From Limnohabitans sp. INBF002 (GTDB lineage: Bacteria; Pseudomonadota; Gammaproteobacteria; Burkholderiales; Burkholderiaceae_C): DNA of 64,000 nt. A program made the position numbers and the translations under genes. This document shows, one piece after another, positions 1 through 64,000 of the stretch; position 1 is the first letter of the stretch; each line of letters opens with the position of its first letter. Below the pieces are notes generated by a model, which saw only the letters and a program-made list of their open reading frames with translations, did no database searches and was not told where the DNA came from. The stretch is from positions 1,054,001-1,118,000 of the forward strand of contig NZ_AP027055.1 in the NCBI RefSeq assembly GCF_027924905.1, given 5' to 3'.

Positions 1-531
1 TTCCGTGCGGTCAAACGCGGCTTGGCGTGCGGCTAAGTTTGGCTCGCGCAGCAAGCCGCCCGTGTCTGGCGTGAAGCCCGGAAAGAAAAACCATTTGGTC
101 ATGCCGCGTGCAGGGCCGCTCATCACGGGCGAGGCTAAGCCGTGCGAGCGCGCCACATAGCGCTCGGCGCTGAGGTATTCGAGGTTGATCCACACGGACG
201 GCGGGCCTTGGACCATGAGGGTTTGAAACGCTTCCGGCAGTTCGCAGCCAAAGGCTTCGATCACCACATTGCCCACTTGGAATGCGGCATCTTGAGCCAA
301 GGCTTGAAGCGCTGCCTCCGTCGGCCAAGCGCGCACCTCAACGCCCGCACAACCTTGCGGCGCCATCCATACCAAGGCAGAGGCGTCGTCGACCCACAAG
401 CGCACGGCGTGACCGCGCTGCGCCAAGTCAGCGCACAGCCGCCAGCACACGCCGAGGTCACCGTGGTTGTCGATGACGCGACAAAAAATATCCCAGTGCA
501 GAACGGGTAATGAAGAGGTGTCTGGTTTCAC
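1..531 (-). CDS. earP: EarP, EF-P arginine rhamnosyltransferase (N-terminal part, cut by window edge)
   Basis: This gene transfers rhamnose from dTDP-rhamnose to a conserved arginine of elongation factor P, which helps ribosomes through polyproline stretches. Translating the minus strand gives 177 codons from a GTG at 531, open to base 1. The N-terminus carries the family signature [14 protein letters not shown]; its two Asp (about residues 21 and 25) match the spaced catalytic aspartates known in EarP. Further family-like segments are [22 protein letters not shown] and [13 protein letters not shown] at 531 is the only good in-frame start upstream of the motif, although its ribosome site (CTGAGG) sits almost against the codon. 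It diverges from uvrC with only 25 bp between starts. In relatives efp is usually adjacent, so it probably lies beyond the left edge (inference). The C-terminal half is not visible. Confidence 0.9.
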
Positions 532-556
532 GCCTCAGATTGTCCACAATACAGAC

Positions 557-2539
557 ATGTCCAAAACTTCTTCAGACGCTACGCCAGAAAACACGGCTCC
601 GCGCCACCCGCCCGAGCTGTTAGAGCTGGTGGCCAGCTTGCCTGCGTTGCCCGGCGTGTACCGCTACTTTGATGCGCAAGAGCAGGTGCTGTACGTGGGC
701 AAGGCCATCAACCTGAAGAAGCGGGTGTCTAGCTATTTCCAAAAGGACCACGGCGGCACACGCATTGGCCACATGGTCAGCAAGATTGTGCGCATGGAAA
801 CCACGGTGGTCCGCTCTGAGGCCGAGGCCTTGCTGCTGGAAAACAACCTCATCAAAACGCTCAAGCCCAAGTACAACATCTTGTTTCGCGATGACAAGAG
901 CTACCCGTATTTGAAAATGACGCGCGGCGTGCCAGTGAAAATCAATGACGCTGCAAAACCGGCTGCATCGCCAGTCGGTTTGTCCAGCCCCGACATGGCC
1001 AACTCCAACACGGGCAATCACCTGAGCGTGAACCCCCAACAAGTGCCTCGCGTCGTGTATTACCGCGGCGCCGTGGACAAACGCCACGACTACTTTGGCC
1101 CATACCCCAGCGTGTGGGCGGTGCGCGAAGCCATTCAGCTGTTGCAAAAAGTGTTTCGCTTGCGCACCTGCGAAGACACGGTGTTCAACAACCGCACGCG
1201 CCCCTGTTTGCTATTTCAAATCAAGCGTTGCTCGGGGCCATGTGTGGGCCTCATTTCTGTGCCTGATTACCAGCGCGATGTGGACAGCGCCATGCGCTTG
1301 CTGCGCGGTGAAACCCAAGAGGTGATGGGCAGCATCGAAGCGCGCATGATGGCGCACGCTGAGAAGCTGGAGTTTGAACAAGCTGCCGAACTGCGCAACC
1401 AAATGAGCGCGCTCTCCAAAGTGCTGCACCAACAAGCGGTGGACACCGTGGGCGACCAAGACGTGGACATCCTCGCCGTCAAAGTGCAGGGTGGCAAAGC
1501 CTGTGTCAACTTGGCCATGGTACGCGGTGGCCGCCATTTGGGCGACCGACCTTACTTTCCTGTGCATGTGGACGATGCTGAGCCTGCAGAAGTGTTGGAA
1601 GCGTTTTTGAGCCAGCATTACTTGGATGTGCCTGTGCCGCCCGCACTCATCACCAGCCATGCGGTGGACAAAGAGCTGCTGCAAGCGTTGACCGAACAAA
1701 CGGGCGTCAAGATCACCGCCGTGCACAACCCGCGTGAGCAACGCCGCGTGTGGCTAGAAATGGCGCAACAAAACGCGGACATTCAACTGGCCCGCTTGTT
1801 GGCTGAAGAAGGTTCGCAACAAGCGCGCACGCGTGCGTTGGTGGACGCGCTGGATTTAGCGCCCGAAGATTTAGAGCAGTTCCGCGTGGAGTGCTTTGAC
1901 ATTTCGCACACCTCGGGCGAGTCCACCCAAGCCTCGTGCGTGGTGTTCCATCACCACAAAATGCAAAGCGCGGAATACCGCCGCTACAACATCGACGGCA
2001 TCACCGGTGGTGACGACTACGCCGCCATGCGCCAAGTACTGGTGCGTCGCTACAGCAAACTGGCCGAGGCTGTGCGTGCGGGCGAGGGCAAGTTGCCCGA
2101 CCTCGTGCTGATCGATGGCGGCAAAGGCCAAGTCTCGATGGCGCGTGAGGTGTTTGAGTCGCTCGGGCTCGACCTCTCGCGCATCGTGGGCGTTGAAAAA
2201 GGCGAGGGCCGCAAAGTGGGCTTGGAAGAACTGGTGTTTGCTGATGGCCGCGAGAAGGTGTACCTTGGCCGTGACTCGGCTGCCTTGATGTTGGTTGCGC
2301 AAATTCGCGACGAGGCCCACCGCTTTGCCATCACGGGCATGCGTGCTGCACGCGCCAAGGTGCGCGTGGGCGGCAGCAAGCTCGAAGAAATTCCGGGCGT
2401 GGGTCCGAAGAAGCGTGCCAAGTTGTTGCAGCGCTTTGGCGGAGCACGCGGTGTGGGCGATGCCAGTGTGGCAGACCTGTGTACCGTAGAAGGTATTTCA
2501 GAAGACTTGGCACAAACGATTTACAACGCGTTGCGCTAA
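557..2539 (+). CDS. uvrC: UvrC, excinuclease ABC subunit C
   Basis: UvrC makes the two incisions flanking a DNA lesion in nucleotide excision repair, together with UvrA and UvrB. The 660-residue product has the GIY-YIG nuclease domain (PGVYRYF and [12 protein letters not shown], about residues 30-110), a UVR UvrB-binding motif ([16 protein letters not shown]), the RNase H-like second nuclease ([30 protein letters not shown]) and C-terminal helix-hairpin-helix repeats ([13 protein letters not shown]). The ATG at 557 is chosen because family similarity begins just after it; a longer reading from 467 would run into earP upstream sequence. Odd point: about 38 Ser/Asn/Pro-rich residues (roughly 125-162) are inserted after the first nuclease domain, where many homologues have a short linker. 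Identity is certain. Confidence 0.97.
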
Positions 2540-2562
2540 GCGTGAATACGTGTGCCGTTTAT

Positions 2563-2585
2563 GCGTGTGCCGTACAGGCACGCGC
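2563..2585. terminator. Hairpin between convergent uvrC and serB
   Basis: A 9-bp stem (GCGTGTGCC pairing with GGCACGCGC, one G-T wobble) with a 5-nt loop lies between the convergent ends of uvrC and serB. The position suits a bidirectional terminator, but neither side has a strong U-run, so intrinsic termination is uncertain. Confidence 0.45.
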
Positions 2586-2592
2586 TTGTAGC

Positions 2593-3303
2593 TTATGGCT
2601 TTACGACTTCCAACAGTCGGTCTAAGCCGCCTTCATTGATCGCCACCATCGCTTGCTCGCGTACCTTGGGTTTGGCGTGATACGCCACCGACAAGCCAGC
2701 TTCGCCCATCATGGGTAAATCGTTAGCGCCATCGCCCATCGCAATCGCCTGTTTGGGGCTGATGCCCATTTGCGTGCAGATGTGCAGCAGCATCTTGCGC
2801 TTTTCTGCGCCGTCACAAATGTCTCCCCAGTCTTGCATCACCACTTGACCCGTCAGGTGACCGTCGGCAATGTCGAGCAAGTTGCTGCGTGAAAAATCGA
2901 TGTTCAACATCTCGCACACGCGGTCGGCAAAGAAGGTGAACCCACCGCTGACCAGCAGCACTTTCATGCCGTGGGCTTTACAGGTATCTACCAAGTTTTT
3001 TGCACCAGGGTTCAAACGCAAACGCTGTTCAAACACCTCTTGCAAAGCCGACTCTGGCGCACCTTTGAGCAGCGCCAAGCGACGGCGCAAACTGTCTTTG
3101 AAGTCGGTGATTTCGCCGCGCATCGCCGCCTCAGTGATGGCCGCCACTTCGGCTTTGCGACCGGTGGCGTCGGCAATTTCGTCAATGCACTCGATGTTGA
3201 TGAGCGTCGAGTCCATGTCAAACGCGATGAGTTTGAAGTCTTGGAGTTTCAGGGGGGCGGTGAAGCCTTGGATGACTAAGCCAGGAGCGAATTCTTGTTG
3301 CAT
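2593..3303 (-). CDS. serB: SerB, phosphoserine phosphatase
   Basis: SerB dephosphorylates O-phospho-L-serine in the last step of serine biosynthesis. The 236-residue protein has the HAD-superfamily motifs in order: nucleophile DMDSTLI near residue 30, SGGFTFFADRV (motif II, Ser), a conserved Lys region, and GDGANDLPMM (motif III/IV). The start at 3303 (MQQEFAPGL) fits the family. An upstream in-frame start at 3372 would add residues encoded inside the preceding gene and was not used. It lies 7 bp after the CbiM-like gene and appears to be the last gene of an mfd-CbiM-like-serB transcript. It lacks the long N-terminal ACT region found in some SerB proteins. Confidence 0.95.
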   Translation of the reverse strand: MQQEFAPGLVIQGFTAPLKLQDFKLIAFDMDSTLINIECIDEIADATGRKAEVAAITEAAMRGEITDFKDSLRRRLALLKGAPESALQEVFEQRLRLNPGAKNLVDTCKAHGMKVLLVSGGFTFFADRVCEMLNIDFSRSNLLDIADGHLTGQVVMQDWGDICDGAEKRKMLLHICTQMGISPKQAIAMGDGANDLPMMGEAGLSVAYHAKPKVREQAMVAINEGGLDRLLEVVKP

Positions 3304-3310
3304 AAATGAA

Positions 3311-3925
3311 TTAAGACTTGAGATACAGATGGTCTGACCAAGTGGCCAACCAATAAGGCTTGAACGCCACAAAGATGGCGCACATCATGCCCGTGATGAA
3401 CGCGTCACCCCAGGCCATGAGCCAAAACGCGATCAGCGACAAACCACTGGTCACATTGGGCAGTTCGTGGCCGGTCCACTGGGCCAGCAGGCTGGCTGAA
3501 AAGATGCACAGCACCGAGCCTAAAAAGCCTCGGCCCAGCACATACACAAACGGGTGGTGCGCTACCCAACGGCGCAACGCAGCGCCCAACAGCAGCGCAA
3601 AGGTGGCGGGCAGCAAACCTTGCCACACGATGAGGGCTGCAGCGGTGTCGATCGAGGTGGCCGATATCAAGGTGGTGGTGATGCCCACCGCCACAAGGGC
3701 CAGCACGGCCAAGGGCCAACCCAGCATGAGCGTGACAAAGGGCGCACCCGACCAATGCAGTTGCAGCGGCATGTGGTGCAAGCTGGGCAGCGCCCACAGC
3801 CACGGCAGCAGCACCAAGGTGGCGAGCAAGGGTGTGAGCAGTTCAGTGCCCACCAGCATGCGCCACGGCTTGAGCCACAGCGATGCAGTCAAGCAAGCCA
3901 AGATGACGGCGATTTCAAAGTCCAT
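3311..3925 (-). CDS. CbiM-like (COG3235-type) integral membrane protein
   Basis: A 204-residue very hydrophobic protein with about six predicted membrane segments. The C-terminal stretch WGDAFITGMMCAIFVAFKP followed by a Trp/Asp/Tyr-rich tail ending DHLYLKS resembles the CbiM-like family annotated as energy-coupling-factor transporter permease or COG3235. True CbiM proteins carry cobalt or nickel with CbiN/Q/O partners. No such partners are adjacent here, so substrate and even transport function are unproven. It starts 2 bp after the mfd stop and ends 7 bp before serB, so it is probably co-transcribed with both. The family call is from memory of sequence patterns and is moderate. Confidence 0.6.
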   Translation of the reverse strand: MDFEIAVILACLTASLWLKPWRMLVGTELLTPLLATLVLLPWLWALPSLHHMPLQLHWSGAPFVTLMLGWPLAVLALVAVGITTTLISATSIDTAAALIVWQGLLPATFALLLGAALRRWVAHHPFVYVLGRGFLGSVLCIFSASLLAQWTGHELPNVTSGLSLIAFWLMAWGDAFITGMMCAIFVAFKPYWLATWSDHLYLKS

Positions 3926-3927
3926 GC

Positions 3928-6900
3928 TTACGACTGGGCCTCTGCCGCTTTGGCCACGGGGGCGGTGGGTGTACCGAGTGAGCGCAACACATCGCGCACC
4001 ATTTGTGCACGGGCTTGTGGCTCGGGCAGCTCGCGCTCGATGCGCAGGCGGTCGTTGCCTGCCAGTTTGATGTGCTTGTTTTTTTGCACCAACTCGATGA
4101 TGCGCATGGCGTCAAACGGTGGGTTGGGCTTGAAGCTGATGTGGGTCACGCCCGGTGCCGCGTCTACCTTGGTCACGCCATAGCTGCGGGCTTGCACGCG
4201 CAGACGGTGCACGTCGATGAGGGTTTGCGCTTGCGCGGGCAGTTTGCCAAAGCGGTCCACGATTTCTTCTAGCAGTGCGTCGATTTGATCGCCTGTTTTG
4301 GCAGTGGCCAATTTTTTGTAGAACGACAAGCGCAGGTGCACATCGCCGCAGTAGTCGTCGGGCAGCAGGGCGGGGGCGTGTAGGTTAATTTCTGTCGTGG
4401 CACTCAACGGGCTGAGCAAGTCAGGCTCTTCGCCGTTCTTCAAGGCACGCACGGCCTCCGACAGCATTTCGTTGTAGAGCTGAAAGCCGACTTCCAGCAT
4501 GTTGCCGCTTTGGTTTTCGCCCAGCACCTCGCCTGCGCCACGAATTTCAAGGTCGTGCATGGCGAGGTAAAAGCCTGAGCCCAGCTCTTCCATTTGTTGA
4601 ATTGCATCCAAGCGTTGAGAGGCTTGCTTGGTCAGGCCTTGGGTGTCGGGCACCATGAGGTAGGCATAGGCTTGGTGGTGGCTGCGGCCCACGCGACCGC
4701 GCAACTGGTGCAGCTGTGCCAAACCAAACTTGTCGGCACGGCTCATGATGATGGTGTTGGCGCTGGGCACGTCAATGCCGGTCTCGATGATGGTGGAGCA
4801 CAGCAGCATGTTGTAGCGCTGGGCCACAAAGTCGCGCATCACGCGCTCGAGTTCACGCTCAGGCATTTGGCCGTGGGCGACTGCAATGCGTGCTTCGGGC
4901 AGCAGCTCTTCCAATTGCGCGCGGCGGTTCTCGATGGTGGCCACATCGTTGTGCAAGAAATAACACTGGCCACCACGTTTGAGTTCACGTAACACGGCTT
5001 CGCGAATCACGCCATTGCCTTCGTTGCGCACAAAGGTTTTGATGGCGAGGCGGCGTTGGGGTGCGGTAGCGATCACGCTCAAATCGCGCAGGCCTTCGAG
5101 GGCCATGCCCAAGGTGCGTGGAATGGGCGTGGCGGTGAGCGTGAGCACATCTACCTCGGCGCGCATGGCTTTCATGGCCTCTTTGTGGCGCACGCCAAAG
5201 CGGTGCTCTTCGTCGATGATGAGCAAACCCAGGTCTTTGAACTTGACCGATTCGCTGAGCAGCTTGTGTGTGCCCACCACGATGTCAACTTGCCCCTCGG
5301 CCAAACCTTTGGCGGCGGCGGTGATTTCTTTGGCCGAACGAAAGCGGCTCATCTCGGCAATCTTGATGGGCCATTTGCTGAAGCGGTCCACCAGTGTTTG
5401 GTAATGCTGCTCGGCCAGCAAAGTGGTGGGTGCCAAGAAGGCCACTTGTTTGCCACCGGTCACGGCCACGAAGGCAGCACGCAAGGCCACCTCGGTTTTA
5501 CCAAAGCCCACATCGCCACACACCAAGCGGTCCATGGGGCGTGGGCTGATCATGTCTTGCATGACAGCGTGGATGGCGGCGCGTTGGTCGGCGGTTTCTT
5601 CAAAGCCGAAGTCGTTGGCGAAGGTTTCGTAGTCTTGCGGCGAGTAGCGGAAAGGGTGGCCTTGACGCGCTGCGCGGCGGGCGTAAATATTGAGCAACTC
5701 GGCGGCGGCATCGCGCACTTGCTCGGCAGCGCGGCGTTTGGCTTTGTCCCATTGGGCGGAGCCGAGTTTGTGCAACGGTGCTTCGTCGGCACTCACGCCG
5801 GTGTAGCGGCCAATCAGGTGTAGCTGACTGACGGGCACATAGAGCACGGCGTTGTCGGCGTATTCGAGGTGCAAAAACTCTTGCAGCGCGGGTGAGCCAT
5901 CGGCGTTCTTCTCGCCTAGGTCCATGTTGATGAGGCCACGGTAGCGGCCAATGCCGTGTGCGTTGTGCACCACAGGGTCACCGAGGTTGAGCTCGGACAA
6001 GTCTTTGATGAGCGCTTCGACATCGCTGACTTGTTCTTGTTTTTTGCGGCGGCGGGTGGTGGCACCGACAGCGAACAGCTCGGTTTCGGTAATCAGGTCG
6101 AGGCCCGCTTCGGTCCAGCTAAAGCCCACTTGCAGTGCGGCGGTGGCGATGCCGATTTTTTCTGCGCTGCCTTCGAACTCGGCCAACGAATCAAACGCAG
6201 GCGGGCTGACGTTGGACGAGCGCAAGAAGTCGAGCAAGCTTTCACGGCGGCCATCGCTCTCGGCCAAGATGAGCAAGCGGTTGGCGGTTTTGCCAGCGTG
6301 GGCTTGCAGCTTTTGCAGCGGGTCTGCCGCACCACGCACCACAGTGAGGTCGGGCAGGGTTTGGGCAAACGCGTTGTCGATCACGTCGGTGACGTGCGGG
6401 CGCAGCGCAAACTGCGCATAGCTGTTGGCCGAGGCGTAAAACTGCTCGGCGCTTAAAAACAAATGGGTGGGTGGCAGCGCAGGACGTTCGGGGTCGCCTT
6501 GCACGAGCCGGAAGCGGTCTTGCGTGTCTTGCCAAAAGCGCTGGAACACGGGCTCTAAATCGCCGTGCAACACCACCGTGGCTGAGGTGCCAAGGTAGTC
6601 AAACACCGTGGCCGTTTCTTCAAAGAACAAAGGCAGGTAGTACTCAATACCAGCGGTGGCCACGCCGTTGCCAATGTCTTTGTAGATGCGGCTCTTGGTC
6701 GGGTCACCATCGAGCATTTCGCGCCAACGGTTGCGAAACAGCGCACGCGCGGCATCGTCCATCGGGAACTCGCGGCCTGGTAGCAAGCGCACTTCGGGCA
6801 CGGGGTAGAGGCTGCGTTGGCTGTCTGGGTCGAAGGTGCGGATAGAGTCGATTTCGTTGTCAAACAAATCGACGCGATAGGGCACCAGCGAGCCCATCGG

Positions 6901-7413
6901 GAAGAGGTCAATTAAGCCGCCACGCACTGCGTATTCGCCAGGGCTGACCACTTGGGTGACGTGGGTGTAGCCCGCCAATGTGAGCTGTGACTTGAGCTTG
7001 GCCTCGTCCAGCGCCTGCTTGACTTTGAAGTGGAAGGTGTAGCCCGCCAAAAACGCAGGCGGTGCCAAGCGGTACAGCGCGGTGGTGGCTGGAATCAGCA
7101 CCACATCGGCGTCACCCTGCGAGATGCGCCACAAGGTGGCCAAGCGCTCGCTGATGAGGTCTTGGTGGGGCGAGAAGCTGTCGTAGGGCAGTGTTTCCCA
7201 GTCGGGGAAGAGCACGCAGCGCAAGTCGGGGGCGAAGAACGCCATTTCGTCTTGCAGGCGCTGGGCATCGACCGCATCGGCGGTGATGATGGCCACGCGT
7301 TGTTGTTTGGCTTTTTCGCGAATGCCCAACTGTGCGAGCAGCAATGCGTCCGCAGAGCCGACAGGGCGGGGCATGGCAAATCGTTTGCCGGGACTCAATG
7401 AGGGCAGATGCAT
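3928..7413 (-). CDS. mfd: Mfd, transcription-repair coupling factor
   Basis: Mfd recognises RNA polymerase stalled at a lesion, removes it using ATP and recruits UvrA. The 1161-residue protein has the usual length and order: UvrB-like N-terminal modules, the RNA-polymerase-interacting domain (GDPVVHNAHGIGRYRGL), the SF2 translocase with Walker A GDVGFGKTEVA near residue 634, DEEH box IIDEEHRFGV near 734, TATPIPRT, and helicase motif VI region QLRGRVGRSHHQAYAYL, then the C-terminal TRCF domain. The N-terminus MHLPSLSPGKRF begins at an ATG at 7413. It diverges from ispD (58 bp apart), an arrangement common in Burkholderiales. Functionally it pairs with uvrC at the left of the window, although the two are not in one operon. 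Confidence 0.98.
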   Translation of the reverse strand: MHLPSLSPGKRFAMPRPVGSADALLLAQLGIREKAKQQRVAIITADAVDAQRLQDEMAFFAPDLRCVLFPDWETLPYDSFSPHQDLISERLATLWRISQGDADVVLIPATTALYRLAPPAFLAGYTFHFKVKQALDEAKLKSQLTLAGYTHVTQVVSPGEYAVRGGLIDLFPMGSLVPYRVDLFDNEIDSIRTFDPDSQRSLYPVPEVRLLPGREFPMDDAARALFRNRWREMLDGDPTKSRIYKDIGNGVATAGIEYYLPLFFEETATVFDYLGTSATVVLHGDLEPVFQRFWQDTQDRFRLVQGDPERPALPPTHLFLSAEQFYASANSYAQFALRPHVTDVIDNAFAQTLPDLTVVRGAADPLQKLQAHAGKTANRLLILAESDGRRESLLDFLRSSNVSPPAFDSLAEFEGSAEKIGIATAALQVGFSWTEAGLDLITETELFAVGATTRRRKKQEQVSDVEALIKDLSELNLGDPVVHNAHGIGRYRGLINMDLGEKNADGSPALQEFLHLEYADNAVLYVPVSQLHLIGRYTGVSADEAPLHKLGSAQWDKAKRRAAEQVRDAAAELLNIYARRAARQGHPFRYSPQDYETFANDFGFEETADQRAAIHAVMQDMISPRPMDRLVCGDVGFGKTEVALRAAFVAVTGGKQVAFLAPTTLLAEQHYQTLVDRFSKWPIKIAEMSRFRSAKEITAAAKGLAEGQVDIVVGTHKLLSESVKFKDLGLLIIDEEHRFGVRHKEAMKAMRAEVDVLTLTATPIPRTLGMALEGLRDLSVIATAPQRRLAIKTFVRNEGNGVIREAVLRELKRGGQCYFLHNDVATIENRRAQLEELLPEARIAVAHGQMPERELERVMRDFVAQRYNMLLCSTIIETGIDVPSANTIIMSRADKFGLAQLHQLRGRVGRSHHQAYAYLMVPDTQGLTKQASQRLDAIQQMEELGSGFYLAMHDLEIRGAGEVLGENQSGNMLEVGFQLYNEMLSEAVRALKNGEEPDLLSPLSATTEINLHAPALLPDDYCGDVHLRLSFYKKLATAKTGDQIDALLEEIVDRFGKLPAQAQTLIDVHRLRVQARSYGVTKVDAAPGVTHISFKPNPPFDAMRIIELVQKNKHIKLAGNDRLRIERELPEPQARAQMVRDVLRSLGTPTAPVAKAAEAQS

Positions 7414-7471
7414 TGGCGTAATTCTAGAATGGGGGCTGAGCTTTCTATTTGCTGAGGCTCAAACCTACTCA

Positions 7472-8182
7472 ATGCCCTTACACACCCACCGTCCTCTTCG
7501 TTTTTTTGCCGTCATTCCTTGCGCAGGCTTTGGCAGCCGCGCGGGCACGGCCACGCCTAAGCAGTATCAAACCATTGCAGGCTTGCCCATGGTGGTGCAT
7601 ACGCTCAGGGCCTTTGCAGGCGTGGCACGCATGGCAAAAGGCGTGTTGGTGCTGGCACCTGATGATGTGCACATGGCGGGTGTGTTGGCTGCGCATCCAC
7701 AGCCTTTGTTTGAAACCTCCCGCACAGGTGGTGCGACGCGGGCTGACAGCGTGCTGGCGGGCTTGCGTGAGCTGGTGAAGCAGGGCGGACAAGATACCGA
7801 TTGGGTTCTGGTGCACGATGCAGCGCGTTGCTTGGTCACACCCGAACAAATCAATGCATTGATGGATGCTTGCCAAGACGATGCCGTGGGTGGTTTGCTG
7901 GCTCATAAATTGGCCGACACGTTGAAAGCCGAGATTCATGGCCGTGTGGCCCAAACGGTAGACCGCTCTGACAAATGGTTGGCGCAGACGCCGCAAATGT
8001 TTCGCTTAGGCGTGTTGCTGCAGGCCTTAGAACACACAGGTGCTGCAGTGACGGATGAAGCGAGCGCCATTGAGGCGATGGGTTTGAGCCCGCTGCTCGT
8101 GCCTGGCAATGCGCAAAACTTCAAGGTGACCTATCCCGAAGACTTTGCCTTGGCTGCTGCTATTTTGAATTCGCGTCGTTGA
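7472..8182 (+). CDS. ispD: IspD, 2-C-methyl-D-erythritol 4-phosphate cytidylyltransferase
   Basis: IspD joins CTP and MEP to form CDP-ME in the non-mevalonate isoprenoid pathway. The 236-residue product shows the nucleotide-binding start IPCAGFGSRAG followed by PKQYQTIAG (conserved Lys), then DWVLVHDAARCLVT and the late ALEHTGAAVTDEASAIE block with VTYPEDF. The ATG at 7472 (MPLHTHRPL) is taken because upstream codons in the frame have no family similarity and run back into mfd. It is followed 22 bp later by ispF, with which it forms an operon. A -10-like TAGAAT lies at 7425-7430, but I see no good -35. The third MEP-pathway gene in the window, dxr, is at 23.6 kb. Confidence 0.97.
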   Translation: MPLHTHRPLRFFAVIPCAGFGSRAGTATPKQYQTIAGLPMVVHTLRAFAGVARMAKGVLVLAPDDVHMAGVLAAHPQPLFETSRTGGATRADSVLAGLRELVKQGGQDTDWVLVHDAARCLVTPEQINALMDACQDDAVGGLLAHKLADTLKAEIHGRVAQTVDRSDKWLAQTPQMFRLGVLLQALEHTGAAVTDEASAIEAMGLSPLLVPGNAQNFKVTYPEDFALAAAILNSRR

Positions 8183-8204
8183 CGCTTGATGGAAAGAACA
8201 CACG

Positions 8205-8687
8205 ATGACCGTACCCTCATTTCGAATTGGTGAAGGCTGGGATGTGCATGCCTTGGTGGAAGGCCGCCCGCTCATGTTGGGTGGTGTGCGTATTGAACAC
8301 ACGCATGGCTTGCTAGGTCACTCAGATGCCGATGTGTTGCTGCACGCCATCACCGACGCCTTGCTGGGAGCAGCAGCTTTGGGGGACATTGGCCGACACT
8401 TTTCGGACACCGATGCGGCTTACAAAGGCGCAGATTCGTGGGTGCTGTTGCAAAAGACGGCTGAGATGGTGCGCGCTGCTGGGTTTCAGATTGGCAACAT
8501 CGACAGCACGGTGATTGCACAAGCGCCTAAGTTGGCGACACACATGCCCGCGATGTGCCAGCGCATTGCGCAGGCCTTGAATGTTGAGGTTTCTCGTGTG
8601 AACGTCAAGGCGAAAACGGCCGAAAAAATAGGCCCTGTGGGACAGGGCCTAAGCATGGAAGCTCGCGCAGTTGCGCTGATTTATTGA
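8205..8687 (+). CDS. ispF: IspF, 2-C-methyl-D-erythritol 2,4-cyclodiphosphate synthase
   Basis: IspF converts CDP-ME 2-phosphate to MEcPP with release of CMP and is a trimeric zinc enzyme. The 160-residue protein has the standard length and motifs: GEGWDVHAL (metal-binding Asp and His), [20 protein letters not shown] (second metal His and active-site region), IGRHFSDTD and the C-terminal [15 protein letters not shown]. It follows ispD by 22 bp, in the usual ispDF order. Its last 7 bases overlap the 3' end of the convergent XRE-type regulator gene, with no terminator between them. Confidence 0.97.
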
Positions 8688-9097
8688 TTGCTGGTAGGTT
8701 TGGGGCCTAAAGCAGCCAACCCTTCGACGACTTCGCGCACCACGCGGCGATGTTCTGGCTGAAGTGAGAAGTAGCGAGAAATCAACTGCTGATCAACCAG
8801 GTTGATGCGCTCGTCTTTCAGGCCTTCGTCGGTAGGGCGTGGTGGCGGTGTGCCGAACAACAGACCTTCTGGTGAAATTTTGAGCCACTTAGACAAAACC
8901 AGGAGTTTGTCTTGTTTGGGTATGGACACACCCATGAGCCAATTACGTGCAGCGTGGGAAGAGATGCCCTCGCCCCAGTAGCGCAAGTTGAACTCGTTTG
9001 CCACGACGGTTGCAGAGACTCGAATGCCTGCATCTTTGAGCGCGGCACGAAAACGGTCTGCAAATTTGCTGGTTTCTTTAGGGTAGGTTTGTGTCAT
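8681..9097 (-). CDS. XRE-type helix-turn-helix regulator, target unknown
   Basis: A 138-residue protein with an N-terminal HTH-like region (about residues 10-75: [48 protein letters not shown]). The pattern of a recognition helix followed by WLMG..IPK is typical of XRE/Cro-like regulators found in Burkholderiales chromosomes and prophages. The C-terminal 60 residues ([33 protein letters not shown]) look helical and may dimerise. I do not recognise a specific named regulator. It is monocistronic or trails hbdH, and converges on ispF with a 7-bp overlap. The DNA just upstream is AT-rich and has a perfect 12-bp inverted repeat, suggesting autoregulation (inference). Confidence 0.8.
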
Positions 9098-9202
9098 ACC
9101 TCTAAGGTAAAAGAGATTCAGGTTAATGTTGTAATTGTAAGTAGAAAAATACTCTTATTTAATTAATAAGAACTACAAATATCGCTGAATCTCTTTCGGT
9201 TT
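9098..9202 (-). promoter_or_regulatory. AT-rich upstream region of the XRE gene with 12-bp inverted repeat
   Basis: This 105-bp gap is much more AT-rich than its surroundings. It contains a perfect inverted repeat: AAAGAGATTCAG at 9110-9121 and its complement CTGAATCTCTTT at 9185-9196, centres 75 bp apart. Between them are a near-palindrome CTTATTTAATTAATAAG at 9154-9170 and a doubled TTGTAA. The arm near 9115 lies 13 bp before the regulator's start codon. The arrangement suits paired operator half-sites on one DNA face, or a long-range RNA stem; both are inference. Confidence 0.55.
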
Positions 9203-9985
9203 TTATTGCGCGACCCAGCCACCATCCATGTTCCAAGCAACGCCGCGGACGTTGTTGCCAGCTTTGGAGCAGAAGAAAACAGCCAACTCACCCAGTTCTT
9301 CGGGGGTGGTGAACTGCATTGAGGGCTCTTTTTCACCCAACAACAACTTAATGGCTTCGTCATTTGAAATGTTCAAAGCTGTGGCTTTGGCATCGACTTG
9401 TTTTTGAACCAGCGGCGTAAGCACCCAGCCCGGACAAATGGCGTTGCAGGTCACGCCTGTGGTGGCGTTTTCAAGCGCTGTGACCTTGGTCAAGCCAACG
9501 ATGCCATGCTTGGCCGCCACATAAGCAGACTTTTGCGCTGAACCAACCAGGCCGTGAATCGATGCCACGTTGATGATGCGGCCCCAGTTTTGTTTTTGCA
9601 TGTAGGGCAAAGCCAAGCGAGAAGTGTGAAAAGCGCTGCTGAGGTTGATGGCGATGATTGCGTCCCAACGTTCCACAGGGAAGTCTTCCACCGAGGCCAC
9701 GTGTTGGATGCCCGCGTTGTTGACCAAAATGTCCACGCCACCAAAGGTGTCGGTTGAAAACTTCATCATGGCTTCGATGTCCGAGGCTTTGCTCATGTCT
9801 GCGCCGTGGTAAGCCACTTTGACGCCCAGTGCGGCCACTTCGGCCTTGGGGCCTTCGGCGTCGCCAAAGCCATTGAGGATGATGTTGGCGCCTTGGCGAG
9901 CCAATGATTTGGCGATGCCAAGACCAATGCCACTGGTGGAACCGGTGACCAAAGCTGTTTTACCGATGAGTGTGCGTTCAGACAT
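9203..9985 (-). CDS. 3-hydroxybutyrate dehydrogenase
   Basis: An NAD-dependent short-chain dehydrogenase that interconverts D-3-hydroxybutyrate and acetoacetate, a step in polyhydroxybutyrate breakdown. The 260-residue protein has the Rossmann motif TGSTSGIGLGIA near the N-terminus, NNAG (VDILVNNAGIQHV), catalytic Ser in NVASIHGLVGS and the YVAAK Tyr/Lys pair. PGWVLTPLVQKQVD and the C-terminal NMDGGWVAQ match 3-hydroxybutyrate dehydrogenases rather than FabG. The start at 9985 (MSERTLIGK) has GGAG 8 bp upstream; an in-frame start 18 bp earlier lacks this. It diverges from relA with a 61-bp spacer. With phaR 2.4 kb away it points to PHB metabolism in this organism. Confidence 0.9.
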   Translation of the reverse strand: MSERTLIGKTALVTGSTSGIGLGIAKSLARQGANIILNGFGDAEGPKAEVAALGVKVAYHGADMSKASDIEAMMKFSTDTFGGVDILVNNAGIQHVASVEDFPVERWDAIIAINLSSAFHTSRLALPYMQKQNWGRIINVASIHGLVGSAQKSAYVAAKHGIVGLTKVTALENATTGVTCNAICPGWVLTPLVQKQVDAKATALNISNDEAIKLLLGEKEPSMQFTTPEELGELAVFFCSKAGNNVRGVAWNMDGGWVAQ

Positions 9986-10046
9986 TTTCAAAACTCCATG
10001 CATTACGATGAGAAACCTATAGACATTATGCGGTTCAGCGGCTTAC

Positions 10047-12242
10047 ATGAAACATAACGGAGAAACGCAGCGCGCTTCGCTCTTGAGCGCGTCGTTGCAA
10101 GACTTACCTGATCAGCCTGAGGCGTTGACGCGGGCGCGTGCCTTTGCGCAGCCTTTGCTGATGGGCGCCACGCTGGACACCGGTGAAGATGTGCTGGCGC
10201 ATGCGGATGCTGTGGCTCAAATTTTGAGTGTGATTGGTGGCTCTGAAGCCATGCAAGCTGCCTGCTACTTGGTCTATGCCGCAGAGCACTTGCAAAAGCC
10301 AGAAGAAGTCATTGCCAAAGCCTTTGGCCCAAGCTATGCCGAGCTGGCTTTGGAAACCACGCGTTTGATTCGCGTGCAACGCCAAGCACGCGCTGTGGCG
10401 GCCGAATCGCAAGTGGCAGCTTTGCAAACCGAAAACGTGCGCAAGATGCTGCTGGCGTTCTCGCGCGATTTGCGCGTGGTGCTGTTGCGCTTGGCGTCGC
10501 GCTTGCAAACTTTGCGCTACTACGCCGCCAGCAAGCAGCCTGTGCCAAACAGCTTGGCGTATGAGTCCTTGCATGTGTTTGCGCCATTGGCGAACCGTTT
10601 GGGCATTTGGCAGATCAAGTGGGAAATGGAAGATTTGTCTTTCCGTTTCCTTGAGCCCGAAACCTACCGTGAAATTGCCAAGCTCCTCGATGAAAAGCGT
10701 GTGGAGCGCGAGAACTACATGGTGCAGTTGCGCGAAGACCTAGAGGCCGAACTCAAAACTCAAGGCATCACGGCGCAAGTGGCAGGGCGGCCCAAGCACA
10801 TTTACAGCATTGTCAAAAAGATGCGTGGCAAGTCGCTCGATTTTTCACGCGTGTTTGACGTCCGTGCCTTGCGCGTGGTGGTGCCTTCGGTGCCCGATTG
10901 CTATGCTGCCTTGAGCATGGTGCACAGCAAGTTCTCGCCGATTGATTCGGAGTTTGACGACTACATTGCCAAACCTAAATCGAACGGCTACCAATCGTTG
11001 CACACGGTGGTGCGTGACGCGCAGGGGCGCCCGATTGAGATTCAAATCCGAACCCAAGAGATGCACGACCACGCCGAGCATGGCGTGGCGGCGCATTGGG
11101 CGTACAAAGAGGCTGGCACCAAAGGCTACGCGGGTGTGAGCGCCTCCGGCGACTACGACGCCAAGATTGCGGTGCTGCGTCAGCTCTTGGCTTGGGAGCG
11201 CGAGCTCTCAGCTGGCGCCCAAAGCCAAGCCACCACCGATGCCTTGAGCGACCGCATTTATGTGTTGACGCCAGACGCGGCCGTGGTCGAGCTGCCCCAA
11301 GGTGCAACGCCCATTGACTTTGCCTACACCTTGCACACCAACCTCGGCCACCGTTGCCGGGGCGCGCGCGTGGATGGCGCGATGGTGCCGCTGAATACGC
11401 AGCTGAAAAACGGCCAAACGGTGGAGGTGACCGCCATCAAAGAAGGTGGCCCCTCGCGTGATTGGCTCAACCCAGAGTTGGGCTTTTTGGCCAGCTCGCG
11501 GGCGCGTTCGAAGGTGCGCGCTTGGTTCAATGCCCAAGCCATGCAGGAAACAGCGGCCAAGGGGCGTGAGGCCGTAGAAAAGCTCTTGCAACGCGAAGGT
11601 AAAACAGCGGTGAAGCTGGATGACTTGGCATCTCAACTGGGCTTTAAATCGGCTGAGGCTTTGTTTGAGCTGGTGGGCAAGGACGAGTTTTCGCTGCGCA
11701 ACATCGAAACGCTGCTGAACCCACCCGCCACGGTGATGGTGGCAGACGACTATGTGCGTTTGAAGAAAGCCAAAACGAGCGACAAAGCCTCTAAGAGTGG
11801 TGTCTTGGTGGTGGGCATTGATTCTTTGCTCACGCAACTCAGCAAATGCTGCAAGCCTGCGCCGCCTGATGAGATTCGTGGTTTTGTCACACGCGGGAAA
11901 GGCGTGAGCATTCACCGGGCTGATTGCGGCAACTTCCGTCAAATGGCACTGCGCAATGGCGACCGTGTGATTGAGGTGGACTGGGGGCAATCCGCTTCGG
12001 CGCAGGCCTTGGTGTATCCGGTGGATGTGAACATCGAAGCTTTAGACCGCCAAGGCTTGTTGCGTGACATCTCAGAAGTCTTTGCCAAAGAAAAAATGAA
12101 CGTGATTGGCGTGCAAACCCAGTCTGTGAAAGACCTGGCTTGGATGACCTTCACCGTGGAAGTGGGCGATTCACGTCGCTTGCAAAAGGTGTTGGGCTTG
12201 GTGAAAGAGGTGCGCGGCGTCCGCATGGCAAAACGTCGCTGA
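10047..12242 (+). CDS. relA: RelA, monofunctional (p)ppGpp synthetase
   Basis: RelA makes (p)ppGpp on ribosomes with uncharged tRNA during amino-acid starvation. The 731-residue protein has the long RSH layout: an N-terminal region where the hydrolase HD domain should be but with no HD metal-binding pair visible, the synthetase domain (FDVRALRVVV, GYQSLHTVV near residue 312), a TGS domain (VLTPDAAVVELPQGATPIDF), a conserved-Cys region (LSKCCKPAPPDEIRGFVTRG) and a C-terminal ACT domain. The synthetase carries EFDDYIA near residue 301; the acidic EXDD type is known from monofunctional RelA, whereas bifunctional SpoT/Rel have RXKD. A separate SpoT should exist elsewhere. No clear ribosome-binding site precedes the ATG. 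Confidence 0.95.
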   Translation: MKHNGETQRASLLSASLQDLPDQPEALTRARAFAQPLLMGATLDTGEDVLAHADAVAQILSVIGGSEAMQAACYLVYAAEHLQKPEEVIAKAFGPSYAELALETTRLIRVQRQARAVAAESQVAALQTENVRKMLLAFSRDLRVVLLRLASRLQTLRYYAASKQPVPNSLAYESLHVFAPLANRLGIWQIKWEMEDLSFRFLEPETYREIAKLLDEKRVERENYMVQLREDLEAELKTQGITAQVAGRPKHIYSIVKKMRGKSLDFSRVFDVRALRVVVPSVPDCYAALSMVHSKFSPIDSEFDDYIAKPKSNGYQSLHTVVRDAQGRPIEIQIRTQEMHDHAEHGVAAHWAYKEAGTKGYAGVSASGDYDAKIAVLRQLLAWERELSAGAQSQATTDALSDRIYVLTPDAAVVELPQGATPIDFAYTLHTNLGHRCRGARVDGAMVPLNTQLKNGQTVEVTAIKEGGPSRDWLNPELGFLASSRARSKVRAWFNAQAMQETAAKGREAVEKLLQREGKTAVKLDDLASQLGFKSAEALFELVGKDEFSLRNIETLLNPPATVMVADDYVRLKKAKTSDKASKSGVLVVGIDSLLTQLSKCCKPAPPDEIRGFVTRGKGVSIHRADCGNFRQMALRNGDRVIEVDWGQSASAQALVYPVDVNIEALDRQGLLRDISEVFAKEKMNVIGVQTQSVKDLAWMTFTVEVGDSRRLQKVLGLVKEVRGVRMAKRR

Positions 12243-12249
12243 AGTCTGC

Positions 12250-12255
12250 TATACT
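12250..12255 (+). promoter_or_regulatory. Candidate -10 box of the tRNA-Val gene
   Basis: TATACT lies 18 bp before the tRNA 5' end, which would put transcription start about 12 nt ahead of the mature tRNA. No convincing -35 is visible, and the site begins 7 bp after the relA stop. Confidence 0.4.
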
Positions 12256-12273
12256 TTCAGCTTCGAACAATGT

Positions 12274-12350
12274 AGGCGCGTAGCTCAGTTGGTTAGAGCA
12301 CCACCTTGACATGGTGGGGGTCGTTGGTTCGATTCCAATCGCGCCTACCA
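12274..12350 (+). tRNA. tRNA-Val (anticodon GAC)
   Basis: A 77-nt cloverleaf. The acceptor stem is AGGCGCG pairing with CGCGCCT, with discriminator A and an encoded CCA. The D stem is GCTC/GAGC. The anticodon stem is CCACC/GGTGG with loop TTGACAT, anticodon GAC at 12308-12310. The T loop is GTTCGATTC. An intrinsic terminator follows immediately, so the gene is a single unit. Confidence 0.97.
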
Positions 12351-12364
12351 TATTGTTCCCCGTC

Positions 12365-12400
12365 AAGCCCGGCACTGTTTGAACAGTACTGGGCTTTTCT
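12365..12400 (+). terminator. Intrinsic terminator after tRNA-Val
   Basis: A 15-bp imperfect stem (arms 12365-12379 and 12382-12396, starting AAGCCC and ending GGGCTT) is followed by TTCTCTTTC. Its position directly after the tRNA and before phaR supports termination of the tRNA transcript. Confidence 0.8.
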
Positions 12401-12421
12401 CTTTCAACGGGAGCTGACTTC

Positions 12422-12868
12422 ATGAGCAGCAAAAAATCGACCGCTTCAGATGACACGCAAGACCGCGTGATCAAGAAATACCCCAATCGCCGCTTGTATG
12501 ACACCGCGTCATCCAGCTATGTGGCCTTGGCAGATATCAAACAACTGGTGATGCACAACACCCCATTTCGGGTGGTGGACGTCAAGTCAGGGGAAGACTT
12601 GACGCGCAGCATTCTGTTGCAAATCATCTTGGAGCATGAGTCGGAAGGCTCACCCATCTTGACCGAGCAGGTCTTGGCCAACATCATTCGCTTTTATGGG
12701 CATTCGATGCAAGGCTTCATGGGCTCTTACCTTGAGAAGAACGTGCAAACGTTCATGGACAACGTGCCACAGCTGCCCATCGTGCCCACACTGGTGAGCA
12801 GCTATGCCGAACAATTGCAAAAACAAACCGAACACATGATGGATGTGATGGGGCTGAAACGTAAATGA
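12422..12868 (+). CDS. phaR: PhaR, polyhydroxyalkanoate synthesis repressor
   Basis: PhaR binds DNA and PHB granules and represses phasin and its own gene until polymer accumulates. The 148-residue protein has the N-terminal PHB/PHA DNA-binding domain ([37 protein letters not shown]) and then a C-terminal PHB-accumulation region ([21 protein letters not shown]). It is shorter than the roughly 180-200 residues of many PhaR proteins, ending soon after the second domain. Its stop overlaps the rimO start (ATGA), so the two are translationally coupled. A GGGAG stretch about 8 bp before the ATG can serve as ribosome site. With the 3-hydroxybutyrate dehydrogenase nearby it supports PHB storage. Confidence 0.95.
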
Positions 12869-14244
12869 CTGAAGTAACCACACCTAAAGTTGGCTTCGTG
12901 AGCTTGGGCTGTCCCAAGGCTTTGACCGACTCCGAATTGATCCTGACGCAACTCAGCGCCGAGGGTTATCAAACCTCTAAAACTTTTGCTGGCGCCGACT
13001 TGGTCATCGTCAACACCTGCGGCTTCATTGATGACGCTGTGAAAGAAAGCTTAGACACGATTGGCGAAGCCTTGGCTGAAAACGGCAAGGTCATCGTGAC
13101 AGGCTGCTTAGGCGCGCGACAAGGCGAAGGTGGCTCTAACTTGGTGATGCAAATGCACCCCAGCGTGTTGGCGGTCACAGGCCCACACGCCACGCAAGAG
13201 GTGATGGACGCGGTGCACGCACATTTGCCCAAACCGCATGACCCATTCATCGACTTGGTGCCCAACAGCTTTGGTGAAGCAGGCGTCAAGCTCACACCCA
13301 AGCACTATGCGTATTTGAAAATCAGCGAAGGCTGTAACCACCGTTGCACGTTTTGCATCATCCCGTCCATGCGTGGCGATTTGGTGAGCCGCCCGATTGG
13401 CGATGTGCTCAAAGAAGCGCGCGCTTTGTTTGAAGGCGGCGTGAAAGAGTTGTTGGTCATCAGCCAAGACACATCGGCCTATGGTGTGGATGTGAAGTAC
13501 GTCACCGGTTTCTTTGATGGCCAACCCATCAAGACGCGTACCTTAGAGCTGGCGCAAGCCTTGGCCAAGTTGGCTCAAACCTATGGCGCTTGGGTGCGAC
13601 TGCACTATGTGTACCCATACCCGAGTGTGGATGACATCATTCCTTTGATGGCCACAGGCCATGTATTGCCGTATTTGGATGTGCCTTTCCAGCACAGCCA
13701 CCCCGATGTGTTGAAGCGCATGAAGCGCCCAGCCAGTGGCGAGAAAAACCTTGAGCGCATTGCACGCTGGCGCGAGCTTTGCCCACAAATCGTGATTCGC
13801 AGCACTTTCATTGCTGGCTTTCCTGGCGAGACCGAAGAAGAGTTTGAGCATTTGCTCAACTTCGTGCGTGAAGCTGAGATCGACCGTGCGGGTTGCTTTG
13901 CCTACAGCCCTGTGGACGGCGCTGCGGCCAATGACATTCCAGGCATGCTGTCGCAAGAGGTGCGTGAAGCTCGCCAAGCGCGTTTCATGGAAGTGGCAGA
14001 AGAAGTGTCGATTGCCAAGCTCAAGCGCCGCATTGGCTCGACCATTCAGGTGTTGGTCGATTCAGCACCTGCTGGTGGCCGCAAAGGTGGTGTGGGCCGT
14101 AGCTACGCCGATGCACCTGAGATTGATGGCGTGGTGAAGTTGTTGCCACCTGAGAAGCTCAGCAAAGTATTGAAAGTGGGCGAATTCACCCGCGCCAAAG
14201 TGGTGGCGACAGATGGTCATGACCTTGTCGCATTACCGATTTAA
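12865..14244 (+). CDS. rimO: RimO, ribosomal protein S12 methylthiotransferase
   Basis: RimO is a radical-SAM enzyme that adds a methylthio group to an aspartate of ribosomal protein S12. The 459-residue protein has the UPF0004 N-terminal domain with its three Fe-S cysteines ([28 protein letters not shown]), the radical-SAM CxxxCxxC motif CNHRCTFC near residues 157-164, and a C-terminal TRAM domain. [12 protein letters not shown] distinguishes RimO from the tRNA enzyme MiaB. It is coupled to phaR by a 4-bp overlap and followed by a hairpin at 14259-14281. It belongs with the other translation-machinery modifiers in this window. Confidence 0.98.
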
Positions 14245-14258
14245 ATTCACAAAAAACA

Positions 14259-14281
14259 AAAGCCACCTAAAAGGTGGCTTT
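14259..14281. terminator. Bidirectional terminator between rimO and tRNA-Leu
   Basis: A perfect 10-bp stem (AAAGCCACCT / AGGTGGCTTT) with a 3-nt loop. On the minus strand it is followed by TTGTTTTTTG, a good U-run for the tRNA-Leu transcript. On the plus strand the tail (TCATTTAAC) is weaker, so rimO transcription may partly read into rnr. Confidence 0.8.
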
Positions 14282-14295
14282 CATTTAACTTATAT

Positions 14296-16653
<2,358 letters not shown>

Positions 16654-16656
16654 TGC

Positions 16657-16678
16657 GCACAAGCTAAGCGACTTGTGC
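16657..16678. terminator. Hairpin between convergent rnr and nnr
   Basis: A 7-bp stem GCACAAG/CTTGTGC with an 8-nt loop lies in the 27-bp gap between the two convergent stops, followed by CTTT on the plus strand. The U-run is weak, so the call rests mainly on position. Confidence 0.55.
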
Positions 16679-16680
16679 CT

Positions 16681-18159
16681 TTAGCGCACCGATGCCGCCA
16701 ACGACGCGGCATCGAGTGCTGGCGCATCGCTCGGCCAAGCATTTGCCACGTGACCGTGTCTAAACACCGCTTGGCAGGTTGCGGCGAATAGATCTTCGCT
16801 GCACGCCAGATAGGCCCCGATTAACCCCGCCAGTACATCACCTGTGCCCGCTGTGGCGAGCAAGGCATTGCCAGACGCGTTGATGACGGGGGTGTGGCCG
16901 GGGCTGGCAATGATGCTGCCAGAACCCTTCAGTACCACCACGCATTGAAACGTGTTTGCCAGTTGTTGCGCGGCGTGCAAACGGTTTTTCTGAATCTCTT
17001 TTGCTGAGCAGTTCAAGAGCCGAGCTGCTTCGAGCGGGTGGGGGGTGAGGACGGTGGGCTTGTGGCGGGGGCTGCGTTTTTTCAACAAAATTTGCAGCGC
17101 TGTGTCACGTGCGATGGCGTTCAAGGCGTCTGCGTCCAACACCAATTGCTGAGACGACGACAGCACCTGTGGCATCAAGGCATGCACGGCATCGCCGCCA
17201 CCGCAGCCGCACACCACCGTGGATTCATTCAGGGCCAGGTGTGTGATGTCGCGCACCATCAAGGGTGGGTGTGCGGCGGTCATCGCATGTTTGGCGTCTT
17301 CATCCAAGAGTCCAACAAATACGCGGCCAGCTCCCCCGTGTAAAGCGGCCAATGCAGCCAACATGGCTGCACCAGACATGCCCGGCGCACCGCCGATGAC
17401 GGCCACATCGCCAAAGCTGCCTTTGTGGCTGCTGTGTGCGCGTGGCGCGTGAGCTGGCTGGCTGTGTTGCAGCCAGGCGGTTGGCGTTTTTTGGGCGGTC
17501 ACACCTAGGTCGTTGAACCAAATACGACCAGCTGCATCGCGGCCATTGGCTGTGAATAGCCCGGGTTTGAGTGTGAGCAAGCTCAGGGTGTGACGCTGGG
17601 CTTTGACGTGATGCTGTGGCGATGTGTCTAACCACTCGCCTGTGTCTGCCAACAAGCCTGTGGGCACATCCACGCAGAGCACAGGCACATCGCTGCGTTG
17701 TATGGCGCCTAACCATTGCGCCATCAAGCCTTCGGGCGCGCGTTGTGCGCCTACGCCGAGGAGGGCGTCGATGGCAAGGTCAAACTGCACAGGAGCTTGT
17801 TCAGCAAATGTGACGCCTGCGTCTTTCGCGCGCAGCCATGATTGCTTGGCATCTGCTGGCATGTGGCGGTCTTTGCCTAACCATGTGACGATGGGGTGTT
17901 TGCCCCACGCTTGCAAATGCATGGCGGCTTCTAAGCCGTCGCCACCGTTGTTGCCGGGGCCGCAGGCAATCCAAATTTTTTGCGCGTGAGGTGCAATCGC
18001 CAAGGCCAGTTGCGCTGTGGCCAAGCCTGCGCGTTGCATCAGCGTGTGAACGGGGAGAGCGGCTTGCGCTTCATGTTCAAGGGCTTGGGTCTGTGCAACG
18101 CTGTGCAGCGGCCAAGTGGCTTGGCTGCTCAGTGTTTGTGTCAGACCTTGTGTTTTCAT
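16681..18159 (-). CDS. nnr: Nnr, bifunctional NAD(P)H-hydrate epimerase and ADP-dependent dehydratase
   Basis: This enzyme repairs damaged NAD(P)H: the N-terminal YjeF_N domain epimerises R- and S-NADHX, and the C-terminal ribokinase-like domain dehydrates S-NADHX using ADP. The 492-residue length fits the fused form. The N-half shows MQRAGLATAQLAL, CGPGNNGGDGLEAA and DALLGVGAQR with VDVPTGLLADTG. The C-half shows HKGSFGDVAVIGG, GAGRVFVGL, LDADALNAIA, LTPHPLEAARL, VVLKGSGSIIA and the nucleotide-site GTGDVLAGLIGAYLA. Its start overlaps the dadA stop by 4 bp (ATGA), so the two form a leftward operon. A small hairpin separates its 3' end from rnr. Confidence 0.95.
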   Translation of the reverse strand: MKTQGLTQTLSSQATWPLHSVAQTQALEHEAQAALPVHTLMQRAGLATAQLALAIAPHAQKIWIACGPGNNGGDGLEAAMHLQAWGKHPIVTWLGKDRHMPADAKQSWLRAKDAGVTFAEQAPVQFDLAIDALLGVGAQRAPEGLMAQWLGAIQRSDVPVLCVDVPTGLLADTGEWLDTSPQHHVKAQRHTLSLLTLKPGLFTANGRDAAGRIWFNDLGVTAQKTPTAWLQHSQPAHAPRAHSSHKGSFGDVAVIGGAPGMSGAAMLAALAALHGGAGRVFVGLLDEDAKHAMTAAHPPLMVRDITHLALNESTVVCGCGGGDAVHALMPQVLSSSQQLVLDADALNAIARDTALQILLKKRSPRHKPTVLTPHPLEAARLLNCSAKEIQKNRLHAAQQLANTFQCVVVLKGSGSIIASPGHTPVINASGNALLATAGTGDVLAGLIGAYLACSEDLFAATCQAVFRHGHVANAWPSDAPALDAASLAASVR

Positions 18160-19412
18160 CGTTGGAGGTGCAGGCGTTCAAGGCCTAGGCCTTGCAAATC
18201 AATGTCGGGGGTTTTGCCGTTGATGCTGTCTGCCACCGCGCGAGCGCTGCCACAAGCCAACGTCCAGCCGCTGGCCCCGTGACCTAGGTTCAGCCATACG
18301 CCAGAGATGCCGCTGGCACCCAAGATCGGTGGTCCGTCTGGCAGCATGGGACGCGAGCCTTTCCAGACCTGCACGCTGTCTTGCGTGCGTGCAGCCCCCG
18401 GAAACCAGTCGTCCAAGACGCGGTACAGCGTTTTGATGCTGGCCGCATCATGGCGACTGGCGTTGCCACCGATTTCAGAGCCACCCGAGACGCGCACGCG
18501 CTGCCCAAGGCGGCTGATGGCAACTTTGTATTGTTCGTCCATCACGCCGCTGCGTGGGGCATCGAGGGGCTCACGCACCGATGCGCTGATGGCGTAGCCG
18601 TGTACCGCCGCCAATGGAATCCGAAGCCCCAAAGGACGCACGAGTTGCGCGCTTGCCAGGCCTGCGCAAACCACCACCGCATCAAACTTTTCGCCAAGGT
18701 CTTGTTTGGCGATGCGAATGGTTTTGGGCTGTGCGCTTGACAGTGGCTCAATGGCGGTGTTGAAGTGAAATTTCACGCCCAACGATTCAGCTTCATTTTT
18801 CAGCAGCAGGGCGAATTGACGGCAGTTGCCCACTTCATCTTCAGGAAAATGAATGGCTTGTGCCAAAGCAGTTTCAGGTTTGAGCGCAGGTTCGATATTT
18901 CTGGCTTCTTCAGCACTCAATGTTTTGAAACTCAGCCCTGCGTCGCGCATGACTTTTAAGGAGTCTTGCATCAGGCGGCTTTCACGCTCACTGCGCAGCA
19001 ACACCATGAAGCCTTGGCTGCGTTCGTGCTCCAAGTTCAAGGTGTCAGTGAGCGTGCGCATGCGGTGGCTGCTGTACTCGGCCAGGCGCAACATGCTTTC
19101 GCGGTTGCGTGCAAAGGTGGTGCTGTCGCAAGCTTTGCGCATTTGCCATAGCCAGCGCCAATCGGCCATGCTGAGTTTGGAAAGGCGAAGCGGTGTATCG
19201 CGCTGCCACAAATGTGTCAGCACGTGTTTGAACATACCGGGCCGAGCCCATGGCGCGGCATAACCGGCAGAGGCCACGCCGGTGTTCGAAAAGCTGCATT
19301 CTTCGGCCGCTGCCCCGTTGCGCTCAAAAACGCTGACCTGGTGGCCTTGTGTTGCCAATTCGTAGGCGGTGGTGATACCAATCACGCCCGCGCCAATCAC
19401 GGCGACCTTCAT
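18156..19412 (-). CDS. dadA: DadA-type D-amino acid dehydrogenase, small subunit
   Basis: A membrane-associated FAD flavoprotein that oxidatively deaminates D-amino acids (classically D-alanine) to 2-oxo acids. The 418-residue protein opens with the FAD-binding motif VIGAGVIGITTAYELA and contains the DadA-type FSNTGVASAGYAAPWARPG segment. It ends with a second FAD-contact region (LGHGASGWTLACGSARAVAD). The ATG at 19412 has AGGA 7 nt upstream. It leads a two-gene leftward operon with nnr and diverges from rpsB, sharing about 215 bp of upstream DNA. The DAO family is broad, so the precise substrate is inferred; the length and motifs favour DadA. Confidence 0.88.
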   Translation of the reverse strand: MKVAVIGAGVIGITTAYELATQGHQVSVFERNGAAAEECSFSNTGVASAGYAAPWARPGMFKHVLTHLWQRDTPLRLSKLSMADWRWLWQMRKACDSTTFARNRESMLRLAEYSSHRMRTLTDTLNLEHERSQGFMVLLRSERESRLMQDSLKVMRDAGLSFKTLSAEEARNIEPALKPETALAQAIHFPEDEVGNCRQFALLLKNEAESLGVKFHFNTAIEPLSSAQPKTIRIAKQDLGEKFDAVVVCAGLASAQLVRPLGLRIPLAAVHGYAISASVREPLDAPRSGVMDEQYKVAISRLGQRVRVSGGSEIGGNASRHDAASIKTLYRVLDDWFPGAARTQDSVQVWKGSRPMLPDGPPILGASGISGVWLNLGHGASGWTLACGSARAVADSINGKTPDIDLQGLGLERLHLQR

Positions 19413-19465
19413 GCGTAAATCCTTGCTGAAGGCGGCTGGGTGGGGGTAGGGGGCATGTACGGGTG

Positions 19466-19627
19466 TGCTAGAATCATTGGGTTTTTCCGAGGTTGAGGCT
19501 TTGTCTCAAGTTCGGACAAACATCACTCGCAAACCAGTCCAATCAAGGTGTTGCCAAGAGTTTTTCAAGAATGAAAACTTGCGGTGATGATGGGCTGGAT
19601 TTTAGACCCAACCTTTGGAGTATCTCT
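19466..19627 (+). promoter_or_regulatory. rpsB promoter and structured leader
   Basis: An extended -10 element TGCTAGAAT (19466-19474) without a clear -35 would start transcription near 19481. The resulting leader of about 147 nt holds a hairpin at 19486-19516 (TCCGA..TTGAG / CTCAA..TCGGA, 7-nt loop). A second stem TGGG..CCCA lies just before the GGAG ribosome site at 19617-19620. In E. coli the rpsB-tsf leader mediates autoregulation by S2. A similar role here is inference; the structures themselves are visible. Confidence 0.5.
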
Positions 19628-20368
19628 ATGTCAGTCACTATGCGCGATATGCTGGAAGCCGGCGTCCACTTTGGTCACCAAACTCGCTTCTGGAACCCCA
19701 AGATGTCCCCGTTCATCTTCGGTCACCGCAACAAAATTCACATCATCAACTTGGAAAAATCGTTGCCGATGTTCCAAGACGCCATCAAGTTCGTCAAGCA
19801 GTTGTCTGCGAACCGTGGCACCGTGTTGATGATCGGTACCAAGCGTCAATCACGCGAAATCGTCGCCGCTGAAGCACAACGTGCTGGCGTGCCTTATGTT
19901 GACCAACGTTGGTTGGGCGGCATGTTGACCAACTTCAAAACCGTCAAGACATCGATCAAGCGTTTGAAAGACATGAAAATCCAGCAAGAAGCTGGCTTGG
20001 ACGCTTTGTCTAAAAAAGAACAACTGATGTTCAAGCGCGAAATGGAAAAGCTTGAGAAAGACATCGGCGGCATTCAAGACATGGCTGTGTTGCCTGATGC
20101 GATCTTCGTGATCGACGTTGGCTACCACAAAATCGCCATCGCTGAAGCCAAGAAATTGGGCATCCCATTGATCGGTGTGGTGGACTCTAACCACTCACCT
20201 GAAGGCATCGACTACATCATCCCAGGTAACGACGACTCGTCGAAGGCCGTGACTTTGTACGCTCGCGGTATCGCTGACGCGATCATCGAAGGCCGTGCCA
20301 ACGCCACCAACGACTTGGTCAAAGCCGTGACCGAAGGCGGCGAAGAGTTTGTTGAAGTCGCTGCTTAA
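19628..20368 (+). CDS. rpsB: Ribosomal protein S2
   Basis: S2 is a 30S-subunit protein at the back of the small subunit, needed for S1 binding. The 246-residue product has the standard start [18 protein letters not shown], the conserved [20 protein letters not shown] and [14 protein letters not shown] blocks, [14 protein letters not shown], a coiled-coil segment ([19 protein letters not shown]) and [18 protein letters not shown]. The ATG at 19628 has GGAG 7 nt upstream, and a longer in-frame reading upstream has no family similarity. It opens the rpsB-tsf-pyrH-frr cluster and is followed by an intrinsic terminator or attenuator before tsf. Confidence 0.98.
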
Positions 20369-20386
20369 TCACGCGACCCACGCTTG

Positions 20387-20411
20387 AAAAGGGGCTTGTG
20401 AAGCCCCTTTT
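20387..20411 (+). terminator. Terminator/attenuator between rpsB and tsf
   Basis: A perfect 11-bp stem AAAAGGGGCTT/AAGCCCCTTTT with a GTG loop and a T5 tail sits 19 nt after the rpsB stop. Being inside an otherwise co-oriented operon, it probably lowers tsf expression relative to rpsB rather than ending transcription completely (inference). Confidence 0.85.
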
Positions 20412-20451
20412 TCACACCCAAATTGTTTTGAACTGAATACGGAGAATTTAA

Positions 20452-21345
20452 ATGGCTGCAATTACCGCAAGCATGGTCGCTGAACTGCGCGCAAAAACTG
20501 ACGCTCCCATGATGGAGTGCAAAAAAGCTTTGACTGAGGCCGATGGCGACATGGCCAAAGCAGAAGAGTTGTTGCGCGTCAAGCTCGGCAGCAAAGCTGG
20601 TAAAGCTTCTAGCCGCGTGACTGCCGAAGGCGTCGTGACCAGCTTCATCAGCGGCAACACAGGTGCTTTGTTGGAAGTGAACTGCGAAACCGACTTCGTG
20701 ACCAAGAACGACAGCTTCTTGGCGTTGGCACAAGCTGCTGCTAAGTTGGTGGCTGAGCACAACCCAGCTTCGATCGAAGCCTTGGGCGCTTTGCCTTACG
20801 AGCAAGACAGCTTCGGCCCTACGCTCGAAGACGTGCGTAAGGGTTTGATTGGCAAGATCGGCGAGAACATGAGCTTCCGCCGCTTCAAGCGTTTCGACGG
20901 CGCACACAAGTTGGCTTCTTACTTGCACGGCACACGCATTGGTGTGTTGGTCGAGTTCGACGGCGACGAAACAGCCGCCAAAGATGTGGCCATGCACGTG
21001 GCTGCGATGAAGCCTGTGGCTTTGACCAGCGCTGACGTGCCTGCTGACTTGATCGAAAAAGAGCGTTCAGTTGCTGCAGCCAAAGCGGCTGAGTCTGGCA
21101 AGCCTGCTGACATCACCACCAAGATGATTGAAGGTTCTGTGCAAAAGTACCTCAAAGAGGTGTCTTTGTTCAACCAAACTTTCGTTAAGAACGACAAGCA
21201 AACCGTTGAGCAAATGCTCAAGGCTGCTAACACCAATGTGGCTTCTTTCACCCTGTACGTGGTGGGCGAAGGCATTGAGAAGAAGGTCGACGACTTTGCC
21301 GCCGAAGTGGCCGCCCAAGTCGCTGCCGCTAAGCAGTCTGCTTAA
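20452..21345 (+). CDS. tsf: Elongation factor Ts
   Basis: EF-Ts is the nucleotide-exchange factor that regenerates EF-Tu-GTP. The 297-residue protein begins [20 protein letters not shown], the UBA-like N-terminal domain with the conserved [12 protein letters not shown] motif. Continuing through [12 protein letters not shown], which contacts EF-Tu, it reaches two core subdomains ending in [20 protein letters not shown] lies 8 nt before the ATG. It sits between two intrinsic terminators, downstream of rpsB and upstream of pyrH, the standard proteobacterial order. Confidence 0.98.
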
Positions 21346-21348
21346 AAC

Positions 21349-21373
21349 AAAGGGGGGCTTAGGCTCCCCTTTT
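21349..21373 (+). terminator. Intrinsic terminator after tsf
   Basis: A G-rich/C-rich stem (AAAGGGG pairing with CCCCTTT, extended by three inner pairs including a wobble) ends in TTTT three bases after the tsf stop. The next gene, pyrH, follows 48 bp later. Confidence 0.8.
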
Positions 21374-21420
21374 GATATCCCCGTACATCAATTCAACTGC
21401 ACACATCAAGGAGCCTTTTC

Positions 21421-22143
21421 ATGACCTCACCAAAGCCAGCCTACAAGCGTATTTTGCTCAAGCTGTCGGGGGAGGCCTTGATGGGCGACGATGCGTTCGG
21501 TATCAATCGCGCCACCATCGTTCGCATCGTGGACGAAGTGACTGAGGTCATCAACCTCGGCGTCGAGGTGGCCATCGTCATTGGTGGCGGCAACATCTTT
21601 CGCGGTGTCGCGGGTGGTTCAGTCGGGATGGACCGTGCCACGGCTGACTACATGGGTATGTTGGCGACGGTGATGAACTCACTGGCTTTGGCCGATGCCA
21701 TGAACAAGACCGGTTTGACCGCACGCGTCATGTCTGCCATTGCGATTGACCAAGTGGTCGAGCCTTACGTGCGCCCCAAAGCTTTGCAATACCTCGAAGA
21801 GGGCAAAGTGGTGGTGTTCGCTGCCGGTACCGGCAATCCTTTCTTCACCACAGACACCGCTGCTGCATTGCGCGGTGCCGAGATTGGTGCAGAGATGGTG
21901 CTCAAGGCCACCAAGGTGGACGGTGTTTACTCGGCCGATCCCAAGAAAGACCCCAACGCCACGCGTTACACCGAAATCAGCTTTGACGATGCCATTGGCC
22001 AAAACCTCGGCATCATGGACGCCACCGCTTTTGCGTTGTGCCGTGACCAAAAGTTGCCGATCAAGGTGTTCTCAATTTTCAAGAATGGCGCGCTCAAGCG
22101 CGTCGTCATGGGCGAAGACGAAGGCACGTTGGTGCACGCCTAA
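21421..22143 (+). CDS. pyrH: PyrH, UMP kinase
   Basis: PyrH phosphorylates UMP to UDP and is the committed kinase for UTP and CTP supply. The 240-residue hexameric enzyme belongs to the amino-acid-kinase family: [15 protein letters not shown] at the N-terminus, [10 protein letters not shown] phosphate loop, [36 protein letters not shown] and [20 protein letters not shown] lies about 8 nt before the ATG at 21421. It is followed by frr after 48 bp. Together with carAB, pyrG and dut it makes pyrimidine nucleotide supply well represented in this window. Confidence 0.98.
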
Positions 22144-22191
22144 TTTCCCCGTTTTTCCGAACCTCACACTGCGCTGCCTCAGGAGCTCAAC

Positions 22192-22752
22192 ATGACCATC
22201 GCTGACATCAAAAAAACCACCGAAACCAAAATGGGTCAATCCATTGCGGCCTTCAGCCACAGCTTGTCCAAAATTCGCACGGGCCGTCCTAGCCCTGCAT
22301 TGCTTGATTCGGTGCAAGTCGATTACTACGGCTCGATGGTGCCTATCAGCCAAGTGGCCAACGTGTCTTTGCTGGACGCCCGCACCTTGAGTGTGCAACC
22401 TTGGGAAAAGCCCATGGGCGCCAAGATTGAAAAAGCCATTCGCGACAGCGATTTGGGTTTGAACCCCTCGTCCATGGGCGAGTTGATTCGCGTGCCTATG
22501 CCGCCGATGTCGGAAGAGCGCCGTAAAGAGTTGACCAAAGTGGTTCGTACCGAAGGCGAAAACGCCAAAGTGGCAGTGCGCAACTTGCGCCGTGATGCCA
22601 ACGAATCCGTGAAGAAATTGGTGAAAGACAAACTCGCGTCTGAAGACGACCAAAAACGCGCAGAAGCAGACATCCAAAAAGTGACTGACAGCCACATTGC
22701 TGAGATTGACAAGCTCATCGCCAGCAAAGAACACGAAATCATGTCGGTCTAA
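22192..22752 (+). CDS. frr: Ribosome recycling factor
   Basis: RRF splits post-termination ribosomes with EF-G. The 186-residue protein has the standard length and the conserved [51 protein letters not shown] and TEERRKEL-like ([13 protein letters not shown]) blocks of the helical domain. GGAG lies 6-7 nt upstream of the ATG. In most Burkholderiales frr is followed by uppS; here only 5 bp separate its stop from cdsA. Confidence 0.98.
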
Positions 22753-22757
22753 ACCAG

Positions 22758-23594
22758 ATGTTGAAGCAACGCGTCATCACTGCGCTGGTTTTGTTGGCGC
22801 TCCTTCTGCCAGCGTTGTTGGCGGACACGGCTGAGCCTCTGGCTGGACTTTCACTGGTTCTCATTGCTGCAGGTGCATGGGAATGGGGTCGATTGAATGG
22901 CTTTGCCATGCGCGGTTCTTTGCGCGTAGCGGCGCTGTGTGTGATGTTGTGTTTGTATGCTTGGTCTGCGGGCTGGGCTTATGCAGCGCCTGCGTATGTT
23001 TGGTCGATCGCTGGTTCCGCGTGGGTCTTGGTTGCTGGCTGGTTGATTCGCCACGGCGTAGAGCGCTGGGCTACGATTTCGCGTGTGGTGCGGTTGGTCG
23101 TGGGCGTGTTGGCTTTGTGGCTCACATGGGTGGCTATGTACCAAGCCAAGGTCATTGGCGTGAACTTCTTGTTGTCTGTGTTGTTCCTCGTCTGGATGGC
23201 CGACATCGCTGCTTATTTTGCTGGCCGTGCCTTTGGTCGACACAAGCTGGCCCCGGCCATCAGTCCTGGCAAAAGCTGGGAAGGTGTGTGGGGTGGCATG
23301 GTGGGCGTCTTGCTCATGGCCTGCGTTTGGATTTGGGTCGACACGCAATACGCGGTAGACAGCCAAAGTTTGTACACACGTTTATACAGTCGTGGCGCAC
23401 CGTTCTTGGTGCTGGCTACGTTGTTTTTGACCTTGATGAGTGTGGCCGGTGATTTGGTGGAGTCATTGGTTAAGCGCAGCGCGGGTATGAAAGACAGCAG
23501 CCAGTTGTTGCCAGGCCATGGTGGGGTGTTAGACCGTGTAGACGCTTTGCTGCCAGCTTTGCCTTTGGCCATGATGTTGGCGCAATCGGTGTGA
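22758..23594 (+). CDS. cdsA: CdsA, phosphatidate cytidylyltransferase
   Basis: CdsA makes CDP-diacylglycerol from phosphatidic acid and CTP, the branch point of phospholipid synthesis, in the inner membrane. The 278-residue protein has about eight hydrophobic segments and the family signature near the C-terminus: KRSAGMKDSSQLLPGHGGVLDR is visible in parts (KDSSQLLPGHGGVLDRVDAL), preceded by WMADIAAYFAGRAFGRHKLA and ISPGKSWEGVWGG. It starts 5 bp after frr, in the place where uppS normally begins, and its stop overlaps the dxr GTG start by 4 bp. The ribosome site is weak, so coupling to frr translation is likely. Confidence 0.96.
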   Translation: MLKQRVITALVLLALLLPALLADTAEPLAGLSLVLIAAGAWEWGRLNGFAMRGSLRVAALCVMLCLYAWSAGWAYAAPAYVWSIAGSAWVLVAGWLIRHGVERWATISRVVRLVVGVLALWLTWVAMYQAKVIGVNFLLSVLFLVWMADIAAYFAGRAFGRHKLAPAISPGKSWEGVWGGMVGVLLMACVWIWVDTQYAVDSQSLYTRLYSRGAPFLVLATLFLTLMSVAGDLVESLVKRSAGMKDSSQLLPGHGGVLDRVDALLPALPLAMMLAQSV

Positions 23595-24805
23595 CAAGCA
23601 TGCTCGCCGGCGCAAAGCCACAACGCATCACCGTGCTGGGCTCGACGGGCTCAATTGGCACCAACACTTTGGACGTGATTGCGCGTCACCCTGAACGATT
23701 TCAAGTTTTCGCTCTCACAGGTGCCACCCAAGTCGATTTGATGCTGCGCCAGTGTGCGCAGTTCAAGCCGCGCTTTGCGGTGATGGTGCATGCGCAAGCC
23801 GCGCAACAACTCAAAGACAAAATTCAAGCCGAAGGCTTGAACACCGAAGTGCTGAGTGGTACTGCCGCTTTAGACGAGGTGTCTGCGCATCCGGATGTCG
23901 AAGCAGTGATGGCTGCCATTGTGGGCGCTGCTGGTTTGTCGCCATGTTTGGCTGCCGCACGCAGTGGTAAGCGTTTGCTTTTGGCCAACAAAGAGGCTTT
24001 GGTGGTTGGCGCAGAAGTGTTTTTAGATGCGGTCAAACAAGGCGGCGCAACGCTGTTGCCGATTGACAGCGAACACTCAGCCATTTTTCAGTCGTTGCCA
24101 GAAGATGCTTCGACATGGGATGCGCGCGTTGAAAAAATCATCCTCACCGCGTCAGGTGGGCCTTTCCGCACGCGCGACTTAGCCACACTGAAAGACGTGA
24201 CGCCTGAACAAGCGTGCGCCCATCCCAACTGGGTGATGGGACGCAAGATTTCAGTGGATTCGGCCACCATGATGAACAAAGCGCTCGAAGTGATTGAGGC
24301 GCGTTACTTGTTTGGTCTGCCGCCCGAGCGCTTGGAGGTGGTGATTCATCCCCAAAGTATCATCCACTCGATGGTGCAGTACCGAGATATGTCGGTGGTA
24401 GCGCAGCTCGGCACGCCTGACATGCGCGTGCCCATCGCCTATGGCTTGAGCTGGCCTGAGCGTATGGCCTCTGGCGCGCAAGCCTTGGACTTTCATGCGT
24501 TGTCTGCGATGACGTTTGAAGCCTTGGACGACAACGGTCATCCGGAGCGTTTTGCGGGCATCCATTTGGCCTGGGATGCTTTGCGTGGCCCACGTGGCAC
24601 CACGGCGGTGCTCAATGCCGCCAACGAAATTGCCGTGGCCGCTTTCTTGGAGCGTCGCATTCGCTTCGATCAAATTCACGACGTGAATCAAAACTGCATG
24701 GCGCAGCTGTCGCCATCCGCACCGCACAACTTGGACGATTTGTTGGCCCTGGACGCGCAAGCCCGCGCTGTGGCTGAAGATGCTGTCCGCTTCTTGGCTA
24801 AATAA
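23591..24805 (+). CDS. dxr: Dxr, 1-deoxy-D-xylulose 5-phosphate reductoisomerase
   Basis: Dxr (IspC) converts DXP to MEP with NADPH, the first committed step of the MEP isoprenoid pathway that continues with ispD and ispF at the left of this window. The 404-residue protein shows the NADPH motif VLGSTGSIGTNTLDVI, LLLANKEALVVGAE, the metal and substrate site LLPIDSEHSAIFQSL, ILTASGGPFRT flexible loop, and WVMGRKISVDSATMMNKALE. The GTG at 23591 overlaps the cdsA stop (GTGA); an ATG at 23600 would remove three residues and cannot be excluded. Fosmidomycin sensitivity is a known property of the family. Confidence 0.97.
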   Translation: MTSMLAGAKPQRITVLGSTGSIGTNTLDVIARHPERFQVFALTGATQVDLMLRQCAQFKPRFAVMVHAQAAQQLKDKIQAEGLNTEVLSGTAALDEVSAHPDVEAVMAAIVGAAGLSPCLAAARSGKRLLLANKEALVVGAEVFLDAVKQGGATLLPIDSEHSAIFQSLPEDASTWDARVEKIILTASGGPFRTRDLATLKDVTPEQACAHPNWVMGRKISVDSATMMNKALEVIEARYLFGLPPERLEVVIHPQSIIHSMVQYRDMSVVAQLGTPDMRVPIAYGLSWPERMASGAQALDFHALSAMTFEALDDNGHPERFAGIHLAWDALRGPRGTTAVLNAANEIAVAAFLERRIRFDQIHDVNQNCMAQLSPSAPHNLDDLLALDAQARAVAEDAVRFLAK

Positions 24806-24808
24806 GCC

Positions 24809-26179
24809 ATGACCCTCTTGGCCTTTTTGCTCGCACTGGGTGTGCTCATCACCGTGCATGAGTGGGGCCACTACCGCGTGGCGGTGGCATGCGGTGTCAA
24901 AGTGCTCACGTTTTCAATCGGCTTTGGCAAGCCTTTGCTGCGTTGGAAATCTCGCCAACCACACGCAGGGCAAGACACCGAGTTTTTAATCAGCCTCATT
25001 CCTCTCGGTGGCTACGTCAAGATGCTCGACGAGAACGAAGGCGATGTGGCGCCGCAAGATGCACCCATGGCCTTTAATCGTCAACCGTTGCGGGTCAGAG
25101 CGGCGATTGTGTCTGCTGGACCTTTGGCCAATTTGGCGCTCGCCGTGTGTTTGTATGCGGCCACTTTTTGGGTGGGGCAATACGAAACCCAAGCCACCTT
25201 GGCCGCGCCTATTGCGGGCTCTGTGGCAGAAGCTGCTGGCTTACGCAGTGGTGACACCGTGTTGCGTGCTGGAACTTCAACCGAAGATTTGCAAGGCATC
25301 GCTTCTTTGGATGCGCTGCGTTGGTGGTTGCTTCAGCAAGATGCGTCAGCTGTGTATTTAGAAGTGCAGCCGCAGGGCAAGTCAAGTACCCGTGTTTTGA
25401 GTTTGCCTGCGCTTGCCGAGGATGCGCTCACCAACACCAGCGATGCTTGGCAGGCCCGTGGCTTCGCGGGGGCTTGGAGCCGTGCGGTGTTGGCTGACGT
25501 TCACGCAGGTGGTGCGGCGCACGCGGCAGGGTTGCAACGCGGCGACGAGGTGTTGCGCATCGATGGCCGTGTGGTGTCAGATGCCAGCACACTGCGAACC
25601 ATGGTGCGTGTCAGTGGGCAGCATGAAGTGCCTCAGCCACAAATGTGGGACGTGTTGCGTGCCGGGCATCCGCTCCACATTGAAGTTCAACCAGAACAAA
25701 TCACCGAAGCGGCCCAGCACTTTGGCCGCATTGGCGCGCAAGTGGGCGAGCCACCTGCCAAGGTTTGGGTTCAGTACGGCATGTGGGATGGGGTTGACAA
25801 AGCCATGGTCAAAACATGGGAGGTTGTCGTGATGACGCTCGACATGTTGGGCCGCTTGCTCACCGGCCATGCGTCGTTGGATAACCTGAGCGGTCCGCTG
25901 ACCATGGCCGACTACGCGGGGCGTTCTGCAAGCCTTGGCATAGGTGCGTATTTGAGTTACTTGGCCCTGGTGAGTGTGAGCCTGGGGGTGTTTAACCTGC
26001 TGCCTCTGCCTGTCCTTGATGGGGGGCACCTGTTGTATTATCTTTACGAGGCCTGCACAGGGCATCCTCCTTCGCCGCAATGGCTTGACACCTTGCAGCG
26101 CGCGGGTTTGGCGCTGCTTGTGGCACTGATGGTTTTTTCTATTTTTAACGATCTGGTTCGCCTGGGCTGGCTGCCATGA
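24809..26179 (+). CDS. rseP: RseP, site-2 intramembrane metalloprotease
   Basis: RseP cleaves the anti-sigma factor RseA within the membrane and removes remnant signal peptides. The 456-residue inner-membrane protein has the zinc motif HEWGH at about residues 17-21 in the first helix, two periplasmic PDZ domains (around AGSVAEAAGLRSGDTVL and AGGAAHAAGLQRGDEVLRI), and the C-terminal LPLPVLDGGHLLYYL containing the third metal-binding Asp. It lies 3 bp after dxr and overlaps the bamA start by 4 bp, the usual envelope operon position. Confidence 0.97.
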   Translation: MTLLAFLLALGVLITVHEWGHYRVAVACGVKVLTFSIGFGKPLLRWKSRQPHAGQDTEFLISLIPLGGYVKMLDENEGDVAPQDAPMAFNRQPLRVRAAIVSAGPLANLALAVCLYAATFWVGQYETQATLAAPIAGSVAEAAGLRSGDTVLRAGTSTEDLQGIASLDALRWWLLQQDASAVYLEVQPQGKSSTRVLSLPALAEDALTNTSDAWQARGFAGAWSRAVLADVHAGGAAHAAGLQRGDEVLRIDGRVVSDASTLRTMVRVSGQHEVPQPQMWDVLRAGHPLHIEVQPEQITEAAQHFGRIGAQVGEPPAKVWVQYGMWDGVDKAMVKTWEVVVMTLDMLGRLLTGHASLDNLSGPLTMADYAGRSASLGIGAYLSYLALVSVSLGVFNLLPLPVLDGGHLLYYLYEACTGHPPSPQWLDTLQRAGLALLVALMVFSIFNDLVRLGWLP

Positions 26180-28503
26180 GTCTCACTATTCACCCCATGA
26201 ACATGCAACTTTCTCAATTTCGTCGCACCACACTGGCTCACACGGCTGCTTTCATTGCCGGTACGTTGATGGCGTTCAATGCGCTGGCTGCGGCCCCATT
26301 CAATGTGCGCGATATTCGTGTGGAGGGTTTGCAACGTGTGGAGCCCGGCACTGTGTTTGCCTCGATTCCATTTCGTGTGGGTGACGACTACACCGACGAA
26401 AAAGGCGCAGCGGCCATTCGCAGTTTGTTTGCCTTAGGCTTGTTCAAAGACGTGCGCATCGAAGTCAATGGTGACGTGTTGGTTTTGATTGTTGAAGAGC
26501 GCCCCAACATCGCTCAGGTCGAATTCATTGGCACCAAGGAGTTTGACAAGGACGTGTTGCGCAAGGCTTTGCGTGACATCGGTTTGGCCGAAGGCCGTCC
26601 GTTTGACAAAGCCTTGGCTGACCGCGCTGAACAAGAACTCAAGCGCCAATATGTGAACCGTAGTTTGTACGGCGCAGAAATCATCACGACCATCACGCCC
26701 AGTGACCGCAACCGTGTGAACTTGTCGTTCACGGTGGTGGAGGGTGATTTGGCCAAAATCAAAGAAATGCGTGTGGTCGGAGCCAAAGCGTTTGATGAGT
26801 CAAAACTGTTGGACCAATTCGATCAAGGCACAGGCAACTGGTTGAGCTGGTACACCAAGTCGGATCGCTATTCGCGCAGCAAACTGAATGCAGACTTGGA
26901 GACCTTGCGTGCTTGGTATTTGGCACGTGGTTATTTGGAATTTCGCATTGACTCCACGCAAGTGGCGATTTCACCCAACAAGCAAGACATCAGCATCACC
27001 ATCAACGTCACCGAAGGTGACCGTTTCGTGGTCTCTGAAGTGGCCATGGAAGGTTACTACCTCGGTAAGGATGAAGAGTTCAAGTCGTTGGTCGAGATCA
27101 AGGCTGGCCAAGCCTACAACGCGGATGACGTTGCTAAAACCACCAAAGCATTCAACGAGTACTTTGGCAACTTTGGTTTTGCGTTTGCCCGCACCGATGT
27201 GCGTCCTGAAATTGACCGCACAACCAATCGTGTGAAGCTGGTTCTTGTTGCAGACCCCGCGCGTCGTGCGTATGTGCGTCGCATCAACATCGTGGGTAAC
27301 AACCGCACGCGCGATCAAATCGTGCGTCGTGAATTCCGTCAAACCGAATCTTCTTGGTATGACGGCGAGAAAATTCGTTTGTCCCGCGACCGTGTGAACC
27401 GCTTGGGCTACTTCAAGGATGTCGAAATCGATACCCAAGAAGTGCCATCGTCTCAAGATCAAGTGGATTTGAACGTCAACGTGGTTGAAAAACCAACGGG
27501 TATGTTGACCTTGGGCGCAGGTTTCTCAAGTGCCGAAAAAGTTACCTTTTCTTTCGGTATCCAGCAAGACAACGTTTTTGGTTCCGGGCATAACCTGGGC
27601 TTGCAGGTCAGCACGAGCAAGTACAACCAGTATTACGTCATCAACACCACAGATCCTTATTTCACAGAGGATGGCGTGTCCCGCACGTTTGAGTTCTACC
27701 ACCGAGCCAGCAAACCATACGTGGAGCAGGGTGGTAACTACAGCATGGTCACCTCGGGTTTGGGCGTGCGATTTGGTCTGCCATTCAGTGAGCTAGATCG
27801 TGTGTTTATCGGTACCTCTGCGGAGCGCACAGAACTTGTCAAAGGCACCAACATGCTTGGTGTGCATGAAGATTTATGTGCTCACTTTGGCTGCGTTGCC
27901 CAAAACGTGCCGATCACGGCTGGTTGGGCTCGTGACAGCCGTGACAGTTATTTGAATCCAAACAGCGGCAAGTTCATTCGCTTGAACAGTGAGCTGGGCG
28001 CGATTGGTGATGCACGTTATACAAAATTGGGTGGGCAATATCAGCAGTATCTGCCTATCACCAAGCAATACACGTTTGCGTTCAATGCCGACCTGGGCTT
28101 GGGCAAAGGCTTGAATGGTCAAACACTGCCGTTTTATAAAAACTACTACTCAGGCGGCTTGGGTTCCGTGCGTGGTTTTGAGCAAGGTACTTTGGGTCCT
28201 CGCGACGTGACAGGCCCCAAAATTGGTGGTGCCAAAAAGATCACGATCAACACAGAATTCTTGATGCCATTTCCAGGCGCTGGCAATGACCGAACCTTGC
28301 GTTTGTATGGCTTCTACGACATGGGTAACGTCTACGGCGAGCTCGAAAGGTTTGACGTGAGTCAGTTGCGCAGCGCCTACGGCGTGGGCTTGAGCTGGGT
28401 GTCGCCGATGGGGCCTTTGCGTTTTGCATGGGCACGTCCAGTCCGTACATTCCCAGGCGATAGAATCCAACAATTGCAATTCCAAATCGGGACATCCTTC
28501 TGA
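26176..28503 (+). CDS. bamA: BamA, outer-membrane protein assembly factor
   Basis: BamA is the essential outer-membrane barrel that folds and inserts other outer-membrane proteins. The 775-residue product has a signal peptide ending near FNALAAAPF, five POTRA repeats (first beginning NVRDIRVEGLQRVEPGTV), and a C-terminal 16-strand barrel with the conserved GGLGSVRGFEQGTLGPRD loop and a final aromatic residue (QIGTSF). The ATG at 26176 overlaps rseP (ATGA). ATGs at 26197 and 26203 would give a more typical short signal peptide (MNMQLSQFRRTT) and may be the true start. It is followed by skp with a 1-bp overlap. Confidence 0.97.
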   Translation: MSLTIHPMNMQLSQFRRTTLAHTAAFIAGTLMAFNALAAAPFNVRDIRVEGLQRVEPGTVFASIPFRVGDDYTDEKGAAAIRSLFALGLFKDVRIEVNGDVLVLIVEERPNIAQVEFIGTKEFDKDVLRKALRDIGLAEGRPFDKALADRAEQELKRQYVNRSLYGAEIITTITPSDRNRVNLSFTVVEGDLAKIKEMRVVGAKAFDESKLLDQFDQGTGNWLSWYTKSDRYSRSKLNADLETLRAWYLARGYLEFRIDSTQVAISPNKQDISITINVTEGDRFVVSEVAMEGYYLGKDEEFKSLVEIKAGQAYNADDVAKTTKAFNEYFGNFGFAFARTDVRPEIDRTTNRVKLVLVADPARRAYVRRINIVGNNRTRDQIVRREFRQTESSWYDGEKIRLSRDRVNRLGYFKDVEIDTQEVPSSQDQVDLNVNVVEKPTGMLTLGAGFSSAEKVTFSFGIQQDNVFGSGHNLGLQVSTSKYNQYYVINTTDPYFTEDGVSRTFEFYHRASKPYVEQGGNYSMVTSGLGVRFGLPFSELDRVFIGTSAERTELVKGTNMLGVHEDLCAHFGCVAQNVPITAGWARDSRDSYLNPNSGKFIRLNSELGAIGDARYTKLGGQYQQYLPITKQYTFAFNADLGLGKGLNGQTLPFYKNYYSGGLGSVRGFEQGTLGPRDVTGPKIGGAKKITINTEFLMPFPGAGNDRTLRLYGFYDMGNVYGELERFDVSQLRSAYGVGLSWVSPMGPLRFAWARPVRTFPGDRIQQLQFQIGTSF

Positions 28504-29009
28504 TGAACATGTTTACTCGTCAAATTTCCTTAGCAGTTGTGTTGGGCTTGGCCGCGTTCTGCGCGCAAGCTGAAGAAATTCGCATCGGCTTTATCAACAC
28601 CGATCGCATTTTCAAAGAAGCCAATACAGCCAAACAAGCGCAAGCCAAATTGGAACAAGAATTTTCCAAGCGCGAAAAAGAATTGAATGATGCAGGCAAT
28701 GCGTTGAAGTCGTCTGTTGAAAAGTTCGAACGCGAAGCGCCCACGTTGTCTGAGTCACAACGTGCGTCTCGTCAAAAACAATTGGGCGAACAAGACCGCG
28801 ACTTTCAACGCAAACGCCGTGAGTTCCAAGAAGAACTCAATGCACGCAAAAACGAAGAATTTCAACAAGTGCTTGAACGCGCCAACCGCGTGATCAAACA
28901 AGTGGCTGAAGCTGAAAAATATGACCTGGTGTTGCAGGAAGCTGTCTACATCAACCCCAAGCACGACATCACTGACAAAGTGCTCAAGGTCATCAACGCC
29001 GCCAAATAA
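28503..29009 (+). CDS. skp: Skp/OmpH periplasmic chaperone
   Basis: Skp is a trimeric periplasmic chaperone that carries unfolded outer-membrane proteins to the BAM complex. The 168-residue protein has a signal peptide (MNMFTRQISLAVVLGLAAFC, cleavage near AQA-EE), then IRIGFINTDRIFKEA. A long charged alpha-helical coiled-coil region rich in Lys, Glu and Gln forms the tentacles, and the last part returns to the core beta domain (YDLVLQEAVYINPKHDITDKV). It overlaps the bamA stop by one base (TGATG) and precedes lpxD by 6 bp. Confidence 0.96.
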   Translation: MNMFTRQISLAVVLGLAAFCAQAEEIRIGFINTDRIFKEANTAKQAQAKLEQEFSKREKELNDAGNALKSSVEKFEREAPTLSESQRASRQKQLGEQDRDFQRKRREFQEELNARKNEEFQQVLERANRVIKQVAEAEKYDLVLQEAVYINPKHDITDKVLKVINAAK

Positions 29010-29015
29010 TCTGCC

Positions 29016-29999
29016 GTGGCACTGAGTCTCGGCCAAATTGTCGAAAGTCTGGGTGGTCGCCTCATCGGTGATCCTCGGCACCTCATTCAAAAACTCGCGC
29101 CGCTTGACACCGCTCAAGCCGATGCGCTGAGCTTTTTAAGCAACCCCAAATACCAATCGCAGCTCGCCACCACGCAGGCTGGGTGTGTCATTGTCTCGCC
29201 CGCTGTGGCGGATGCAACGGACGCACGAACAGCATTGATCGTGGCGGACAACCCGTATCACTACTTTGCGCGCCTCACGCAGTTGTGGCGTCAACACACA
29301 CGCGTGAGTGATGAGCCTTTGATTCACCCCAGTGCCGTGATTCATCCGCAAGCCCATGTCGATGCCACGGCACGCATTGGCCCGCTGTGTGTGGTCGAGC
29401 GAGGCGCACACATCGGTGCAAACACGTGGCTCAAATCGGGCGTCACCGTCGGTGAAGATTGCCGCATCGGTGAGCGCTGCATCGTGCATGCAGGCGTGGT
29501 GATTGGTGCGGACGGTTTTGGTTTTGCCTTGTTCGAAGGGCGCTGGGAAAAAATTGAGCAACTGGGTGCTGTGCGCATCGGCAATGATGTCGAAATCGGT
29601 GCCAACACCTGCATTGACCGTGGCGCTTTGGATGACACCGTGATCGAAGACGGCGTCAAGCTTGATAACTTGGTGCAAATTGGTCACAACGTGCACGTGG
29701 GTGCGAATACAGCCATGGCCGGTTGTGCTGGCGTGGCGGGCAGTGCGCGCATTGGCGCGAACTGCACGGTCGGCGGCGGCGCCGTGGTGCTGGGGCATTT
29801 GCAGCTTGCGGATGGCGTGCATATTTCGGCTGCTTCGGTGGTCATGCGTTCGATTCGCCAGCCGGGGCAATACAGCGGTGTGTTCCCAATCGACGACAAT
29901 GCGTCGTGGGAGAAAAATGCCGCCACTTTGCGCCAATTGCATCGCTTGCGCGACCGCATCAAATCTCTTGAATCAGCTTTAGAAAGTCAAAAAAAATGA
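29016..29999 (+). CDS. lpxD: LpxD, UDP-3-O-(3-hydroxyacyl)glucosamine N-acyltransferase
   Basis: LpxD adds the second hydroxyacyl chain from acyl-ACP in lipid A synthesis. The 327-residue protein begins at a GTG ([19 protein letters not shown]), has the N-terminal uridine-binding domain, then a left-handed beta-helix of hexapeptide repeats (for example [20 protein letters not shown]). The catalytic His lies in [19 protein letters not shown]-terminal helix ([17 protein letters not shown]) closes the protein. Its stop overlaps the fabZ start by 4 bp. Confidence 0.97.
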
Positions 30000-30439
30000 G
30001 CATGGATATTCACCAAATCTTGAAGCAATTGCCACACCGTTACCCCTTTTTGCTGGTGGACCGTGTGTTGGAGCTCGAAAAAGGCAAGAGCATCAAGGCG
30101 CTCAAAAATGTGACCATGAACGAGCCGTTTTTCGGCGGTCATTTCCCACACCATCCTGTGATGCCTGGCGTGTTGATTTTGGAAGCCCTGGCACAAGCTG
30201 CAGCCTTGTTGGCGTTTGACACCTTGGGCGCTGCACCCGATGACAAGACGGTGTATTACTTTGCCGGTATCGACGGTGCGCGATTCAAGCGTCCTGTTGA
30301 GCCAGGCGATCAACTCATCTTAGAGGTTGAGCTGGACCGCATGAAGGCCGGTATCTTTAAATTCAAAGCACGTGCCAAAGTGGGCGATGTGGTGGCCACA
30401 GAAGCTGATTTGATGTGCACGATGCGAGCTATCGCCTAA
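29996..30439 (+). CDS. fabZ: FabZ, 3-hydroxyacyl-ACP dehydratase
   Basis: FabZ dehydrates 3-hydroxyacyl-ACP in fatty acid elongation; it competes with the Lpx acyltransferases for the same hydroxyacyl-ACP pool, which is the usual explanation for its place among lpx genes. The 147-residue hot-dog-fold protein shows [15 protein letters not shown], the active-site block [16 protein letters not shown] (catalytic His) and [13 protein letters not shown] (conserved Glu). It overlaps lpxD by 4 bp and precedes lpxA by 26 bp. Confidence 0.98.
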
Positions 30440-30465
30440 ACACCCACAAGTCCAAACAGCAAACG

Positions 30466-31260
30466 ATGAGCCTCATTCACGCCACCGCCATTGTGGACCC
30501 CAAGGCCGAGCTCGACAGCTCGGTGCAAGTGGGGCCTTACACCATCATTGGACCCAACGTTCGCATGGGTGCAGGCACGACTGTGGGCCCGCATTGCGTG
30601 ATCGAAGGTCACACCACGATTGGCAATGACAACCGCATTTTCCAGTTCAACTCGTTGGGCGCGATTCCGCAAGACAAGAAGTACGCAGGCGAGCCTTGCG
30701 AGCTGATCATCGGCGACCGCAACACCATTCGTGAGTTTTGCACCTTCAACATTGGCTCTCCTGGCGACACAGGTGTGACGAAGGTCGGCAACGACAACTG
30801 GATCATGGCTTATGTGCATCTGGCGCATGACTGCGTCGTGGGCAATCACACCATCTTCGCCAACAGCGCCCAGCTAGCTGGGCACGTGCATGTGGGTGAT
30901 TGGGTCATCTTGGGTGGCTTTACCGTGGTGCACCAGTTTGTGCGCATCGGTGCGCACAGTTTCACAGCCATGCATTCGCTCTTGTTTGCGGATGTGCCAC
31001 CGTTTGTGATGTGCCAAGGCCAACCCGCTGAGCCTCGTTCTATGAACTTCGAAGGCTTGCGTCGTCGCGGTTTCTCTGCTGAGCGCATCAGCGCGGTGAA
31101 GGCCATGCACAAAGCTTTGTATCGCGATGACTTGACGCTAGAGCAAGCCAAAGAACGCATCGCCGCCTTGACCCAAGAAAAACCAGAGGCCGCACCTGAT
31201 GTGGCCATGATGCTGGGCTTCTTGAACCAGACCTCGCCGCAACGCGGCATCATCCGCTAA
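30466..31260 (+). CDS. lpxA: LpxA, UDP-N-acetylglucosamine acyltransferase
   Basis: LpxA catalyses the first step of lipid A synthesis, moving a hydroxyacyl chain from ACP to UDP-GlcNAc. The 264-residue protein is a beta-helix of hexapeptide repeats ([18 protein letters not shown]) with the catalytic His in [15 protein letters not shown], the [13 protein letters not shown] block and a C-terminal helical domain. The ATG at 30466 ([16 protein letters not shown]) is the family start; an earlier in-frame ATG at 30415 lies inside fabZ and was not used. It is followed by lpxB 5 bp later. Confidence 0.98.
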
Positions 31261-31265
31261 ACACC

Positions 31266-32408
31266 ATGGCCGAGGCCCTGTATTTCTCGCTCGTCGCAGG
31301 CGAGGCCTCGGGCGATTTGCTTGCTGGCCTTTTGCTCGGCGGCATGCGCGACAAATGGCCCGACATGCACAGCGCAGGCATTGGTGGTCCGCGTATGGCC
31401 GCCCTTGGTTTTGAGCCTTGGTGGCCTTATGAAAAACTCGCGGTGCGTGGCTACGTGGAAGTGCTGCGTCATTACCGAGAAATTGTGGGCATTCGCCACC
31501 AACTGCGCGAACGCTTGCTGGCCAATCCGCCAAGTGCGTTCATCGGTGTGGATGCACCAGACTTCAACCTTGATTTAGAGCGCGACCTCAAAGCCCACGG
31601 CATTCCCACAATTCATTTTGTGTGCCCCTCCATTTGGGCGTGGCGCGCAGACCGTGTGGAGAAGATTCGCCAAAGCGTGGACCACGTGTTGTGCATCTTC
31701 CCGTTTGAAACCGATTTGCTCGCGCAGCACGGTATTGACGCTACCTATGTGGGTCATCCGCTCGCCAAAAATATTCCCGATGTGCCAGACCGTGCCGCAG
31801 CACGCACGGCGCTTGGCTTGCCGCAAGACGCCACGGTGGTGGCGTTGCTACCGGGTAGCCGCAGTTCTGAAATTGAGTATTTGGCGCACCGCTTTTTGCA
31901 GGCAGCACAACGCATGGCCAAGCAGCAACCGGGCTTGCACTTTGTGTTGCCGGCCATGCCAGCCTTGCGTGCGCGCATCGAAGCCATCGTGAAGGAGGTG
32001 GGCGAGGTGCCCAATCTCTTGGTGCTCAATGGTCAATCGCACGCCGCATTGGCAGCTTGCGATGTCACGCTCATTGCCAGTGGCACAGCCACCTTAGAGG
32101 CGGCGCTGTTCAAACGCCCCATGGTGATTGCGTACAACATGAATTGGCTGAGCTGGCAAATCATGCGCCGCAAAAAATTGCAGCCTTGGGTGGGCTTGCC
32201 CAACATCCTGTGCCAAGACTTTGTGGTGCCCGAGCTGTTGCAAGACGCCGCCACCCCAGACGCGTTGGCACACGAGGTGTTGCAATGGCTGGCCAACCCT
32301 GCTGCGGCTGCCTCGGTTCAACAACGCTTTGCGACGCTGCACGACACGCTGCGCCGCGACACCCCCGCACTGGCGGCCCATGCGATCGAAAAAGTTCTTG
32401 CGCGCTGA
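31266..32408 (+). CDS. lpxB: LpxB, lipid A disaccharide synthase
   Basis: LpxB is a GT19 glycosyltransferase that condenses lipid X with UDP-diacylglucosamine to the lipid A disaccharide. The 380-residue protein has [18 protein letters not shown] at the N-terminus, the [12 protein letters not shown] and [15 protein letters not shown] central motifs, and the C-terminal nucleotide-binding part with [15 protein letters not shown] and [14 protein letters not shown]. It completes the lpxD-fabZ-lpxA-lpxB set. Its last 29 bases may overlap rnhB, depending on the rnhB start. Confidence 0.97.
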
Positions 32409-32997
32409 ACAAGCTGCGCTCATTTGGGATGCCCCAGGCTTGATAGCTGGGGTGGATGAAGCTGGTCGTGGCCCGTTGGCTGGGCCTGTGGTGGCCGCCG
32501 CCGTCATCTTGGATGACTTGAATCCGATTGCGGGCTTGGCCGATTCCAAAAAGCTCACCGCCTTGAAGCGCGAACGTTTGTACGACGAGATTCGTGCCAA
32601 GGCTTTGTGCTGCTCTATCGCCGAGGCAACGGTCGAAGAAATTGACGAGTTGAACATCTTGCAAGCCACCATGCTCGCCATGCGCCGCGCTGTGGAGGGC
32701 TTGCGCCTGAAGCCCAGCAAAGTCTTGGTGGATGGCAACCGTTTGCCTGTGTTGGATGTATTGGCCGAAGCCATCGTCAAAGGCGACAGCAAAGTGCAGG
32801 CCATTTCAGCGGCGTCTATTTTGGCCAAGGTGCACCGTGACCGTTGGTGCCAAGAGCTGCATGCGCAGTACCCGCAATACGGCTTTGATGCGCATAAGGG
32901 TTACGGCACGGCTGCGCACTTGCAAGCACTGAAAGAACACGGCGCCACACCTTGGCACCGCACATCGTTTTCGCCTGTGGCTGAGGTTTTGAAATGA
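32380..32997 (+). CDS. rnhB: RNase HII
   Basis: RNase HII removes RNA from RNA-DNA hybrids and single misincorporated ribonucleotides. The 205-residue protein has the active-site blocks [18 protein letters not shown] (Asp-Glu), [18 protein letters not shown], and VDGNRLPVL followed by [14 protein letters not shown] (third Asp nearby), and ends [13 protein letters not shown]. The ATG at 32380 overlaps lpxB by 29 bp; a TTG at 32398 would shorten the N-terminus by six residues and is equally plausible, since neither has a strong ribosome site. The stop overlaps the next gene (ATGA). Confidence 0.96.
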
Positions 32998-33770
32998 ACT
33001 TGATCACCTCACGCGACAACCCCTTGGTGAAAGACCTGCGCCGCTTGTCGCAAGACAGCACGGCGTATCGCAAACTCGGCCGTGTTTGGTTAGAGGGCGA
33101 CCATCTGTGCCGCGCTGCGCTTGCGCGTGGCGTTAAGCCTGAACATGCGGTGTTTGCCGAATCTCTGTGGGCCACCGCCCCGCGTGAATGGACGCAAGCG
33201 GCAGAGCGCAACACGGTGTTGCCCGATGCGCTGTTTGCCGAAATCAGCAGCCTAGAGTCACCCGCCAAGATGGGCTTTGTGTTGGCGGCACCCACCTCGC
33301 AAGAGGTGCAGCCAACGACACCTACCGTGGTGCTGGATCGCGTGCAAGATGCGGGCAACGTGGGCTCGATTCTGCGCAGTGCTTCGGCCTTTGGCTTCAA
33401 GCAGGTGCTGGCCATCAAAGGTTCTGCCGCTTTGTGGTCGCCCAAGGTTTTGCGGGCAGGCATGGGCGCGCATTTTGGGCTCCACTTGGTCGAAGGTTTG
33501 AGTGCCGATGATTTGAATGCCTTGGACATGCCTTGTGTTGCCACCAGTTCTCACCAAGGCCCGTTTTTGCACACCTTGCTGGCCGAGACCAAGCTGCCCA
33601 TGCCTTGTGCTTGGCTCATGGGTCATGAAGGGCAGGGCGTGTCTGCCGCGTTGGCCGAGCGTGCCACCGTGCATGTGCGCATTGCGCAGCCTGGCGGGGA
33701 AGAGTCGCTCAATGTGGCCTCGGCTGCTGCTATTTGCTTACACGCCAGCGCTACCTGCCATTTGGGTTAA
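32994..33770 (+). CDS. SpoU/TrmH-family RNA 2'-O-methyltransferase
   Basis: A 258-residue SPOUT-class methyltransferase that probably 2'-O-methylates a ribose in rRNA or tRNA. The N-terminal substrate-binding part is [20 protein letters not shown]. The C-terminal trefoil-knot SAM domain shows [20 protein letters not shown] (motif 1, with catalytic Arg), [16 protein letters not shown] (motif 2) and [16 protein letters not shown] (motif 3). The layout is like RlmB/TrmH relatives, but the exact target nucleotide cannot be read from sequence. It is coupled to rnhB by a 4-bp overlap and ends the long rpsB-to-SpoU run of co-oriented genes. Confidence 0.9.
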
Positions 33771-33807
33771 TTCACCTGTTTTGATTCGGGAAAACCAGTG
33801 CCTCGGA

Positions 33808-33940
33808 TATAATGAGAGGCTTTCCCGCATCAACCTGTACGCCCCAGCTCAAACCTAGGCAAATTCCTCGAACAAAGCAGCCAAAGAGACACGTTCTCTT
33901 GTGAGCGCTGAGGCGTACCCGAACTATTCCGGAGAACCCA
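33808..33940 (+). promoter_or_regulatory. carA promoter -10 and leader
   Basis: A consensus TATAAT at 33808-33813 gives a leader of about 120 nt before the carA GTG. No good -35 is seen at normal spacing (TTGATT at 33781 is 21 bp away). The leader has a 6-bp hairpin AAGAGA/TCTCTT at 33884-33900 and a GGAG ribosome site at 33931-33934. The run TATAATGAGAGGCT (33808-33821) recurs exactly at 62948. Confidence 0.55.
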
Positions 33941-35104
33941 GTGCTTTTGTCTCTTCAGGGAACCTTCCCGCCCGCCATCTTGGCGCTCGCAGACGGCACG
34001 GTCTTTATCGGCAACTCGATCGGAGCCTCTGGCTCTACCGTCGGCGAAGTGGTGTTCAACACCTCACTCACCGGCTACCAGGAAATCCTCACTGACCCCA
34101 GCTACTGCCAGCAGATCGTCACTTTGACGTACCCGCACATCGGTAACTACGGCGTCAACGTGGAAGACATCGAAGCTGACAAAGTCCATGCTGCTGGCTT
34201 GATCATCAAAGACTTGCCTTTGGTCGCAAGCAACTTCCGCTCTAGCCAAACCTTGTCGGCCTATTTGGCCGATGCAGGCACCGTGGCCATTGCCAACATC
34301 GACACACGTCAACTCACACGCATCTTGCGCACCAAGGGTGCCCAAAACGGTGCCATCGTGGGCTTGGCCAAAGGCCAAGAAGTCACACAGGCCTTGATCG
34401 ACCAAGCCGTGGCAGCCGCCAAAGGCGCGCCCAATATGGCCGGCCTCGATTTGGCGCAAAAAGTCACAGTGGCCAAATCGTACGAGTGGACGCAAACTGA
34501 ATGGACACTGGGCGAAGGCTACGGCAACTTGACCGCGCCTAAGTTTCATGTGGTCGCGTATGACTTCGGCGTCAAGAAAAACATCTTGCGCATGTTGGCT
34601 GAGCGTGGCTGCAAAATCACGGTGGTGCCTGCGAAGACGCCTGCGGCAGAGGTGCTTAAGCACAAGCCAGACGGCATCTTCTTGTCCAACGGCCCTGGCG
34701 ACCCTCAGCCTTGCGACTACGCGATTGCGGCAGCTGCTGAGCTGATTGAAACCGGCATTCCCACATTCGGCATTTGCTTGGGTCACCAAATCATGGCTTT
34801 GGCCAGTGGCGCGAAAACCTTCAAGATGAAGTTTGGCCACCACGGTGCCAACCACCCCGTGAAAGACCTCGACTCGGGTCGCGTGTCCATCACCAGCCAA
34901 AACCACGGTTTTGCCGTGGACGAAAAATCATTGCCCGCCAACTTGCGTGCCACGCACGTGTCTTTGTTTGACGGCACTTTGCAGGGCTTGGCCCGCACCG
35001 ACAAACCCGCGTTTTGCTTCCAAGGCCACCCCGAAGCATCGCCCGGCCCGCACGACATTGCTTACCTCTTTGACCGCTTCATCAAACTGATGGAGGCGAA
35101 ATAA
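33941..35104 (+). CDS. carA: CarA, carbamoyl-phosphate synthase small (glutaminase) subunit
   Basis: CarA hydrolyses glutamine and channels ammonia to CarB for carbamoyl phosphate, used in both arginine and pyrimidine synthesis. The 387-residue protein has the N-terminal CPSase small-chain domain ([39 protein letters not shown]) and a class I glutaminase domain with nucleophile Cys near residue 279 in [12 protein letters not shown] and the [13 protein letters not shown] His/Glu. The GTG at 33941 is supported by GGAG 6 nt upstream. carB follows after 2 bp, then greA, an order also known from Pseudomonas. Confidence 0.98.
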
Positions 35105-35106
35105 TC

Positions 35107-38100
35107 ATGCCAAAGCGCACCGACCTAAAAAGCATTCTCATCATTGGCGCAGGCCCGATCATCATTGGTCAGGCGTGTGAGTTCGATTACTCCGGCGTGC
35201 AAGCTTGTAAAGCTTTGCGTGAAGAGGGCTACAAAGTCATCTTGATCAACAGCAACCCTGCCACGATCATGACCGACCCTGCCACGGCAGACGTCACCTA
35301 CATCGAGCCCATCACTTGGCAAACGGTTGAGAAGATCATTGCCAAAGAGCGTCCCGATGCCATCCTGCCCACCATGGGCGGCCAAACAGCGCTGAACTGC
35401 GCGTTGGATTTGTGGCACCACGGCGTGTTGGCCAAGTACAAGGTTGAGCTGATTGGCGCAACGCCTGAGGCCATCGACAAAGCCGAAGACCGCTTGAAGT
35501 TCAAAGACGCCATGACCAAGATTGGTCTGGGCTCTGCGCGTTCAGGCATTGCCCACAGCATGGAAGAAGCGTGGGATGTGCAAAAGAGTTTGGGTTTCCC
35601 CACCGTCATTCGCCCCAGCTTCACGCTGGGTGGCACAGGCGGCGGCATTGCCTACAACCCCGAAGAATTCGAAATTATCTGTAAGCGCGGCTTGGAAGCC
35701 TCGCCCACCAACGAGCTGTTGATTGAAGAATCTTTGCTCGGTTGGAAAGAGTACGAGATGGAAGTGGTGCGCGACAAGGCGGACAACTGCATCATCATTT
35801 GCTCGATTGAAAACTTGGACCCCATGGGCGTGCACACCGGTGATTCCATCACGGTGGCGCCTGCACAAACCTTGACCGACAAGGAATACCAAATTTTGCG
35901 TAACGCCTCTTTGGCTGTGTTGCGCGAAATCGGTGTGGACACGGGCGGTTCCAACGTGCAGTTCTCGATCAACCCCAAAGATGGCCGCATGGTTGTCATT
36001 GAGATGAACCCACGTGTGTCGCGTTCATCGGCGTTGGCTTCCAAAGCCACGGGTTTCCCGATTGCAAAAGTCGCTGCCAAGTTGGCGGTGGGTTACACGC
36101 TCGACGAGTTGCGCAATGAAATCACAGGCGGTGCAACGCCTGCGTCGTTCGAGCCCTCGATTGACTACGTGGTCACCAAAATTCCACGTTTCGCGTTCGA
36201 GAAATTCCCGACTGCTGACAGCCGCTTGACCACCCAAATGAAATCGGTCGGCGAGGTGATGGCCATGGGCCGTACCTTCCAAGAGTCCTTCCAAAAAGCC
36301 TTGCGCGGTTTGGAAGTGGGCGTGGACGGTATGAACGAAAAAACCCAAGACCGCGAAGTGCTCGAGAAGGAATTGGGCGAGCCCGGCCCCGAGCGCATTT
36401 GGTACGTGGGCGACGCGTTCGCCATGGGCATGAGTGTGGACGAGGTGTTTGCCTTGACCAAAATCGACCCTTGGTTCTTGGTGCAAATCGAAGAGATTGT
36501 GAAGATTGAGCTTGAGCTCGAAACCACATCCCTCGACGCCATCACTGCACACGAGTTACGCGCTTTGAAAAAGAAGGGCTTCTCAGACCGCCGTTTGGCC
36601 AAGTTGCTCAAAACCACTGAACACGTGGTGCGTGCACGCCGTCATGAACAGGGAATTCGCCCCGTCTACAAGCGTGTGGACACCTGTGCAGCTGAGTTCT
36701 CGACGGACACGGCTTACATGTATTCGTGTTACGAAGGTAATGGCGACGCCTTCGGCGTGGGTGCTGCTGAATGCGAAGCAGAGCCTACCAACAACAAAAA
36801 AATCATGGTGCTCGGCGGCGGTCCTAACCGCATCGGCCAAGGTATTGAGTTTGACTACTGCTGCGTTCACGCCGCGCTCGCCATGCGCGAAGACGGCTAT
36901 GAAACCATCATGGTCAACTGCAACCCAGAGACCGTGTCGACCGACTACGACACGTCTGACCGTTTGTACTTTGAGCCATTGACACTTGAAGACGTACTCG
37001 AAATCGTGGACAAAGAAAAGCCAACCGGCGTCATCGTTCAGTACGGTGGTCAAACGCCTTTGAAATTGGCTTTGGGCCTGGAAGCGGCTGGCGTGCCGAT
37101 CATCGGCACCAGCCCAGACATGATTGATGCGGCCGAAGACCGTGAGCGTTTCCAAAAGTTGTTGCAAGACCTCGGTCTGCGTCAACCTCCTAACGCCACA
37201 GCGCGTACCGAGCCAGAAGCTTTGGAAAAAGCCGCAGCTTTGGGTTACCCCTTGGTCGTACGCCCCAGCTATGTATTGGGTGGCCGCGCCATGGAAATCG
37301 TGCACGAGCAACGCGACCTCGAGCGCTACATGCGCGAAGCGGTCAAGGTGTCGCATGACTCACCTGTGTTGCTCGACCGTTTCTTGAACGATGCGATTGA
37401 GTGCGATGTGGACTGCTTGCGCGACCCAGAAGGCAAGACCTTCATCGGCGGCGTGATGGAACACATCGAACAAGCAGGTGTGCACAGCGGTGACTCGGCT
37501 TGCTCGTTGCCGCCTTACTCGTTGTCGGCCGAAACCGTGAACGAACTTAAGCGCCAATCTGCCGCCATGGCCGGTGCCTTGAATGTGGTCGGCCTGATGA
37601 ACGTGCAGTTCGCGATTCAACACGTGGATGGCAAAGACGTCATCTATGTGCTGGAAGTCAACCCACGCGCGTCACGCACCGTGCCTTATGTGTCCAAAGC
37701 CACGGGCATCCAGTTGGCCAAGGTCGCTGCACGTTGCATGGCCGGTCAAACTTTGGCATCGCAAGGCATCACCAAAGAAGTGACACCCCCTTATTTCAGT
37801 GTCAAAGAAGCGGTGTTCCCCTTCGTGAAGTTCCCAGGTGTCGACACGATTCTCGGCCCAGAGATGAAGTCCACCGGCGAAGTCATGGGTGTGGGCAAAA
37901 CATTTGGCGAAGCCTTTGTGAAGAGCCAACTGGGCGCAGGCACCAAGTTGCCTCGTCCTCGCGATGCGGATGGCCGCTCGACGGGTAAGGTGTTCATCTC
38001 GGTGAAGAACAACGACAAAGCACGTGCCATCGAAGTGGCGCGCCAGTTGTCTGTTTTGGGCTTTGAGTTGATTGCAACCAAAGGCACAGCATCTGCCATT

Positions 38101-38385
38101 GTGGAGGCTGGCGTGCCTTGCGATGTGGTGAACAAAGTGACCGAAGGTCGCCCACACATTGTGGACAGTATCAAAAACAACGAAGTGGTGTTGGTCATCA
38201 ACACCGTGGAAGAGCGTCGCAATGCAATTGCCGATTCGCGCCACATCCGTACCTCGGCATTGCTCAACCGTGTGACCACTTTCACAACCATCGCAGGTGC
38301 AGAAGCGGCTGTGGAAGGTATGAAGTACATGGACAAGTTGGATGTCATTTCTGTGCAGGAAATGCACGCTCAACTGACGGCCTAA
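35107..38385 (+). CDS. carB: CarB, carbamoyl-phosphate synthase large subunit
   Basis: CarB uses two ATP and bicarbonate plus the ammonia from CarA. The 1092-residue protein is the usual internally duplicated form: first ATP-grasp half ([32 protein letters not shown]), an oligomerisation domain ([13 protein letters not shown]), the second ATP-grasp half ([33 protein letters not shown]), and a C-terminal MGS-like allosteric domain beginning near [18 protein letters not shown], where UMP and ornithine act in E. coli. It follows carA by 2 bp and precedes greA by 9 bp. Confidence 0.98.
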
Positions 38386-38394
38386 GGACACACG

Positions 38395-38871
38395 ATGAGT
38401 ACAGTTCCCATCACCAAACGCGGTGCAGAAAAGCTCAAGGACGAGTTGCACAAACTCAAAACCGTTGAGCGTCCCTCGGTCATCGCGGCAATTGCCGAAG
38501 CGCGTGCGCAAGGCGATTTGAGCGAGAACGCCGAATACGACGCAGCCAAAGACCGTCAAGGTTTCATCGAAGGCCGCATTCAAGAAATTGAAGGCAAGCT
38601 GTCGGTGGCACAAATCATTGACCCTGCATCGCTTGATGCAGGTGGTCGTGTGGTGTTTGGCGCTACTGTGGCGTTGGAAGACGAAGGCACGGGGGACAAA
38701 GTGACCTATCAAATCGTGGGCGAAGACGAAGCCGATTTGAAGCTCGGCCTCGTCAACATCAGCAGCCCAATTGCCCGTGCCTTGATTGGCAAGGAAGAGG
38801 GCGATGTGGCTGAAGTGCAAGCACCGGGCGGTGTGAAGCACTACGAAGTGGTCAAGGTCTCTTACCTCTAA
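38395..38871 (+). CDS. greA: GreA, transcript cleavage factor
   Basis: GreA rescues backtracked RNA polymerase by stimulating transcript cleavage through its secondary channel. The 158-residue protein has the N-terminal antiparallel coiled coil with acidic tip residues in [18 protein letters not shown] and a C-terminal FKBP-like domain ([38 protein letters not shown]). AAGGA lies 8 nt before the ATG. It is the third gene of carA-carB-greA, an arrangement shared with Pseudomonas. Confidence 0.98.
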
Positions 38872-38880
38872 ACCCCTCAC

Positions 38881-39315
38881 ATGGCGCGGCTACACCTCTT
38901 TTTAGCAGCGCTGTGGTGGGGTAGTTTGTGTGCGGTCGGATTTATGGTGGTGCCGATGCTGTTCATGCATTTGGAAACACCGGCCATCGCAGGGCAAATG
39001 GCTGCCAAGCTGTTCACTGCTCAGTCGTGGCTGTCACTGATGTGTGGTTTGCTGCTTTTGTTGGCGGCCAAACGCCTTAGCCAAGATGAATCTCACACAC
39101 CATCACCGTGGGTGATTGCAGGCATGTTGTGCGCCTTGTTGATTGAAGTGGCTGTGAAGCCCCACATTGTGGCCCGTGACAACATGGCTTTGTGGCACAA
39201 CTTGGGCACTGCGCTGTATGTGTTGCAGTGGTTGTGCGCTGGCAAGACGCTGTGGGCGTTGAGCCCTGCGCAGACTGAACTTGCTGTTGCAGCAAGTTCA
39301 GAGCAAAACGTTTAA
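38881..39315 (+). CDS. DUF4149-family membrane protein
   Basis: A 144-residue inner-membrane protein with about four hydrophobic segments. The N-terminal part ALWWGSLCAVGFMVVPMLFM and the later RDNMALWHNLGTALYVLQW match the small DUF4149 family found in many proteobacteria. Function is unknown. It starts 9 bp after greA and so belongs to the carAB-greA transcript. In relatives it is also found between greA and yhbY. Its stop shares the tetranucleotide TTAA with the stop of yhbY on the other strand. Confidence 0.85.
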   Translation: MARLHLFLAALWWGSLCAVGFMVVPMLFMHLETPAIAGQMAAKLFTAQSWLSLMCGLLLLLAAKRLSQDESHTPSPWVIAGMLCALLIEVAVKPHIVARDNMALWHNLGTALYVLQWLCAGKTLWALSPAQTELAVAASSEQNV

Positions 39316-39785
39316 CCCAAGGTGCGTTTTTTGACCGAAATCTTTTTCGGTTTGGCGCGTTTGACTTGGCCGCCAGAGGTCAGGCGTTGGTTGCCCAGCA
39401 CGCGCAAAGTTTTCACTTCGGGGCGTTGACCGCCACGGCTGCTGTACTTGAGCACTTTCACATCGCGCGGGCCAGCCATGCGCTCTTCGTCGACGGTGCG
39501 TTCTTTTTCAGCGCGAGGACGCCACAACACAAACAGCTTGCCGATGTGTTGAATGGGGGCTGCGTTGAGTTGGTCGGCCAAAGCCACAAACATGGCTTCG
39601 CGTGCTTGGCGGTCATCGCCCAACACACGGATTTTGATGAGGCCGTGTGCGTTCAGTGCCATCTCGGCTTCTTTGAGAACGGCAGGTGTTAAACCATCGT
39701 TGCCAATCATGACGACGGGGTCTAAATGGTGCGCTTCGGCGCGGTGAATTTTGCGTTGAGCAGGTGTGAGTTGTATTGCGGACAT
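39312..39785 (-). CDS. yhbY: YhbY, CRM-domain RNA-binding protein
   Basis: A small CRM-domain protein associated with pre-50S ribosomal particles in E. coli. The 157-residue product has the CRM domain in its first 95 residues ([68 protein letters not shown]). A basic C-terminal extension of about 60 residues ending [12 protein letters not shown] is absent from the roughly 97-residue E. coli protein and may bind RNA (inference). It diverges from rlmE with 34 bp between starts, and the yhbY-rlmE-ftsH order is conserved widely. Confidence 0.93.
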
Positions 39786-39819
39786 GCGGGTATTATCCCC
39801 GCTCGCTCAAAGGTATGAA

Positions 39820-40494
39820 TTGAAAGCTAAAACTAAAAGCAAAAAGGTCAATAAAACATGGTTGAACGACCATGTGAACGACACCTACGTCAAGCTGGCC
39901 CAAAAAGAGGGCTATCGCGCACGTGCGGCTTACAAGCTCAAGGAAATTGACGAGCAGCTCAGCCTCATCAAGCCGGGCAACGTGGTGGTGGACTTGGGTT
40001 GTGCGCCGGGTGCGTGGTGCCAATACCTGCGCCGCCGCATGTCGCCCGCAGGCGCTGCCACGGGCACTTTGAACGGCACCATCATTGGTTTGGATATCTT
40101 GTCCATGGAGCCCGTCGAGGACGTCACCTTCATTCAGGGCGACTTCCGTGAAGAAGAGGTCTTGGCGCAGCTAGAAGCGGCCTTGCAAGGCCGTATCGTG
40201 GACGTTGTGGTGTCAGACATGGCGCCCAACCTCACAGGCATTGAATCGACCGATGCCACCCGCATTGCCCATTTGATTGAGTTGGCCGTGGACTTCGCAC
40301 AAAAACACCTCAAAGACGATGGCGCTTTGGTGGTCAAGCTGTTTCATGGGAGCGGTTACAGCGATTTGGTCAACTTGTTTAAAAGTACGTTTCGCGTGGT
40401 CAAGCCCATCAAACCCAAGGCCAGTCGCGACAAATCAAGTGAAACCTTTTTGGTTGGTATGGGCGTGAAAAGTCGCGTTTCAGTAAATCCTTGA
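39820..40494 (+). CDS. rlmE: RlmE (FtsJ/RrmJ), 23S rRNA 2'-O-methyltransferase
   Basis: RlmE methylates the 2'-OH of U2552 in the 23S A loop; it is a heat-shock gene in E. coli, where it is co-transcribed with ftsH. The 224-residue protein has [32 protein letters not shown] (catalytic Lys), the SAM motif [29 protein letters not shown] (catalytic Asp) and [12 protein letters not shown] (catalytic Lys). The start is a TTG at 39820 ([10 protein letters not shown]) with AAAGG 6 nt upstream; reading further back would enter yhbY control sequence. A TATTAT at 39791-39796 may be its -10. ftsH follows after 107 bp. Confidence 0.95.
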
Positions 40495-40536
40495 TTTTTC
40501 TAAGGCTGCTTGCGGTGAATAAAGCGGGCCCAAGCG

Positions 40537-40564
40537 CTTGAAACGCCTAAAATCAGGCCCATCT
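40537..40564 (+). promoter_or_regulatory. Sigma-32-like heat-shock promoter of ftsH
   Basis: CTTGAAA (40537-40543), a 14-bp spacer and CCCATCT (40558-40564) match the sigma-32 consensus (CTTGAA, 13-15 bp, CCCCATnT). Start of transcription is expected near 40571, leaving a 30-nt leader. A 10-bp palindrome CAAGCGCTTG (40531-40540) overlaps the -35. ftsH is a known sigma-32 regulon member in E. coli. No competing sigma-70 promoter is evident. Confidence 0.75.
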
Positions 40565-40601
40565 CAGTACATCTCGTACTCTTTTTATTTCGGAGCCCAC
40601 A

Positions 40602-42515
40602 TTGAATAATCAATGGTTCTCAAAAGTCGCTGTTTGGTTGGTCATCGCTTTGGTGATGTTCACCGTGTTCAAACAGTTTGAAACTCGTCCCGGCGCAGGC
40701 TCTGGTTACCTTGGCTACTCGGACTTCCTTGAAGAAGTCCGCGCCAAGCGCATCAAAACCGCCACCATCCAAGAAGGTCAGGGCGGTACAGAAATTACCG
40801 CCGTCACCAATGATGAGCGCAAGATTCGCACAACAGCGACTTACCTCGACCGTGGATTGGTGGGCGACCTCATCGCCAATGGCGTGAAGTTTGACGTCAA
40901 GCCCCGCGAAGAAGGCTCGCTCCTCATGACCCTGTTGGTCAGCTGGGGCCCGATGCTGCTGTTGATTGGCGTGTGGGTGTACTTCATGCGCCAAATGCAA
41001 GGCGGCGGCAAGGGCGGCGCGTTCAGCTTCGGCAAGAGCAAAGCCCGCATGCTGGATGAGAACAACAACCAAGTCACGTTTGCGGACGTGGCCGGTTGCG
41101 ATGAAGCCAAAGAAGAAGTGAAAGAAGTGGTGGACTTTTTGAAAGACCCCCAACGCTTCCAAAAACTGGGTGGTCGTATCCCACGCGGTTTGCTCTTGGT
41201 TGGCCCTCCCGGTACCGGTAAAACATTGTTGGCCAAAGGCATTGCCGGCGAAGCCAAAGTGCCATTCTTCAGCATCTCGGGTTCTGACTTCGTGGAGATG
41301 TTTGTGGGTGTGGGCGCGGCCCGCGTGCGCGACATGTTCGAAAACGCCAAAAAGAATGCACCTTGCATCATCTTCATTGACGAGATTGATGCTGTGGGCC
41401 GTCAACGTGGCGCCGGTGTGGGCGGCGGTAACGACGAACGCGAACAAACCTTGAACCAAATGTTGGTCGAGATGGATGGTTTTGAAACCAACCTCGGCGT
41501 CATCGTGGTGGCTGCCACCAACCGTCCCGACATTTTGGATGCCGCTTTGTTGCGCCCTGGTCGCTTTGACCGTCAGGTCTACGTGACCTTGCCGGACATC
41601 CGTGGCCGCGAACAAATCTTGAACGTGCACATGCGCAAAGTGCCAATTGGCCAAGACGTCAATGCCAGCGTGATCGCACGTGGCACACCTGGCATGAGCG
41701 GTGCCGATTTGGCCAACCTGTGTAACGAAGCTGCTTTGATGGCTGCACGTCGTAATGCCCGTGTGGTGGAGATGCAAGACTTCGAAAAGGCCAAAGACAA
41801 AATCTTGATGGGACCTGAGCGCAAGAGCATGGTCATGCCAGAAGAAGAGCGTCGCAACACGGCGTACCACGAATCTGGCCACGCTTTGATTGGCAAGTTG
41901 TTGCCCAAGTGTGACCCTGTGCACAAAGTCACCATCATTCCGCGTGGTCGCGCTTTGGGCGTCACCATGAGCCTGCCTGAAAAAGACCGTTACAGCTACG
42001 ACAAAGAATTCATGCTCAATCAAATCAGCATGTTGTTCGGTGGTCGTATTGCTGAAGAAGTGTTCATGAACCAAATGACCACGGGCGCGAGCAACGACTT
42101 TGAGCGTGCCACATCCATCGCCCGTGACATGGTGACGCGCTACGGCATGACCGATGCTTTGGGCCCGATGGTGTATGCCGAAAACGAAGGCGAAGTGTTC
42201 TTGGGCCGCTCTGTCACCAAGACCACCAGCATGTCTGAAGCCACCATGCAAAAGGTGGACGTTGAAGTGCGTCGCATCATTGACATGCAGTACAACTTGG
42301 CCCGTCGCTTGATTGAAGAGAACTCAGACAAGATGCACACCATGGCCAAGGCTTTGCTCGAATGGGAAACCATCGACAAAGAGCAAATCGACGACATCAT
42401 GGAAGGCCGTCAGCCACGTCCACCGAAAGATTGGACACCACGCACCCCTTCGGGCGGTGACAGCAGTGGCGGCACCCCAGCGGTGCAAGCAGACCCATCA
42501 CCCAGCGCGGCTTAA
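40602..42515 (+). CDS. ftsH: FtsH, ATP-dependent membrane zinc metalloprotease
   Basis: FtsH is a membrane-anchored AAA+ protease that degrades LpxC, sigma-32 and damaged membrane proteins. The 637-residue protein has two membrane segments (about residues 7-22 and 103-123) around a periplasmic domain, Walker [13 protein letters not shown] near residue 202, Walker [10 protein letters not shown], the second region of homology ([19 protein letters not shown]), and the zinc site HESGH near residue 423. The start is TTG at 40602 with GGAG about 7 nt upstream. A sigma-32-type promoter lies just upstream and an intrinsic terminator just downstream. Its substrate LpxC links it to the lpx operon functionally. 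Confidence 0.98.
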
Positions 42516-42534
42516 GCGATTGGGTTGAATCAAG

Positions 42535-42557
42535 AACGGGGCGAAAGCCCCGTTTTT
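42535..42557 (+). terminator. Intrinsic terminator after ftsH
   Basis: A perfect 8-bp stem AACGGGGC/GCCCCGTT with a GAAA tetraloop and a TTTTT tail lies 19 bp after the ftsH stop. folP begins 13 bp further on, so folP-glmM may depend on read-through or a promoter not recognised here. Confidence 0.9.
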
Positions 42558-42569
42558 CATGGAGCATTT

Positions 42570-43394
42570 ATGTTTTGGCAAACCACACGTTTTCGCATTG
42601 ACCTCAGCCAACCGCAGGTGATGGGCATTGTCAATGTCACGCCAGATTCTTTCTCGGACGGTGGCCAGCATGCCAACACGCGTGCTGCTTTGGCGCATTG
42701 CGAACAGTTGCTCAAAGACGGCGCGCATATTTTGGACATTGGTGGCGAGTCCACCCGTCCTGGCGCGCCTGCGGTGTCACTCGAAGATGAGTTGGCGCGG
42801 GTGCTGCCCGTGGTGCGCGAAGCGGTGCGTTTGAATGTGCCGATCTCGATTGACACCTACAAAGCGGGCGTGATGCAAGCTGTGTTGGATGCAGGTGCAG
42901 ACATCATCAACGATGTGTGGGCACTGCGTCAGGCTGGTGCGCAGCAGGTGGTGGCTGCGCATGCGAACTGCGGCGTGTGCTTGATGCACATGCATGGCGA
43001 GCCACAAACCATGCAGACCTTGCCAATGCAAGGCCGCTCAATTCAGGCTGTGGCTGCGTTCTTGAAAAATCAGGCGCAAGCGTTGCAAGCCCTAGGCGTG
43101 GCGGACGAACGCATTGCCTTAGACCCCGGTGTGGGCTTTGGCAAAACCGTGGCGCAAAACTTTGAACTGCTCGCGCATCAAGACCAGTTGTTGGCTTTGG
43201 GTTACCCCTTGCTCGTGGGCTGGTCGCGCAAATCATCCATAGGTGCCGTCACGGGTTGTGCGGTGGGCGAACGCATGGTGCCTAGCGTGGCTGCTGCACT
43301 CTTGGCGGTGGAGCGTGGTGCACATATTGTGCGTGTGCATGATGTGGCGCAAACTGTGCAGGCGCTTCAAGTTTGGCAAGCCGCTCAAGTTTGA
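42570..43394 (+). CDS. folP: FolP, dihydropteroate synthase
   Basis: FolP condenses p-aminobenzoate with dihydropterin pyrophosphate in folate synthesis and is the sulfonamide target. The 274-residue TIM-barrel protein has the signature MGIVNVTPDSFSDGG, DIGGESTRPGAPAVS, SIDTYKAGVMQAVLDAGADI, HMHGEPQTMQ, LDPGVGFGKT and VGWSRKSSIG. The ATG at 42570 (MFWQTTRFRI) has GGAG 5 nt upstream; an earlier in-frame start lies in the ftsH terminator region and was rejected. It precedes glmM, the usual ftsH-folP-glmM order. Confidence 0.97.
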   Translation: MFWQTTRFRIDLSQPQVMGIVNVTPDSFSDGGQHANTRAALAHCEQLLKDGAHILDIGGESTRPGAPAVSLEDELARVLPVVREAVRLNVPISIDTYKAGVMQAVLDAGADIINDVWALRQAGAQQVVAAHANCGVCLMHMHGEPQTMQTLPMQGRSIQAVAAFLKNQAQALQALGVADERIALDPGVGFGKTVAQNFELLAHQDQLLALGYPLLVGWSRKSSIGAVTGCAVGERMVPSVAAALLAVERGAHIVRVHDVAQTVQALQVWQAAQV

Positions 43395-43445
43395 GACAAT
43401 GGACTCAAATTGATAGCAAAAAAATAACGACCAAGGCACAACAAC

Positions 43446-44777
43446 ATGACACGCAAATATTTCGGCACAGACGGCATTCGCGGCACCGTGGGCCAAGCCC
43501 CCATTACCCCTGACTTTGTGCTGCGTTTGGCCCACGCCGTCGGCCGTGTGCTCAAACAAACCGAAGCACATCCCACGGTGTTGATTGGCAAAGACACCCG
43601 TATTTCTGGTTACATGTTGGAGTCGGCCTTAGAGTCTGGCTTTAACTCGGCGGGTGTCAATGTGGTGTTGCTCGGACCTTTGCCTACGCCTGGTGTTGCC
43701 TATCTCACACGCGCACAACGCGCGAGCCTTGGCGTGGTCATCAGTGCCAGCCACAACCCGTTTGCAGACAACGGCATCAAGTTCTTCAGTGCGCAAGGCA
43801 ACAAGCTCAGTGACGCATGGGAGCTGGCCGTTGAAGCTGCATTGGACGAAGCACCCGTGTGGGCTGACTCGGCCAACCTCGGCAAGACCAAACGTTTGGA
43901 CGATGCAGCGGGTCGCTACATCGAATTTTGTAAGAGCACTTTTTCGAACGACCTCACGCTCAAAGGTTTGAAAATTGTGGTCGATGCGGCGCATGGTGCG
44001 GCGTATCACATTGCCCCCAAAGTCTTCCACGAGTTAGGTGCAGAGGTGATTGCCATTGGTTGCAGCCCTGATGGGTTGAACATCAACCACGAGGTCGGTG
44101 CCACGCACCCTGAGGCGTTGGTGCGGGCGGTCAAGGCCAACCATGCTGATTTCGGCGTTGCGCTGGATGGCGATGCGGACCGCTTGCAAATGGTCGATGC
44201 CCAAGGCCGTTTGTACAACGGCGACGAACTCCTTTACTTAATGGCCGACGACCGGTTGGCGAATGACGAAGTGCTGCCTGGTGTGGTGGGCACCCTGATG
44301 ACCAACATGGCCGTTGAAGTTGCCTTGAAAAAACGTGGTGTGCAGTTTGTGCGCGCCAAGGTGGGTGACCGCTATGTTCTGGAAGAACTGGCCAAACACC
44401 AATGGATTTTGGGGGGCGAAGGCTCAGGCCATTTGTTGGCCTTGGACAAGCACACCACCGGCGATGGCTTGGTGAGTGCATTGCAGATTCTGCAAACCTG
44501 CGTGCGCAGTGGCCGTGCGATGGCGGATTTGCTCAAGGATGTGACGCTGTTCCCGCAAACCCTGATCAACGTGCGTTTGCGTCCCGGCCAAGACTGGCAA
44601 TCGAATGCCCGCATGAAAGAAGAAGTTCAAAAGGCCGAGGCTGAGTTGGGCGATACAGGCCGCGTGCTGATTCGTGCCAGTGGCACCGAGCCCTTGGTGC
44701 GTGTCATGGTCGAAGCGCGTGATGAAGCGCAAGCCCACGCTTGCGCCAAGCGCATCGCTGACACCTTGTCAGCTTAA
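43446..44777 (+). CDS. glmM: GlmM, phosphoglucosamine mutase
   Basis: GlmM converts glucosamine-6-P to glucosamine-1-P for UDP-GlcNAc, the precursor of both peptidoglycan and lipid A. The 443-residue protein has [20 protein letters not shown] at the N-terminus, the phosphoserine active-site loop [16 protein letters not shown] (near residue 101), the metal-binding [11 protein letters not shown], and [23 protein letters not shown] lies about 9 nt before the ATG. Its stop codon shares TTAA with the stop of arsC on the other strand. Confidence 0.98.
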
Positions 44778-45145
44778 GGCGTAGGCAAGATATCGAGCAC
44801 CAGCTCTGGCGGTCGACACAAACGTGTGCCTTTGGGCGTGATGACGATGGGGCGGTTGATTAACACAGGGTGTGCCAGCATGGCGTCCATCAACGCGCCT
44901 TCTGTGAGACTGGGGTTGTCTAAGCCCAGCTCGGCATAAACAACTTCTTTGCTGCGCATCAACGCACGTGCAGAGCCGCCCGTGGCTTGGATGATGGCTT
45001 GCAACTCTGGGCACGTGGGCGGTGTTTCTAAATACAAAACGACTTCTGGCTCATGTCCATGCGCACGAATCAGTGCCAGCGCGTTGCGTGAGTTGCTGCA
45101 TTTTGGGTTGTGGTAAATCTTGATGCTGTGCATAGGTTTCTTCAT
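44774..45145 (-). CDS. arsC: ArsC/YfgD-like arsenate reductase-family protein
   Basis: A 123-residue thioredoxin-fold protein of the ArsC/Spx family. The N-terminus carries [18 protein letters not shown] with the redox Cys at about residue 16, followed by [15 protein letters not shown]. The C-terminal [18 protein letters not shown] holds the conserved Arg and cis-Pro region. The overall pattern is closer to the chromosomal YfgD subgroup than to plasmid arsenic-operon ArsC, so arsenate reduction is possible but unproven. No ArsR, ArsB or Acr3 is adjacent. Its start overlaps the stop of the MATE gene by 3 bp (ATGA), so it is coupled to that gene, and its stop overlaps the glmM stop. Confidence 0.8.
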
Positions 45146-46524
45146 GCAATGTCTGGCGTGTGTGTCTTTGGCTGACGATAGGCGGCACGCCACAACACGG
45201 GTAATAAAACAGCGACGGTGACATACAACGCCAAGCTGCCTGTTTGCCAAAACGCAATGGGTGACTGCGGTGCCAGCCATGAGAAACCCGACAAATCAAT
45301 GTCTACACCATAGGCCACCACATAGCCGCCAGCCAAGCCTAAGCCCCACAGCAAGACGGTATAGGTGATGAGCGGCAACACAGTGATGCCATAGCAACGC
45401 AGCGTGAACACGGTAAAGACTTGAACCGCATCGGCCACGTGGTAAATCATGAGCCACAACAACAAGGTGGCGGCCAGTGTTGCGACCTCGGGCGATTGTG
45501 TGTAGAGGCTGGCAATGGCCTCACGCTGCCAACCGATCAAGGCGGCCAAGCCCATGCTGAGCAACACAATCAAACCGAGGCCTGTGCGCAAAGCGTGTCG
45601 CGCGCGATGTATGTGTCCTGCACCAATCCAATAGCTCACACGTGAGCTGCTGGCAATGGAGAGCGAGAGGGGAACCATGTAAAGCACAGCGGTCATGTTT
45701 GACACAATTTGATGGCTCGCTGTGGCCACCACGCCCAAGCGTGCAATGAACAAAGACATCAGGGTGAACGATGTGACTTCTACGCCAATTGCCAGCCCAC
45801 TGGGCAAGCCCAGTCGCACAAAGCGAAGCAGGTTGGTTGCGTGGGGTTTCTCCATGGGTGCCCAGATGCGGTAGGGCTTGTAAAAGTCTTGGGTGCGCAG
45901 CAACCACAAGGCCAGGCCCAGCATCATCAGCATCACAGCCAAGGTGGCCCATGCGCATCCGGCTAAACCCAGCGGAGGCAAAACGCCGGGAATGCCCAAA
46001 ACCAGGGCAATCGACAAGGGCACTTTCACGGCCAAGGCCCCCACCTGCACCCAAGTCACCAATTTGGGTTTGCCCAAGCTTTGATTCAAGGTGCTGTACA
46101 TGCGAAACAGCAAGGAGGCGGGTAGTCCAAAGGCCACGATGTTGAGGTAGCCGCGGACCTCTTCTTGCAAATCAGATGGCACTTGCGTCCAGTTGAGCAA
46201 AGGCCCCGGGCAAAACAAAGCCCACATGCCAATCGCCGCAGTGAAGGCACACAGGTACAGCGCCTGCCGTACGGATCGACCGACTTCTGCATGCCGTTGT
46301 GCACCATGTAATTCAGCCCACACAGGCAACAAGGCTTGCAGCATGCCCATGAGGGAAATATGAACGGTCACGTAAGTCGCAGCGGCCACCGCAAGCGCTG
46401 CCAACGCGGTGTCTGCGAAATGACCGGCCACCAAGGTGTCTGTGATGCTGAAGGCCATGACAGCCAGCTGACCGACCATCACGGTGCCAGCGTGCCGCAT
46501 GATGGTGGCGCGTTCGGTGCTCAT
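45142..46524 (-). CDS. MATE-family multidrug efflux protein
   Basis: A 460-residue inner-membrane protein with about twelve hydrophobic segments in two halves, characteristic of NorM/DinF-type MATE exporters that expel cationic or other drugs using Na+ or H+ gradients. Visible family-like blocks are TIMRHAGTVMVGQLAVMAFS, ITDTLVAGHFADTALAALAV and FGLPASLLFRMYSTLNQSLG in the first half, and LGLPSGLAIGVEVTSF opening the second half. The substrate cannot be told. It begins 7 bp after the GT-C-like gene and its stop overlaps the arsC start, so the three form a leftward unit. Confidence 0.9.
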   Translation of the reverse strand: MSTERATIMRHAGTVMVGQLAVMAFSITDTLVAGHFADTALAALAVAAATYVTVHISLMGMLQALLPVWAELHGAQRHAEVGRSVRQALYLCAFTAAIGMWALFCPGPLLNWTQVPSDLQEEVRGYLNIVAFGLPASLLFRMYSTLNQSLGKPKLVTWVQVGALAVKVPLSIALVLGIPGVLPPLGLAGCAWATLAVMLMMLGLALWLLRTQDFYKPYRIWAPMEKPHATNLLRFVRLGLPSGLAIGVEVTSFTLMSLFIARLGVVATASHQIVSNMTAVLYMVPLSLSIASSSRVSYWIGAGHIHRARHALRTGLGLIVLLSMGLAALIGWQREAIASLYTQSPEVATLAATLLLWLMIYHVADAVQVFTVFTLRCYGITVLPLITYTVLLWGLGLAGGYVVAYGVDIDLSGFSWLAPQSPIAFWQTGSLALYVTVAVLLPVLWRAAYRQPKTHTPDIA

Positions 46525-46531
46525 CGCGCCA

Positions 46532-48271
46532 TCACGGTTGACGGCGGTGATACAGCGTCACATCTTCGTTGTTGTCAGAGGGGCGGCGAATGGTCCGCAC
46601 GCGGGTCCACTCATTCAGGCGAACCACATTGCCTAAATCAGGGCGCAAGTCGTTGTCGACCAACAGCCATGGGCAAGTGCTTTGTTGTGCGATGGGCGTG
46701 ATTTCAGCGGGCTTCACGTCAAAGCCACCGTGGTAATGAAAAGCGGTCATCTGACCCACATCCAATCCGTAGCTCAGCAAGCAAACGTCTCGTGCTTCAC
46801 GTGCTTCACGTGCTTCTTGTTTGGCCATCACCCCTTGAATCTGTTGAACCCAGGGTTTGTAGCTGCGCGCATAGTCGAGCAGCGGCAGCCACAACGTCAG
46901 TAGCAGCAGCCAGCAAAGTGCAGCGCCACCTGCGGGCAGCACCAAGCTCTTCCACAAGGCATGGCGGTGTTTGGCTGTGCGCCACATGACCAGCCAAACC
47001 CACACGGCCGTCGCACCGAGGGCCACGATGAAAGCGACCCACCCAAAGCTGGGCTCAAAGCCTGGAAACAACCGTGCGACGTTGGCTGCGGGTTGTGCGG
47101 GCCATCCCGTTTGCATGGCAATCCAGATGACCCAAATGATGAAGGCACAGCCAGAGAAAAACAGCAGGGTGAACCAGTCAATCAATGCCGCGACGCTGCG
47201 ACGCAGCGTGGGCAAAGCAAACGCGGCCAGGGTTGCAAATGCAGGCAGAGCCAGCAGCAAAGTTTGGTCTGATGATTGGGTCAGCATGGCCGTGCTCACC
47301 GTCAGCGCTATGAACCACATGGGAAGCACCAAGTGGCGGCTCCAATGCAAGCTTGTCCATTGACGACGCCAGCGCCAGAGGGTCCAAATGGCCAAAGGCC
47401 ACGCTGGCCACGTGAACCAAGCAAGCAGCCGCAGCAGATTGCGCCAAGCTTGCCAATCGTTGTGCAGGGGCAGCAGGCGCCAATGCCAGACCTCCAGTGC
47501 GGTGGCTACGCCTGCCACGCACAAGCCCATGGCCAATAGCCAAAGTGCGTGCTGGCGACCGGTTTGCGGTGATGTGCTTTCGCGATCCAATACACATAGG
47601 AAACCACTGCCGATGGCCATCAGCACTGCCAGGCTTGGGGCACCGCTTAAACACAAACCCAGCAACCCGATACTGAGGGCGCTTAAGCTGTAACGTGGGT
47701 GGTAAGGCAACGCCGCCACACCGTAAAACGCGCAGCTGACGAATGCCAGCTGCGTCAAGATGGGACTGGCTTCGTGAGAAAGGAGTGTCAAGCCTAGGCA
47801 GGCGATCAGTGCGAGTACAGCACCGTCTGCAATGGTGCGCGCATAGTCTTTGGGTTTGGCTTCGCCGCCAAAGGCAAAAGGCACGGGCTGGGCTTGTGGG
47901 CTCAAGGCCAAGTAATACACGCCATGCCAGGTACTGGTCAACGTCAGTCCCAGAAGCAGTGCAAAAGGAATGCGCGCTGCAAATCCTGCCGACAACCAGC
48001 TGGGTGCCATTTGGATGGCCCAAGCGCCCAACCAATAGGGAAGCAAGGCATCTAGCTCGGGTGTTTGGCCCCAGACGCTGGGGTTGAACCAGTCGCTGGC
48101 ACCTTCAGCCAGTGCGAGCATGTGACCAAAGGCTGTGAATTCATTACCTTTCCAAGGTTCGCGGCCAAACAAGCCGGGCAGCACATAGGCGGCGCAGAAC
48201 AGCCATAGGGCAATGCGCGGCAGGCGTCGCACGGCACTCTGAGGAACGATGGCGGGGGTAGGTTGAGTCAC
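46532..48271 (-). CDS. GT-C-like polytopic membrane protein (glycosyltransferase 39/ArnT-like), function unknown
   Basis: A 579-residue protein with about eleven hydrophobic segments and a C-terminal soluble domain of about 120 residues. The first extracytoplasmic loop has GLFGREPWKGNEFTAFGHML, at the place where ArnT/PMT-type GT-C transferases carry an acidic DP(W)..DE motif; here it reads EP..NE, so the second acidic residue is Glu and the first Asp is lost. A lipid-linked sugar donor role would be expected of the family, but the acceptor is unknown. The start is a GTG directly after the rpmE2 terminator, and the gene is followed by MATE and arsC. An in-frame 9-bp triple repeat codes for alternating Glu-Ala-Arg near residues 485-493. 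Confidence 0.65.
   Translation of the reverse strand: MTQPTPAIVPQSAVRRLPRIALWLFCAAYVLPGLFGREPWKGNEFTAFGHMLALAEGASDWFNPSVWGQTPELDALLPYWLGAWAIQMAPSWLSAGFAARIPFALLLGLTLTSTWHGVYYLALSPQAQPVPFAFGGEAKPKDYARTIADGAVLALIACLGLTLLSHEASPILTQLAFVSCAFYGVAALPYHPRYSLSALSIGLLGLCLSGAPSLAVLMAIGSGFLCVLDRESTSPQTGRQHALWLLAMGLCVAGVATALEVWHWRLLPLHNDWQAWRNLLRLLAWFTWPAWPLAIWTLWRWRRQWTSLHWSRHLVLPMWFIALTVSTAMLTQSSDQTLLLALPAFATLAAFALPTLRRSVAALIDWFTLLFFSGCAFIIWVIWIAMQTGWPAQPAANVARLFPGFEPSFGWVAFIVALGATAVWVWLVMWRTAKHRHALWKSLVLPAGGAALCWLLLLTLWLPLLDYARSYKPWVQQIQGVMAKQEAREAREARDVCLLSYGLDVGQMTAFHYHGGFDVKPAEITPIAQQSTCPWLLVDNDLRPDLGNVVRLNEWTRVRTIRRPSDNNEDVTLYHRRQP
46791..46817. repeat. Three tandem 9-bp units inside the GT-C-like gene
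   Basis: CGTGCTTCA, CGTGCTTCA and CGTGCTTCT follow head to tail. Nine is a multiple of three, so gain or loss of a unit keeps the frame and adds or removes Glu-Ala-Arg. Confidence 0.85.
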
Positions 48272-48284
48272 AGCTTTGAAATAA

Positions 48285-48316
48285 AAAAGGCAGCGCGGAG
48301 AGCCGGGCTGCCTTTT
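48285..48316 (-). terminator. Intrinsic terminator of rpmE2
   Basis: A 10-bp stem AAAAGGCAGC/GCTGCCTTTT with a 12-nt loop; on the minus strand it is followed by TTATTT to give a T-rich tail. It lies 18 bp after the rpmE2 stop and just before the start of the GT-C-like gene. Confidence 0.85.
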
Positions 48317-48334
48317 GAGAAGTGAGCGAGTTGC

Positions 48335-48592
48335 TTACTTGGCGGCAGTTTTGCCGTACTTGTTGCGGAAGCGCTCGACGCGGCCGCCCATGTTGTCCAC
48401 AGATTTTTGTGTGCCTGTGTAGAAGGGGTGTGACTCGCTGGTGGTATCCAGCTTGTACAACGGCAGTTCGCGGCCGTCTTCCATCTTGATCATTTCCTTT
48501 GTGCTAGCGCATGAGCGCGTCACAAATTTGAAACCGTTAGACATATCCATGAAACAGATTTCACGGTAGTTAGGGTGAATGCCTTCTTTCAT
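48335..48592 (-). CDS. rpmE2: Ribosomal protein L31, type B (zinc-independent)
   Basis: L31 bridges the 50S and 30S subunits at the central protuberance. The 85-residue product [19 protein letters not shown] then [20 protein letters not shown] and [11 protein letters not shown] is the type B form. It lacks the CxxC zinc cysteines of type A, having only isolated cysteines. The start at 48592 has AAGGA about 7 nt upstream; an in-frame ATG 30 bp earlier lacks family support. In some bacteria type B is induced by zinc starvation through Zur, but I see no clear Zur palindrome here, and an extended -10 promoter suggests it may be the housekeeping copy (inference). Confidence 0.96.
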
Positions 48593-48659
48593 CGCTTTTC
48601 CTTGAGCAGCTGCGGTAGCCACGCCGACCTATTTCGACACACTTTCCGCAAAACGCGTC

Positions 48660-48668
48660 ATTATGCCA
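48660..48668 (-). promoter_or_regulatory. Extended -10 promoter of rpmE2
   Basis: Read on the minus strand, TGGCATAAT (CATAAT at 48665-48660) fits an extended -10 element, placing transcription start near 48653 with a leader of about 60 nt. There is no clear -35. The site lies between the AEC transporter stop and rpmE2. Confidence 0.4.
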
Positions 48669-48683
48669 CGAAAGAAAAGTCTT

Positions 48684-49589
48684 TTACCGCAAAACACCCA
48701 AGGCAAATGGCAGGCTCAGCATGCCCAACACGGTGGACAAGGTCACCAAACCCGCCACAAAAGCCCCGTTGTAGCCCATGCGGGCTGCCAGCACATAGCA
48801 GCTCGACGCGGTGGGCAATGCCGAGAAGGCCAGTAGAACGCTGGTTTGGGTCTTGTCTAGCTCAAACATGCCTGCCAGCCACCAAGCCAGCAGAGGGGTG
48901 AGCAAATGGCGCACAGTCAAAAGGGAGACGGCCAAACTTTTGGCTTTCATCAAGTGGCCAAATTGCATGCCTGCCCCCGCAGCCATCAAACCCAAAGCCA
49001 GGGACGCAGCGCCAATGCGTTGCAGAGTGGGCTCGGTCCAGCTTGGGATGTGCAGGCCCACAATATTGGCCAGCAGTCCCAACCCGGTCGCCAAAATCAA
49101 GGGGTTGCGAATCAGTTCGCGCCCAAAGCTGCGTTGGGCGTGGCGCGCCATGGGCCACACGGCTGCCACGTTGAACAACGGCACGCACACGCCAATCAGC
49201 ACCGCAATCAACAACAAGGCTTGCGGGCCTGCAATGCGTTCTGCCAAAGCCAATGCGATGAAAGAGTTGAAACGAAAAGCGACTTGCGCACTGGCCGCGT
49301 GCAAGCGTGTGTCAATGTGCTTGTGCAAAAACGGCAGTTTCGGGATGGCATAAGACAGGCCAATGCTGCTGAGCCCCAACAACAAGCCCGCCATGATGAG
49401 ATGGGAGGCCGCTTGCAAATCCAAGGGCGTGCGCACGATGGAGTGAAACAGCAAGACGGGGAACAAAAAGAAATAAACCAAGCTCTCGACTTGCTCCCAC
49501 ACGGTGCGATTGAGTGCCGTGTATTTGCATACTAAATAGCCACAGAGGATGAGCGAGAAGTCAGGAAAGAGGAGTTGAGCGTAATTCAC
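48684..49589 (-). CDS. AEC-family auxin-efflux-carrier-like transporter
   Basis: A 301-residue membrane protein with about ten hydrophobic segments in the pattern of the AEC (PIN-like) family, which in bacteria moves small organic acids such as malate or malonate. Typical features are the early FLFPVLLFHSIVRTP, FNSFIALALAERIAGPQALL, RNPLILATGLGLLANIVGL, and the late VLLAFSALPTASSCYVLAAR-like block that resembles the family's conserved ...P.A...Y.lA motif. The substrate is not predictable. It diverges from the TctC-type receptor gene with 99 bp between starts. Its stop lies near the rpmE2 promoter. Confidence 0.88.
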   Translation of the reverse strand: MNYAQLLFPDFSLILCGYLVCKYTALNRTVWEQVESLVYFFLFPVLLFHSIVRTPLDLQAASHLIMAGLLLGLSSIGLSYAIPKLPFLHKHIDTRLHAASAQVAFRFNSFIALALAERIAGPQALLLIAVLIGVCVPLFNVAAVWPMARHAQRSFGRELIRNPLILATGLGLLANIVGLHIPSWTEPTLQRIGAASLALGLMAAGAGMQFGHLMKAKSLAVSLLTVRHLLTPLLAWWLAGMFELDKTQTSVLLAFSALPTASSCYVLAARMGYNGAFVAGLVTLSTVLGMLSLPFALGVLR

Positions 49590-49688
49590 GCGACAGAGAA
49601 TAACCGCACTTGAATTCTTGAGTCTTCTTAAAGCGTTTAGGATTGAACGACAGGTCTTTTGATTGAATCGTGATTAGGAGAAATATCC

Positions 49689-50651
49689 ATGCACCGTCGT
49701 CATTGTTTTGCGCTGTCTCTTTTTGCCATCGCTGGTTCAGCCTTTGCGCAAGGTTTTCCAAACAAGGCAATTCAATTGCAAGTGCCCTTCGCCCCGGGCG
49801 GTACCACGGACATCATTGCCCGCACCATTGCCGACCCTTTGGGTAAAGCGCTTGGCCAAACCGTGGTGGTGGTCAACAAAGCCGGTGGGGGTGGCGTGGT
49901 CGGTGCGAATGAAACCGCCAAAGCGGCACCAGACGGTTATTCGCTGGGCATGGCCACCGTGTCCACAACCGCGGCCAATCCCGCCATCAACGCCAAGATC
50001 CCCTACAACCCGCTCACAGATTTTTCGCCCATCATCAACGTGGCGGCAACGCCCAACATCATTGCGGTGCATCCAAGCTTCCCGGCCACAGATTACAAAG
50101 GTTTTGTGGCCGAGGTGAAACGTTCGCCTGGCAAGTATTCGTATTCATCTTCAGGCACAGGCGGTATTGGCCACTTGCAGATGGAGCTGTACAAAAACTT
50201 GAGCAGCATATTTGTGACGCACATCCCTTATCGGGGTGCAGGCCCTGCTTTGAACGACACAGTGGCCGGTCAAGTGCCGATGATTTTTGATAACTTGCCA
50301 TCGGCTTTGCCCTTCATCAAAGACAACCGCTTGGTACCCATCGTGGTGGCCGCACCGCAACGTTTGGCCGTGTTGCCCAATGTGCCTACGTTCAAAGAGG
50401 TCGGTCTAGAGCCGGTGAACCGCATGGCTTTTTATGGCATCTATGGCCCCAAAGGAATGCCCAAAGACGTTGTGGACAAAATCAACGCAGGGGTGCGTAA
50501 AGCGTTGGAAGATCCTGCCGTACGCAAGCGCATTGAAGATACAGGCTCACTCATCGTGGCCAATACGCCAGAGCAATTTGCCGCACAAATCAAAGCTGAG
50601 TATGAGGTTTACAAACGTGTGGTGGTCGAACAAAAACTCACCTTGGATTGA
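49689..50651 (+). CDS. Bug/TctC-family periplasmic solute-binding receptor
   Basis: A 320-residue tripartite-tricarboxylate-type receptor. The N-terminus has a signal peptide ([20 protein letters not shown], cleavage before QGFPN) and then [20 protein letters not shown], the hallmark ligand-loop motif of the very large Bug family of Burkholderiales. [38 protein letters not shown] and [18 protein letters not shown] are also typical. Ligands are usually small carboxylates, but the specific one cannot be told, and no TctA/TctB membrane genes are adjacent. AGGAG lies 8 nt before the ATG. Its stop overlaps the xerD start by 4 bp, an unexpected pairing. Confidence 0.92.
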
Positions 50652-51574
50652 GCGCATTGATTGCCATCGAGGCGTCTGCACCAGACGCCAACATTGACAT
50701 CTTCATTGATGCGCTCTGGTTAGAGCATGGTTTGGCGGCCAACAGCTTGGCCGCCTACCGTCGCGACTTGAATTTGTTGTCTGTCTGGCTTCAAGCCCAA
50801 GGTACGCATTTGTTGAATGCGCAAGAGTCAGACTTGCAGCAGTACTTTGCGCACCGCCACGCCGAGACCAAGGCCACCAGCGCCAACCGTCGTTTGACGG
50901 TGTTTAAGCGCTTTTACCGCTGGGCTTTGCGAGAGCGTATGTTGGTGGCCGATCCAACGCTCAAATTGCTCACAGCCAAACAGCCCGTGCGTGCGCCCAA
51001 AAGCTTGACTGAGGCGCAAGTGGAAAGCTTGCTCAACGCACCTGATGTGTCTACCGGTTTGGGCATGCGTGACCGCGCCATGTTGGAGTTGATTTACGCC
51101 AGTGGCTTGCGCGTGAGCGAGTTGGTGGATCTCAAAACTTTGCATGTGAGTCTGAACGATGGCGTGCTGCGCATCATGGGCAAGGGCAGCAAAGAACGCT
51201 TGGTACCGTTTGGTGAAGTGGCCCGCGATTGGCTGCAACGTTATTTGAGCGAAGCGCGTCCCGCGTTGTTAGCAGGCCACCAAACCGAAGCTTTGTTTGT
51301 GACGGTACGCGGCAAAAACGCAGGCGAGGCCATGACCCGCGCCATGTTTTGGCAGCTCATCAAGCGCTACGCTTTACAAGCGCAAATCCGCATGCCGATT
51401 TCACCGCACACCTTGCGCCATGCGTTTGCCACGCATTTGCTCAACCACGGTGCTGATTTACGTGCGGTGCAAATGTTGCTCGGCCATGCCGATATTTCCA
51501 CCACCACCATTTACACGCACATCGCACGTGAACGTTTGAAGAGCTTGCATGGTGCGCACCATCCGCGTGGTTGA
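50648..51574 (+). CDS. xerD: XerD, site-specific tyrosine recombinase
   Basis: XerD works with XerC at dif to resolve chromosome dimers under FtsK control. The 308-residue protein has the N-terminal core-binding domain ([21 protein letters not shown], shown in part as [26 protein letters not shown]) and the catalytic domain with [12 protein letters not shown] (Arg), [12 protein letters not shown] (Lys), [15 protein letters not shown] (His/Arg) and [17 protein letters not shown] (His and nucleophile Tyr). The start is a TTG overlapping the stop of the receptor gene (TTGA). It looks like the chromosomal housekeeping recombinase, not an integrase: there is no att site or phage gene nearby. Confidence 0.95.
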
Positions 51575-51582
51575 CGGCGTAT

Positions 51583-52386
51583 TTATCCGCCTAACAAATA
51601 GTCCAGCTCAGCCTCTGTGAAGCCCGCACGTTGACGGGCTTCTGTGTTGAAAGGCGGGCGCAACTTGGGTGCTTCATAGCGTCTGGTTAACTCGCGGTAA
51701 TGCGCCACGGGGTCTAAACCGCGCTGTTCGCATAACCACCGGTACCAATGGTTGCCAATCGCGACATGACCCACTTCCTCTCGCAAGATGATGTCTAGTA
51801 AATCTGCTGTGCGTAGCGCATTGACCGTGTTGGCTTTGCGCAGTTTGGCTTGAATCAAGGGCGTTGCGTCTAGCCCGCGAGCCTCAAGAGTACGGGGCAC
51901 CAGCGCCATGCGGGCCAGCACGTCGTCCGCTGTTTTTTGACACATGTGCCACATGCCATCGTGGGCATCAAAGTCACCGTAGCGATGGCCCAGGCTTTGC
52001 AAGTGGGTGTGCAGCATTTCAAAGTGCTGCGACTCTTCATAAGCCACGCGCAGCCAGTCGGTGTAGTAGGGCTCGGGCATGTGAGGAAAGCGCCAAACCG
52101 CATCCAAGGCCAAGTTGATGGCGTTGAATTCGATGTGGCACACCGCATGCAGCAAAGCCGCCAAGCCTTCGGGGGTGAATGGTGTGCGCGTGGGCACATG
52201 TTTGGCTGGAATCAGGCGCGGCAGTGCCGGGCGACCGGGCAGCGTCTGGTGTGCTTCTTGGTGGAGCTGTTCATTGGGAGACAGCATGGCATCTTTTTGT
52301 GTCGCCCACAGCAGCTGAACCGCTTGAACTTTCTCAAGAGGGTCGCATATACACAGGGCAGTCAAGGCTAAACGGCGCAGGCTCAT
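51583..52386 (-). CDS. DUF455-family ferritin-like protein
   Basis: A 267-residue protein of the DUF455 family, which adopts a ferritin-like four-helix bundle. Helices carry the acidic and His residues expected for a metal site: AVCHIEFNAINLALDAVWRF, YEESQHFEMLHTHLQSLGH and ILREEVGHVAIGNHWYRWL (E..H pattern). Biochemical function is unknown. The start MSLRRLALTALCICDPLEK matches the family's usual N-terminus. It is unusual that AAGG lies directly against the ATG and that the best -10 would start transcription within a base or two of the ATG, so the mRNA may be leaderless. It diverges from the gamma-carbonic-anhydrase gene, with 41 bp between starts. Confidence 0.85.
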   Translation of the reverse strand: MSLRRLALTALCICDPLEKVQAVQLLWATQKDAMLSPNEQLHQEAHQTLPGRPALPRLIPAKHVPTRTPFTPEGLAALLHAVCHIEFNAINLALDAVWRFPHMPEPYYTDWLRVAYEESQHFEMLHTHLQSLGHRYGDFDAHDGMWHMCQKTADDVLARMALVPRTLEARGLDATPLIQAKLRKANTVNALRTADLLDIILREEVGHVAIGNHWYRWLCEQRGLDPVAHYRELTRRYEAPKLRPPFNTEARQRAGFTEAELDYLLGG

Positions 52387-52389
52387 CCT

Positions 52390-52399
52390 TACAATTGTA
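52390..52399. promoter_or_regulatory. Palindromic double -10, TACAATTGTA, for divergent promoters
   Basis: This 10-bp perfect palindrome reads TACAAT on both strands. On plus it would start transcription near 52403, ahead of the carbonic-anhydrase-like gene with its AGGAG site. On minus it would start near 52387, next to the DUF455 ATG at 52386. No clear -35 is seen on either side. Confidence 0.45.
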
Positions 52400-52427
52400 G
52401 AAAACCAAAATCACGCAGGAGACTTTC

Positions 52428-52952
52428 ATGGCTGTTTACCAACTCGATGTGCTCACCCCTCAAATTGCTGATTCGGTTTGGGTTGCTGACAACGCCCAAG
52501 TCATCGGCGATGTACAGATGGCCCCCGACAGCAGTGTCTGGTTCAGCAGTGTGGTGCGTGGTGACACGGCCACGATCCGAATTGGGGAAGGCACCAACAT
52601 CCAGGACGGCAGCGTGTTGCATGCGGATGTGGGCATGCCACTGACCCTTGGCAAGCATGTGACTGTGGGCCACATGGTTCAGCTGCACGGTTGCACGGTG
52701 GGTGATGAGTCGCTGATTGGGATTGGCGCCATCGTGCTCAACGGCGCGAAAATTGGAAAGAACTGCTTGGTGGGTGCGGGCTCGCTCGTGACCGAAGGCA
52801 AAGAGTTTCCAGATGGCTCCATGATTTTGGGCAGTCCAGCGAAGGTGGTGCGTCAGCTCACGCCTGAGCAAATTGAAGGGTTGCGCCGCAGTGCGCAGCA
52901 CTATGTGAATAACAAAAACCGCTTCAAAACGGGTTTAAAGAAAATTGCTTGA
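52428..52952 (+). CDS. Gamma-carbonic anhydrase-like hexapeptide-repeat protein
   Basis: A 174-residue left-handed beta-helix trimer of the gamma-carbonic anhydrase/PaaY/YrdA group. Hexapeptide repeats run from [20 protein letters not shown] through [20 protein letters not shown] and [20 protein letters not shown]. The three expected metal His are visible as [14 protein letters not shown] (two His). Homologues bind zinc or iron, but many lack measurable carbonic anhydrase activity, so catalysis is not assured. AGGAG lies 8 nt before the ATG. The stop overlaps the hslO start by one base, an operon seen in other Burkholderiales. Confidence 0.9.
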
Positions 52953-53926
52953 TGTCTCAGTTGCATAAATTTTTGTTCGATGGTTTGCCCGTGCGTGGCA
53001 TGTTGGTGCAGCTCACCGATGTGTGGCAAGAGGTGATCAAGCGCCGTGCAGACAACGTCGAAACAGGGCCGTATGCCGAGCCCGTGCGTCACTTGTTGGG
53101 TGAGATGACAGCTGCGGCCGTGTTGATGCAATCGAACATCAAATTCAACGGAGCCTTGGTCATGCAAATTTTTGGCGATGGTCCGCTGAAGTTGGCGGTG
53201 GTCGAAGTCAACCCGAACTTGAGCCTGCGCGCCACGGCCAAAGTGGTGGGTGAGTTGGGCGATGCCAGCACCTTGCCTGAGATGGTGAACGTCAACAACG
53301 AAGGCCGCTGTGCCATCACCTTAGACCCGCTCAACAAAATGCCAGGTCAACAGCCTTACCAAGGCGTGGTGCCGTTGTTTGACGACCATCGCAAGAAGTT
53401 GGATAAATTCAGCGACGTGCTGCAGCACTACATGCTGCAAAGCGAGCAGCTCGACACCACCTTGGTGTTGGCTGCGAATGACACCACCGCCGCGGGTTTG
53501 TTGATCCAGCGCTTGCCCATCAAAGGCGAAGGTAACTTGGCCGCGAAGGCGAGCATGGAAGACGAAGACGAAATTGGTCGCAACGAAGACTACAACCGCA
53601 TCTCCATCTTGGCCTCCAGCTTGACCGCTGATGAGTTGCTGAACTTGGATGCTGAAACCATTTTGCGTCGCCTGTTCTGGGAAGAAAAGCTCGTGCGATT
53701 CGAGCCCCTCACGCCCAGCTTTGCCTGCTCGTGCAGTCGCGAACGTGTGAGCAACATGATTCGCAGCTTGGGCACCGAAGAAGTCGAAAGCATCTTGGCT
53801 GAACGCGGCGAGGTGGAAGTGGGCTGCGATTTTTGCGGTCAGCAATACCGCTACGACGCGGTAGATGCAGCGCATATTTTTACGGGCCTTGACATTCAGC
53901 CGCCCAGCCCCTCATCGCTGCAATAA
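52952..53926 (+). CDS. hslO: HslO (Hsp33), redox-regulated chaperone
   Basis: Hsp33 is a holdase chaperone switched on when oxidants and heat oxidise its zinc-bound cysteines. The 324-residue protein begins [18 protein letters not shown] and has the conserved middle domain (VMQIFGDGPLKLAVVEVN, QPYQGVVPLF) and the C-terminal zinc switch: CSCSRERV near residues 259-261 and CDFCGQQYRY near 291-294, the CxC and CxxC pair. The ATG at 52952 overlaps the upstream stop (TGATG). Expected location is the cytosol. Confidence 0.97.
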   Translation: MSQLHKFLFDGLPVRGMLVQLTDVWQEVIKRRADNVETGPYAEPVRHLLGEMTAAAVLMQSNIKFNGALVMQIFGDGPLKLAVVEVNPNLSLRATAKVVGELGDASTLPEMVNVNNEGRCAITLDPLNKMPGQQPYQGVVPLFDDHRKKLDKFSDVLQHYMLQSEQLDTTLVLAANDTTAAGLLIQRLPIKGEGNLAAKASMEDEDEIGRNEDYNRISILASSLTADELLNLDAETILRRLFWEEKLVRFEPLTPSFACSCSRERVSNMIRSLGTEEVESILAERGEVEVGCDFCGQQYRYDAVDAAHIFTGLDIQPPSPSSLQ

Positions 53927-53927
53927 A

Positions 53928-53958
53928 GCCCTGTTCAGGGCGTGAGCAAGCCCCTGAA
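53928..53958 (-). terminator. Hairpins at the hslO / nicotinamide riboside kinase 3' junction
   Basis: Two alternative stems overlap here: GCCCT/AGGGC at 53928-53941 and GTTCAGGG/CCCTGAAC around 53933-53959. On the minus strand the first is followed by TTTATT. They span the kinase stop codon, so a terminator role is tentative. Confidence 0.35.
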
Positions 53959-54570
53959 CAAGCGGTGTTCGCAGTCACCGTCGCCACAGGTTTCGCAGGG
54001 GCCGCGCCAACGTGTAGGCGGCTCGGGGCGTTCCAACTGTTTGGCCCATTGCGGTGCTTGGCGACCAATGCAAAACAAGGCATTTTCTAAACGTTGCTCG
54101 CCTGTGCCGTACACCACCTGATAGGGCAAATTGCCTTGTGCCAGCAAGTGTCTGATTTTTTGGTCCACGGGTTCGCGCACATGCGCACCCACGCGTTGCA
54201 GTCCATCGCTGACCCACGCCAGATCTAGCCCTGTGAGCAAGGTGATATCAAACACAGCTTGGTGTTGCAACGCGAGTGCATCAAGGCTGTGGTCGTTGAA
54301 AATCATTTGGCTGTACACCGCGGTCATGAGTGGCGTGGTATCTGCAATCACCACCGCATGCGCAGGCGCTGCCAGTACGTGGGCCATTTGCGTTTCAGCG
54401 ATGTGCTGTTGTTCTTCAAACTCAGGTGTGCGGTTGTGGGTGTCGCACCATTCACGCAGGTATTCGTCTACGCGATGCACAGTTAAACCAGCGGCACGCA
54501 AGTGTGTGGTCAATGCCAAGGCCAGTTGCGACTTGCCTGTGCTTTCTGCGCCGAGCAACGCAATCTTCAT
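53935..54570 (-). CDS. NadR-type ribosylnicotinamide kinase (stand-alone)
   Basis: A 211-residue P-loop kinase resembling the C-terminal kinase domain of NadR, which phosphorylates nicotinamide riboside to NMN. It opens KIALLGAESTGKSQLALAL (Walker A GAESTGKS, residues 7-14), then VDEYLREWCDTHNRTPEFEE (short form DEYLREWCD), VIADTTPLMTAVYSQM and WVSDGLQRVG, all in the NadR kinase pattern. It lacks the NMN adenylyltransferase and HTH domains of full NadR. The start at 54570 overlaps the pnuC stop (ATGA), so transporter and kinase are translated together. Odd point: the last 25 residues add a Cys-rich tail, CETCGDGDCEH (Cys 192, 195, 200), not part of the kinase fold as I know it. Confidence 0.85.
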   Translation of the reverse strand: MKIALLGAESTGKSQLALALTTHLRAAGLTVHRVDEYLREWCDTHNRTPEFEEQQHIAETQMAHVLAAPAHAVVIADTTPLMTAVYSQMIFNDHSLDALALQHQAVFDITLLTGLDLAWVSDGLQRVGAHVREPVDQKIRHLLAQGNLPYQVVYGTGEQRLENALFCIGRQAPQWAKQLERPEPPTRWRGPCETCGDGDCEHRLFRGLLTP

Positions 54571-55178
54571 GCGGGGTCTGCCTTGGTCCGCGAGGCCCAG
54601 GTGCGCCATCCCACCGCGCTCAAGGCGATGAACACCACATAGAGCAGGGTGGTGAGCCACAAGGCTTTCCATGCAAACAGCCCTGCGGCCACGATATTGA
54701 CGATGATCCAAACGGCCCAGTTTTCCAAGCGCTTGTGCGCCAGCAAATACTGGCCGACCAAACTGAAGGCGGTGGGGAACGCATCCCACCAAGGTACATC
54801 GGTGTCGGTGAAGTTCAGCAGCACGCCACCTGTGGCGAGCCAAAGCAGGGTGCCCATCCAGACCAATGTGACGCGTTGACGTGAGGGCATGCGCGTGATG
54901 GGCAAGGGCTCGCCGTCCACGCCACGCAACCAGACCGACCAGCCCCACATGGCCAGCACCGCAAAAAACACTTGCAGCAACGCGTCGCCATACAAGCGCT
55001 GGGTCCAAAACAAAAAGAAATACAGGACCGAGCTGATGGCTGCCAAGGGCCAGCCCCAATGCAGCTCGACGATGTTGCACAGAATCATCGCGAAAGCCAG
55101 CAGCACAGCGATGAGTTCAAGCCAAGAAGTGTCGAGGCCCCAAAGGCTGAATGCGGTGGAGAAAAGGAATTCGGTCAC
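54567..55178 (-). CDS. pnuC: PnuC, nicotinamide riboside transporter
   Basis: PnuC lets nicotinamide riboside across the inner membrane by facilitated diffusion; phosphorylation traps it. The 203-residue protein has about seven hydrophobic segments. Family motifs are LELIAVLLAFAMILCNIVEL, WGWPLAAISSVLYFFLFW, RLYGDALLQVFFAVLAMWGW and the late FSLVGQYLLAHKRLENWAVW. The conserved W and Q/N residues line the substrate path in known PnuC structures. It overlaps both ftsB upstream and the NadR-type kinase downstream by 4 bp. This suggests a two-gene salvage unit that has joined the eno-ftsB transcript. Confidence 0.93.
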   Translation of the reverse strand: MTEFLFSTAFSLWGLDTSWLELIAVLLAFAMILCNIVELHWGWPLAAISSVLYFFLFWTQRLYGDALLQVFFAVLAMWGWSVWLRGVDGEPLPITRMPSRQRVTLVWMGTLLWLATGGVLLNFTDTDVPWWDAFPTAFSLVGQYLLAHKRLENWAVWIIVNIVAAGLFAWKALWLTTLLYVVFIALSAVGWRTWASRTKADPA

Positions 55179-55447
55179 TTCGCAATTTGCACGAAGACTT
55201 CGTTGGGTTTGACCATGCCAATTTCCGAGCGTGCGCGCTCTTCGACCATTTCCAGACCGTCTTTGAGGTCGTGGAGTTCGGCGCCGAGCCGGTCATTGGC
55301 CAACTGCGCTGCAACGTTTTGTTGCTTTTGGTCTTTCAAGGTCTGACGTAGACGCATCACGTCAGGGATGCTGCCGCGACCAAACCACAGCTGGCCCTGC
55401 AGCACAAGCAGCAGGGCAATCAGCACAAGGTGGAGTGGACGCAGCAT
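55175..55447 (-). CDS. ftsB: FtsB, cell-division protein
   Basis: FtsB forms the FtsQBL complex that activates septal peptidoglycan synthesis. The roughly 90-residue bitopic protein has a single N-terminal membrane segment (LHLVLIALLLVLQGQLWFG), the GRGSIPDVMRLRQTL neck, a coiled coil (QQNVAAQLANDRLGAELHDL) and the conserved ERARSEIGMVKPNEVFV end. The ATG at 55447 is used; a GTG directly before it (55450) would add one residue. It lies 9 bp after eno, its universal neighbour, and overlaps pnuC by 4 bp. Confidence 0.95.
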   Translation of the reverse strand: MLRPLHLVLIALLLVLQGQLWFGRGSIPDVMRLRQTLKDQKQQNVAAQLANDRLGAELHDLKDGLEMVEERARSEIGMVKPNEVFVQIAK

Positions 55448-55456
55448 CACCAGCGA

Positions 55457-56755
<1,299 letters not shown>

Positions 56756-56794
56756 TCAAGTTTTAAAAATCGTTTCAGGTTGTGTGCGGTGCAC

Positions 56795-57652
56795 TCAAGC
56801 CTCAAAGTTGTTTTCTAAGAAGGGGTGTTTTTTGGTCACGGCATCGAGCTCGACCAAGGTTTCTAGCAAGGCTTTCATCTTGCTCAAGGGCACGGCATTC
56901 GGGCCATCAGACCAAGCCTCTGAGGGGCAAGGGTGGGTTTCCATGAACAGGCCAGCCACGCCAGCGGCCACGCCTGCACGGGCCAACACAGGCACCATCT
57001 CACGAGCGCCGCCACTGACCGTGCCTTGACCGCCGGGCTTTTGCACAGAGTGGGTCACGTCAAACACCACAGGGGCGCCAGACTTGCGCATCTCAGCCAA
57101 GCTGGTCATGTCGGCCACGAGGTTGTTGTAGCCAAAGCTCACGCCGCGTTCGCAGGCCAAGAAGTTGTCTTCGGGCAGGCCCGCTTCGCGTGCGGCGTCA
57201 CGGGCTTTGTCGATGACGTTTTTCATGTCCCAAGGGGCCAAGAACTGGCCCTTCTTGATGTTCACAGGCTTGCCCGATTGCGCCACAGCACGGATGAAGT
57301 CGGTTTGGCGGCACAGGAAGGCTGGGGTTTGCAACACGTCGACCATGCTGGCCACGGTTTTGACTTGCGATTCGTCATGCACATCGGTGAGGATGGGCAG
57401 GTGCAGTTGGCGACGCACTTCGTCAAGAATCTTCAAACCTGCGTCCATGCCCACGCCGCGCTTGGTGCTGCCGGACGAGCGGTTGGCTTTGTCGAACGAA
57501 CCTTTGTAGATCAAAGGAATGCCCAAGCCAGAGCAGATTTCTTTGAGTTGACCTGCGACCTCAATGGACATTTCCAAGCCTTCGATCGAGCAGGTGCCTG
57601 CGATCAAAAAGAAAGGTTGGTTGAGGCCAACGTCGAATCCGCAAAGTTTCAT
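56795..57652 (-). CDS. kdsA: KdsA, KDO-8-phosphate synthase
   Basis: KdsA condenses PEP with arabinose-5-phosphate to KDO-8-P for the inner core of lipopolysaccharide. The 285-residue TIM barrel shows [53 protein letters not shown] (metal Asp/His), [29 protein letters not shown] and [13 protein letters not shown]. The Cys-Glu in CERG is the metal-site type seen in metal-dependent or related enzymes and cannot alone settle metal use. It lies between pyrG and eno. Confidence 0.97.
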
Positions 57653-57676
57653 GGCTTGTCCCGTTTCTAAAGAGGT

Positions 57677-60610
<2,934 letters not shown>

Positions 60611-60689
60611 TTTCGCCAAACGACCCAAACAAACGCCGCAAAGACTTCTCTTTAAATTTTCAACATCTATCCATTTCATCTGATTAAAA

Positions 60690-61139
60690 ATGAAACTCGA
60701 CGTCAAAATTCTCGATCCCCGCATGGCCGACCAACTGCCGCAATACGCCACGCCTGGTAGCGCTGGCTTGGACTTGCGTGCATGTTTGGATGCGCCCATC
60801 ACGCTAGAGCCCAACGCTTGGCAATTGGTGCCCACGGGCATCGCCATCCACTTGGCCGACCCAGCCTACGCCGCGCTCATCTTGCCGCGCTCAGGCCTGG
60901 GTCATAAGCACGGCATCGTGTTGGGCAACCTCGTGGGTTTGATTGACAGCGATTACCAAGGGCAGCTGATGGTCAGCGCTTGGAACCGCAGCGATGTGGC
61001 GTTCACCTTGGAGCCTATGGAGCGTTTGGCCCAGTTGGTCATCGTGCCTGTGGTGCAAGCCCAGTTCAATGTGGTGAACGAATTTGCTGGGCCGACCGAG
61101 CGCGGTGAGGGCGGTTACGGCTCGACCGGTAAGAAGTAA
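60690..61139 (+). CDS. dut: Dut, dUTP diphosphatase
   Basis: Dut hydrolyses dUTP to dUMP, supplying dTMP synthesis and keeping uracil out of DNA. The 149-residue trimeric enzyme shows all five dUTPase motifs in order: [46 protein letters not shown] and [12 protein letters not shown]. The ATG at 60690 is preceded by an A/T-rich stretch without a clear Shine-Dalgarno. A strong palindromic terminator follows after 27 bp. It is paired with coaBC as in E. coli. Confidence 0.98.
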
Positions 61140-61166
61140 AACGCTTCACGCGCGAAGCTAAGACCC

Positions 61167-61200
61167 ATCAAAAAAGCAGCCCGCGGGCTGCTTTTTTGAT
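61167..61200. terminator. Bidirectional terminator (34-bp perfect palindrome) between dut and slyD
   Basis: The sequence from 61167 to 61200 is perfectly palindromic (ATCAAAAAAGCAGCCCG and its complement). It gives a GC stem flanked by A6 and T6, so it can stop transcripts of both convergent genes. Confidence 0.92.
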
Positions 61201-61215
61201 GTGCGGAGATAGATC

Positions 61216-61740
61216 TCAGTGCAGCAAATCGTTACCAGGCGCTTGAGCTTCAATCTTGAAAAAGCCTGTACCCAAAGTGCCGCGCTCTTGCTCTTCTTGC
61301 GTGGCTTCGCGCACCGATTGCACATCAAGGTGAATGCGAATCGCAATACCTGCCAGTGGGTGGTTGCCGTCTAACACCACATGTTCGGGGTAGAGCTCGG
61401 TCACGGTGTAGAGCAAGTCTTGCGGTGCGTCTGGGTTGCAGCCAGCAGGTAGCGCGTGGCCTTCGACGGTGTGGCCTTCTTCCAACTCTTTGGGAAAGCT
61501 TGAGCGCGCCTCTAAAAATACCAAGTTTTCGTCGTAGTCGCCAAAGGCTTCTTCGGGTTCGAGTTGCAAGTCGAGGTGGTCGCCCACGCTGTGGCCTTGC
61601 AGAGCCTCTTCAATCTTGGCCAGCAAGTCATCGCCGCCCACCAAAAATTCAACGGGGCTGTCCAATTCGTCCAGCACCTCGCCCAAAGTGTCTTTCAAGG
61701 TCCAAGTTAAGCCGACCACGCAGTGTTGAGTAATTTCCAT
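61216..61740 (-). CDS. slyD: SlyD-like FKBP-type peptidyl-prolyl isomerase
   Basis: A 174-residue prolyl isomerase and chaperone. It begins MEITQHCVVGLTWTLKDTLG, with the FKBP part (VEFLVGGDDLLAKIEEALQG, HSVGDHLDLQLEPEEAFGDY) and an inserted IF chaperone domain (FPKELEEGHTVEGHALP, VVLDGNHPLAGIAIRIHLDV). E. coli SlyD has a long His/Cys-rich metal-binding tail; this one ends PGNDLLH without it, so a nickel role is not expected. The start at 61740 is chosen by homology. It is separated from divergent roxA by only 19 bp and has no good ribosome site. Confidence 0.9.
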   Translation of the reverse strand: MEITQHCVVGLTWTLKDTLGEVLDELDSPVEFLVGGDDLLAKIEEALQGHSVGDHLDLQLEPEEAFGDYDENLVFLEARSSFPKELEEGHTVEGHALPAGCNPDAPQDLLYTVTELYPEHVVLDGNHPLAGIAIRIHLDVQSVREATQEEQERGTLGTGFFKIEAQAPGNDLLH

Positions 61741-61759
61741 AAGGCAAAATTGTCGCACG

Positions 61760-62890
61760 ATGCATGTGAACAAACCCCTGACCCTGCTCGGCGGCATCAG
61801 CCCCGCCGAATTTATGAACACTTATTGGCAGCGCAAGCCCTTGTTGGTGCGCCAAGCCATCCCTGAATTCAAAGCTTTGCTGAGTCGCCCTGAGCTGTTT
61901 GACTTGGCCGAACAAGCGGAGGTTGAGTCCCGTTTGGTCATGGGGGCGAATGGCGGCCAACGCGATTGGCAGATGCAACGCGGCCCGTTCAAGCGCCGCG
62001 CCATCCCCAAGCTGACCGAGCGCGACTGGACCTTGCTGGTGCAAGGCGTGGATTTGCACGACGACCGTGTGGCCGCTTTGATGCAGCAATTTCGTTTCAT
62101 CCCAGACGCCCGTTTGGACGATGTGATGATCAGCTACGCCACCGAAGGCGGCGGCGTGGGCCCGCACTTTGACAGTTACGACGTGTTTTTGTTGCAAGCC
62201 CAAGGGCAACGCCGCTGGCGCATTGGCCGACAAAAAGATTTGTCGCTGGTGCCCGACATGCCGCTGAAAATCTTGGCCAATTTCAAACCCGAGCACGACT
62301 GGGTGCTCAACCCCGGTGACATGCTGTATTTACCCCCGCGTTATGCCCACGATGGCATTGCACAAGGTGAGTGCATGACTTACTCCATAGGTTTTCGCGT
62401 GCCCCAAGTAGGGGATTTGGCCCGTGAGTTGTTGGTGCGCTTGAGCGAAGGTGCGGAAGAGGCCGCTGGCTGCGATTTGTACAAAGACGCCGCTCAACCT
62501 GCGGTGTCTAAACCCGCCGCCATGCCCGAAGGTTTGGCTGAATTTGCGAAATCTGCTTTACAAAAAGCGCTAAAAGATCCTAAAGCCCTACAACGCGCTT
62601 TAGGTGAGTATCTGACCGAGCCCAAAGCCAATGTTTGGTTTGAGATCGGCGATGTGCTAAATAAGCTCAAATCACTGCGTTTAGACCGACGAAGCAAGAT
62701 GATGTACGACGCACATCACATCTTTTTGAATGGCGAAAGCTGGCGTGCGGCTGGCAAGGATGCCGCCTTGATGCGTCAATTGGCCGATGCACGTGAGTTG
62801 ACCCAAGTGGATCTATTGAAGGCCAGCCCTGAAGCGCTCAACTTGTTGATGGAGTGGTGTGACGATGGCTGGCTTCATTCAGGGGCTTGA
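61760..62890 (+). CDS. roxA: RoxA/YcfD-like ribosomal oxygenase (JmjC cupin)
   Basis: A 2-oxoglutarate/Fe(II) oxygenase of the YcfD family, which in E. coli hydroxylates Arg81 of ribosomal protein L16. The 376-residue protein begins with the family segment FMNTYWQRKPLLVRQAIPEF. It then has the JmjC metal site GPHFDSYDVFLLQAQGQRRW (His near 135, Asp near 137) and the third ligand in LPPRYAHDGIAQGECMTYSI (His near 197), and a C-terminal winged-helix-like domain. The specific target is inferred from homology. It diverges from slyD. Confidence 0.93.
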   Translation: MHVNKPLTLLGGISPAEFMNTYWQRKPLLVRQAIPEFKALLSRPELFDLAEQAEVESRLVMGANGGQRDWQMQRGPFKRRAIPKLTERDWTLLVQGVDLHDDRVAALMQQFRFIPDARLDDVMISYATEGGGVGPHFDSYDVFLLQAQGQRRWRIGRQKDLSLVPDMPLKILANFKPEHDWVLNPGDMLYLPPRYAHDGIAQGECMTYSIGFRVPQVGDLARELLVRLSEGAEEAAGCDLYKDAAQPAVSKPAAMPEGLAEFAKSALQKALKDPKALQRALGEYLTEPKANVWFEIGDVLNKLKSLRLDRRSKMMYDAHHIFLNGESWRAAGKDAALMRQLADARELTQVDLLKASPEALNLLMEWCDDGWLHSGA

Positions 62891-62925
62891 AATGAGCCAA
62901 GTTGACGCGAAGCTGACGTGGTTTT

Positions 62926-63052
62926 TTGTCATGCATAGGATTTACCCTATAATGAGAGGCTGAGTTGGCGGGCTCGAGTCCATCAGCTCGGTTGTGGTGC
63001 AAACCACAGCAATTTCCGGAAATTGTTTTCATCCCCTTTAAGGAATATCGAA
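62926..63052 (+). promoter_or_regulatory. Strong promoter and structured leader of the small lipoprotein gene
   Basis: TTGTCA (62926-62931), a 16-bp spacer and consensus TATAAT (62948-62953) form a near-ideal sigma-70 promoter with start near 62960. The leader of about 93 nt contains TGTGGT-GCAA-ACCACA (62993-63008), a 6-bp stem with a GNRA tetraloop. A 14-nt palindrome AATTTCCGGAAATT (63011-63024) and AAGGA about 9 nt before the ATG follow. Confidence 0.75.
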
Positions 63053-63226
63053 ATGAACAAGTCAATCCTGTTGGCATCTTTGTTGGCTGCTGCCGCTCTC
63101 GTCGCTTGCGGCAAAAAAGAAGCTCCTGCTGTTGAAGCCGCTCCTGCTGCTTCTGCTGCTGTTGAAGCCGCTTCTGCTGTGGCTTCTGAAGCCGCTGCGC
63201 CAGCTTCTGACGCTGCCAGCAAGTAA
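63053..63226 (+). CDS. Small alanine-rich lipoprotein, function unknown
   Basis: A 57-residue protein with a lipoprotein signal MNKSILLASLLAAAALVAC (lipobox LVAC, Cys 19) leaving a mature peptide of only 39 residues, GKKEAPAVEAAP then Ala/Ser/Glu/Val repeats ending ASDAASK. The DNA contains a repeated GCTGTTGAAGCCGCT unit. The residue after the Cys is Gly, not Asp, so outer-membrane sorting is expected under the E. coli +2 rule (inference). The gene has its own near-consensus promoter, a ribosome site AAGGA and an intrinsic terminator, so it is a complete small transcription unit, probably highly expressed. I do not recognise a named family; similar tiny Ala-rich lipoproteins occur in Burkholderiales. 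Confidence 0.8.
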   Translation: MNKSILLASLLAAAALVACGKKEAPAVEAAPAASAAVEAASAVASEAAAPASDAASK

Positions 63227-63246
63227 TCAGTTTTCGAACTGACTGC

Positions 63247-63273
63247 AAAAGCCACCCATTGGGTGGCTTTTTT
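63247..63273 (+). terminator. Intrinsic terminator of the small lipoprotein gene
   Basis: An 11-bp stem AAAAGCCACCC/GGGTGGCTTTT with a 3-nt loop and a T6 tail lies 20 bp after the stop. Confidence 0.92.
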
Positions 63274-63293
63274 CATGGGTGTTTGATAAGTGC

Positions 63294-64000
63294 TTAGACC
63301 GTCATCCAGTCAGAGCCTTGAATTGGGTCTGCTACGGCGATGTCCAAAGGTGCGCATCCCATGGGCTCACACAAGCTGGTGCGCGCCAGTTCGGGGGTGT
63401 TGTTGCGTTCGCTCAAATGTGCCGCCAAGATGCAACTTAAGTCGTCGTGCTTGACACGGGCCAATAGGTCGGCCGCGGCGTGGTTGGCCAAATGCCCCCA
63501 AGGGCCTGAGACGCGTTGCTTTAAAAAAACAGGGTAACCCGAGGCTTGCAGCAAATCAGGATCGTGGTTGGCTTCTAGTAGCAGGGCATGGCAGCCTTGC
63601 AATGACGCCACCACATGAGAAGACACGTGACCTAAATCGGTGATCACACCCAAATGCCGATGGCCATCGGTGCAGCGCAGCTGCAAGGGCTCGCGCGCAT
63701 CGTGCGGTACCGTAAACGGCATCGCTTGCAAGTCGCCCAATTCGATGGCGCTGCCATCGCGCGCCACATTCAGCAAATGTTGATAAGGTGTCCATGCACC
63801 ACCGTCACTCACGGCCAGCCATGTGCCTTGGCTCATCCAAAGAGGTGTTGAATAACGTTTGATAAAGCTGCGTGCACAGCCAATGTGGTCGCCGTGTTCG
63901 TGGGTGATGAAGATGGCGTCAAGATCCTCGGCGCAGGTGCCCGCTTCGATGAGGCGAGCCTCTAGATCACGCAGGCGAAGGCCGCAGTCGATGAGCAAGC
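63294..64000 (-). CDS. Metallo-beta-lactamase-fold hydrolase, WalJ/YycJ-like (N-terminus beyond window)
   Basis: The visible 235 codons belong to an MBL-fold protein of the WalJ/YycJ/PhnP-like group. The zinc motif FITHEHGDHIGCARSF (HxHxDH) lies near the visible N-terminus, and GVITDLGHVSS, LLLEANHDPDLL and CILAAHLSERNNTPELA supply further metal ligands. Relatives start about 20 residues earlier with a LGSGSxGN segment, so the true start is probably just past the right edge. An ATG at the visible N-terminus would miss that strand. WalJ-type proteins are implicated in DNA processing in some bacteria, but the substrate here is unknown. Its 3' end faces the lipoprotein terminator. Confidence 0.88.
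   Translation of the reverse strand, partial: LLIDCGLRLRDLEARLIEAGTCAEDLDAIFITHEHGDHIGCARSFIKRYSTPLWMSQGTWLAVSDGGAWTPYQHLLNVARDGSAIELGDLQAMPFTVPHDAREPLQLRCTDGHRHLGVITDLGHVSSHVVASLQGCHALLLEANHDPDLLQASGYPVFLKQRVSGPWGHLANHAAADLLARVKHDDLSCILAAHLSERNNTPELARTSLCEPMGCAPLDIAVADPIQGSDWMTV

Follow-up and report, generated by a model that had tools for sequence, protein, structure and literature searches.

A structured leader RNA in front of a widespread Ala-rich lipoprotein gene in Limnohabitans and its relatives

What does a gene for a lipoprotein of only 57 codons gain from an elaborately folded leader? We have considered this question at a locus of Limnohabitans sp. INBF002, whose complete genome is 2.59 Mb, within a stretch of 64,000 nucleotides that we refer to as the window. 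The initial annotation described positions 62926-63273 as a complete unit with promoter, structured leader, lipoprotein gene and strong terminator, and all four components are indeed present; the promoter, the leader with its ribosome-binding site and the gene (63053..63226) lie on the + strand. The intrinsic terminator GCCACCC-ATT-GGGTGGC-T6 (63247..63273) is situated between convergent genes, and although it is not listed by a consensus scan it folds and recurs in relatives. The unit is preceded by a gene for a RoxA-like JmjC oxygenase (61760-62890; PF08007, PF20514) and faces a convergent gene for a protein with a metallo-beta-lactamase fold (63294-63998; PF12706), and both neighbours recur beside the lipoprotein in many relatives. 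The named relatives among the genomes compared are mostly Burkholderiales, including Rhodoferax, Polaromonas, Ideonella, Aquabacterium and Variovorax.

The promoter recognised by consensus scan (62926..62953) consists of a -35 TTGTCA (62926-62931) and a -10 TATAAT (62948-62953) with a 16 bp spacer, and agrees with the consensus at 11 of 12 positions, as the description of it as near-consensus implied. The match by itself proves little, because one such site was found where 0.5 are expected in shuffled sequences. Alignment of the upstream regions shows that the -10 box and its distance to the leader are kept in relatives while the -35 hexamer varies, and that the conserved stretch runs from the -10 box to the ribosome-binding site. 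An imperfect inverted repeat, TAGG-ATTTA-CCCTA (62936..62949), overlaps the -10 and has similar counterparts in most relatives within the genus; it is a possible operator or transcription-factor site, and a 19-nt stretch at the repeat occurs once in the genome with up to three mismatches allowed. Relatives of the Ideonella, Aquabacterium and Thiomonas types have a GGG-n-CCC repeat farther upstream, near the -35. We also note a direct repeat, TGAC-N7-TGAC, with an 11 bp period upstream of the promoter (62903-62917); 10 of 33 lipoprotein loci have it in this position, and the window contains it three more times. OmpR-type response regulators often bind repeats with an 11 bp period.

The leader that follows, some 90-93 nt long, is predicted to form three hairpins. 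Two of these, a GCAA-tetraloop hairpin and a palindrome ahead of the ribosome site, had been noticed before and fold as described; the third, at the presumed 5' end, had not. This 5'-terminal element, hairpin I (62960..62991), contains an invariant CUCGAG (62973-62978). Hairpin II (62991..63010) has its GCAA tetraloop here, but elsewhere its sequence and length vary and its covariation is the strongest of all. Hairpin III (63010..63025), CAAUUU-CCGG-AAAUUG, is the 16-nt palindrome CAATTTCCGGAAATTG, nearly invariant in sequence and present at one place in the genome. The ribosome-binding site AAGGA (63040..63044) is invariant in 29/29 aligned leaders of the genus. The leader folds with a z-score of -2.36 and the whole transcript with one of -4.78.

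The case for an RNA element is carried by covariation. Among 17 of the 29 genus leaders (alignment A3, from which covariance model R1 was built), five of the eight pairs of hairpin II have changes on both sides. In a broader alignment of 33 leaders, five from the genus and 28 from elsewhere (A6, the basis of model R2), both partners have changed in 20 of the 26 pairs, as compared with 10.9 in shuffled alignments, with none of 500 shuffles reaching as high, and 90.0% of cells are paired, whereas structures slid along the alignment reach at most 50.3%. Because the helices covary, these comparisons demonstrate selection on the RNA structure, and with its position behind the promoter the element has the attributes of a structured cis-acting leader. 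The pattern is not uniform: three relatives within the genus (G019, G027 and G012) have no evident hairpin III, four of 33 lipoprotein loci (G017, G039, G043 and G054) gave no evident counterpart of the leader and are outside the leader alignment, and at G017 and several further lipoprotein loci the leader looks different.

The position of the leader relative to the promoter is unusually constant, with exactly 5 nt between the -10 box and the first position of the model in 33/33 leaders. Transcription typically starts some 6-8 nt behind the -10, and from this promoter geometry we infer that the mRNA begins at the base of hairpin I, which would place a hairpin at the extreme 5' end. The reading we prefer is that of a leader that would protect the message of a probably abundant lipoprotein and keep it translatable, while its two invariant sites may bind a trans-acting factor; we hold it tentatively, with somewhat less than an even chance of being correct. 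In keeping with it, the region of the ribosome site is predicted to be more open with the real leader than with shuffled ones in 43 of 56 cases (0.592 as against 0.544), a small effect.

The same features could be read as a true switch that responds to a signal by turning lipoprotein synthesis on or off, whether as a riboswitch, as a thermosensor or as an autoregulatory leader that binds protein. Covarying helices together with sequence-invariant sites are what sensing leaders have, and a leader that serves nearly one gene only would suit this role. However, the ribosome site stays rather accessible in the predicted fold, and no competing fold was seen in which it would be hidden. Hairpin III, at -2.2 kcal/mol in its most frequent form, is weak, and the sequence is conserved only modestly by the standard of a ligand pocket, so that we view a switch as a possible but rather unlikely explanation. 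Alternatively, hairpin III and the U-rich stretch behind it could act in attenuation or could form the end of a small RNA derived from the leader; in 31 of 33 leaders at least four of the 8 nt that follow the stem are indeed T. A stem of only about -2 kcal/mol is nonetheless far weaker than the gene's own terminator, and the hairpin is not evident in one sublineage; we judge the attenuator role weak on the stem energy and the proposal as a whole improbable. In a third view the palindrome AATTTCCGGAAATT works as DNA, as the operator of a transcription factor, and not as a hairpin in the RNA; it is a near-perfect DNA palindrome with strongly conserved sequence. A search of 60 genomes found the pattern in 16, and in 15 of these at a single place, which argues against a multi-site regulon; moreover, some relatives keep the hairpin but change the sequence or lose the palindromy of the loop, and the remaining hairpins need RNA. 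We regard an operator as distinctly improbable. All three are less supported than a protective, translation-promoting leader, and the invariant CUCGAG loop and hairpin III suggest specific recognition by a putative partner.

The leader is tied closely to its gene. Model R1 recovers 56 of 58 sources at E <= 1e-4 (L014 and L027 are missed), has one match in the Limnohabitans genome itself, and matches 45 of 250 genomes of the family; at all 27 new loci that it fetched outside the genus the lipoprotein lies directly downstream, in one instance with a shortened frame. R2 has matches in 61/250 genomes of the family, spread over 42 of 141 genera. It lists 63 places, of which one is an antisense echo of the hit in genome G180, leaving 62 that are distinct, and the lipoprotein is directly behind 61 of the 62, the exception being a hit in G079 (contig C13, L151) with no lipoprotein behind it. 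These 61 are made up of three genus loci, the 27 fetched with R1, two more, and 29 of 30 others fetched, among which L132 and L135 repeat L113 and L117. One R1 hit, in G256, is absent from the R2 list and outside the 62 places; for G358 and G503 the better hit runs antisense to the lipoprotein gene. At the level of the order, seven of 250 genomes match, including the Limnohabitans genome and one other family member; in two of the matches outside the family the lipoprotein and the CCGG hairpin are present but the hairpins ahead of the latter differ, and three hits with E of 0.005-0.008 (L127-L129) have no such lipoprotein gene.

At four loci (L163, L161, L125 and L126) the same lipoprotein and CCGG hairpin are accompanied by different upstream hairpins, as if the leader were built of exchangeable modules. 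The two invariant sites can also be followed by simple pattern: a CCGG palindrome is present within 75 nt of the start codon in 85 of 144 lipoprotein loci, and CTCGAG farther up in 76. In the 79 loci outside those to which the leader model had led, loci of the genus among them, 27 have the CCGG palindrome, 25 have CTCGAG and 18 have both, as compared with two, 89 and none, respectively, among 2238 control upstream regions.

The protein has a simple layout: a signal sequence, L-x-A-C-G-K-K-E, an Ala/Pro-rich tail and usually a C-terminal lysine, and the window protein has the lipobox LVAC and ends in lysine. Its lipobox and frame are conserved in relatives, which the initial annotation had made one of the tests of its proposal; genus homologues start with M-[KNT]-K-[ST], have a lipobox ending A-C-[GS]-K-K and keep the low-complexity tail. 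The protein matches 240 of 250 sampled family genomes at E <= 1e-4, which is an upper estimate because the tail is low-complexity, the model being low-complexity and its hits partly verified. The 145 collected members, which are different proteins gathered from all loci and in part by way of the leader model, have tails with 52% Ala and 12% Pro, and mature lengths from 23 to 131 residues. Longer tails have less Pro (rho -0.55, not corrected for kinship), as would be expected if helical and extended tails spanned similar distances. The lipobox with Gly at +2 suggests that the protein is probably located in the outer membrane, where it may act as a spacer. Of the 24 Ala codons in the window gene, 17 are GCT. 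The corresponding share in the genome is 14% for a set of ten ordinary genes and 42% for the EF-Tu gene taken together with those of eight ribosomal proteins; this bias points to high expression, and the lipoprotein is probably abundant. A strongly expressed small lipoprotein under post-transcriptional control, as originally proposed, is therefore probable from the leader covariation and the GCT bias, but the kinship with Lpp or entericidin proposed with it finds no support. The protein has no match in Pfam at E values up to 1. A plasmid search with the lipoprotein gave no match. It is best regarded as belonging to an Ala-rich lipoprotein family that Pfam does not describe, with the spacer as its putative function.

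Braun's lipoprotein, Lpp, is small and strongly expressed, with a terminal lysine and a terminator, and the present protein resembles it in size, in its common terminal lysine, in its terminator and probably in strong expression. A Braun-type tether, with the C-terminal lysine joined to peptidoglycan, would account for the lysine at the end of 117 of the 145 members, or 99 of 124 when these are collapsed by their first 32 residues, as compared with 6 of 53 background ORFs. Unlike Lpp, however, the protein has no Pfam match and a low-complexity tail of variable length, and 14 of the 145 members end in asparagine. A search of the complete genome for YkuD (PF03734) gave no match, while the control search was positive in 6 of 14 known genomes, which makes covalent attachment of the Lpp type unlikely, and overall we consider a tether very improbable. 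The combination of a small lipoprotein ending in lysine with a genome in which no YkuD L,D-transpeptidase was detected is an observation in its own right.

The reading that we prefer, a protective 5'-terminal leader, can be set out as follows. The unit would yield an abundant and very small lipoprotein whose Ala-rich tail reaches into the periplasm, from an mRNA that opens with a dedicated three-hairpin leader. Hairpin I at the transcription start would shield the 5' end from pyrophosphohydrolase and from RNase E entry, and because the hairpins pair among themselves the ribosome site would stay open, giving a long-lived, well-translated message. The CUCGAG loop and the CCGG hairpin (AAUU-CCGG-AAUU) may be where an RNA or protein acting in trans docks and adjusts lipoprotein output to the needs of the envelope. 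The evidence in its favour is the covariation, the fixed distance from the -10, the near-exclusive pairing with one gene, the openness of the ribosome site, the GCT bias and the lack of an Rfam match, from which we infer mRNA stability, protein abundance, location and the trans-acting factor, as we do the start site. Counted against it are the three relatives in which hairpin III is not evident, the divergent leaders, and the much narrower spread of the leader (R2 matches in 61/250 family genomes) than of the lipoprotein (240/250, the upper estimate). A more ambitious proposal is that the leader represents a new class of start-site-locked regulatory RNA in a betaproteobacterial family, dedicated to one very common lipoprotein, which senses the state of the envelope through the CUCGAG loop and the CCGG hairpin, with a protein, a small RNA or a ligand as mediator, and controls how much is made of an outer-membrane spacer ending in lysine, a substitute for Lpp in a bacterium that lacks YkuD enzymes; we think this quite unlikely. 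A testable structured RNA with no match in Rfam stands before a Pfam-less lipoprotein for which almost every sampled family genome has a match, and if the leader sets lipoprotein dosage it offers a route to understanding how the outer membrane is held and regulated in betaproteobacteria that have no enzymes for Lpp-type attachment.

Several known systems invite comparison. In the literature covered, with most subscription journals outside it, nothing by title or abstract opening describes the lipoprotein or the leader. The initial signal peptide and lipobox are shared with LptM (NCBIfam NF047847), which scores 17 bits against a cut-off of 27.7 and matches residues 1-22 only. The Neisseria Lip (H.8) and Laz lipoproteins, according to PMC9239064, carry AAEAP repeats and so share a low-complexity tail rich in Ala, Pro and Glu; unlike them, only 15 of our 145 members contain AAEAP, two of these twice or more, and the window protein has none. 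The leader itself resembles cis-regulatory leaders in Rfam in having covarying helices directly upstream of one gene, and none of 4227 Rfam families reaches its gathering score on it. Low scorers including isrG, Phe_leader, Leu_leader and Qrr were rejected: all are below their gathering scores, and most fall within the Ala-rich part of the coding sequence or on the terminator. A further analogy is with the ompA-type 5'-terminal stem-loops that stabilise mRNA in enterobacteria, since both would place a hairpin at the extreme 5' end of a message for an abundant envelope protein. Stabilisation is a prediction in the present case, and unlike the ompA-type elements this leader occurs in a different bacterial group and combines three hairpins with two invariant sites.
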